This document shows positions 1-64,000 of a stretch of DNA of 64,000 nt, one piece after another (positions within the stretch are counted from its first letter, which is position 1; the number at the start of each line of letters is the position of its first letter). Where the stretch lies: assembly GCF_009389715.1 (NCBI RefSeq), contig NC_052404.1:10920480-10984479 (forward strand), given 5' to 3'. Source of the stretch: Phoenix dactylifera (Eukaryota > Streptophyta > Magnoliopsida > Arecales > Arecaceae). The translations under genes and the position numbers were made by a program. The notes under the pieces were generated by a model. The model saw only the letters and a list, made by a program, of their open reading frames with translations, was not told the DNA's origin and did not search any database.

Positions 1-395
1 CTCATATTTGATGATCGGCCATAACCTCCTGAAAAAAAAAGGATTGGAAGCCATATGATCCTGGAGCCTTTTCACGATGCATGGACCGCAATGCTTCAGC
101 AATTTCATCTTCCATCATGGGCGCAGTCAACACATCATTTTATTCATTAGCGACCTGAGATAAAGGTTCAAGTAGCCACAAATCATTTGGTTGTCCGAGA
201 GACACCCTATGTTTCATAAAGTGATTCAAGATTAGATTTTGGATCTCTTCCTCCCAATCAGTTCTAATTCCTTGCTCAGTTTTAATTGCCATAATACAAT
301 TACTTTGGCATCTTAGAACTGTAGCCCTATGAAAGGACTTGGTATTCAGAGCACTCTTTCTTATTCATTGGACTATAGACTTTTGCTTCCAAAAA
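1..395 (-). pseudogene. LINE (non-LTR retrotransposon) ORF2 fragment, decayed
   Basis: Read on the minus strand from about 395 down to 1, the translation has the typical plant LINE ORF2 linker between endonuclease and reverse transcriptase. It runs FWKQKSIVQ, then NTKSFHR, then IRTDWEEEIQNLILNHF, then LTAPMMEDEIAEALRSM and REKAPGSYGFQSFFFQ, which is the start of the RT domain (family pattern: KAPGPDGF...FF). An in-frame stop lies between the WEEEI block and the LTAP block, and a frameshift follows the FFF run, so this copy is dead. It is cut by the left window edge, where the rest of RT would continue. The telomere-like array begins about 25 bp beyond its upstream end. Confidence 0.75.
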
Positions 396-420
396 AAAAA
401 AAGCTTTTGCAAACAAAAAT

Positions 421-457
421 CCTTAAACCCTAAACCCTAAACTCTAAACTCTAAACC
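421..457. repeat. Interstitial telomere-like repeat
   Basis: Five degenerate copies of the plant telomere unit CCCTAAA lie in tandem (TTAAACCCTAAACCCTAAA, then two CTCTAAA variants). Too short and too degenerate to be a chromosome end. It abuts the upstream end of the LINE fragment, so it could be a trace of end repair or of retrotransposon insertion. Confidence 0.6.
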
Positions 458-1062
458 AATCTCCGATTCACATAATGAAGTTCCTTTTGTACATTCATCT
501 ATAATTCTTCTATTATATGTTTGGAATAGATTTCATTTTAAGTGATTTGAAAAAGCAAAATCTCGTTGAAAAATTCTATACATTTGAAACAGTGGTTTAT
601 CAAAATTTTAAGAATCAATATATTTCTAAATATATTGATGAGAAAAGTCCAAAAAACCTTTGATTTCTCTTTCAACAATCATAATCATGCAAGTTGCACA
701 TGTGGATTATGACAGGTCCTTAGTTAAGACAACATCCTCTAGTGCTGATGAGAATTCAGGCCACCTTGTTGAGCTTCTAAACTTTGAAGACTGAGAATTT
801 CGGCATTTAAGGTTTCACCTTTTTGAAATAGATTACCCACTTTGTTTGTATTCCAGCCTCTAACAGCCTGTTTGACCCTGTAAGGGATGGGTCAGCCGAT
901 TTGCTGGTGCGAGAGAGGAAGCACCACATCACGCATTTCAAATTATATTACGGATGTCATTCCAGCGTACTCAGAACCTCTCAAATCCGAAAGAAAAAAA
1001 GTCCCTCAATCCGCCTGAGCTTCGCAGCACTCCTGTCCCTCTCATACTAGACTCTACCTACG

Positions 1063-1578
1063 TAGGGGTGGCAATTTATGATCTGACATGTCAACCTCAT
1101 ATATGAATGATTACTTTAAGCAAATTTAGGCTAGACATAAATGAGCTTGGATCCTAAATAGGTCAATCTATCTAAATCTGTTTATTAAATAGAATGGATT
1201 CAGATTTAAATTTTTGGCATATTTAACTTATTTTGACCTATTTAATAATTAGATTGGATTATGATCAGACCAGTTTAACTTATTTAAATCTGTTTAATCT
1301 ATTTGAAATCTACTTAACATGTTTTTAATATGTTTAACATGACCCGCCTAATATGTTTAACCCATTTAAATCTACTTAATCCATAAAAATCCTTTTAACC
1401 TATTTAATAAATAGGTTACATTGGCTGGGTCAGTTATCAGTGTAATAAATAGGTCATATTCAGGTTTAAAATTTTAACTTATTTAACAAATAAGTCAAAT
1501 TTGGGTTGATAAATTTTTAATCCGACCTGCGTCCGATCCAATCTGTTTCCGACCCGGCCGGACCGATTGCTGCCTCTA
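1063..1578. mobile_element. hAT-type MITE-like element, decayed
   Basis: The left end TAGGGGTGGCAAT matches the reverse complement of the right end (TAGAGGCAGCAAT) at 10 of 13 positions. The interior is AT-rich and repeats variants of TTTAACCTATTTAA and TCTGTTTAA. This is the common plant class with TAGGGGTGGCAA termini. No convincing target duplication was found, so the exact borders are uncertain. Confidence 0.5.
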
Positions 1579-3799
1579 GGCCTGAGTGCAAGACGAAGGT
1601 CTATCAGCCTTCCTCGAGGGCTTCCCCTTGAGAGGAGGCAAACTCTGCTCGAGGACACTCTGTTCCTGATTCGAGTAACTTCTGTTTCAGAACATTAAAT
1701 GGAAGTTGATGGGAAGAGGAATCATTACACTTTTGCTGTAGTGAATCCCAGGTAGCAGCAGCTCCGCTTTGATTGTTTGCACGTAGGTGACCTCTCCTTC
1801 TTAGATGTATCAGTTCCTTCAGAATGAGCGGCCACCACCCTCCAAACTTCCTTCTTAGATGGAACTGAAGTTGAAGCAGAGGTAGAAGAAGACTGTGGTG
1901 GAGTTCAGTTAGTAGATACACTGCTGTGCTCCTCCAGCACCACAACCTTATGCTGTGGAGACTCAGTTCCTGGCGAACTGTGTGGCCCCTGCGCTCCTCA
2001 CTAGAGACCGCTTTCTCTTCTCCTTCTACGGCAAAGTTGGCGATATGGTTTCCATTGGCTGAGGGAATTCTCCTTCAGGGTCTTCTTCATGGAGCAATGG
2101 AGCAAACCGAGAGCTACCAGCAGCGGTCACGCCTGCATGCTAGTGTCGAGCAGGTGCATTGGAATCGATGCAAATAGAAGGAATCATTAGTAGCTATTTA
2201 AAAGAGGATGTGGACTAAGTTCCTCTTGATAAGGTTACTATGGTAACAAAGTTTTTAGTAACAAGTTCTTTTTCCTAGTAACAGAATTAGGGGAAGGGGC
2301 CAAAAAAGAAAGAATTCAGATATTAAAATGAATCCGACAAGATTATGAGATATTGTACAGACATTCAATAAACATTACTAAGTTGCAGCAGTGTGCTAAA
2401 AATTACAAGTCCTCATATCAATTTCATAGTTGTTTTAATAATTATCAGTGTCCATGTTTTTTCTTCTTCTTTTTTTTTCTCATCAAGAGGTGAACTAACT
2501 AGAGTAGCTTGGAATTTCGGATATTTATGATAATATACATGCAATTTCAGATATTTAAAAAGATATATGTGTAAAAGAAATAATTATAAGGTACATAATT
2601 AAATAACAAATTTGTAAGAGTAGTCATAATTTATAGATATTTTTAAGGATATATATACATATACATGCACAAAAAAACCTTCTAAAGAGGAACGCTATGA
2701 TGGAGGACACATCTCTCTTGGATTACAAGCAACCATCAGTTAATTTTATTTTTCATAAATTTCAATAGGCAAGTAGCAGTAATCAAGACAAATGCTTGCT
2801 TGACTACAATATAATGAGGTAGCAGCAGCTAGGACTCCTACCCTAGTAGAAAATTTTCCATTTCTTGCCACACTCAAAAAGAAAAGATAAACATCCATAC
2901 CCCACCATCAGTTCATTATTGATCTCCAAATAAATGCTTTTAGAACAGAAACTGTCCTCTTCCATATATATTGGTATATTTTTATAAAAATGAAAAAAAT
3001 GAATCCGTCTTTTGTAAGTCGTTTAGTATCAATTATCATATTAAAGTTGGCTTATTTCAGTTTTAAAATTGAATTTGAAAAAAAAAATTGCCATTAAAAT
3101 AGAATGATATCAGTTTTAAAATCTAATTCATTGCAATTACAAATTTGTAAATGTCTATAAATGATTTCATTTTTTATATTTCAAAATGTCATTCATACGT
3201 TGGTTGCAAAATTTGAAAGCAAAGAAAATGGTCACACATTAAAATATGTCTAATTGAGAAGCTCCCCATTGGCTCATAAATAGAGCAAGGCCGAATCAAC
3301 AAGGGCTCTGGAGAAAAATTTCAACTTTATTTCTTCTTGCTCACTATTCTCCCTCATATTATCTACCTTTCACAATTCCTTTTCATCGATTGTAAAGCAT
3401 ATTATATTTTTTGGGTAAAGAAAGTGCTATTTGAAGAATTTTCTTATCTTACAATTGGTGCAAACTTGTAAAGTATATAACTGGGTAGCTGAGCTTGCTG
3501 TATCCTGCCAATGGTGTCCATAAAATTGTTAATCTGCTGCACCAGAAAATTCTGCAGACAGTATGCATCATCTCAAGAGACTTGATCTGTGCCTCAACTC
3601 TGCCATCTTTTTCAGTTAAAATTATTTGGGGGTAATTTCTACGCATCCAGATAATATTTCTCCATTTTTCTCCAACAACATATCGCACCTTGCAAAGCCC
3701 TTACAGAAATCTTATCTAGGATTAGACAAGTGGAAAGCAGATAACTCTTAACATTCGTGTGTTATTTTAAGATACCATAAACCTGTTGAATTAATTTAG
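1579..3799. other. Intergenic stretch, no gene recognised
   Basis: The part 1590-2180 is less AT-rich than its flanks and holds open frames of 83 and 113 codons on opposite strands, neither resembling a known protein. It could be an old repeat. From 2200 to 3800 the sequence is AT-rich. A CCATTGG box followed by CATAAATAG near 3266-3286 resembles a promoter or LTR promoter, but no gene follows. Confidence 0.5.
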
Positions 3800-4500
3800 A
3801 TATTTTTAAAATTTTGAAAACAAAATTAGTCAACGGCTAAGTGGTAAGCATCCAGCGCAAGAGCAAATATGAAAAAATTCCCAAAGAAAGCAAACCATGA
3901 CAAGTTTATGCATCCAGTGCAAGAGCAAGCATGGAAATGCCCCTCGAAGAAGGAAGGAAATGTGGACGGCCAAAATGCAATAAGCCGAAGGATCAAAGGA
4001 GCACAAAAAGATATGTCATCAATCCGTGGGAGGGGAATCTTCTTCTTTGGATGCGCCTGAGCCTATATAAAGGGCTCTAGGGATCATCAAAAATTTCTCT
4101 TCTTCCTATTCCAAGAGTCTAGATAAAAAGGGCTATAGGGATCATTGGAGAGAAAAGAAATAAAGAAAAATTTTCTTCTCCTTATAATTTTTCTAAGTTT
4201 CTTTTGAGGTATCTGCAAGCGTGAACGTGCTCTTCTTTCTTTCCTGGAGGCGCACTGACGGGGAAGATGTGATTGTGTATTGGGTCGTCGTATCTCTAGG
4301 AGATCTGTGCCAGCAGACCCGTGCGTGGAGAGTATAAGCTTTTCTGGGACAACGCATCAGCGTGCTTCGATCCACAGGCCATCTTCTCTCTCTTTCTTCG
4401 TTTTATTATTATATTGTCAAGTTAATTATTTGCTAGTTTATTCTTCGTATTTATTGTTTTTGAATATTAGAAATATTTAATTTATCAATTATATTTGTGC
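3800..4500 (+). repeat. LTR-like or promoter-like region with short internal duplications
   Basis: A strong TATA-like sequence (TATATAAAG, 4064-4072) precedes a leader that repeats itself: GGGCTCTAGGGATCAT near 4072 recurs with one change near 4130. Another pair, GCATCCAGCGCAAGAGCA (about 3846) and GCATCCAGTGCAAGAGCA (about 3909), lies upstream. A TATA box followed by a short repetitive leader and no gene is what a fragment of a retrotransposon LTR would show. No second LTR, primer-binding site or coding part was found, so the assignment is weak. Confidence 0.3.
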
Positions 4501-5183
4501 ATCTAGGCTAACAAAACCTTCATGTCAAATTTGAAACCATCACAACATCCTATAAATGGCCGGTTAATTAAACAAAATTGGTCATTGGATTGGATCCTCT
4601 AAGACAGACAATCATATACAGATAGGTTTTAAATCATTGCAAAGTTGCATCCTCCAAATCACAGGACAGGACTCGGAATGTAAATGGTACGAGATTAGCT
4701 GCTCGCATGTTTAATAAGTTGGCATCACTATAATCCAAAAGTTCCTGATGTTATATATATACTTTGTAGCAGAAGTTAGATTCCAATATAATGTGAATCA
4801 AATACAGACATCAGCTCAAAGGCAACCTGATTGTATGGCGGATGATACCTCATCCTTTAGTTGTCTATTACAATAGCTGGCTAAACAGCACTTGATGATC
4901 AGTGACTAATGATTTATACCAGCCTTCCAAGCAGATAGAGTTGCCCTGGATGATGGACAGAGTTTGGAGTCACTAAATGGACTGATGGAGATGCCACAGA
5001 GTTTGTGACAGCCTTAACAAAATTTGTATCATGGAGGACGTCCGAAATAGGTGCACGCTAATCCCAGTCTCAGTTCCAATCTTCAAGGTATGCCAAGCCA
5101 CTTCAATCTTTATATGGGTGGTGACCAAGTCAGTGATGCATGCCTTAACATCTACAACTTCTACCAACAGAGCTTTACCAGAC

Positions 5184-8100
5184 CTACCCTAAACTGAAGT
5201 CAGCAACCAGTTCCTCCAGGAGGTCTTCATTTAATATCTTCTCTATCTCTCTTCCAATCATATCAGCATATTCTTCTGTACTGAACCACCTTTGCTCCAG
5301 GACCACCTCCTCCAGATTGCCGGCCAGCTCTTTTCGTTGTCTGACCACCATCTGCCACACCCCTTCAGCAAGGCCCTCATGGTTCCACATGGGCTGGCAC
5401 CTCTTTGAGACCAGCCATGGGTGCAGATCCATGCACGGGGCAACCAGATCCACTAGAATGATATTTATAAGATCAAACAACAGCTTCCTTTCTGATCTTG
5501 ACCACAAAACCAGCACACAGTATTTCTTTTCCAGTTTGTCAAACACACCTGGGCCTACTGGAGAATTCGGTGAGTAGAATGCATCAAAGATTCTATCCTG
5601 ATTAATTCCATGAACACCAGATTCACTAAGTACGTCAAGTAAATATGAGAAGTCTCTGTCGTCATCATCCCTGAATGCTTGAAGTACCGATCCTTTTAGT
5701 AGTGGTGAGTGACAGCATGCACCAGTATCCTCATCGCTCAATATAAGAACCTCTGGTTCCTCTGCATAGGTGTCTGCTGACTCCAGCTTAAGAAGTTGAA
5801 GTTGTAATCGAAGCTCTGAAACAATTACATCATATTCTAAAGAAGTCACAGATGTGCCGATTAGGATATCTATAAGAAAGGTAAAATCGATTCGTTACAC
5901 TTGCCTTGAAGTTCTGCACTGATTCTCTCAAAGCATCCTGAACTTGAAGTTTCTTCTTCAGACGGAGGCTCTAGAACAGAAATTGGACTTGGCTGTTCGC
6001 ACTCCTTAGAGCTTACAGGTGACCCTGATTCCATTGCACCATACTGAGAGATCAGGGAATCTACTTGAGGATGCTCAGTTGATGTTTCCTGAATGCCCAG
6101 AATTTGTTCCTTAAGAAGGGAAAACTGTTAAGTAATAGAACACAACTTGAAACTGCAATGCCTTCTCATAATTTTACATTGAAGAATTAGGCAACATTTT
6201 GTCATAAAAAGTTAAAATGGATAAAATGGGCAATGGGAAGAGTATCGCATTAACATCATATCTACATAACTTTTAAAAAAATAAGTCAGCGATTCTGTGG
6301 GAAGCAGAGAAGGTAGAAATGAAGACACAAAGAAATAAACAGGTGTGGCTGAAGACCAAACATGAACACAAGGTTTCGTAACAGAATGGCAGAACAGCTC
6401 AACAGATATTGGTAAATGGTGTTGATGGAAAACTGATACCATGTTTCCTATTATTTAGGCTCAAAACTGTGATGAGACATACATAAGCATGCTCGTAGTC
6501 AGACATTCGCAAGCATGCAGTTCTTGTTTATGATAACTGACTTAAAGTTAATATTTCATCCCATGATAAGACAAGCTCATATAAACAAGATTCATATATA
6601 AATTTAAATTTTGGAGGTGTAGCTTTGAGGTTTTGTTGTCATCAATAATCCTAGCGTCGAGGAGAATCATAATATTGATGTGTACCTTTGCAGCAAGTCG
6701 ATGAGAGAATCCAAGCAGTATGAAAATATATATTTCACATTTGACAACACCATATAACAATCTTCACACATAGGCCGATCAAACATATCAAATGCGATAA
6801 AACTTATTCAAGAAACACAAACAACACAGATTGCAAGGAAGAAGATATATAGCAGCCCTTTCTTTTAAATCATGGCATTTCTAATGTACGAAATATAAGC
6901 ATCTGAAACATTAAGAAATCCATTATTGTATATAGATTATACAGATCAACACATAATTGAGTCAAGGAAACCACATGATACGCAAAGAAAATAGCTACCA
7001 ACATTTAGTTGATAATTTTAGCAAATTATGAACCAGATATGATAAAGACCAGTTCCTTATAACTTGAAAGGCGTACGATTTGATAGAGCAGATAGTGAAT
7101 TCTGATGGATGGGAGCATGCCAAGTCCAGTTGCATACTAAATAACTGGCTCAACATGCATCTCTAGTAAAATATGACAAAAAAGAGGAAAAAAGGATATT
7201 GAAACTCATGATTTTCATGTATGAAACATGATTGAAAATCCATTTCAAAAGGGACAAAATCAGAGAAGGCATCATAACTGATGCTGCAAGAAACCATTTG
7301 GAAGAAAAGGGCCATATACTTTTAGAAAATTAAATTTTATGTAGGATCAAAACAAGGGTTCCATGATTTCAACCAAAGAGATAATAAAGACAAAACACAT
7401 CATGCTGCAAGTGGAAACAGAAGTCAACTTATGCTAATCTACATATATCAACTGATGGCTGAGTAACTGGAAATAAAAAAATTGTGTGAGATGATGTAAC
7501 TATCTTATATTTATCTACATCTAGATATGCATCCAAAGCACATTTAGACAACTATAAATTATACAGTTCAATCAGAACAGAAGGAAGAGGAAAGGGGATG
7601 AAATCACATTAATTTATTATGTTTATTTTCATCGTGCACTGTTTACATCTGTTACCTTAAGGGAAAATGCTATTCAAAGATCACAGTTCATGCAAGAAAC
7701 GTACCTCTATGACTCTATCATCCTGATTATGAGCAGAAAATCCTTCATTATTTGCTAGCATGGTAGATGCTATTTGCTGCTCCACCAGCTCTTCTTGAGT
7801 AATGGAAAGCTGCATAACATCTCTACAATCAGGAAGCATGGAACTCTCAATCAGATATTTTCTGTCGGAAACAGCATCATCAGAGTGTGCAGGTCGTACA
7901 AGCTTGTTTTCATCAAGATGTTTTCCATGAATACTATTCCTCAATTCTTCTGAATTCACATGAATGTCTTGTTCAGGCAGCATATTTTCATCTCCATGAG
8001 AATCAGACAATCGAGGCTTGTTACTGTGATTCTTAGAGCTCCGAATCAATGATCTTCTTCGCCTGCAAAAATTGCCATCTGAAGAATCTTCAGGGCCCTT

Positions 8101-11100
8101 ATTGAGTACATCCTTTAGCATATAACAATTATTGTTTCCACCTACTCGATTTCTGTTGCTTAATTTTGGACTTCCGTAAACAGTGGATGAAGCTGGAAGA
8201 GACTTGGATCTTGGTAACTTTCTAGAGTTCCCATCCTTCCAGCCATCTTTACTGCTAATACCCAATGGACAACCTGATGTCCCAAGTTTCTCATCTCTAG
8301 CCAAATTTTTACCTGGAACTTTCTGAATAACTAATGAATCCAGAGTGTCCTCTCTGTCAGATGAAGCAAGCATTTCACCCAATGTGCTTGAGCCTCTGGC
8401 AACAAGTCCTACCTCCTGAAACTTGTGGGTCTTTTTCCATCTTGCAGACAGGTGTTTTCTAGCTTCCCTGCTCACTGATGATTCAGCTGAATATAATGAT
8501 GAGGGGCTGAAATTGTTCCTCCAGTCATCATAGTGGTCACAAATGCGGTGAAATGTCTTGGAGGTGTTGCTCTTGGACATGCCTGACGGAATACATGAAC
8601 TTTGGCTCCTGTTATACATGTTCAGTCCTGATGTGAACACTTCTCTATTACTGCAACTTACAGTGCGTTTCATATGTTTAGTTATCTCTCTAGCAATTTC
8701 TCTTGAGCTTTTTACATTATGCCCCAAAATTTCCACATTATCAGACAACCTCTGATGATATCTTCCTTCCATATACGACTCCTGAATTCCAGACAGTGGA
8801 AATTCACTGCGCCTTCTGTTGCCTAGCTGAAAATTCTCATCAGTTAGTGCAACCTCTGCCATTCTCTGGATCTTGTGAAGGCTTGGTTTCAAAACAACAA
8901 TCCTCGTGGGATGAACGGAAGCTTCAGCCTTACCCACATAACGTGACTTTGACAACTTTTTTGGAAGTGAATCATTATAATCTTTGAAAGAGTGACTAAG
9001 AAGGCTAGTTGCAGGTTTCCTAAAAGAACTGTCAGCTTCTTGTCGCATATGAGTGAACTTCCCAGTATTTCTCTCTGATTTAAAGTATACGTCGCTGCTT
9101 TGACACTTAGTACCTTTAGATGATTCTAAAACCGTGATGTGGCTTGCATGAGAAGAGGGTGGTGCACACTTCAGATCATGGAGATGCATTGTAAATAAAG
9201 AATCAGGTCCTTGAAGAAATTCCAGGAAAAGATCCTTGTTGGAATCTAGGACTTCCAATGCATCATTAAATTCATTAGAGTTCTGAAGCACTTCATCAGT
9301 TGAGAGACGCTTTGCTTCCATGAATTTCTGCCTTATCAAGTCCATGTCTGCCTCATTTTGTTCAGAGCTTACCATCCCCTTTCGAACTGGCTTGTTCTTC
9401 TGACTCTTGACCTTTGATGGCTCTATGACCTCAAAAACATCTTTGAATTCTTGGTGCTCATCAGTGCTACTCCTATGTGAATGATCCTCAGAGGATGCAT
9501 ACTTCTCTTGAAACCCTACAGATGATGCTGTTTGGAAACGACTACCCATATTCTTCTGTTGTTCGTGGACCATCATAGGAGGCAGTGTATCAAGGCCCAT
9601 CAATCTCGCAATTACACTCGGTGAGGAATGTCTAGTTTCCATATCCTTTGACACCTCTTCATCAATTAGCATTCTCATAGGCGTCCCGTTGACTTTCTTA
9701 GATGAGCTTCGCCAGAACTCGTGGGCAACCTAAATTATGAAAACACGTAAATAAGTATGTACTAGCATCTAAGTAATACAGGAGGGCATTAGTTGAAAGG
9801 CTGAAAAGAAAAACACAAATTTATCTTACAAACAGTAAAGTGGAGGAAAGGAAAAGAGATACATCAGATAGCAAACATCACTTAAATATCACAACGCCTG
9901 TTACAGATTATATAGAAGCAGCAAATTGCTTTTGTAATGATAAGTGGCTCATGCAGATATTTATAAAGCAAACATGTAAGCAACCCACTCTCATGCAAAT
10001 TGAAAATTCTAAATAAATTATATCAAAAAAAATGATATGTTGTTAGGAAATAAGCACTTACAGAATTTTCTTCCATTGAAGAGCCACTGCGACGAGAAAA
10101 ATCCAATGCTGACTTCAAGGCACTTGTTCGTTTTTTCAATTGAGCATGTCCTGAAATAAAACCTTCGCACTATAATATAAGGACTCATCAAAAAGCAGCA
10201 ATTCTCGGCAAGAAAATATAGATAACAGTATATGTCAGTGTTGTCATGCACACAATGGTACTGCAAAAAACTAACGCAACAGGAGCACTCAAAATATGAA
10301 AAGGCAACTATAGAAGCCAAGTACCTGTAATTGAAAATTCCAATGGATGGAGGAGTATAGTAGAGCGAGCAATTCTTCCAAATCAATGCAAACCTAATTT
10401 AAGCTGAATTTTGGTAGAAGGAAAAATCTAAGCATTTGGCCTCTAGATATACGATTAAAATATCTTACTCTGCATACAGGCCAGTGAAATGAATTTAGGG
10501 TTCGGAGAATTAAAGAGACATGTTTCAAAGTATTATTAATTAGCCTGTTTTGCCGCTTAAATTTGACTTGCCTCAGTTATCTGCGTCCGTGATCGTAGCA
10601 AGTCCTATAATTCATCTAAAAGCCATACTTGTTCACAGGATGAATAACAACAGCCATGTCTGCATCGTATCATTCATTCCCGCCTAATATTTTGGATGAA
10701 TTCGAACTCAACAACTGCACAGCATCATATTTGATACTATATATTTGGACAGACATCAAAACCCACTGTTGATATGATAGTTGAAGCTATTGCAAGGACA
10801 AGCCATGTTGGCAACCTCCACAGGCCCCAATCGAAATTACCAAGCTACCATGGCAATTACAATAACATTCACATAGAGCATCGTAACACTAGCCATGTTC
10901 ATTCATTATTTGTGCGCTTGTTTAAAGTTTTAAATCTGCCTCAAATGAAGAGCCTCCGCGCCCACGTATTAGAAAAGAACCACTTGGATGGACCTGGTCA
11001 GAATCGTCCTCACAACATAAGACAAGATAATCAAAAATTTTAAACAAATCGGCGAAATCCCAAGGAACACGACACAGCAGCAAGATCTTAAATTTAACGC

Positions 11101-11346
11101 TTTCCGATTCTTTTTTCTATAAAAAAAACGATACAAGAAATTTCACGAAATATCCAAAATAAAGAACTTTTTTTTTGAAAAAATTCAAAAAAAAACGACA
11201 TCACGGACGGAACCCTAGATTCACACGAATCCCTTTCCCATAGCTCGTAAAGAAACCCAGACTGGGAACACCTAGAATCTTACAAGTGGAAGAAAGCACG
11301 AACCTTTACGATCAGCGGAGAACGGCTTGGGATCGGAAGCGGCCAT
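5184..11346 (-). CDS. VARLMGL / DUF4378 protein (TRM-like), 997 aa, five exons
   Basis: Exons: 11346-11304, 10150-10062, 9729-7705, 6109-5905, 5815-5184 (2994 nt, frame kept at every join). The start MAASDPKPFSADRK sits in exon 1. VIARLMGLD at residues 83-91 is the VARLMGL (DUF3741) motif. The middle is long, polar and probably disordered, with many Ser, Lys and Asn. The C-terminal part from about residue 845 (FSYLLDVLSESGVHG, then VLWSRSERKLLFDLI) is a DUF4378 domain. This domain pair is typical of the plant TON1 Recruiting Motif / LONGIFOLIA superfamily, whose studied members act at cortical microtubules; that role here is inference. Residue ELQ-ELRLQLQLLKLES spans the last junction, where the intron uses a GC donor. 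Introns are 1153, 332, 1595 and 89 nt. Which TRM subgroup it belongs to was not resolved. Confidence 0.88.
5816..5904 (-). other. GC-AG intron (intron 4 of the VARLMGL/DUF4378 gene)
   Basis: The exon ends CTTCAAG and the intron starts GCAAGT, the strong consensus for a GC donor; the acceptor is TTGTTTCAG. Joining gives the smooth family sequence ISAELQ-ELRLQLQLLKLES. The nearest GT donor, 4 nt further in, would make a TAG stop at the junction, so the GC site is needed. Confidence 0.8.
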
Positions 11347-11598
11347 CACCCCGCCGCCGGCCCGGTGGAGCTTCTCCCTGCCTCTCGATCTGCTGCTCCG
11401 ATACATTGCTCCAGTCTACGAACCGACACACTACAAGAGAACTCGAAACAAATATCCCCGCAGAATCGCTCAACAGAAGCTCGAGTGCCTCAGCTGAGGA
11501 GCGAAAGACAGCGACGAGATCTGCGCCCGGAAACCCTACAGACCTCCGAGCTCCGGCGATCGGATTTTTTTTTTTTTTTACATCTCAAGAAGCGATTC

Positions 11599-11622
11599 GA
11601 AACGAGAGAGAGAGAGAGAGGG
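11599..11622. repeat. GA/CT microsatellite in the 5' leader region of the VARLMGL/DUF4378 gene
   Basis: About nine GA units (CT on the coding strand) lie some 260 bp upstream of the start codon, beside an 11-15 bp poly-T run near 11567. CT-rich tracts are common in plant 5' untranslated regions. The transcription start was not determined. Confidence 0.6.
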
Positions 11623-11699
11623 TGGTGGCCTGGTGGGTGGGGGGCAAACGGTAGGAACAAAAACAAGACGCATTCTCTCTCCTCTCGCCCTCCGCTTTC

Positions 11700-13157
11700 T
11701 TTATGTTACCGTTTGGTTTAATGATATTTGAATTTTTAAGCGCCCGGCCCCCTCCCGAGACTTCTGAGTTCTGACACACGCCTGGGCGCGAAGCTCGCGA
11801 GCTCGCTGCGTCGGCGAACAGCACCTATCCTGCGTGCATGTGTATATAAAATTCTGTGCGGATGACTGATCTGCCGTCCTTTTGGCCCTCGGACGTACTC
11901 TGATGTCCGCATAAAGAATGGAGAAACGGACCACTGGTAAGGGGTACACGCGACGGTCGCGGATGGGCGACTTTAACCCTGTTCCTGCGAATACACGCTA
12001 TGGTGGCGTGTTACAATGCAGAGAGCCCGTGGCCGTCGTTTTCTTCCTTATTTATTTATTTATTTATTTTTGGCACAATGAGAGTCTGAAAGAAGAAAAT
12101 CACACGATAAAATAGGAATCAATACGTGGCTCACCAAAAGAAAAGAAAAAAAAAAAAAAAAAAAGCCTCCAACAGGATGGGCCGGAGGCTGCCCAACTAC
12201 TGGTACTATTTTTCTCCTCGTAAACATGTGTTCTCCGGATCTAGTCGATGACCGTGACCGAGTCACTCTCAAAAAGAATACGATCCGTTCCCACCATGTG
12301 CCTCGCATAGATGACCTTTTTCTATGCAACTCAAAGCTCAGCACATATCACAGATGTGTCAAAAATATGCCGACCCCCAACTCTGTTCTGGAATTTACAT
12401 ATACACATATATTTTGTTATAATTGAAATTTCAAAGGATTGATTATTTCTACAATTTTAGCCGTGTGGTCTTGGATAATGAATTCGGCGCCTCCAATGCT
12501 CCCACCCTCGCCACCACTCTGGTCTTTTTTTTTTTAACTTGAAAGGCAGCACTTTGGCTTAGTAGGTCTTTAGTTTCTGGGATATTTTGTCTTCCTAATT
12601 TTTTGTTTCTGTCTTTAGAGAATGAAGGATCAGTCCCCACCTTCTACCATGTCTATTTTATCATGAGGATCAAAGTGAGCGGCAATTGCAACTCAAATTT
12701 GAATCTTATTCTCTTATCTAGAAAGACAAGAAATAATACCATCCAAATAAGTACTTGATAGTTTTGTTGTATGAATTTTAGCTTATTATTGGAGATCTCT
12801 CTCGCTCTCTCTTTTCTCTTGGTTTTGAAGGCAAGAGAGATATGAAAGTGGTGCTTCTTGCTCCAACCTACAATAATTACTGGCCTTTCGAGTTAGGTAA
12901 AAATCTAGCAAGACAAAATGGCTAGGTGAAAAAAGAGATGCTATGGTGAGACAACGCTTAAAGGAAACTAGTTTTTTTTTCCTCAAGTTATGTCTACAAT
13001 TGTTTGATTGGTCTTAGAAGTTGGTTATCGATTCACCTCATGATTTCTATAATTTTACTCGATTCGGGTACAAGAGGAAAGAATTAACAGCTCTGATGTG
13101 GTGCATTCATTTCTTTCAAGGTCATTAACTTTACCAAATACATGAGAGAGAATGATG
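11700..13157. other. Upstream and intergenic stretch, no gene seen
   Basis: Contains the probable promoter of the minus-strand VARLMGL/DUF4378 gene (a TATATAAAA-like string on either strand near 11844) and simple repeats: TTTA units at 12048-12069 and poly-A at 12147-12164. Short open frames here show no family resemblance. Confidence 0.5.
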
Positions 13158-13528
13158 CTAAGGGTTGCAAATGGGTCGGGTCACGACCCGACCCTGACCC
13201 ACGTAAGACCCGACCCGACCTAAATTTTAGGACCCGTAGAGCCGGGTCCACTCAATCTCGACCCAGACCCAAACCCGATCCAGCTCATTTTTTTTGGGTT
13301 AACCTAGTTTGCACATTTTTCTTTAGATCTAATCATAGTCAAAATTTGTAAGCATGGACCCAATCTGATCCGATCTGAATAACCCGTTGGGTCAAAATTT
13401 ATAGGCATGGACCCGATCTGATCCGATTTTCAACCGGATCGGATCTTGGTCCAAAATTAGGATCCAAACAAAAAATCAGGTCGGATCGGAGTCACTCAAG
13501 ATCCGACCCGACCCATTTGCAGCCCTAG
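13158..13528. mobile_element. hAT-type MITE-like element with GGGTCGGGT-rich ends
   Basis: Left end CTAAGGGTTGCAAATGGGTC matches the reverse complement of the right end (CTAGGGCTGCAAATGGGTC), giving inverted repeats of about 25 bp. The interior is built from GACCCGACCC and GATCCGATC variants. The flanks share GATGCT (before the left end, and just after the right end), possibly a decayed 8-bp target duplication. Frames open across it only because the repeat lacks stops. No transposase is encoded, so it would be non-autonomous. Confidence 0.65.
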
Positions 13529-14557
13529 TCGATGCTCTAATTCAATAATTTAAATATCGGATCAGATCGGTCGGTTGAACTAGTTAAAGCATTAGCAAGT
13601 ACTGACTCAAAAACTAGCCATTTTTTTTGCAGAAACATCTAATATGGTGCCCTAATTCGGCATCAATCATGGACTCATATGTCAAATAATAAAATATATA
13701 GTTATCGGCAAATGAATTCCAATGCAAACTGAACCTAACTTTGTAGTTCCAAGAAAATGACTGGAAGAAAGAAAAAAAAAATCCACCTTAATCATAACTT
13801 AAATATTCAAAGCAAGAAGAAGCACGAATCATGTACTATATTCAACAAGTCCGGCACTTTGATTTGGAGTCCCAGCTACGCCAGGTAAAGTTAATCTCTG
13901 TTAGGCGGAGCTCGATTAGGTCGGCCAAACTTACGACGGTCTATATGGAAATGGAATCAAGTCCACCAAAATTTATTACAGAAAAGGATGGCAACTGGCT
14001 GTCTTAATGGCCTTATCATCTTTCTCTTTTCATCCTCGCTGCATCTCTATTTAGCTTAAGCAGACCCGAACCGGACCTCCCTGTTTGGCCTAAGCTCCAA
14101 TCTCTAGATTACAAAAATTCTAGGAAAACTAAGACATAATCCAACCAAAGATTGCAGTAAATCTCGAAGTGGCCTAATTAATGTTTGAAGTTCTGGCCTA
14201 AAATCTTTTCGAATTATGTCTGTCCATGCCACTGTTCGGATTTCACCCAACGACTTTGACTTTCTTAATCGAATCTTTGGGACCGACCGTAAGTTGAGGC
14301 AAGATGACAATTAACGGTGTTTTCTTAAAAGTAGGCAGATTCGTTAGGCAGGATTAGGTGTCATCATATCTAATTGACCTCGAAGGCTTTCATTAGCGCC
14401 TGATGTGTTGCATATGTAGACAAATGTATCGTTGTGATGAAGGTCACATGAAAATAAATCATTGAGCATCATTTGGGGCAACATTATAGGACCAACCCAG
14501 CAAACCATGTGTTAAGACTAGGATAAATTTGTTTGATGGACTCGGATAACATCTTTT

Positions 14558-15001
14558 GTAACAATTCAGGAACTCATCAAAATAGGCAAGACGGAAGACG
14601 TTATTTGAATTTCTTGGTCCTGTATAATTGCATAAGATTTATCCGGTGTATAGCTGATGTAAGATTGAACACGCGCTCGTATAGATCCTCACATGCACTC
14701 TTTGTTTATCTAGACTAAGAGTTCACATTTATTTACAAGTACCACAAATTCAAACGATAAGCTTGTGATAAACTGAAATGGATCCATGTTATAGTATTCC
14801 TTAATTCATTTAGGTTATGAGTCAAATTAATTTTGATACTATTGTAACAATTCAGAATCTTATCTAAAAAAATAGCTAAATATATATTATTTGGGTTCTT
14901 TTGCCATGTATAAGTACCTAAGATTTATTCAGTATACAGCCGATGTGAAATTAAATATACGTCTGCATGAGTCATTATACCTCTAGATCAGTATGCACGC
15001 A
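14558..15001. repeat. Diverged tandem duplication, about 285-bp spacing
   Basis: A block beginning TGTAACAATTCAG at 14558 recurs at 14843. Both copies continue with an AAAATAGGC or AAAATAGCT motif, a TTATTTG string, then TAAGATTTATYCRGTRTA and CCGATGT or CTGATGT in the same order. They have diverged strongly. A third relative (AGAATCTTATCCAAAAAAAC, then TATTATTTG) occurs near 29710, so this is probably a dispersed repeat family. Confidence 0.55.
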
Positions 15002-15844
15002 TCAAAAAGAAAATTATCTAGCCATAAAAATGAAATTCATGTGGCAAGTTTAATATGAACTGGTCGTATTGTCATTGGGGATTTGTCTTGAAAATAAAAT
15101 TGTTATCGTGGGCGAGTGCAATCCCAACAAGTAAATCGAACTCATTGGGTACTCTTGACAGTGATTCTAAAAATAAAAAGATTGTTAAAGAAATTAGTTT
15201 GATAAAATTGATAATCATGGCATCATTTCTTTCTAAGAGTTTAAGGTCCCCCGCGCAAAACATTTCCCACTTCATTCAGCACCGGCATTTTCAGTCCAAA
15301 GGAATCGCATGAGCCACAAGGATAAAGATCCAGATGCTTATTACAATATATATATATATATGCATTCCATTGAAGGCAAGTCTTGGTGCAGCAAGAATGC
15401 ACTATAGTGATCTGGGTGTTGAAAGAGTTCGAAATATAGAAACAATCTCTATTTATACAAGGAGAAAACTGTGTACATCTGATCTTTCCTAAATTCTGTA
15501 ATTGTGGGAGCGCCTCGTGTGCTTGGATGTTCTTTTTCGATGTTACACCTGCTATCATTATAAACCCTAAAATAATCGTAGATACTGCGACGTTATACAA
15601 ATTGGTGCGTGTATGAGCGTGTAAACCACTGTCCATTTTTTGCAGGAATGATGCGCGTAGATAGCGAAAATATAGATGAAGCCTGCCTGCTTGTGCTTCA
15701 TACCAAATCCCCTTCTATGGTCCCACCCCAAATCAAACAATCATGGCGAGGAAAGAGATGAGACAGCCCTTTGAGACGAGCCTTACAAGAGTAGGTAACT
15801 CTTTGACCACCATGAGCATCTTTTTACAGCATCGTAGCAATTAT

Positions 15845-18800
15845 TCATGACCTTAACATAGGAGGAGGAACGCGTGGCCCTGCAAACCATGCTTTTCCAT
15901 TCATCTCCGACGCCAGGATGCTTGCAAATTTTGTCATGATCTCTTCAAACCTCCAATACATAAATTCAGGCAGCTATAAAGCTGGCCAGATTATATTTAC
16001 ACTGATTTCTGGGTTCTTTTGGGCATCGGTGAATGTTGTCGATGCTTAGTATCATAGAGGAGTTAGCTTGCATCTCATTGCAATGTCATATACGGTGTAT
16101 TCGTATAGATTATCAAAACATACATAGAACAGTCCCATGAGACAAGTAGTGCTGCAGTTTCTGCAACCACTGAATTGTTGCTTAGAGAACTGACATCAAA
16201 TTTCAAGCAGTGGGCACAGCAATGAGAAATTTTTGGTAAAGCAAAAACAGAAACAAAAGAGCAAACATGGGAGGATCCCTTGGCCGGATATAGCGCATGG
16301 ATGGCAGATGCTAACAGTAGAAAGGATGTAATTATTGGTGTTACTGAGATGAGGGGATATGAGCTGCTCACTGCTCAGTGCAAATGCTCCAAGCCACAAT
16401 CAAGATGGCAAGATTTGAAACTTCAACCATTACTAATAGTACAATCCCTAGACTTCTTTTTGTCAAATGAAGTAGATTCCGCTACAAAAAATGCTCCGAA
16501 AGAGAGATAAAAGACAATTTTCCATTGCAGGCATTATCATATGCGTACTATTGGTATCCACAGTGATGGTGCAACCTGATTTGATAAAAAATAAGTGATT
16601 GTAGTAACACTTAATTAGAAACCTTTAATAATAAATCAGAAGTACAAAATTTCTGAGTAGCAAAGAATGGTCAGCTATGTATTGAGACTATGGAGGTTGT
16701 AAGGTGAGACAAGTCAAAAGTGTCACAAAAAGAATAATGAACACAAGCATGTATCAGCAAATGGCCATTTATTGCTCCATAATTCATCCAGGAGCAAAAA
16801 TTGCAAGCCTGGTCCAATCTGAATATCTGAGCAATGGAAACCTCTTAAAACATTGTGTTACTCCAGACTATATCGAGAGACGACAATCCCTGCGAAACTG
16901 GGACCCTGAGAACAAGTCAGACAAAAGGATCAGCATCCAAAGCTCACTTTATTGATTAATTATATAATCATATATCAGTTTAACAGATTTTACAGGGAAA
17001 AAGCAGATGCCATCAGTATAGATCGTTCACGTCTTCAATCTTGTGCTATAGAATGATTTAGCACACTGAAGGGTATGGAAAGAATATTATTATACTGCAT
17101 TAATTTTGCAGTGAATTACTAGGGCATGTCACAAAGAAAGAAGCATGATGACTGATTTAGAGTAGCAGATATCAGCAATCTACCAGTTGACCGAAGCATG
17201 ATGATATTGCTGTGGATTTCATCATGTACGTAGTTGTAATCCATACACACAAAAAAAAAAAAAAAACTTACGGGTTGTCATAAAACTTAAAAAAGTGATC
17301 CTGTAAAAAGAGCAAGCAGTTTCTTTGATGCCATGTTATGTTTAATATTGCATACAAACCAAACACAATATGTTATGTCTGACGATGCAGAGATGTCCTA
17401 CAATTTGAGATAACAAGCTGACCTCACAAGTCATGTTCCTTTAATAATGACAAATCGGCAAAACCAATTGGCCCTCTGCAACAGGCAACATCGCTATAAC
17501 AAGTCACCTTTAGGTTGCACAGATATGAAAGATGAATTTGAGGTCAGGCACTTGCGAGGTACACGCCCAACATTGAAAGGGAATGCAAAACCCACATTCA
17601 CATTCAAATCCAACGAGTGTAATATTAAACTCTAAAGCATCAACTTATAGAAGGATCTGATTCTGACTGCTAATCATTTGCTTGGAGGGACCACATACAT
17701 GGTCTTACAGCATCCTCCAGCATTTTGAGTTTCTAAGTTGATTCTCAGCCTTAAGGATTCTTAAGAGCGATGGAAATTTCAAACTCAGAATAAATATACA
17801 TTTATAAGGTTTTTATGTGCTCATATATTTATTATTACTCTCTTGCTATTAGAAAATTGATGGCCAGCTTTTTTCTGACCTTTTTTTTTAAAAAAAATGC
17901 TTGGGTTTAATAATTCAATTAATTGAGGTGTGGCAAGGAATCCAAGAGGTAAATTAGATTACAAACATAACACATACCACACCAGTAGTGATGGCATATT
18001 AGGAAAAGACTTGATGGTTATGGCTATAAAGTATACCCCCAAAAAAGTAAAATATCGTGCATGTACGGTACATAATATAACATGCAAGATACATATTCAA
18101 CGAATATGCTGGCTATCGTTTCAAAACCAATCAAACTCATGCCCGATCCAGTAGATATTAGATCCTGCATGCAGGTTTCAATCCTGACTTAATAAGCTTA
18201 TTGTCCAGCTTTAAGTTACGAACCTGATAATTAAGTTATTAGATACTGCTTACAGACTTAGAGGGCACAGAAGAGAATAACAAGGTGGCAGAGGATCAAG
18301 AAACTGAACAAGGTACCTAGAGAACCCAAAAGGCCAAAAACAAAAGCAGGGAGCATATCAAGGCCTAAGTGGATAGAAAAGGTGAAATACATAGAGTGGA
18401 TTAAACAGAAACTTTCTTTTCGGTTTCCTTAACAGTTAAAAAGAAACTTCAGTGAGCCTATGTTGTGGTGCTTGTGGGACCTGAGATGAACAAAGCAAAG
18501 AGTACGAGTAGGCCTGCAGATGATTGAGAGACATCAGAATCAAGGAAGAAAAAGGTCCAGGTGCAGATTGTGCAATTACATGGTGCGAAACTGGCATGGC
18601 TCCAAAACGAAAAAAGGTGACAGTAAGTGCCCCCATGGGCTCAAGTCTGCAATAATAACATCAGCAAAGGCCTCCAAGAGATAACAAAAGATTAAAAGGA
18701 TTAATGAGATTCTCCAAAATGAATATGTGAAGACAACATAATGAGAGGGAGATTAGGTCCAATCAAGTGGAATGTGACAATACCTGGGCTTGTCAGTAAC

Positions 18801-19140
18801 CGAGTATGGTTCTTCAAAAACACTAGATAACAAGCCATGGGAGGCTAGTACAGTAGATGTAATCCTTCCTTGAAGATCCTTGCCAAATCAAAGGTTGGAT
18901 GTGAACAGGTAACTATAAGGGCTTCCAGTTACTCCTTTCTGATTCCAGAAGCCCATTAAATCCAGTGGATAATGAACCAAGGGGATTAGAAATATGGCAA
19001 GACTGAACTCCCTCAAACAAGGAATTGAAAACCAATGAGTTTGACCAAATTGGATAATTCATACTACCAACGAGCAATATCCCGCTAGACTTTAGGACCG
19101 AGCTAAATTGGTTGGAGAGTGTAGGAACATGAAGAGGCAT
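15845..19140 (-). other. Possible unrecognised minus-strand gene (coding-like islands)
   Basis: Several short open blocks have plausible splice borders. 18878-18784 reads DLQGRITSTVLASHGLL and ends AG before GTATTG; it joins in frame to 18646 onward (after TTATTGCAG), which reads LEPMGALTVTFFRFGAMP. 17300-17272 (after TTTTTACAG, before GTAAGT) reads DHFFKFYDNP and joins in frame to 15950-15845, which reads FEEIMTKFASILASEMNG and ends in PPPMLRS and a stop. A further block, LETQNAGGCCKTMYVVPPSK, ends at 17674. ATG at 19140 could be a start. I recognise no family, could not link all the blocks into one model, and chance cannot be excluded at this length. Confidence 0.22.
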
Positions 19141-19528
19141 TGCATCAGTGACATCAAATTACAGCAATGAATAATGAATGGCTCTCTCATGCATTATAAA
19201 TTTTAAAAGTTGGTTTTAAGAGCTCAGGATTCCTTTGATATCTAATAATGTGTAATCAGGACAAGTGTTGGAAAGTTTCCAGTATACAATAATCAGCTAT
19301 AAGGGGCGAAACCCCAATAACCCTTCATATATAACATGTTATTATGATATGGGATAGTTACAAGGGATTCTGGTAAAGAACCAATCACTTAAAATACAAC
19401 AAAATATTATAGGATAATATTTTAACCTGATCCGAGTTTGGTTCTAAATACAGAACACTCCAGTCTTACAGGTCCACCAAGGAATTTATAAATTGCTATC
19501 TAAGAGATATTTGCATTAACTTTTTACT

Positions 19529-20040
19529 CCTATCTTCATGTTTAATGCTCCATAAGTGCACACACAAAATTTAGAAGAACAAGTCCAGTAAGACCATGGA
19601 CTTGACATATTTAATTTTGTTTCCTGTTAAGGTAAACATATTAATTAAGTAGGTTCTATGCATAGGCTACCATATGTGACAGCTCTGTTTTCCAACTTGG
19701 TAAGACTCTTTTCTTCCTCTTCCTTATAGCCTGTGATAGATCAACACTCATTGGTTAAATATCTAAGTCACTGCTTAGAAGATAGTCATATTGATTTTTT
19801 TACCACAATGTTCCTGTTTGATGCTCTGCCAGTGCATAATCAAAATCTAGAGCAGTACGAGAAGTCAGAGAGAACTATGGACTCAGCATATTAAATTTTG
19901 TTTCCATGACAGGAAACATATTAGTTGAGTAGGTTTTGTGCATAGTCTACCATATGCAACAAACCTGTCTTCCAACTCAAGAACATCTGATTTCATCCTT
20001 TTCTTTCTATCCTTGAATTGATTGATGCTCGTTTGTTCTT
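19529..20040. repeat. Diverged tandem duplication, about 276-bp spacing
   Basis: Unit one (about 19529-19760) and unit two (about 19801-20040) share ordered blocks: TGTTTRATGCTC, CCAGTAAGACCATGGACT versus CAGAGAGAACTATGGACT, ATTTTGTTTCC, AAACATATTARTT, AGTAGGTT, TACCATATG and a closing TTGATTGATGCTC-like string. Similarity is roughly three quarters by eye. No coding sense was seen. Confidence 0.7.
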
Positions 20041-20652
20041 TTTGTCTTCCTGGGGAGAACCAGGAACAGTAATAAGCTATAAGTCACTGGAGAAAAGGAA
20101 CCTAAGAGTATGTAATCTTTTTTCTCCATTAATCTTATTTCTGAACCAAAAAAAAAAACTGCACTCTCAAAATTATTTGAAGTTCAAGCAGAAAAAAAAG
20201 TCAGCAGTTTTCCTCAATGCTCAAGGTAGCAGATATCCCAGATGCTGTTATGGATGTCAACTAAAATTAATATGTCATTATTGTTTTCATTTTTCAGTTT
20301 GTTGTCATTCAATGTCGAAAATTCTGTTTTACTTTTAGTAGATTAGAACTATCTGCTAAAATTCAGAACACAGATTTATTCCCTTCTTTTCCTCACATGG
20401 TTCTGAAATCATATTTGCTAATGTGATTAATGAACAAAAATTAGCCAAACTTGCATCACATAAGTCATTCACCTCTCTTGCAAGTGATAAACACATATCA
20501 GGAGAACTTGATACCAAAAGCTCCTAAATCCTATTCAGGGTCTCAATATAATACCCATTCCTCCTACTGTTTTAGCTCTCCTTTGCACATGATGCAAACT
20601 GCTAAAGCTGAGATCTTACTGAAAACAATAAAAATAGAAAGCAACTAATACC

Positions 20653-23196
20653 TCATGATAAAATAACAAGACCAAGGTAAATGGATCCGCAAAGAAACAC
20701 GAATGATATCAGACCCCTGCAAGCAGAATCAACAACAAATATTTAGTAGATCTAAAGATATCGTACATGATATATTGAAAGCTTCCTTCATGTATGTAAC
20801 CACAGAAGTCATTCATAAGCAATTTGTATTCAGAAACAGAATCTCACCAAATAACCCCCCATGCAACACCACTACAAGGGCAAGGGAAAATCTCAGCAAA
20901 TTTCTCAGCATCACTTGAGTGGACTCTTCGGGATATTAAATCATCATATATATCTGCAACATGAAATAATTCTTATGGGAATAATTTTGGTGATCTCTAG
21001 ATATCATATCCAACTTATCGATGCTGATCAGTTGGTTTTTCTATAACAATTTAATTAAATAAAATCTGTATTACAATCATGCTTACCATAAACTGAAAAT
21101 AAGCTGTTCATTACACCTGCAGTTTGCAAAGAAGCACAGGTAATTTTCTCCCAGCTAGGTTACAAGTCTTGTATAATGAACGGTCACACACACAAAAAAA
21201 AAAAAGAGAAAAAACTATGCAGGTAGATTTGTTCGCACCTATGAACAAAACGACATAGCGAAGAATGCGGACCTTCGTAGTTTCTTGCAAAACCCAAATG
21301 ATCGCAAGAAATATGATGAAGCCTAGACAGTTAAATGCTTATATGTCAATTTTGTGCAGATCCTGAATGTCAGATGATGAATTTTGAGGAAAGTATAAAG
21401 ATCATTTATACACACCTATGCACAGTCCTCGAAGTGTCCACTGCATGATCCACAAGTGTATTATCAGAGATACCGACAAAAGATGAATGTTGAGGGGGAA
21501 AAGAAACTAACAAAATAACTTTCAATCAAAGACTAATAAGAAGTATCAACTACTTACATTCTTAGCGACAAAGAGGACAATGAGCAGTGCAACTATAAAG
21601 CAACCAGCTGCAATTCTTGTAGCAATAAGGTTCGTAGATGCAAGTACGAAAACCATTCCCCAAAACGATGATCCTAGATCTGGATGGTAAAGGAGCAGAA
21701 TATTTTATTACAAAAGGGCCATTGTAAACTGGTAATGATATTGTAAAGTATGTCGCGTTAAACAAGATTATACTAGAGTTCTGACAACTGGAATTTCCAC
21801 AGGTTCTTATCATGGAGTATTGCAATTGAAACCAGAAACAGAATACTATTGCTAACAATTTAAGAAGGAAAACGCATTACACCCAGCAGGCAAAATTAGC
21901 CAGTAGATGCCACCACGGGTTCGCGTGACCCCGCCCTCATCGGCATGAACCTCCATGCCTTCCACCTGCATCAAACATAAAAGCTATAAGTACACTCTTG
22001 GGATGCCACCAAAGGCATCCTATATGCAAAATGATCAGTAGGGCACGGGTTAGCATCTACCAAAATAGGATATATCGATACTAGAATACTTAAATGCATG
22101 TGCATTAGCAGCTCCATGAATAAGATGAAAACACTCCAGATTTACTTTGCTGGGGAAGAGCATAAATTTGAAGAAAATTTACCACACGGCAATCATTACA
22201 TCCAGAAATTTGAGTGTTTCTTGAAACCAACAAGCATTATGAATTTCTAGAGAATCTTTCATGACAATAATCAAGAAGAATACTACAATATCCATTCAGT
22301 CAAAATGCTCATCAAAAAAAAAAAAAAACACTTTTGCACTTAAGGCTGCTGTTAGATATTCAGATTCACGATTACTTTGTTTAGGCAAACTGTTTTTATG
22401 CGACCATTAGCGTTAGTTCAACGACACTCAATAGGCTTCTAAAGAGAGAATTGCTCGAATTAAGCGAAGCATGATACCATGTGTTCGAGATTGCACCAAC
22501 ATAGCAAGATACAAAGCATGGTTAAGATAGAAATACTTGAGAGCAACTACATCTCACATAAATTCACAAAAAAAGAATTCCAAAGCAAAACAATCACATT
22601 ACCCATTATATAGATCCCATACAAATCGATACAAACTAAGGGATCAAATTAGCCATGACCGAGTACTTCAAATTCTTACCTGCCCACATGTTAGTTTGCA
22701 CGCAAGAGCATGGCTGGTCTCGTGGAGAAACACTGTGACGAGCTTGAAGGGGGTCAGCAATACCGTCCTCCACAACTACAAATATTTCAAAAACAGATGA
22801 CATACATGCAGCATGCGCAACACTGCAATATTAGGTATCGCTTAAAACAGGCCAACATGCAAACAGAAGTTGCCAAGCCAACACTAGATCCCAATCAGAA
22901 GGGTTTGGACGTTATGACTGAAAATTTACAAAACTTTATGGGTTTGGAATGTAGAAAAATGGACAAACTAATTCAGTAGACTTCACAAAGTGCCCTTGAG
23001 GATTTAGTAAGGAAAAAGTGGGGGTTTTAAAAGGAGTCTCGGAGCCTGGCCAAAACGGGGGAAGCAGAACCGATAGATTGAGATGCGAGGTCGAAGGGAA
23101 ACGTACGGCGAGGATGACGACGGTGAAGACGCCGATGGTCACGACGAAAGCGACCTGATCGTGATCGCAGCAGTGCTTAAGCTCCCAATTCACCAT
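20653..23196 (-). CDS. M50B-like zinc metallopeptidase, membrane protein, 233 aa, nine exons
   Basis: Exons: 23196-23107, 22775-22680, 21965-21881, 21679-21558, 21440-21416, 21322-21239, 21116-21087, 20953-20848, 20716-20653 (702 nt, all joins in frame). The protein starts MVNWELKHCCDHDQ and has a first membrane span at about 15-30. HETSH at residues 48-52 fits the HExxH zinc-binding motif, in the context TVFLHETSHALACKLTCGQ. The stretch VHADEGGVTRTRGG then leads to LPAGYLGSSFWG and four further hydrophobic segments, ending YLGLVILS. This order is that of the peptidase M50B-like family (PF13398), small multi-span proteins of plants and fungi related to site-2 proteases. Substrate and membrane are unknown. 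Exons 5 and 7 are only 25 and 30 nt long. The start is the first ATG and gives the usual family N-terminus. Confidence 0.9.
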
Positions 23197-23199
23197 CTC

Positions 23200-26100
23200 T
23201 CTCTTTGTCCAAAAAAGTTAAGCCAGAAGATTTGAGGAAATGAGAGTTAAAATTTGGCCTTTAAAAGAGGGAGAGCCTCGCTGCCTTCCAGCTAGTTGGT
23301 GAGCTCGGGGGGTTTGGTTGGGTAAAAGCCTAAAAGGAAGGAAGGGGATTGGGAAATCCGTGTTGAAAACTTCAGATTTCCAAGTGCAATACTTGCACGG
23401 AAGAGAGAAACAGCAAGAGAACTAAAATATAAGATAATGTCTTATTGACAAGATGAAAGGTCAAAAAAAAAAAAAAACTAGAAATATATTCGCCAAGGAA
23501 AGTTCGAGGCAATCAATGGAGGTCTTGGTATTTGCTGCCGCTGCTTTTTGGTTGGATTTGCTCTCGGATGCGGTCAAAGCCAAGCCAGGGACTTCGTCAG
23601 ACCGACTCCGAGGAACGAACGTAGACCCAAGTGTGCACGCGTCCATCGGTTATCCATAAAAGGTGTCTAAAAACGCTCAAGCCGTCAACCAGTTTAGTCC
23701 AGGCCCTTTGCAAAGGATAAATTACTTTGAAACTTGAATCCGAAGGTCACAGGTATAGGAGGGTTTATTATTTACGTACGCTTGTCTTCAATTCGAAGCA
23801 TCTGTTCCAAAGTGTGATGTTTTACGTGTGGATTAGATGGCAGTTGACCCAGCACAGATTTCTCCTTCATTTGAGAGCATTCATTTGTCAAGAAGTTTAA
23901 GCAATTGACCTGATCAAGACTTGCCTACATTATGACCATCAACTCTAAGCTAGGTCACGGCCATTGCTTCTCCATTTGGTTTATTGTTAATCTGTTTGAA
24001 TGACTAGCTAGGTGTCGTGCTGGAACATTTCTCTGATGATAGACACCTAATACATCAGAATTTGGAATTACATTCTCCAAAACCCAGTGTTTCCCCTGTT
24101 TTTGGAGCTTGATTAGCTCTACAGTGTCCAATGAACATATTATTGTAACCCCATCAACAGAATTCAAATTCATCCACAAACCTCGCCCACAATAAGAGGT
24201 TGATGGCCAGTCACCAAATTCAATGCTTCTTCAGAGCTGTCGAAGAAAGAACTGTAACAGATGAGTCTCTAATTGATTGGCAAACGAAGTTACAGCAGTC
24301 TACTCCACTGCCTTGGCATAAACAGCACCATATTGGCAAACGCCAAGCAATTCATTCATGCAAGCATATGCATCACGAGAAAATTCCACTTAGTTTGATT
24401 AGTTCCAAAATCCAACTGGAAAACCTTTCTGCTAGCATTGCCACCTAGCTTGAAAGAAATAAAATGACTTTAAAAGCTCTGTAAAAACATACTGCCATGC
24501 AGTCCCAATAGTACTAATGGTCATATAAAGTGTGGTGGTTGATCAAGATGGGATCTTATATATGGCCAGCCCCAACCAGATGACATAAGTTTTATTGCTC
24601 GCCCAACAACAATGCGGAGCTTCCTGTGCTACCTGTAGGATAACACTAAGCAAGAACTAGAAAGAACTAATAAGCTAAACCTTGTATATCACAAAGCTTT
24701 TAGATTGGAAACTGGAGTTTCTAGTAACTAAATGAGCAATACATATTTCCACCACATGACATGAACTAACAACCCAGTAAACCAATACAGAATAGTTGGT
24801 GCTCATCATTCCAGTTTCAAACATACCATTCATAATCTGCAGCTTTGGGCTAGTATCTGATTAAAAGGGATGGGATATGGGCATCGTACTTTGTCAACAA
24901 ATATTATCATGTCAACAATATGACCTCCAAGCTTCCTGCACAGTATAATAAACTCCAGCATTCATATGCTGTTTCATCGGAATCCCAGAAGGTTGGTTAG
25001 TAATATATAGTACAGCGACCATGGAAGAAGAATTTTACCAGTTTCTGCAGCACTGCCTCCCAAACAAGGTAAGGTGCTTTTTGTATTTCCTTTTTTTGTG
25101 CGTATGCACGAGTATGCATGCGTATGTCTGGACCTATCAAACCCTTTCAATGACAGTATCCAACATCACTAGAAGTAATGTCATTTTAAAATTACCACCA
25201 ATGTTAGAACTTGTCCAACTACTAAGCTATCCTTAACGTAACTGACGAACCTTCTCCATTGCCCGAGAAACATACCCTCATAGAAAAAATGCTTCTATTA
25301 CAAGAGAAAACTTATAAAAAGTTACAAATCTAGCAGCCCACCACATAGTAGCAGTATGCAATGGTTGCTTATCCCACATTTGAAACCTCTTATTTTATTG
25401 GTACATAGGAATGAAAGGGAATTAATTTGACAATCATAATTTTCCAATCAACATTTTTTCTGAATCTATACTTAAATATAAGAAATCAATAAAATTATAG
25501 AGAATACCAACATTCTTCATCCAATTTTTGCCGGTTCCAAGATGATTATACAGCTAAAGGAATAATCCAATAATTCTGACAAATTAATATTATGATCAAG
25601 GCAGTGTTAAGAGCCATTAAAGCATACATATATGACATTGCGCAAAAGCAATGATGGTGAACAGATAGTTAGAATTTTAGGATCACTTGGTTTAGATAAG
25701 AAGAGCTCCAAATTACTAGTTGACAAACAGCATATATCGAACAAATATGCTAGGTCCTCAATCTTTAATGAATTGATAGTGCAGTGAATAGGTATCTGTG
25801 ACAGTTGCTGTTTGACCATGAAAGTGCATCTTACTTAAAAACCAGCTTCAACATAAACAGAGGGAATAAAAGAATGCAAGGCAGAATTAAGTTGTTGGAT
25901 TTTTCGAACATATATGCTGAACTGAAATTATGACAAGCCATTAGAGGTAACTGAAGTAGAAATACTATTAGATTCAAACAAGTAGCAACTCTATTGGCTG
26001 ACAAGTGTAGGTATTTTAACAAACCACTGAATTTGATTAATAGTCCTTGCCAACTCACCTAGTGGGCCACTGGCCACCCACCCACCCTATTGATCTCCTT

Positions 26101-28034
26101 GTAAATACGAGATGTTTCACCTCAGCACAAAAGTCCTACCTCACTAGGTGACACAAGATAAACCATTGGATTTTGAGTAATAGTCCTCATCTGCCTGCAT
26201 AGGTAGGCCACCGTATCACTCTCAACTCTCGTTGTATGGGAAATATGTTTCACCTTCAGATCCTCCAGCAAGAGCTGCGCATAATATAAAGTAATTATAT
26301 ATATTTAACAGTAAAATGCTGAAGGAATAAATAAATATATCCACCCTACCAAATTCTGCTATCAATACGAAGCACTCATCTGATGCACTTTTTTAATATA
26401 ACCATGCTATTATCAGGCAAGGGTCCACATGATACACATTATACCAACACTGGTTGATAAGAGCACCATAAGTGAAATATAAAACCTTGTAAAATGCTAT
26501 CTTGGAACCTTTTGAAAAACTATCTTATGCTGCCCACAAATACATTCATATGCCACCAAGGAACTAATTTGTTCTCTTAAATAGTTTTAAATCCTGTAAT
26601 TTAGATATGATAATTTGCAAGTAATATTGCGAAACCAATTCAGGCTCCAGTTGCCCTGTTATTAAATAATTCAGGCTGAGCAGTGTCTTGGACCAGGGAT
26701 AAATATGATAGATCAAGGCCAGAGATGATCTCAATCTGAAGAAGTTATGAGGTATAGCCAAGATGCACAAAAGTCAAGCGAGCTCACTCTCTTAAGAACC
26801 CAACTTAGCAATTCCTCCCTTGATCATTTCTATCATGCAAGTTGATCATGAGCATAGGATCTCAACTACTCAGTTATTTATATAATAGCATCCACCCATG
26901 GCCCAAATCCTTAGCTTCAGTTAAGGTACCCTATTGTTTTTTTATCATATATCAAATGCTGTGCATTGACGAAGTTTCATCCCAATATCTATATCATTAC
27001 TGAAGCTAACTTTAGGATTGACATCAATGCCACTTATCTTGGTGCCAAATAATGTATGACATTAACATACTGATATAGTACATAATAATGATATGATACT
27101 AACAAAATATGTGATAATGATATGATACTAATAAAAAATGTGATAACGATATGACTTCTAAATACTTCTTTTGATATCACTACTGAAACTGTCTTTCAAA
27201 TGTGAATCATTGATTATTAATTCCAGATGTGTACCAAGAAAGTATGTGCAAAGAAATAAAACTCAGGGAAAAGAATCCATGATGTAAATGATTCCTGGTT
27301 TCATTTCCTTTTCCCTTCCTTCAGATAAACTACAAGAACCTAGATATGATACACAAAAGAAAATACCATACAAATGCCCTCTAAGTTAATGCAGACAAAT
27401 CAAGAACAAAGTAACATCTTTAACAGCTTAGGATCACTACATAATGCAGGGAGTTCATCTAATAAGTTCCCACTTAAGAGCTGACTTAAACACCTATCAG
27501 GAACTGTCATTGCACAGGCCCCATGCAATTGGTGGGATAGACTGACCAACCACATAACTGATTGCCATTGCCATGACAACACTGTTTCCTAATGGAAATT
27601 GGTATTAGTTTTCTGATTGCAATCCTAAATAACCGAAATGGTAAGTAGGTACTTTTAAAACACTATGGCATGGAAAAGCAGCCACCAAGAAAGAATGCAA
27701 GCCATGCTGATAAAACTCAGTTGAGTTGACATTTCAATGCCTAACCTCAATGAAACTCTTAAGTAGGAGAAAAATTTATACTGAGAGCATACAAGCTTCA
27801 ATTAAAATGTCTCTATTCTGACTACCCAAATTAACAAAAACGTTGAGAAGGTCATGATCAGAACAACCTTGTGACCAGACTAATGAAATCGAAAAGGAAT
27901 CGCTGATCAACATAACTACTAGTGAAACCAGAAAACTTGACCAACTGAACATTTAAACGCTAACACCTAAAAAGTTCAAATTAAGTGCTATCAAATAAAT
28001 CCTATATGAACTTGTCCTCCTTACCAATAACCCC
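23200..28034. other. Intergenic stretch, no gene recognised
   Basis: AT-rich sequence with only short, unrelated open frames. Near 27088-27155 a 35-bp unit (ATGTGATAATGATATGATACTA core) occurs about three times in tandem. At 25021 an ATG in good context reads MEEEFYQFLQHCLPNK before GTAAGG, like a first exon, but no following exon was found. Confidence 0.5.
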
Positions 28035-29063
28035 TCAACTCTTGAAAGATCCTTTTCTTTTGTTCTCCTCCATCTGCCCAAAAATCTTCATCGCCATCAT
28101 GTTCTCCTCAAAATACCGTGCATAAGGATGACCCTTCGGAACGAGCCTTTGGTACTTCTGGAACTGCTTCTCCGCCGCGTCCTTCTTCCTCAACAGAGTA
28201 TATATAATCCCCTGGCACAGATAAGGCCTGAAATCCCCGGGCTCCTCCTTCACCAATTCTTCATATAACTTGAGAGCCTCTTCATACTTCCCTTTAGTGA
28301 CCCTAATCTGAGCAACCAGTAGCTCGAAATCCCTCAATTCTTCTTTTTTCTTCTCCTTCTTGCACATCTCCATGGCTTCCTCGACTCTCTTCAGAATGCC
28401 GTCCAGCTCCTCGTCGGACTCCTCCGACTGGGAGGCAACCATCACGAGCCCATGATAGGCCTCGACGCAGAACGGATCCTGCTGGAGGATCTCCTCGAAC
28501 CCCTGCTTCGCGGTCTCGGCGTCGCCGCTGTAGCTCTGGAGGTGGGCCTTGAGGAGAGGGAGGTCCTTCTCCCCAGGCTCGAGGGCGACGAGGCGGTCGA
28601 CAATGTCGATGGCCTCGGGGAGCTTCTGGGACTTGACCTTCAGCTCCATGAGGGCTCGGAGGGAGCGGACGTCGTCGGGGTGGGAGTCGAGGTACTCCTC
28701 GAGGGTGCGCTCCTCCTCGGCTTCGGCGAGGGTTTCGGGGTCGGCGGAGGCGGGGGAGGAGGGGAGGGTCTCGGGCTGGACGGCGGCGGGAAGCGGGGAG
28801 GCGGCGGCAGCGGGGGCGGGGCCGTGGAGGCGGGCGAGGAGGAGGGCGGCGGCGGCGGCGAGGGCGACGCCAGCGGGCCGGAGGAGAGAAGAGAGGTGAT
28901 CTGGGGTTTTGGCGGACGTATAGGATGCGCGGAAGGAGAGAGGGGGTCTGGGTTTGGGGGAGAATGGTTTAAGGGAGAAGAGGGGTTTGGAGAAGGCGGG
29001 GCGGGAGAAGAGGGAGAGGTGGCGGGGGATTGGGTGGTGATGGACTCGGCAAATGGATTCCAT
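28035..29063 (-). CDS. SG1: Chloroplast TPR protein, SLOW GREEN 1-like, 342 aa, intronless
   Basis: A single open frame with no intron. The N-terminus (about residues 1-60) is rich in Ser, Pro and Arg with few acids, as in a chloroplast transit peptide. A hydrophobic Ala/Leu segment follows at about 64-79, which could anchor it in a membrane. From about 119 onward the protein is helical with TPR-like repeats: TLEEYLDSHPDDVRSLRAL, then SGDAETAKQGFEEILQQDP, then KGKYEEALKLYEELVKEEP, then KKDAAEKQFQKYQRLVPKG. The layout and length resemble Arabidopsis SLOW GREEN 1, needed for early chloroplast development; the symbol is by resemblance. The 5' half is very GC-rich, which produces a long false frame on the opposite strand. 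ATG at 29063 gives a full transit peptide; a longer upstream frame is in another phase. Confidence 0.8.
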   Translation of the reverse strand: MESICRVHHHPIPRHLSLFSRPAFSKPLFSLKPFSPKPRPPLSFRASYTSAKTPDHLSSLLRPAGVALAAAAALLLARLHGPAPAAAASPLPAAVQPETLPSSPASADPETLAEAEEERTLEEYLDSHPDDVRSLRALMELKVKSQKLPEAIDIVDRLVALEPGEKDLPLLKAHLQSYSGDAETAKQGFEEILQQDPFCVEAYHGLVMVASQSEESDEELDGILKRVEEAMEMCKKEKKKEELRDFELLVAQIRVTKGKYEEALKLYEELVKEEPGDFRPYLCQGIIYTLLRKKDAAEKQFQKYQRLVPKGHPYARYFEENMMAMKIFGQMEENKRKGSFKS

Positions 29064-29180
29064 TGTTTTCTTCGAGCAGAAGGAATGGAATTGCGGGAAA
29101 GATGATGGGGAGCAGCGGCGACGGCCACGGAGCTCCGACGAGTCGAGCAGCGGCGCCGACTTCAGGGTTAAGTTTTGAGA

Positions 29181-29187
29181 TTTTATA
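29181..29187 (-). promoter_or_regulatory. Probable TATA box of the SG1-like gene
   Basis: Reads TATAAAA on the minus strand, in the context GAATATAAAATC, about 118 bp upstream of the ATG at 29063. That would leave a 5' leader of roughly 85-90 nt. Confidence 0.45.
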
Positions 29188-29218
29188 TTCGATAAAATAC
29201 CCCTGAGAAAGCTCTAGT

Positions 29219-30629
29219 ATTACCAATAAGCCTATTTAGCAATTTCGAACAATTTTTTAACAAAACAAAAGCAAAAGTATTCCATGTAAACATGGCACGT
29301 TCCATGAATATTTTTTATTTTTCACCGTATAGTGAATAAATTTCAAGCAGTCTAATACATGCAATTCCTATCGATCTGATAAGACATACGATTTGGTTAT
29401 TTGCAATACTTGCAATTATCCAATATTTGTTTGGAAATTATTAACAGTATCTTCAATGAGCTTTCCGGTGTAACATTAAAGTCAACGTGATGACAAGAGT
29501 GCTATTGAATCTTGTTTATTTACAAAACATGTATGACTAAATCATCATAATTATCGAAGGTGCCCGCAAACTAATTTAGTTTCTCTGACGTAGAATATGG
29601 ATGAAATGATCATTTTCAATAATTAGCATTTGATTACAGCACTCCTGCAAATAGCTTAATATATTGCTTGATATTTGAATTTAGTAGTAAGCAAAGAAAT
29701 GTCATGGCCTAGAATCTTATCCAAAAAAACTAGTCGAGAAGTATTATTTGCATTCATCGAGCTTGTATCAATACTCTAAATCTACTATGTGGGCTAAACG
29801 TACGGATTCTCATATGCTCTCCTGTTTAAGCTATAACATCCACGTCAAAAAAAAGGTCTAAATTCATCGAGTCAAATTACAAATATCAAAAATCCAATTA
29901 CAAACACCATAACCAGCTCGTGATCAGCCTAAACAAGCATTTGCTGTAATATCCTTTAGTCCATATAGATCATGATCTGAAACTACTTTGATATTATTTT
30001 TCATAACTCCGGACTTCACTAAAAATGTTAAACAAAAGATACTCTTTAAGTTTCTTATCGTGACTTTATTATTACGAATATACCTATTTGGCAATTTCAC
30101 TTTTTTTCCCAAAAAATGTTTTGTTAATACTCCATGGAAATATGGCATATTCCATCGATAGTTTTTATTTTTTTTGCTATGCAGTGAATAAAGTACAAAA
30201 AAACTATGACATAACTTGTATCCATCATGCAATTCCTATTTGATAAAGGAAATGATTTGGCTATTTGTGATGCTTGCAGGCTGCAGCCATCCATCATACA
30301 TTGTTGAAATTATTAACCATGTCTTATATGTTGTGCATCGTAAAAGTTGAAGTCCACACGATACGAAGAGTGTTATTTAATCTTAGATTATTTACAAATG
30401 GGACCAGAATATCATTATGACCAAAGGTGCCTACAAACTAATTGGGTTTCTTTGACGAAGAATATGAATGAAATTGATCATTTTTGATAATTAGCGCTTG
30501 ATTACTAAACTCTTGCAAATAGCTTGATCTATTGGAAACCTGACTAGTTTACAAAAGAGTTTAGTTCAAAAACCTCATTTCATGACACCTGAATTTAGTA
30601 CAATAGTAGAGAAAGTTGCAAATCATGGA
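29219..30629. repeat. Direct duplication of about 0.5 kb, 852-bp offset
   Basis: Unit A (about 29219-29686) and unit B (about 30071-30629) align in order. Shared anchors are ATTACSAATA, CCTATTTRGCAATTTC, AARTATGGCA-type strings, CATGCAATTCCTAT, ATTATTAAC, AAGAGTG, TTATTTACAAA, GGTGCCYRCAAACTAAT, TTTCTYTGACG, GAATATG, TAATTAGC, GCAAATAGCTT and GAATTTAGTA. Unit B carries an extra stretch of about 55 bp near 30538-30590. The spacer (29690-30070) contains the AGAATCTTATCCAAAAAAAC repeat also seen near 14850. No gene was found in either unit. Confidence 0.8.
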
Positions 30630-32491
30630 GAAGAATAATATATAAAACTTTCTTATTTTGATAAAATGGTATTAGTTCTTTCCTGCAGCACAAAAGTGCC
30701 ATGTAGCAAATCTCAAATCACACTACCTATGTTCATTTGATAGCATTTTCATTAAATTTAGGTGTATATGGAGTTCATGGCCATCAAAAGAATTTGTAAT
30801 ATTTGACTATTTGCTAGAAGGACTTGATGAAGGGTGCTTCTTATTTATCCATTTATTTATTTCATTGCAAAAAAAAAAAGAAAAAAATAGTCCAGTGATA
30901 TGTTTGATACAAATGTAGTTAATACAAGATATACGATAAACATTTGCCAATGTATCATGAGCTAATGTAAATATTTGCATTTTCTGTTGTTTAAGTATAT
31001 ATTATAGATATTGAAGCTAATAATTTTTGTTTTTTGATATATGAAGCTAATGATTGTTGTCATTGCATTTGTTTGAACATGAATTCTCATTTGCTGCTCT
31101 CTTTTTTCATAATGTCACCCATCTCATATTGAGTATCAAACAAAACAAGCCAAGTTTTACACTAAAGATAAGCAAGCTTTAGAAAAATAAGTCAATGTCA
31201 ACCTCCCACTTGTTTCCTTCTAGTACTAAATATAATATTTTTTATTTTTTCAACTACTTTGCTTGAAATTGATGTTAGACCAGATATTCTATAGTCCTTG
31301 TACAACTGTATGGCACACCTTAGCATCTAGAAGAATTGCATCACACGTTTGCCGTTTGGCTCACCAAGTTATTTGTTTTTTTTTTTGGCTGCGGCTTCAA
31401 AGACCCATTTAGTTCATGAAAAAAAAAATTACTATAATATTTTTTTTTTAAAGTTGATGCCTAAATATGATATCTGAAAAAATAATTTTTACATATTTAG
31501 TTGATTACAAAAAAATGACTAATTCCAAAATAGTTTATATTTGGCTAAGCATTTAATTTCTTAAAAAGTATGTAAAATACATATTATGTTCTTAATAAAA
31601 ATAAAGACCTTACCATATTTTGTCTAAAAACTAAGGGTACTTTTGGAAAAAAATTATCCCAATTTTCAATAGGAATTGAATTTTTTCATGTCTTACATGA
31701 GTTTTTTTTTCCTTAAAATATATAAATCTTATTTTCATAAAAAAGTTATTTTTTATTTCTCTCATTTAAGAAAAAAGTTATTCCCACTTGTTGGCATGTT
31801 GCTGTCAATCCCGAAATGATAATGTGGGCTAGTTTTCTGAACCTACAAGACAACTGGAGAAGGTTAGAGAGCTCGTTGGATTGGCTCCAACCGAGCCTTC
31901 CAATATTTGAGTCAAAGATGATTGTTAATGGGAAAAATGATACTAGTATTAAATGATTTAGTAGGTGAATATTGAGTGGTAGAGCGGTTCTACTTTTTCC
32001 TACCTTTCACAAAGAATCTCCTATTTTATTTATAGTTGGGATTCCAAAACTTCTGTGGATCGTATTCTAACAAACTTGATATCGTACAATAGCATCCTAA
32101 AGACATAGAGCAACATCTCAGGAATGTGCCAAAATTGCTTGACAGATGATAGAATTGGTAGGATCTCATGCACAATTAGAGGAAACAATCGAGCTGTCTC
32201 TACCATGAGAAAGTCTTGCTCGGTTTGAGTTGATTGTCGAGCTAACTAATTGTCGGACTGAGTCGAGAGACTTTAATTTTAGATGTCAGCTACTTCTCGT
32301 CTGCTTGTGCTAAAAGTTTTGTTCAAAATATCTGAGAAAATCTTTGAAATCTGAGTGCGCTTAGGTCGCCATATAAATCGGACATATCCATAGCTTAGGT
32401 GTAATACATTCGCGATATCATAAGATTTGGGCTATTTAGCCGAGCAGCAATACCAAAATCCTTCCAATTCTTTTACCAAGCACGAAACTAA
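30630..32491. other. AT-rich intergenic stretch, no gene seen
   Basis: Homopolymer A and T runs and AT-rich sequence. The part around 31396-31440 (CCCATTTAGTTCATGAAAA) resembles a decayed Harbinger MITE end of the kind seen intact at 32492, but no partner end was confirmed. Confidence 0.45.
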
Positions 32492-32972
32492 GGGCTCGTT
32501 TGGTTCGTGGAAAAAGAAAGGAAAAAAGTGTGGTCAACGGAAAAGTAATGAGATGCCTCTTGTTTGGTTGGAGTTTTCAAAGGAGAGAGAAGGGAAAGTT
32601 GTATTTCCATGGGAATGTGATTCCCACATTTCATGGAAAAGTCTTTCCCATGAGAAACATGGGAAAGTTACTTTCCCATGAGACGGGAATCACTCCATTT
32701 TTACTTTTTCCCAAAAAGTCCCTTCAGTATTAAAGAAGCATTAAAGAGGCATTAAAAACCTAATTTTTATTAAGGGCATAATAGGAATTATATATAACTT
32801 TCCTAGGAAAGTGGATGGCCAACCAAACATAAGCACCTTGTAAATTTGTCACTTTTCCATGGTCAACCAAACATGCCAAAAGTACTTTCCTAGGCATCCT
32901 CCTCCTAGGAATTTGTTTTTCAGGAATCATATTCCTAGGAAGGAAAATGCTTCCCGCGAACCAAAAGAGCTC
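32492..32972. mobile_element. PIF/Harbinger-type MITE, 481 bp, TAA target duplication
   Basis: Left end GGGCTCGTTTGGTTCGTGG and the reverse complement of the right end, GAGCTCTTTTGGTTCGCGG, match at 16 of 19 positions. TAA flanks both sides (32489-32491 and 32973-32975), as expected for PIF/Harbinger. The interior has short inverted repeats built on TTCCCATG and CATGGGAA and encodes no transposase. The right end lies about 290 bp upstream of the DHAR TATA box. Confidence 0.85.
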
Positions 32973-33263
32973 TAAAAGTTTGCGGCCCACTCACCGACAC
33001 GAGGCCTGCGCAGCGACACTTGGCATCGTCGCATTCATTTGCACGCCTGGTGGCGCTTCTGATACTCATCAACGAGCCTTTCGCATAACGTACGCCCACG
33101 GAATCTGGACGCCCTAACGGAAGACCGCCGTATTTCAAACCAGGGACCAAACCCCCCAACGCCGACCAAGTGTCCTCTGCCAAAATGTTCCGCAGGAACG
33201 CCAGAACCGAATTCCAACACGGAACTTTCCCGAGGGAACACGATTAAGACGGCATAATCTGAC

Positions 33264-33270
33264 TATAAAT
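33264..33270 (+). promoter_or_regulatory. TATA box of the DHAR gene
   Basis: TATAAAT in the context GACTATAAATGGACG, 67 bp upstream of the DHAR start codon, followed by a CT-rich leader. Position and sequence fit a plant core promoter. Confidence 0.7.
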
Positions 33271-33336
33271 GGACGCTCTCTCTCCCTCGCGTTGCTTGCC
33301 CTCTCTCCTGAACCCAAGACGAGCGTTAAAACGCCA

Positions 33337-38129
<4,793 letters not shown>

Positions 38130-40525
38130 TGCTTGTGTAACTAGGTTAGGTCAATGCTGTGTGCATCCAAATAATAATATTTGTAATGAGAGTTGAGGAC
38201 TATTGCTATGTTTTTATGTTCTTGTCTACATTTATATTAATAAGTTGTTGCTGATAATAGGAAGATGAGGATGGGAATGGAGGTGGTAACTCATGGTGGT
38301 ACGAGATAGGACTTGGAGACTGGCATGTGTGTGTTTAAAGTTTGGTGTTGTCAAATAAAATAACAAGTTCTGAAAAGAAACTTATATGCTTCACATAGCC
38401 ATGCAGATTAACACTCACCCCAACAAGCGCACCAATCTCTATATCCCAAGAAATAAAGTTGTGATGCAGGTGATGGTCCAAAGAAGAAAATCTTTCTTAT
38501 CTACATCACTACATGCCATGGGAATAAGGCTTCCTTATAATCCACCTGCAATAACCAAGGCATATGTGTTATTAAGTTGACCACGTCCTTACCTACCATC
38601 ACAGAATTGTGTGAAAATCTTAAATGAAAAAATTGTGCCCCTGGACCGACTTGGCATTAATACTAAGGGCACTTCGGTACATTTTATTTTTTGATTTTTT
38701 TTAAAATATATTCATACTAAAATAATGCGAATCAGGCCGTTCAGCGTGTATATATATATTTATTATATGCCCAAATTCAAGGGTATCCATTTAGACCGCT
38801 TTGCAATTATTTGCATACAAATTTGTTGTTTGTGCTTCTAGTACCTGGTGGATTGAATCTCATATGACCAAGGTGCCAAATCCAAATCAATCGTATCTCT
38901 TAAATAAAAGTAGGGGGAAACTAGAAACGCTTCATAGTGGGGTAGAAACATTAATTGTCTATGTCACATAAAGAGGGGGCAAAAGATGAGCATGCACCAT
39001 AATATGGAGAGTGCATCTGTTGCTGATATTGCTGCTTCCATGACACTCTCATGTGCACTAACAATCCCAAAACCCTACAGCATGTGCTTGCTTCAGTAAC
39101 TATCACAAGTTACCAGTTGCAGCTCTCAGAATTTTATGCAGACAATGATGCATAAAAGATTGCCATCTTAGGGTAAGTTTAACTATAAAAGATTGTCCAA
39201 CCATTAGCATTTGCCAAGATGGCCATGGAAAGCAGTTCGGTCAAAGATGATGCCTGCATAATGCAAAAGGTATCGACCGTCATCTGCTCCTTGTCGGATA
39301 ATATTGGGAATAGATTTATTGCCTTCTTCCTTGGCATGGACCCTCTCTATCGGAAGGCACAACCCCTCTCGAAGGACACAAAAAATAATTGGCCTTTCCA
39401 GCCATAAATAGAGGAAGGACTAGACAGAAGAAGATGGCAACATTTAATGCTAAAAAGATACCACCATCTTTATTTTCGAGGGTGCTCCTTCGACTGAAAG
39501 AAAGCTTGGAACAACCCAAAAAGGAGGGAGACCGTGAAAAATAACAAAAGAAAAGAATCTAACGATCATCCTTCATGCATTGGGGATGAGTTGGGTCGAA
39601 ACAAGCCGATACCTATACAAAAACATAACAAAAAGGGACGGAATGGGAAACCTCAGACTCACCTTTTATAGTTTTCTCGTTTTTCCTGGTGGCGTCACCC
39701 GACTAGAAGGGTTGGGCAACTTCAAAGTTCTTAGCAGATGGAGCAAAGTCGACTGCCGAAGAGGATCCCTTCGAGCCCCTAAATGCTTGACAAAATGAGC
39801 GTTGAGCCACAGGCTCGACGTCCGACAACTTCTTCGCCATCTGTCTCATTACTTCTCCCAAACAAGAAATCAAAGAAAAGAGGAGAAAATTGCAGAACAT
39901 GAGAAGGAACTGAAAGAAAGAATCAAGGAAGCTTACCACAAGCTTAAGATGAAGAAACTTAGGTAGGAAAATAGAAGAACGAATGTTAGCAGCGGCAACG
40001 AAAGAGAGCCTTGGTCGAGAATGAAGAATAGAAAGGATTTCAGGGTTGGAGAGCTGGTTAACCTTCAGCCGCTCTGAAGACGTCTGGTTGCAGAAACTTC
40101 AAAACGAAGATCAATCGGTCCATCTCCACCATGTATCAATCGGGCATTCGATTCCGATCCATCGTGAGGATCACTACCAGCAAAGCATCCAATCATCGTC
40201 CCAAAAATTTGGCCACTCATGATACCACTTCGGTAAGTGTAAACACTACTCAATCATAAAATGCAGTCTTTAGAAGATTTTCGAAGCTGATAAGATAGCT
40301 CTGGCTGATTGGATTCATGGCTTGCCTCAGCTGGTTGGTTTCGCCCGAGGAAAGCTACTTCCTTCATCTAAGATGATCAAGTTACCTTAGCCTCGGAAAG
40401 GGGGGGGGGGGGGGAGTAATACACCTTTGAACCAATCTTTGACGATGAGACAAATCGACCAATAAAAGCTTGCCACTTAATAGCGGGCCGACCACTTAAA
40501 GCTTGCCATATGGTCGACCTAAAAG
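38130..40525. other. Downstream and intergenic stretch, no gene recognised
   Basis: Begins with the DHAR 3' region. The rest has short frames only. A 15-bp G run lies at 40400-40414. From about 39180 the texture (short degenerate frames, CATAAATAGAGG near 39405) suggests decayed retrotransposon sequence, but nothing diagnostic was found. Confidence 0.4.
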
Positions 40526-41140
40526 ATGCACGGAGAGTTCTTTGCATTTCAAACTCTCCCTCCAACTGGCAACAAATTGATCGTGATCACCAACTATTTC
40601 CTAACAAACGCGACACCTGAACAAATCCCTACGACTGAGAAGCATAGGCATGATTCATGGGTGAGATGCGTAGTTTGTTACCTTATCAATTATCATATAG
40701 TCTTGAACTACTCAACATCGGGCTCCAGGCCTCATCTATATATTGTGTTCCTGAGGGCCCTCCAGGTCAACTCTCTTACATTGCCTCTCCACTCCTCTTA
40801 GGCTTTTAGGCTTTTTCCTCTTTTCTCAGAGCCATATTTGACTTAGGCATCAGAAGATCCCCTATCAGACATACTCCGATGGGTGGACTTTTTTGTTTTC
40901 GCTATTTCAGATCGGAGCCAGCATTGGAGCGCTGGTCAAAGCCATCCTCTGCCATCTAACACCAACTTATAGGTGCTTATCATCGGGTCATCATCGACTG
41001 AGCGTAATGGCCATCGGACCATCGCTGCATAGGCATGCGGTGATTCCATCCAATATTTCCAATGCAAACGGTAAACAAGTCGAGATATCCATTGACCTCG
41101 TTAACTCGGCACCTGGGTTGAGCTAGCTCCTGTGCCAATA
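40526..41140 (+). repeat. LTR-like remnant (Gypsy-type R/U5 texture)
   Basis: The run contains TCTATATATTG followed by GAGGGCCCTCCAGGTCAACTC, then GGCTTTTAGGCTTTTTCC, TTGACTTAGGCATC, a CCGATGGGTGGACTTTTTTG segment, GATCGGAGCC, and CCTGGGTTGAGCTAGCTC. This order of pieces resembles the R and U5 parts of plant Gypsy LTRs known to me. No matching second LTR, primer-binding site or polyprotein was found, so it may be a solo or truncated LTR. Confidence 0.35.
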
Positions 41141-41664
41141 GAATGACCATGACTATAAATAATTTTTGAAGCTATATTTTATTTTTCTTGTAAAATTCTA
41201 TTTCATATGTAAGAAAATGTTTATTTGCGTAACGTTCTTCCTTTTTAAGTGCCAAGTTGTGAAGAAGATGGTGGAAAGAGAGAGATGGTCAACGTAATCC
41301 CAAATTACTAGTTTAGATGATCTTTTGTAGGATGCGATTCAAATCTATTATGCTTGGTTTTTGCATTTTAAGACTGTTGAATGACCATCATGCCCCTAAT
41401 GTTAATCTTAGTTTTGTAAAATGTCAAGGTGGAAAAATTATGATTGAGAAATTGTTAATTTATGCAAAAAAAATTTCCCAGATGTGATTTTGATCCGTTA
41501 TAGCTGGTTATTGCTGACTTTCTTTGAAATTTTGTTAAATTACTATAATACCTCTAATATAAATTCTAAAGTTTTTCATGGGGTGCAACAAAACTCATGG
41601 CGGAACGGTGGTTCTTGTTGTTTAGGAGAACTCAAAGGCTTGCTCTTAAAAGAGGTCTAAATTC

Positions 41665-42030
41665 GTAGGAGGGAATCTCCTATGCCAGGCAAGTACTTGA
41701 GGCTGGAAATATTATCTTAGAGAGAGACTCAGTGGAGATTATTGAGCGGATCCAACAGGAAAGGACGTGGGAGACAGATCATCCACTTCTAGTCGACATT
41801 CGGAGGCTATTGGGGGCTTGTGTTGCCTTCCAAGTTGTGCATATTTATCGGAAGGCGAATAGAGCTGCAGATTGGGTCGCCTCCTTTGCTGCTCACCATT
41901 TTGGAAAGATTTTCTGGACCTGCCATGTATCTGTTCTCCCACCTATGAGGTGTATTTTTTCTTTGGACTCTTATGGCAGTGCTCACGTAAGGCTAGTGTG
42001 AGCCACCGATGTACCAAAAAAAAAAAAAAA
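41665..42030 (+). mobile_element. 5'-truncated LINE insertion with RNase H end, poly-A and target duplication
   Basis: The insert ends in a poly-A run (42015-42030) and is flanked by GAGGTCTAAATTC (41652-41664) and GAGGTCTAGATTC (42031-42043), a 13-bp target duplication with one mismatch. The coding part, about 41667-42001, is the RNase H domain typical of the 3' end of plant LINEs: SYARQVLEAGNIILERDSVEI (broken here for length at VEI), then RKANRAADWVASFAAHHFG. The acidic ERDS and the NRAAD aspartate match RNase H metal sites. The frame runs to a stop at the 3' end, so this copy is 5'-truncated on arrival and otherwise well kept. Confidence 0.85.
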
Positions 42031-42528
42031 GAGGTCTAGATTCCAACTTTATAGACAACACATTACCACTATATATATTTTTTGTTTGAAAAGATAGTAG
42101 GAATTGGGAGAGGAATAATTTCTCTGTCTTTTATATTTTTTACGTATTGAAGAGATAGACTGCTAAAGCATCTAAAAAAGATGCACAGTGAATATATAAT
42201 TGAATATGCATGAATATTCCACATAATACTTAACTACTTTCTTGCAAGCAGTGTACACTATTAGCTACAAAACATATGTTTGTATCAGAACAAATTTGAA
42301 ACATTATTTTCTATTCAAAGTAGTATTAGTTGTACCCATTTGTTTAAACTTTTAGCAATATAATTTACATGACTCATGAGTTTCCCCTTGGTTTATGGAG
42401 TCACATTGAACAATTATCTTATTATTTCTAGGGTTCCATACAAACTTCATAATTTCTTTGTTTCTCGTTTTCCATCTACTTGAAAAGAAAGCATCCGCAT
42501 TTTGAGTTGTTTTACATGGAGTTTAAGT

Positions 42529-42530
<2 letters not shown>

Positions 42531-42579
<49 letters not shown>

Positions 42580-42580
42580 G
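42531..42580. repeat. TA dinucleotide microsatellite
   Basis: About 24 TA units with one G interruption near 42570. Likely unstable in length and a possible assembly weak point. Confidence 0.9.
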
Positions 42581-43249
42581 ATCAAGTCCTTTCCTAAAAA
42601 CTTTCCTTCTTCTTTTATTGAAAAAAGAAAAAATAGATTTTCAGTCACAGATCGAAAAATTCAGAGCAAATTGAAACCATTAACTATTTTTACTAAAGAT
42701 ATAACCTAGATGTTGAAGCGTCACTTTGATCCAATTAAACATACTAGGATCAAAATTTGAAGCGCTAAGGTCAACCGAAACATTGAAGATTCTAATGCAA
42801 CCCAATTTCGGATCGAAACATACGATTCAGATAAATAACCGATCTAATCTTTCGCAGCTTACAAAGCATGCATGTTAGATCATATTGAAGTAGAAACCTT
42901 TAAAAAAAAAAAAAAAAGCTCCACCAGGCTTGTTCAAATGCATTGCATCTGTGCAAGATGGAAAAATAAAAAGCCAAGCATTTAAACATCTTAACACTGC
43001 CTTTGCATTCCATTTATAAAAAGCATTTAATCATTGCTCCCTCTAAAAAAGCGAGACCTTTTGCGCCTTCTTAGGTGGCTAACCACATGCCCCTGGAGCT
43101 GCCCAATACCCAGCCTGGATCCATGTTCACACGCTGCTAGCCTCGAAAACAGGGTACATCCTGTATCCTGTGTACCAAAGCTCTCGATCTAAGAGCATCA
43201 ACGGTTATGATGATTTGAAACACAGTATCCGCTGTTTGGAATCTCAGCG

Positions 43250-44484
43250 GATCCATGTACTTCCAAATTCTACGGGGGGACAAAAGGCTGGCAGGCCATT
43301 TTTTGCGATGGCTTTTACCCACGCGGCCATCGTATGAAGGGGGCTTCCTCCTCCTCTGTAGCAGCTCCAAGAGCGCTTCCTTGGCTCCTTTCCTCTACTT
43401 AGAGATCTTATCCGAGGAAGGGGAGTTCTCCCATCCATCGCCAGTCCTCCACGAGGTACGCAATCGTTGCCTCATCGAGTTCTATTTCTCTCTCTCTTGA
43501 TATTTTTTTCGGTGGATCCGTTCAATGTTGTGATTATTCGTTTGAATTTGGTTGCAAAGTTCGCATTTTTATTGATGGAAATCTAAAGAGCGATGAAAAT
43601 ATGGAGAATTATGTCGTTTGATTGCAGAGTCATGCTTCCTAGTTTCAGATCTCTCGATTTCCCGAGGTTAAGAAGATTTTATGCCAGTTATTAGCTTTGC
43701 TCCAGAGATTTGTGATATATGAGTAATTTTCTGAAGTTTTTATGACCTGGATCTAAGTTTTTCTTTGATCTATTCCTTAAGCGCTGTCATCTGTTATCTC
43801 ATTGCCGTTTTGGTGGCTGATCAAACTCTGGGTTTGTCATTCTATGACCGATATGGCTGTAGATATGCATGTAAAGTCGTGTCGATCGTATCCACCATTT
43901 ATGCTTGAGAAATGTATCTGCCCTCTAGATTGTATTTTGGAAGTAAATGGCGTGTGGATGCTCTTCTTTGGAACAACGGATCGATTTGCTCACAGTTAGT
44001 TGTATGATTTCATTTCCACCTGCTATATGGAAAGTTAAATTTATGATTCTTGCCATATGTTTTGTTAGGAAAGCTAGGAGACAAATCACATAATGAGATT
44101 ACGAATGACCACCGGATCGGCACATCTTATGGCCACCTTATTATTCATGATGATTAATTTGTATCAAATATAAATTGAATTTGAAGCAGAACTCGATAGT
44201 TGATCATGTAGTTGTCTTGCTTGTTACAGATTTAAAGCTTGCATTGGTTATATTACAACTTTGTTCCATATGCCAGAAAAACAATCCACTATTTCAAAAA
44301 TTATTGGTGTCGCATGGCCTTCCATCACTCAGTATGAAAACAATAAATGCATAATTTAGAACTGGAAATTTAAATCAAGCTCAAAATAACTTGCCAAGAT
44401 ATGTTATCAAGGTCAAATATGTGGCACAGTTGTTCTTTGCTGGCTACAAAATAAATTCTTTCGCATGCAATATTTCTTCTGCAG
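43250..44484 (+). promoter_or_regulatory. Actin 5' untranslated exon and leader intron
   Basis: A GC-rich, CT-rich non-coding exon ends ACGAG at 43455, followed by a GTACGC donor; the acceptor TTCTGCAG ends at 44484, 11 nt upstream of the actin ATG. The 1029-nt leader intron in this position is a hallmark of plant actin genes and often raises expression. A TATAAAAA string at about 43014 is a candidate TATA box; the true start site and the left edge of the exon are uncertain. Confidence 0.65.
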
Positions 44485-44495
44485 AGCTGTAGAAA

Positions 44496-45919
<1,424 letters not shown>

Positions 45920-46186
45920 GTTTCTTAAGGCTGATAGGATTTTTCCTTGTGTTTAGGCGATTTATGGACTTCAGCATTTGAGTGCTTTTTCCTCTCCCAT
46001 TTGAGTTTGCTGATGATATGTTCTATTTGGATATATAAATTCTCTTATTATGTTGTATTGAAATGTTATATCGTATTGCTTTGATGATGCTTTAAATTGT
46101 TTTCTTATGATCAACTTTTCCTCCAATCCAATTCATGCGGCAATCACTTTTTCACTTGAGTGTTGTTATGTTCATATTAAGTGGCG

Positions 46187-46352
46187 TAAGGTTTGTCATC
46201 TCGGTACCATATTCCATGCCGGTACCATATTTGTATAATATTGATATGGTACGGTATGAAGATTATTTAGCATATCGAGTATCGGTACGTTCTGTATTAC
46301 TCGGTTCGAATTGGTACGGCGTACCTCGAATAGAATGCTATGGTACTCATGA
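46187..46352 (+). mobile_element. GTAC-rich foldback element, copy 1
   Basis: Starts TAAGGTTTGTCATCTCGGTACC and continues with many GGTACC, GGTACGG and TCGGTACG strings, closing near GCTATGGTACTCATG. Its left end matches the other three copies (AAGGTTYGCCATCTCGGTACC consensus). The right border and target duplication could not be fixed. It lies between the actin and hexosaminidase genes. Confidence 0.6.
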
Positions 46353-46946
46353 GTCATGATGCATTTTTTAAGAGTTGAAATTAAATTACTGATGGGCAAT
46401 TGGCACGGCACTCATTATCGTTATGAACTGTCTTACCCACCTATAGTTCCGAAAGAATCCCTGGACGTTTGCCTAAAGTTTTCTTTAGTATTTTTTTTTT
46501 CTTCTTTTGGGTAAATATCTTCTTTGCATTTGAACATCAACCTTTGAGTAAGAAACTGAAGTTCTAGTAAATGGCTGAGATGGAACTTGATTGGTAGCCA
46601 TATTTAAAATGGCAAATCTGTGCCAACAATTCTTTTGAACGACCTGATACGCTCAGTTTGTCCAACAAGCAATTAGTTTTTTTTTTTTTTTTTTCTTGCG
46701 GAGATAACCAACAAACTTATCTTTAATTTGCTACGCAAAGGGATCATTGGCATGTGTCGCATGTCAAAATTCTAGTTTAAATTTTGTGCGAGCAACTCTA
46801 AACGCTTAAATTTTCATAAATTTTTTTTAAAAAAAACCTGGACGAGCATGGCCTTGCAGATTAGGCAACTCACGTCCCAAAGGTTGCTCGATTTAAAAAA
46901 TTTAATGCACATCCAATTTTTTTTTATTTTGAATAATAAAATAGTA

Positions 46947-46975
46947 TATTATATTATATTATATTATATTATTGT
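46947..46975. repeat. TATAT microsatellite
   Basis: Five or more TTATA units in tandem within an AT-rich intergenic stretch (45920-47760) that otherwise shows only the GTAC element and poly-T runs. Confidence 0.7.
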
Positions 46976-47796
46976 TTTTATAAGACTAGGGGTATTTTAG
47001 AAATAAAATAAAAATATTATTTTTTCGGCTGATTGGAAAATAATTTATCTATTTTCTTGTTGGGTAAGATTTTTTTTTCTATTTTATTGATAAACGCTAG
47101 CCACGGAAAATAACTTATTCATCTAAATAAGTTTGAGAGCAGGGACAGCAAATTTGACCAACTTTCTATGGTGGTTGATAAGTTATTGTTAGCATATAAA
47201 TAATAAATTGCATAATTGCATTTCTAAATATCATTTACAAACTTCTCCATATTTTTGGGTTCGAAGGCAACCATGCCAGCCTACATTGAAACAAATCAGA
47301 ATCATGAGACTTTCCAGTAGCTAACATGACTCCTTAGCTAAGCACAACATATTTAAAAGCTTCTCAACTATTTCATTGTTTCTGGCCAATTTGGATAAGA
47401 AGAAAAAAAGAAAAACTTGAATCTAATTACTGTTTAAAGAAATGACAAATCTTTCCCAGCCTTTTCTTTCTCCTGTTTTTGTTTTGGCCGTGTCCTCGTA
47501 GATTGCTTCCGCTTCTTGTTTCGACTTAGAGAGGAGAAGAACTACCAGTCTCACAAGACCATCACATCGGACACCAAGTATGAAGTCATATAAATATTCC
47601 GTCGGTTACACCTAATACGTTACTCCTCCCCCACCAACCACTATAGAAGAGAAGAAACGGACGCATACAGCGAGGCAGGCCCCACCGACGCAGGTGTCAG
47701 TACGCCAGCCATCGTCCGATCCCCGAGCCGAAACGATCATAACCTCTCCTCGTGCCAGCTGTCACCCCAGTCCCCTCCTCCAGTTCGTAATCCCAC

Positions 47797-47803
47797 TATA
47801 AAA
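47797..47803 (+). promoter_or_regulatory. TATA box of the beta-hexosaminidase gene
   Basis: TATAAAA in the context CCCACTATAAAAACC, 77 bp upstream of the start codon, with a CT-rich leader between. A good core-promoter fit. Confidence 0.75.
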
Positions 47804-47873
47804 ACCGCCCTCATCGGAGATCTTTCTCTCCGCCGGCACTCCTTGCCCCGGAGCCTCTTTCTTCCCCAAATCG

Positions 47874-50800
47874 ATGAACTCCCTCCCCGTCCTTCTTCTT
47901 CTTCTTCTTTTGCTCTCCCTTTTCCTTCTCTCGTCTCCCTCCCATAGGTTTCGCAACTCCACCGCTGCTCTCGACGACTCCACCGTCTACATCTGGCCTC
48001 TCCCCAAAGAATTCCGCCATGGCGACCGGACCTTGGCCGTCGACCCCGACCTGGCTCTCCGACTCGAAGGACCCGGGGGGAACAACTCCACCATCTTGAA
48101 GGAGGCGTTCGAGAGGTATAAGGATTTGATCTTTAAGCCGTGGGCCAGATCCGTCCGGCGGTGGTCGGGGGTGTACGACGTCAGCGAGCTGACTGTGTTC
48201 GTCTCGTCCGATAACGAAACGGTGGGAGCATTCGGTTTTTAGGGTTTCTCGATTCGTTTGCTTATGGTTCTTCGGGTTCTGACGTGATGTGATCCGCTGG
48301 CGAGCAGCTTCAATTAGGCGTGGACGAGAGTTACACCCTCTACGTGGGTGGCGAAGGGCGCCTTTCGATCTTTCGAGGAGCTACGATCGAGGTATGGAAG
48401 ATAGTTGTTGATGTTGTTTCTTGAAAAGAATTCGACATCTGGATCACGTTCTTGATTTGATGCGTCGTTATACTCCTTTCCTGTCCCAGTAATCTTATCT
48501 GGATCACGTTCATCTTAGTGGGATTCGAACCGTTTGTTGACTCGTTTAAGATTTGCTCCCTATAATTCTTTGGCCTATGGCTTACGATCTTGAATCGATG
48601 CGTCTATGTACTCTGTCTTTAATAAGATAGTTTGATTCATTTAAACAGTTTCCTGAGTCGTTAAGATTTCTGATCTAATTTGGAACCTAACGTTCTTTTA
48701 TTTGCAACCAGTAATTGCTTTGACTCTGGACTATGTACTTGATTTGATGCACCGATGTAATTCGTTTTTCATTTGATGATGTGATGGATTCATAGAGTTT
48801 CCTGAGACTCTAAGATTTGGAATCTTTGTTAGAAGCACATATTCTTTTAGTGCGAATTGTCAGTGTCTTCAAGCAGAACTGTTGGTGAAGCGGGTGCCCT
48901 GTAGCTGACCATGAAATGATTAGATAAAGGTTGCTTTTTTTGTATATTGATCATGGCAAATAATAAGAGCAGAGGCAGATTTTTTCCCCAAGATTGGAGT
49001 AGTGAAAGTAGGCAATCTTACACATGATGTTGGAAATATCTAAAATAAGACAAACACCAGTGGTCCAAACTAATCCTTACAAGCTCCAAACAATAATGTT
49101 TTTTGAGTTCTATTATGAATAATTTCCACTTTATTGGTTTGAACAACTGACAGCTTCTTTTCATATCTCCTGACAAACGACAAAATATGCAAGTACAGAA
49201 TCATTTATGTGATATATCTTGTAACTAACACATTATATTGCTATTTGACAATTGATTATTATTCTGATTATTTCTTAAGTTCAATCAATTTTATGTAGAA
49301 GTTAGGGAAACCATCCCTGTTTGGTAAAAAGTTGCTATCTGTAAGATGTAATCTGAACATAAAGTAAGCTCTTTGTTTGATTAAGTTGCCTATCATCATG
49401 ATCTAAAAATAGCTGTCTACTAAAAAACAAATCATTTTTTCCTATACGTATCGTATTATCTTGTAAGAATAAGTGTTACTTTTTGAGAAAAGTAAGAGTA
49501 AATGTTAATTGTTATTTTATTGTTATATTCAATGATTGAATCTTTGATCATATCTGCTGTCACTTAAAGTCTGTTCGCGTGTCAAGCCTATTTACAAAAC
49601 ATTTAATCAGAAAACTATAATTTGTTTTATAATTTATCTTCTGAAATTCATAATCGATGGGAATAAAAAATAAGAATGTTACTCCTATTGTTTCCTATTT
49701 TGTAATGAACTTCACTGTTCATCTCTCAAATCTTACCTTTTTCACTATTGATTTAACAACACTTTGTTCTTTATGTACACAATCTGCATATGTCCCTCAG
49801 ATGCGTTAATATGGGTTAATGTCTCTTGAATATTTCTTTTGTTGCAGGCCAATACTATTTATGGGGCTATGCGTGGGTTAGAGGTATGCATGAACACTGA
49901 TGTTTATAGAACTTTTGCTGTATGAGTTTCACATTGAATCATTTTCCAGGGGTGCGAATGAGCTGAAGCCAAGTGTAAAGCTGCTTGGACTTGGCTTGAT
50001 ATATAAAAAGGCTGCTTGAGCTTGAGCCTAGCTCAACAAAATCTGTTCAAGCTTGGTTCATAAAAGACCGAAGTGGAGCTTTTAACAAGTCGAGCTGAGC
50101 TTTCCTTTATTTTTGCAAGCCACTTATGTTCAGGGTCAGCTTGTTTATGCGCCAATTTTTGAAATTTGTTTGAGCCTGGCTTATCTTCTAACTGAGCTGA
50201 GCAGAAGCAAGCCATTATCAAGCCACACCTGAGCTGCTCATGGATGGCTTGGACTGTTTGCCGCCCTATTCTACACCTTATAGAATTTGTACTGTACAGC
50301 CATGGATAAAACTTACTACTCATATTTTTAATGTGGTATTATTCTATAGCAGCTTCACGTGCATTTACTTGATTCTGTTTTGTGCCATCCTTGGCCAGAC
50401 CTGCATCCCACAATCCATAGAACATGTTCTCATGTGCATGACCAAGATCCTTCTCATCTATATCTTCCAAGTGCCCTCTCCACCTTCCAAAAACCATCCC
50501 TATGCACTAACAATGTTATTCCAGAATCCAATCTTTGGTGACTTATATATGGAAATCATTGCTCTTGCAGCTCTTTTTCATTGATTCATATGTTAAAAGC
50601 TTTCAATCACTATGAAACAGATAGGATCATAGGACCCATTTTGAAGTCCTTCTCATGCCTCTTCTCTTCATGCTACAAATCTTGGGCTATTTTTATTAAT
50701 CATCCCATCGATATTACATGTGCCATATTGTCATACCATGTCATCATGCAACCAATTGGTTCTATTATAACCCAAGATTCACTTATTCGGCCAGCAAAGT

Positions 50801-53800
50801 TTAACTATATGACGGCTTTAGGGTTTTCTTAAATGTTCCAGAAAATTTGGATCCTTTTTTTCGTAGTAATATTTAAATTTGTGACCCTCTGTTATTCTAG
50901 TCATCATACTCTACTACTAACATGCCAAGGACTCAAATATTTCCAATGTTCTTCATGTGGTTGCCAAAGGGTAATCTGGAAGTTGCCAGAAATGGTTGTG
51001 CGGCAAGGAACATCTTGGAACCTGTAATTGATGACAAGTTTTCTGATGTTAACCAATGTGCATGACTGCTATTGCACGAAAGAAGTTCTAACTATATGTA
51101 ATACACACATATGCCCGTATTTGTATATGTGCATATACAATATATATTGATAAAATCATGGTATGCCGTACTGGCCCAAACCGAATAGTACGGGGCGTAC
51201 CATACTAGGTCAACATCGGTATCCGGTATGGATGGCGTACCGAGATGGCGAACCTTAGATAAAATAATACTAAATGTTGGTGGTGGGTAAGTGTAGAGGT
51301 TAAATGCTAATGCAACTGTTGGATTCTTCCTGTTGTGCATGTATTCTGTTTGGAAATTTTTCATTATCACCAGTTCAAAGTTGGATATATGCGCATACAT
51401 GTGCGCATACACACAGAGCATGCATATCCATAGGAATACTGTTCTCAGAGCTCCTAATGAGTGTCTACCTTTTTTTTCCTCTTTGAAACTGCTATTTCTG
51501 TATGCCAAATAACGGTCAGTTTTGGTAGCTTATTTTCGATGCACTACATTGTGCAACTTGTTGCACTACATACAAATGCTTGAAAATTCCTTTCTGACTG
51601 AACTTCATTGTTTCCAGACATTCAGCCAATTGTGTATACTTAATTATGAAACTAAAACTGTAGAAGTGTACAAGGCCCCATGGTACATTCAAGATGAACC
51701 ACGGTTTGCTTTTCGCGGGCTTCTTCTTGGTAAGAAAATGATTGTGCTGTGCATCACACAAATTTACTTTGTTTTTTTCTGCTTCTTTTTTTTTTAGTGT
51801 TTCGAATGTTAAAAGTACATGACTCTCCATTTTGTGTGTATTTGTACTCATTTACAGATACCTCGCGGCATTACCTACCACTAAGTGTGATCAAGCAAGT
51901 GATTGACTCTATGTCGTATGCTAAAATGGTAAGAAGTATTCCTTTTGTAAAGTCAGAGTGGTCAACTCCACCATTTTTTTCTTCTCATTCCTTCTTTCCT
52001 TTTTCCGTCTCACATTTCATGACTTTTTTTTCCATCTACTGATATTGTGAATGGCATTCAGTAGAATGTTCTTCACTGGCACATCATAGACGAACAATCC
52101 TTTCCTTTGGAGGTACCTTCATTTCCAGATTTGTGGAAAGGTTCATACACAAAGTGGGAGAGATATACTGTTGAGGATGCATATGAAGTTGTTGAGTATG
52201 TCATTTGTCATCTTCTTCACATTTTTCTCAGTATGGAGGTTTATGCTCTTTTGGGGTTCTATACTTTAAAAGCTCTCATTGTGTGCTGCTAACTTGACTA
52301 TCTGCTTAAACATTCTAAATATTTTCATCCTTAAAAGCACAGTATTCAGAAAACTTGTAATATTCTAGTCAGAAGTATGTTAAGAATTTCAAATATTCTT
52401 AAATTTGTTATTTCTTCTGTTGAGTGTTATTTCTGTGAAATTTTTACTAATTTAGTTTTGATAAGTACTCTTTCTACATTGAGTTTTTTTATAAGATTGT
52501 GGACAATTGCTTCAGTTGTTAATGATGATTCTTCTTATAAATTAAATTAACATATGATGTTTTTAAATCCTGTGAGTTATCTTCATTGTTTTTTTAAAAC
52601 AATGGGTTATCCATTGTTATTGTAAAACTCTTCAGAAATTGCATGTGGAGCACCCAGCTATCTAGGAACTGTTTTATGTCGGGCAACAAATTTATGACCT
52701 TATCAGACTATTTTTTTGGGCCCATTTCCTATTTTTGAGGCACTATGTGAACCATGGAATGCCGTACCAGCCGGTACGGGCCGGTACGTACCGGTCCGGC
52801 CGTGGACCGGTACCGGAATGGATAAAAAACCGGTATTTTTCGGTTTTTTATCCGAATCGGCCGGTACGGGTGCGTACCGGCCGGTTCGGGCCCGTACCGG
52901 CCGGTTCGGAGCCCGTACTGGCCGGTACCGGCCTCGTACCGGTGCGAACCGGCCGGTTCGCACCGGTACGATTTTTTTTTTTTTTTAAGAACCACAGCGC
53001 CGCGCGCTGTAGTTTTTGAAACCACCGCGTACCGGCCGGTACGGGACCGGTACCAGCCGGTACGTACCGGACCGGACCGGTACCGTACCGGTCCGGCCGG
53101 CCACCGGTACGCCGACCGGTACCGGTACGGCGGACCTTGATGTGAACATTATTAAACAAAAGCATAAACAAGGCTAATTCTTTTGGCTTGAGCCTTGAGG
53201 TTGACTGTGAAATCTAGTTCACAATTGTTTCTCTTTTTCTAGGTCCAAAAAAATGGGTAGTTTCCCATGTCAGGTCTAACTATCTGAGTCTCTTTTGTTC
53301 TCTAATAGCACAAACCTTCCAGAATCCCATTTCAACTTGTATTTAGTGTTCCTCATTGGGTTGTTATTGTTGTACAATGAACAAGTCTATATGTATGTGA
53401 AAGTCGTGAAGCTGACACATATAGCTGAAAGAGTTACACTACAGATGTGTTTTGTTGGAACTGACATCCTGAAATTAGGGTTTCAGCAAAAGTTGCTATT
53501 TCTGTGTTCTTGGTTTTTGGGAAGTCAGGGCCTAAGTGCAGAGCTCAAGCCTTTGACTTTCCAAAAAGTGCTGATCTGTTTTTCATTGGTGATGGGCTAA
53601 AGTCAGCCTAGAAATATGAATATTTACATATTCGGGCAGTTGCGATGAAATATACCCTATGGGTATGATGCCACTAGAACTGAAAATACATACTATTATG
53701 TACATATCATGCATGTGTACACTCATAGGAAAAAATAATGTAATGGATATTTTTACTAAACTTTTTAATATATTGTGACATTCATATTATGATGAACTAC

Positions 53801-56800
53801 CTCGAACATCCCTTATCTCCAATTGAAATGATTTTTTTATGAGAAAATTGAATCAACCATGTGGTGAATAGTAGATGCGCTGAGGAAGAGAGAAGAAAAG
53901 AGGAGGTAGCATAGCAACAATGGTATGAGTGTTACCAGATAAGTAGTGTACGATGTGTCAAGGTTTTGAACTCGGCCATCTAAGTGGGTCACAAATACCA
54001 AGATGGTCTGAGATACTGGGTAGAAGGAGGCTTTGGCCAAAAAGGGAAGGCCAAGATATCCTAGGATCTCGGTAGGTATTTTAGAATTTCAGAATCAAAA
54101 TCTTAACAGGTAAGGTATGTTAGAAATTTTGATTTAGGGAAAAAAACCGTGGGGCTGAAATAACTCACTCTGAACATCTTTTAATGGATTACGTGGTACA
54201 ATTGGGTCAAATAAACCTTTACAGAATAAATATTCAGCGACTTGTGAACCATTGAGTATTGTCTTATTCAATGTTTGGTTGGTTACTGTTTTGCCTACAA
54301 ATGCAATGCAGGCATTAAGTGCTATTTTAAGAAATTAATTTGAATGTTGAGTAATAATCACTTGGATGTGATAAAATCTTGATTCAGAAATATTGGCTGA
54401 AATTTTGATGGCATATCAACATATCAATTTGATATACCGGGATATTTCAGTTTATCTAAGACAAGATATTGATAATACCATGTTGATGGTTGGCCGACAT
54501 TGGTATAAATTGACATCCCTGAGATCTTGGCCAATATGGAAACCTTGCTAGATGCTGACAAGCTACAATGATTCCTAAGCGTGAATTGCGGAAGGAGGGG
54601 TATGAGTGCTAGGATTAGCTGATAAATTAAAGTGATAAAGGTGCAAATTAAATCTCATGATACGGAGGTGTACTAGTTTCCTTGTGGAATAGTATGCCTC
54701 AAGTACCATTATAAGTCTTGATGCTCGGGATGAGTTGTCTCCCTATCACCCCAAGACCGGCTTTTCCACTGGACTTCAAGGATGAAGTGGATATTGAAGC
54801 ACCGGTTGGGTATTAAAGCCCCTAATAAGCCATCAGGACCAGTAGCGTTCCTCCTTATGAAGCTGCCATGCACCATCTCTCCTCTTTCTCTTTCTCTGGT
54901 ATATCTCTTTTTTTCTCTCTCCCTCCTGAGCTACTGTTGAAATCCCCACCTTGGCTTCGAGGTGAGAGGCAATGGCGAAGTTACCAAAAAACCATCATGA
55001 ATGCTGCGAGCCGACGTGTTGGAGGCCCCTGCTCCTACTCCAACTGTAGGCTTCTTCCCCTTCTCTAGCATGATTCATCCCTTTTCTGCTGTATTTCAGT
55101 GATTGGGTCCCTGTCTCGATCCTGTTTCCATGTTGGAATGACATAATACCGATGGCATCATCCCATTTCGGCGATATTTGAATCCATGGTGCAAATGATG
55201 GTGAAGAAGGAAGTCCATAATTGGTTGAGATGATACTAAAAGAGAAGCTATATAGAACCAAAATGGCAACCGATGAAGTGATTAAAGCCATTTGATATAT
55301 GCTGGAGTACTAGGTTTCACAATGGCATAGAGCATCAACCTAGAAACCTTTTGTGTGGAGATCTTGTGGATTAATGGCCCTTGACAATATAAAATGGTAA
55401 CTTTCTTCAGGAAAAGGAAAGAAAGAAAGACAAATGTAACATGGCAAGTGCGAATTAAATAGAGCACTTCAAAGTGGCATGATGAACTGGCTAAAAAAGT
55501 TGACCAGCAACCAAATGGCTAATTGTCGAAGTCAACTGATAACAATGTGGAATGTCTCAGGACAGCAATATGGTTATGTAGTAAGATGATACCAGCATAC
55601 AAGCAGACGATGCTCATGAAAGATGAGCCACCATTAAATACTAAACACAGGATGAAGCATAGCTGAATCCTTAGGTAATGCTGAAAGAAGAAGAGCGACC
55701 AGCAGTCATCCTGCTCAACAAAGCAGGTATCAGAGTCACTGTTTGTGCATATCAAACTATCAAGACTTTGATGGCAGGCCTGGAGACAATCATAGTGCAT
55801 AGGATCGAAGTCAAATATGCCAGATATAAATAGTTTAGTATGTAATTTATTATGTCGGGCAAGTTGAGCCCAATAAACAACATAATCTGCGAAGATCCAA
55901 GCAACAACAACCAGTTTCATAATTAACACAAAGATAAAGCTATATAGAGTCAAACCAATATTTTGGACATAGCACCAACATCAGTAGCATCCAGGAAGGT
56001 TCCGAGAAAGACCACTCTACAGTGAAGAAGGCAAAAAAACGTTAATGAATGCAATTAATTCTGGAAATAGTGGGTTTACAGGGATCATGATAATACATTA
56101 TGGCCCAAGGTTTGGTGGAAAATGCTTAAATGATAAAAACCCTAAAAGTGGCCCAGTCAAAAATAAGACAGAAATGATATGTTTAGATTCTGATCAAGGA
56201 TTAAGATGGCATTTGAGATGGACAAAGTTAGAAGATAGAAGGAATCCTGAGAAATCTTAGTGAAAGAAAATTGTCTAGTATTGATCTTAATCTTCTGGTT
56301 TATGTTACATCCTCACAAGGAATAAGAATATGATAAGTTTAAAGATGTATTTTACAAGACTCACAGAATTTAAATACACAGAGAAACATGGATCATGGAA
56401 AACATGGGACAGTTGGTTGCTCAGGTCCAAAGGACCATGATGATTGCACTGAGAGGTTGCCTGTTCCATGTCTTCCATGGTTGGTTGCATTTTTCCAGAT
56501 GTGATGAGAATTTCCACGGAAGTTGGTGTAGTAGTCCAAACCTTGACATATTGTATTACTCCAATAAGAAGGAAAAGATGTCACATTTATGTCACCTTTG
56601 TATAGTGCTCTGAAATCAGTTTTTATTAATAAGAGCTAATCAGGATTGTAGAAATCGCTTTATCTTTGACGTGGTTATATTTTGTACCAAGGTTTGCCAT
56701 CTCAGTACCATGCTCGTGCAATGTTGGTACACTCGATACGTGGTCAGTTCGGCGTACTAAGACTCGGCATGCTCCCTGTACTAAGTCTTGGTTCAGACCA

Positions 56801-59800
56801 TGTTTTGAACCCTACTCTGTTAATATATTTACTCTTTTATGAAGCACATCCTTCTACATTTTCTATGTTTTGATGTTTCACATACAAGTTATCTTTATTA
56901 ATGAAAATTCTTAGTATTCATATTTGAGTTTGCACTTCTTTCATATGCTAGTTTTTTGCTTAAGATCTTTCTTTGACTTATCATTATTTACTTATTTGTT
57001 GGCCTAATATTTGCATTTTCTCTGATTTTTGCATGGATATCTTGTGGTGAACAGCTTTGCCAAGAAACGAGGTATCAAGATCTCTTTTTTGTTTACTTCA
57101 ATCTCATATTTTGTAACCGTAAACTACAACTCTTGTCCTATGAGATACAAGTATATATTGCATAGATCAGTAGGTCGTATGGCATAGATCATCATTTTCC
57201 TAATTATTATTTGATGCATATGGGGATTGTTACTGCCTGTCACTTAAGAAGTGATGAGATATCAATTACTCTAGCTGCTTTAATTGTTTTCTTTCAGGTA
57301 TCCACATCATGGCAGAAATTGACGTCCCTGGGCATGCAGAATCATGGTAACAATACTTTAACAACTTCTGATGTATGATTATGTTTTTTTTAATGCTTTA
57401 TGATCCTAAAGAGACAACAGCAAGACCAAAACAGTTTTCAGGCTGGAATGTTGAAAAGAGAGGTACTGCGACTTTACTGTATGACAAAAGCTGTGGCTGT
57501 TAAGAGTGACAATCCACACCAACCCCCCCTCTCCCACGGGCCAAACCAAGCTTCTTTCTCTCTCCCCTGTTGTCTTCTCCACCGTCCCAAACTTTTGTCT
57601 TTGATATCTTTAATACTAGTTTTGTTTGTTGGGTCTCTGGAAGCAAGTTTTTGTCTTCCATTGTTGAACAAGTGAATTTGATCATTCAATGTCTAATGTG
57701 GTTATGAGGTGTTTGAGTCTAAAACTTGCCAATGCCCTCTCCTCCACCCTCCACCCTCTCTCTGGACCTGATCTTGACACTTTGATTTGGCACCAAATAT
57801 TTGGTGGTCAACTTTGGGCGTGAGATGGTCTTACCATGAGACATAAAAGGCCAGCTGGCAGGTACAAGGGCACCAACTTTGCCTTTAAGGTACAAGTTGT
57901 AAGTCCAAAAGCCAAATATAATCTCAATTCCATGTTGTTTGTAAATTGAAGTGTATAGTTTTTTTATCTATACCAAATATGAATGATATGGGCAAACATA
58001 TGCTTACAAATATGCTGTAGTTTCATGAACAATGAACTGTTTCAGGCATATTTGGTGAAAAAATGGGTAGCTTTCACAATAATAAACTTTTTAAGTAAAT
58101 GGCTCTAACATAATTAATTAAAAAGAATAATTTATTCATGAAAAAAAGAATGTATTAGTTAAAATTCTGGGGTTTAATTATCCACCTTTTTTCTGCAGAA
58201 ATTTGGATCTACCCTTATATATGGATTCTATGAGTATGAAAGATGTTCATATGATCTTGCTAGATTTAAGGCTTCAATTTTCTGTCATATGACTATTACT
58301 GCTCCATCTGTAGAGCTGTACTCGTTATTTTGTGAACATATTTGATGTTTTGCACAGGGGTGTTGGTTACCCTAACCTTTGGCCTTCTTGTAACTGTACC
58401 GAGCCCCTGGATGTCGCAAAAAATTTCACATTTGAAGTGATTTCTGGAATCCTGACTGGTCAGTTTTCTTTCTTTCTTTTTTTCTTTTTGAAAAAAGGCA
58501 TAACAGTACAGTTTGACTAGCATATTAATCTAGTGCATTTTATCATTTTTCATATTACTAGTCTACTTTACAACACTCTAGCATCTTGTGGTTAAAATAA
58601 ATCGCTTCAAAAAGTTCCAAACAGTGACAGCCACTGCAAAAACTTGAAGCAAATAAGAAAATGTCATTGGAATCTAATCCTCTCTTCCTTGATGCAGTAA
58701 GATGCAGTTTTCTATGAACATTTCCCAATTATAGTTCCTCTATATACTTCTTAATCAACTAAGTAATCCTCTAAATTACAACAGTTTTAACTTTAACTTG
58801 AATATATTTATTTAAATCAAAATTTGCTTAATCTAAAATGATGCTCGAGGAGAAGGAAGTTGGATGGGTTGCATAATAATGCATTTGTTAGTAACAAATG
58901 CATCAGTATGCAATTACAATGAATGAATGCCCTCTCATGAGCAGTAAGTGAAGTTGGATGGGTCATCTATAAGAGCATTATACACGACTAACCAATCTTG
59001 CAACTACTGTATGTTTTGGAAAATTCTATGTGGATTTAAAATAATTGTTGTACAGTAATTCTGTTAGAAAATGCTGAACAAGTCCATTCTTCCGATGCAA
59101 AATCGTGTCATATTTAAATTCCAAACAAAACTAGATGAAAGAACTACACAAGGACCTGATAGTACCCCAAGCTAATGAGGATGAGTTATTATTAACCTTG
59201 ATCAATGATCTTGCTTGAGCAAACTCCATTTGGCCCTGAGCTGGAAATGGTCCATAACATGGCTCTACGTTCGCAGGGTGCCTGGCTGAAATTCATGAAC
59301 TATGACTATATAATTAATGACATTGGTGTAGAAACCTCTGTTAACTAACCAGTTGACCCTAAAAGCTTAAGGGTCAACAATGTATATTAGGCTTAATAAC
59401 ATTACCATATAGCAGTCTCATATATCAGCTATAACCTTCCATTGATTTTAATGCTGGAGTCAGTCCATAGCAACATTTACTCATTTAGATATCATAACAG
59501 ATCTGTATTCAGGTCTAGACCAACCGAAACATCTATATATCACATAATTTGAAGGAATAGAGCTAGACTGGACATACCTGGAACTCACTGTATTTTGGTC
59601 TGGTTCCTCAGAAGCTTAGTGATTATCTTTTGGGAAAGCCCTGCATTTGACAGCATAAAAATTTTAGTTTTGCTATGAACTATTATATAAGATCTTGACC
59701 CGATATTCTTTTGCAGACATGAGAAAAATTTTTCCATTTGGCCTGTTTCACCTGGGAGGGGATGAAGTAAATACAGGTTAGTTGGTCACTCTTACTGACA

Positions 59801-62800
59801 GTTCGACACAAACTGATGTGCATTACCTTTTTGCTTGTGAGAAGGTTTTTACTGTTGTTCTTTTTGTGAGATGACTGCTTTGGTTAAATAAACTTAATCA
59901 TAGTTAAAGACCTGTAACTTTATATTCAGTCATGCAAATTTAGCATTTCTTTCAATGGCATGAGCAAGCTATTCTAGCAAAGGCTTAACATCTTGAAATG
60001 TGATTACAAAGAGTGATGCTGTTGTTACTCTATCTTTGCTGCTATAACATGGAAACTCTGTTTTAAATCAAAATTAATGTAAAACTGTTGTGGATATCTA
60101 CATTGGGTTATGGTTGAGTACAATGAGTTGAGGAACATGATGTAACTGTTCCACTTTCCTTGACAAACATGATTTACATACCAACATGCCAACACATCTT
60201 ATATCTGGAACAGAGGGCAAAGCCGTGGAAAAAATTCTAGACACTTAATCTTACATCAAGTATGATGAACATCGATACTCTAGCAGAAGTTAAAAAATAT
60301 TTGTGATAGGTAACCTATAGATGGGAACTAATTTTTGACCATTAGTGTTTCTTTAAATGAATAGCACCAGTAAACAATTTTGTCCTCTGGATTTCATAAA
60401 AAAGTGACAAGTTACCCCATGCAATTTCTGAAATATTTAATATACTGAAATGACTTATTATCATGTACTTTTACTCTAAAAAAAGACAACATGTACTTTT
60501 TGTTTAAACTTAGTATTGGTTTTATCTTTGCTTCTTGTTTCTGCCTAAAATGTGTTGCTGAATGTATCGGTAAAGCATGAAAAGTTATTCATTCTCAAGG
60601 AATATTTGTTTTGGTTTCCTTTTGAACGCTTCTATTGCCCACACATAAATAGGAACAAGAATACACCATCATCATAACTTACAGACCTGCTTATAATCTT
60701 GAATAAAACACAAGTTCTACATGTTCAGATGTGAGTGAACTTCCTCCCCTCCCTCCCTCCGTCCATCCACCCCCCCTCTCTCTCCTCCCCCCCCACTTCT
60801 GTCTTTCTGTCCCTCTCTCTCTCTCTTTCCGCATGTGGATGGATGTTGTTTGTGTGTCTGTGCGCTTGCAATTGTGAAGTTTCTGTGTGCATACATGTGG
60901 CATCAAAAGGGGGCATGCTACTTGAGAAACTTACAACCATTGTTGAGCATCAAAAGGGATCCAAGAGTTGAGCGGAAGCCAGTAGTATAAACTACATATC
61001 CTAGCTGAAGGTAGAGGAAGAGGAGATAGAAGTGGACACCCTGCCCTAAGAAGTCAGGAGTGGGTACAAAGCATGGAATACTAGAAATTTAATTGGAAAA
61101 TGGATAAATTTTATGTTGCACATAACTTAATATGGCACAAGAAATGAGTACAGGAGCATACAGGGTTGATTCAAGAACGGGTTCAAAGACTATAGTTTAG
61201 CAATCCTTGTTTTGAAGCTCCAACTTAAACAACACATGAGATGTGTAGGTAGGTGTATGCCTATATGTTTGCGTACAATAAATGCACATAAATAAACATA
61301 TTTTTATCTATTTATATGTCTGCCTGGGTGTCATCTAGGATTTAATCTTTTAAATGATGTTTTATAGTTCTAAAGGTCAACTGGGAAGTGTTAAGATCTT
61401 TGATTAGCCAGGTTGTATTTTCTCTCTTCCATTTATTTGTTTACTTATTAGACAAGGTTTAGGTGCCAGATGACCAGATAAGAATGGTATAGGTTGATGG
61501 GTTAAGTGCTGCTTTTGTTCCTTTATAATGTAGAGTCCTACTAGAACTTTAATTGGTCAGATTGTGCATTTTGGATTATCGAATATGGGGTTATGATCAA
61601 GGTTTCAAGTATTGGTGAGACAACGGGGCATCCTATCATCCTGAGTGCTGGGACAGAATAGGTTGGGAAATGGACCAAGACAGGTAATCCACTGTTTTGG
61701 GTGTCGGTACGTGGGGCATCCCATTTGATAGAAAACTAGGACGACCCCATCCCACGGTATTCAAAACCTTGGTTATGATTCTATTGAGGGGCATGTTTTT
61801 GACTTATTTTTGAAGATAGAAATTTACTGCAAAGTTTGGTCTGGCTATTTAGATCTATTCAACCAATCCCTCCATCTATGTTCCTCCTGCTTTCCTTACT
61901 GCCCTTGTTCTTCTTATCTACTGACACTTTGCAGAAGAGATCAAATTTTTTGAGCAAAAATGATCACATTCAAATCTATATTCTTCTCCTTTTTCTAATA
62001 GTTTACTGCCACGACTTTCTGAACTACTAGATTTTTCTTTATGCAAATCATGATTTTGATCTGACTTAAAATCCCAAGTATCTACTTGGCACTGAACCAA
62101 TAAAAAATTCTAATGCTTCTTATCCCAAGCTCTAACCCTAATGATCTGATCATCCCTTGCAAGCATATTTCAGTTCTGCTAACCTGCCCTGTGCTATATA
62201 AATGAAACTAGCTCATTGAGCCTGATTATCATATTACAGGTTATTCCTTGCAGGGGACTCAAATAAACCCTTTGCTTTGCTCCCATGCCACATATTTCAA
62301 TAGAAATCCCAGGACAGCATATCTTATTTTCCTATGCTCAGTAAGTTAGAATTTAATGCAGATATGTCCACCTACTCTCCTTGTTAATATTGCCTTTAGA
62401 AAGAAGGAAAAACTTTAACATGTTTAGGTAGTTAGGGTTGATTTGTGATATATGAAAGGGTTATTACAAGGATTGAGTGAAGGATATAATTAATTAACTG
62501 GATAGAATGTTAAGTATTTGGTCTATATAATTAGAATAGATTGTTCTCTTCTCATCTTTGACTTAGCCTTGTTAGATTATCTCTTAGGGTTGGATTGATG
62601 GAGAGATACCATTATAAGTCTTACCAAAAGCAATGCAGAAGACAGATTAGCATGGAACAAAAAATTAAGAGTTTTGATTATATGGGTAAAGCTACATTTC
62701 TTTAATTTCCAGGTTTCCCACTACTTTTTTTGGTGGCGAGACACCATCAACACCTTATGTGCAATGTGAACCACAAAAATATTATTTCAGAAGAAACACA

Positions 62801-64000
62801 AGACCTCTCTTGTTTATGTCTGCAATTCTTTAATGTAACTTTGCACTATATCAACCTTTCTTTCTGTAAAATATGTACTTTGAAAACCTCTCTTTTGGAG
62901 ATGTTTTTGAAGGGACTGGATCTAAATTTTGGTTTCAAACTTTTTATTTCCTGCTCTATCTTGAGCTAAAACTAAAATGCTGCTAATTTTCATCTGGATA
63001 ATATATATATGTTCGGTAGACATCGGCATATTAGTTATACAAATACTGCTGAAAATTGCTAATCTGACTTGCATATTGGTAATATCCCTGATCTCTGTAA
63101 TTGAAATCCTGGCACCTTATTAAATTGTTCAATGCTTGGCAGATTGCTGGTATTCAACCCCCCACGTGAAGCAGTGGTATGAGATTCTTTCATACATATT
63201 AATTTAGATTTTTTTTGCTTTCTGTTATTGTTACTGCCAGAACATGCAACTTGAACAATACTAAATTTAAAGTTTGTAAACATGTATGGATTTATGAAAT
63301 CTTCAGTCATTTGTTATGTTACATGAGAAGTTTGTCCTTTGCAGTAGCCAATGTAGTGCCAAATCATACTAGAAGGGTTTATAATGTAGCTATATTCAGT
63401 TGAATCTATGTGTTAAGTTTTATCATTTGCTATATCATTTGTGTCTGTACTCGGTCTTTATAGCCACAAGTTTGCTTTGGCGAGCACTACTTTGGATGTT
63501 TTATAATCTGTCTTTTATCAATTGATAGAATTTGATTGGCATAAAGTTTGATAGTATCAAGAAATGACTAGATGTTGATTTATATAGCATACTTTCCAAA
63601 AAATTTATTTATTTTCTATAAATTCGCTTACAGATAAGAAACTATACTTTCCATCTACTTTCTTAAATTAATTGACCCATTTAGTCACACAAATAGCCAA
63701 AAATCAAGTCTCCTGGTGATTTTACAGTAATTTTGTTTATTATGACACTAATTAAAAAATTTGTGAAGGAACATTCATTGTGTATTCCTTAATATTTCAA
63801 GCCCGATATGAATATTCTAATGGCCTTCCATTCATTGGTTCAATCAGTAGAATTATATGTTGTAAGAGCCACTTAAAACGACCTTCTATTCTATAAGATT
63901 AAATGTTCATACTAATTATTATTATTTGATAATTGCCTGCAAATGATCTTGTATATGTGCCTTTCCGTGCATCAATTAGTAGCCAAAATCATTGTAATCA
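47874..64000 (+). CDS. HEXO1: Beta-hexosaminidase, HEXO1-like (GH20), partial: runs off the right edge
   Basis: Exons: 47874-48221, 48308-48391, 49848-49883, 51618-51729, 51858-51928, 52065-52195, 57055-57071, 57298-57346, 58358-58458, 59717-59776, 63143-63176, then beyond the window; 347 residues are visible, all joins in frame. A Leu-rich signal peptide opens the protein. [13 protein letters not shown] and [17 protein letters not shown] belong to the N-terminal domain. The GH20 catalytic barrel follows: [41 protein letters not shown] and [14 protein letters not shown]332-E333 are the catalytic pair of family 20. The enzyme removes terminal GlcNAc or GalNAc from glycans; HEXO1 in Arabidopsis is vacuolar. 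Several NxT/NxS sites fit a secretory protein. About 200 residues should remain outside. Introns reach 4859 and 3366 nt and carry short transposons. Confidence 0.92.
49948..50240. mobile_element. hAT-type MITE-like element in hexosaminidase intron 3
   Basis: Starts CAGGGGTGCGAATGAGCTG and is filled with AGCTTGAGC, GAGCTGAGC and GGCTTG strings, the known texture of plant hAT MITEs with GGGGTGYRAAYGAGC ends. The right end (GAGCTGCTCATGG) is decayed and no target duplication is clear. Confidence 0.55.
51157..51257 (-). mobile_element. GTAC-rich foldback element, copy 2, with 8-bp target duplication
   Basis: 101 bp flanked by perfect GATAAAAT repeats (51149-51156 and 51258-51265). Ends are CATGGTATGCCGTAC and, reversed, TAAGGTTCGCCATCTCGGTAC. 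Sits in hexosaminidase intron 3, inverted relative to the gene. Confidence 0.8.
52753..53139 (-). mobile_element. GTAC-rich foldback element, copy 3, 387 bp, with 8-bp target duplication
   Basis: Flanked by perfect ATGTGAAC repeats (52745-52752 and 53140-53147). Ends are CATGGAATGCCGTACC and, reversed, CAAGGTCCGCCGTACCGG. Nearly the whole interior is made of CCGGTACGG, CCGGTTCGG and GTACCGGT permutations. It includes two perfect hairpins: GGATAAAAAACCG with its complement (52820-52853, 8-nt loop) and ACAGCGC with GCGCTGT (52994-53010). Very GC-rich inside an AT-rich intron (hexosaminidase intron 6). Open frames on both strands here come only from the repeat. Confidence 0.85.
55519..55953 (-). 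other. Unexplained 144-codon open frame inside hexosaminidase intron 6
   Basis: An open frame on the strand opposite the gene, rich in Leu, Phe, Val and Cys. It resembles no family known to me. It may be a repeat remnant or chance; the surrounding 54.5-56.3 kb has no recognised element. Confidence 0.15.
56688..56802 (+). mobile_element. GTAC-rich foldback element, copy 4, with near-perfect 8-bp target duplication
   Basis: 115 bp, from CAAGGTTTGCCATCTCAGTACC to CAGACCATG, flanked by TTTTGTAC (56680-56687) and TTTTGAAC (56803-56810), matching 7 of 8. Lies in hexosaminidase intron 6, 250 bp upstream of the microexon. Confidence 0.75.
57055..57071 (+). other. 17-nt microexon of the beta-hexosaminidase gene
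   Basis: Bounded by GGTGAACAG and GTATCAAG; it supplies FAKKR between VEDAYEVVD and [13 protein letters not shown]. Without it the flanking exons do not join in frame, and the residues fit the family (FAKxRGI). It sits between introns of 4859 and 226 nt. Confidence 0.8.
60742..60831. repeat. CT-rich low-complexity tract in hexosaminidase intron 10
   Basis: Runs of CTCC, CCCC and CTCT units over about 90 bp on the coding strand. The rest of intron 10 (59777-63142) has no gene. Confidence 0.8.
61598..61771. mobile_element. Short foldback element (174 bp) with 8-bp target duplication
   Basis: Flanked by perfect GTTATGAT repeats (61590-61597 and 61772-61779). Left end CAAGGTTTCAAGTATTGG and reversed right end CAAGGTTTTGAATACCG are imperfect inverted repeats. 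The interior has paired GGGGCATCC strings and is unlike the GTAC-rich copies, though the CAAGGTTT end is shared. Probably a non-autonomous hAT-like element in hexosaminidase intron 10. Confidence 0.75.

Follow-up and report, generated by a model that had tools for sequence, protein, structure and literature searches.

E1, a 387-bp GTAC-rich insertion in a β-hexosaminidase intron of Phoenix dactylifera, very probably belongs to a non-autonomous hAT family that is present in many copies and was amplified recently. We found it in a stretch of 64,000 nucleotides, referred to here as the window. It would have entered the intron by cut-and-paste insertion, with 8 bp of target duplicated. In this family the tips are constant, and three arrays of CCGGTAC-type words fill the interior.

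Structure and position of E1

The first-pass annotation described a 387-bp insert with ATGTGAAC on both sides, and both copies are exact, at 52745 and 53140, with 387 bp between them (Table 1). The target-site duplication (TSD) is 8 bp long and cannot be extended to 9 bp, which ruled out a MULE (9- to 11-bp TSD). The tips, CATGGAATGCCGTACC and CAAGGTCCGCCGTACC, match at 12 of 16 positions, a score tied for the best among the window's 2,647 pairs of 8-bp direct repeats with a spacing of 80 to 1500 bp; a second pair with this score is inside E1. Exact 8-bp repeats within ±10 bp of both edges were found for 653 of 60,000 random 387-bp blocks (1.1%), and a repeat lying flush at the E1 spacing occurs at 4 of 63,300 window positions, E1 counted among them. 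The tips of hAT elements follow the rule YARNG. The right tip of E1 (CAAGG) conforms to it; the left tip (CATGG) starts with CA and departs at base 3, which counts against a hAT reading.

E1 has 64% GC, compared with 33–44% in 29 of the 32 two-kilobase steps of the window. It contains CCGGTAC 13 times (mean 0.47 and maximum 4 in 500 Markov controls), and words with at most two mismatches from CCGGTACCGG cover 37% of its length (controls, mean 6% and maximum 19%). Tandem periods of 10, 16, 20, and 21 bp run through it, together with three hairpin or palindrome features (spacer 1, the palindrome in block B, and the hairpin core of spacer 2). E1 had been described as almost wholly made of GTAC permutations; it is indeed GTAC-rich, but the blocks account for 302 of the 387 bp. 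CGTACG, also attributed to the element, is absent from it, and all five copies in the window lie outside. The six stop-free frames through E1 matched no Pfam family at E 0.1.

The + strand of the window bears a GH20 β-hexosaminidase gene. Three of six stop-free frames scanned gave Pfam matches: Glycohydro_20b2 at 47874-48242, Glyco_hydro_20 at 52065-52292, and actin upstream. The match on the upstream exon agrees with the intron location given in the first-pass annotation. By eye, this exon stops close to 52193, and coding sequence resumes near 57053, presumably in the next hexosaminidase exon; E1 and the short relative E4 therefore probably share one β-hexosaminidase intron.

Table 1. Coordinates of E1, its parts, its short relatives, and the host-gene exon in the window
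Feature	Coordinates	Strand	Remarks
Host-gene exon upstream of E1, GH20 β-hexosaminidase	52065..52193	+	PF00728, E 2.1e-9; donor site by eye
Left target-site duplication	52745..52752	.	ATGTGAAC
E1, 387-bp non-autonomous element	52753..53139	+	64% GC, 61 CpG
E1 left end	52753..52772	+	17/20 identity with E2 left end
GTAC block A	52753..52819	+	67 bp, 5 GTAC
Spacer 1, AT-rich hairpin between blocks A and B	52820..52853	+	
GTAC block B	52854..52971	+	118 bp, 7 GTAC; contains 38-bp perfect palindrome 52934-52971
Spacer 2, poly-T and hairpin between blocks B and C	52972..53022	+	hairpin core 52994-53010
GTAC block C	53023..53139	+	117 bp, 10 GTAC
E1 right end	53119..53139	+	16/21 identity with E2 right end
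Right target-site duplication	53140..53147	.	ATGTGAAC
E2, 101-bp short relative	51157..51257	+	exact TSD GATAAAAT at 51149-51156 and 51258-51265
E4, 115-bp short relative	56688..56802	-	right end exact to pattern; TSD 7/8 (TTTTGTAC/TTTTGAAC)
E5, decayed short relative	46187..46328	-	both ends present; no recognisable TSD

Copies in the genome and their target sites

The whole-genome copy count proposed in the first-pass annotation gave 456 exact matches to the left end in a genome of 773 Mb, and none to the reversed-pattern control. Searching the genome with E1 yielded 1,818 first-look candidates, the best 40 of which were scored (E1 and 39 others), so that the family counts are lower bounds. 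All 39 other copies are near full length, with 91–98% identity, and 33 have an exact 8-bp TSD, four match at 7 of 8 positions, one is displaced, and one has none. The first pass had given 31 exact TSDs and four at 7/8; the other two exact TSDs are those of L028 and L043, which a 24-bp deletion had shifted beyond the range searched. The displaced case, L020, has only a 7-bp repeat, one base out of position, and no TSD was found in L025. Copies with located tips carry the same tips throughout, CATGGAATGCC and CAAGGTCCGCC, except for single changes in L020 and L046, and 36 copies measured 374–430 bp. The family is thus a high-copy, non-autonomous, GC-rich MITE. The copies have defined ends, which a tandem satellite would lack, and with 33 exact and four 7/8 duplications among 39, most of them do not want for an 8-bp TSD. 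A satellite or chance repeat was ruled out by the genome copies, their TSDs, and their differing flanks.

Target preference was examined in 36 TSDs, those of E1 and 35 first-pass copies. An earlier test on four window sites had given 3 of 4, but one site belonged to another family and one had an imperfect TSD, so the genome set was used instead. The 36 TSDs are all different. T occupies position 2 in 24 (P = 1.5e-5) and A position 7 in 20 (P = 0.0025); nTnnnnAn as a whole is present in 13, compared with 9.7% of 8-mers in the copies' own flanks (P = 1.8e-5), and the remaining 23 deviate from it somewhere. The T2/A7 preference matches nTnnnnAn, the target preference given for Hermes in the sections consulted of PMC10368747, and supports a hAT assignment; 8-bp targets and CA tips are ascribed to hAT elements in passages of PMC4423477. 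With 33 exact duplications in 39 other copies and this preference, the first-pass assignment to a non-autonomous hAT type stands: the E1 family represents a common class of transposable element and is unusual in how palindromic it is. Its high GC content counts against this, as the hAT MITEs of Brassica are AT-rich in the portion of PMC7385995 that describes them.

The first-pass term "foldback" suits E1 as a description of shape and of nothing beyond shape. Taken as a class, it would make E1 an FB/Galileo-type element, related to P elements or MULEs, with long, internally repetitive inverted arms. The outer arms of E1 do pair over 56 positions, which word tiling largely explains, and E1 has subrepeats of 10–21 bp; Galileo has several transposase sites in long repetitive TIRs (parts of PMC3688188). 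However, the exact 8-bp TSDs in 33 of 39 copies, the T2/A7 preference, and the many hAT transposases found by the hAT domain search make such an origin very unlikely.

We regard as similarly improbable the view that E1 has been co-opted as an RNA regulator, an intronic hairpin that feeds small RNAs or alters splicing. Its position in a gene's intron and its fold speak for this: the RNA has an MFE of −271.6 kcal/mol (z = −14.8 against 100 dinucleotide shuffles), and the DNA fold has z = −12.9. When Markov controls were used instead (orders 1 to 5, 60 sequences each), however, z fell to −5.9, −3.5, −2.3, −2.0, and only −1.65, with 4 of the 60 fifth-order controls equally stable. These higher-order controls weakened the case for an exceptional RNA structure, although shuffling in 12-bp chunks still gave z = −9.4. 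Folding energies are similar across the 36 family copies (−0.68 to −0.78 kcal/mol per base), so the fold of E1 is not special to its site, and at gathering scores Rfam had no match in the whole window. The folding that the first-pass annotation suggested for the intron RNA is strong, but it is mostly a by-product of tiling a palindromic word.

The possibility that a GTAC palindrome expanded locally, like a microsatellite, between chance 8-bp repeats, for which the tandem periods and the 1.1% frequency of such repeats near both edges might speak, has a negligible probability and is in effect already refuted by the same interior in 39 other copies with different flanks and by the 36 different TSDs.

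Amplification of the hAT family looks recent, given the low pairwise divergence of 36 copies (mean 3.0%, range 0.5–6.5%), a set of top-ranked copies in which young ones are hence over-represented. Of 246 departures from the majority base of a column, 126 are C>T or G>A, a share such as methylated DNA may give. Each copy holds 19–26 GTAC and 10–15 CCGGTAC. Larger indels comprise seven insertions (10–34 bp) and 11 deletions (10 bp or longer), of which 10 measure exactly 10 bp; these counts depend on the alignment, and shared deletions are counted more than once. E1 lacks one 10-bp word found near the left end of most aligned copies, L015 has 34 additional bp near its left end, and L041 has 22 further in. 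Such word-sized indels among near-identical copies indicate that words are added to the arrays and lost from them. An interior of GTAC arrays is normal for the family and nothing peculiar to E1. Amplification of a short ancestor in E1 only was considered and refuted by the same arrays in other genome copies.

Short relatives and other elements in the window

In the window, ten pairs of YANGG-type tips are bordered by 8-bp repeats that differ at no more than one position. Three have exact repeats: E1, E2, and an unrelated-looking 174-bp element at 61598-61771. E2 is identical to the two E1 ends at 33 of 41 positions and has its own exact TSD, whereas the best score in 60 random windows compared with the E1 ends was 28 without an exact TSD and 22 with one. 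A right-end pattern built from the short relatives matches E5, E2, and E4 (0 expected), and the left-end pattern matches E5, E2, and both E1 ends (0.29 expected). Genome-wide, the exact right end of the short family occurs 67 times, with none for the reversed control. GTAC density in the short relatives is 3.5–4.2 per 100 bp, compared with 0.20 in the remaining window; E2, E4, and E5 have 4, 4, and 6 GTAC and 0, 0, and 1 CCGGTAC/GTACCGG, respectively.

With the E1 ends as query, E4 and E5 were absent from the top rows. Whole-element nhmmer matches were not significant (E1 with E2, E = 1.3; E2 with pieces of E5, 0.12 and 0.24; E2 with E4, 1.6). On these comparisons, E1 and the short relatives appear akin at their ends, and their interiors show no significant alignment. 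The end pattern of the short family had no match in the genome-contig collection and one in viral contigs (L001, 70% GC, phage-like by eye), which we take as chance.

The window has other repeats. The 174-bp element is a separate hAT-like MITE (61590-61779 with its TSD) that has few GTAC and probably belongs to another family; its tips are CAAGGTTTCAAGTATT and CAAGGTTTTGAATACC, and its exact 8-bp TSD, GTTATGAT, can also be read as 9 bp. CAAGGTTTTGAACTCGG at 53959-53975 may be the solitary end of an element of the CAAGGTTT type; we found no partner for it. A 197-bp unit is present in two tandem copies (86% matching) at 37634-38021, and about five copies of TAAACCC, which we take to be a telomere-like heptamer, lie at 424-457.

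Transposase sources, word arrays, and known systems

A search of the genome for the hAT dimerization domain PF05699 gave 1,658 candidates, 150 of which were scored; several loci have open frames of 660–707 aa, and none of 14 control genomes was positive. Of the 150, we inspected 38 loci: family ends were found neither within 1.5 kb of the 30 best matches nor around the transposase frames of eight further hAT loci (L080–L087), which counts against the hAT reading. One of these loci has a broken hAT transposase frame and, at a distance of about 200 bp, an E1-type copy (L080:1091-1485) with a TSD of its own.

A hAT element of 3,173 bp lies at L082:324-3496. Its open frame of 685 aa matches PF05699 and PF14372, its TSD is exact (AATATAAC), and its TIRs agree at 11 of 12 positions. 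Like the E1 family, it has an 8-bp TSD and GC-rich word arrays inside its ends, but its word, CACGGCCCG (six copies inside one end and two inside the other), and its tips, TATACTTGGGC and TAGACTTGGGC, are unlike those of the E1 family; it is therefore not the autonomous form. In L086, a frame of 609 aa is enclosed by a 3,568-bp element whose tips match at 12 of 12 positions and whose TSD is ACCAGAAG. Starting 27 bp beyond the L082 element is a 183-bp GTAC-bearing MITE (L082:3524-3706; tips CAAGATTCACC and CAAGGTACGCT, exact TSD TACCCAAG).

The GC-rich word arrays in the ends of the L082 hAT element, from the same genome, support reading CCGGTAC as a subterminal repeat. Short subterminal repeats near the tips are bound by the transposases of Hermes and Ac/Ds, with motifs that differ from CCGGTAC; two Hermes repeats make a quasi-palindrome (PMC10368747), and the control of Ds is reported to involve methylation of GC-rich repeats (passages of PMC10368747 and PMC12910297). 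We infer that the CCGGTAC words are putative subterminal transposase-binding sites. A hAT transposase encoded at another locus would mobilize the element, and whole words may be gained or lost in the arrays through slippage or through copying templated by hairpins. A doubtful extension is that the evolving unit might be the transposase-binding word itself: gains and losses most often of 10 bp, about one helical turn, would tune the number and helical phase of sites while the tips stay fixed, and the hATs of this genome would have evolved as a series of GC-rich word arrays in which each transposase has its own word.

hAT MITEs are common in plants. BniHAT-1 and -2 of Brassica nigra are likewise non-coding and high in copy number, with short TIRs and 8-bp TSDs; however, they measure 666–673 bp with 70–75% AT, whereas members of the E1 family have about 360–430 bp, 64–67% GC, and one palindromic word (PMC7385995, in part). 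A close parallel in design is the MITE-like stem-loop near switchgrass enod40, which repeats the GC-rich palindrome AGGCG(T/A)CGCCT and, as in the E1 family, has similar genome copies with 8-nt TSDs; its word is different, 2.5 repeats are reported, and the parts of the paper covered make no hAT assignment (PMC10578108). Galileo and Foldback resemble E1 in having inverted arms that are repetitive within and that carry several transposase sites, which in E1 are putative, but Galileo belongs to the P superfamily and has TIRs of 0.5–1.2 kb, unlike E1 (PMC3688188, in the sections describing them). Among the matches listed in the open-access literature, no paper dealt with a GTAC-rich hAT MITE.

If the words are not binding sites, the family is one more plant hAT MITE of odd composition. 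When palindromic elements of this sort insert into introns, they can interfere with genome assembly, become targets of methylation, and cause the pre-mRNA to fold. Hundreds of near-identical copies that differ by whole words amount to a natural experiment, in which the success of a copy may be set against the number and spacing of its words.
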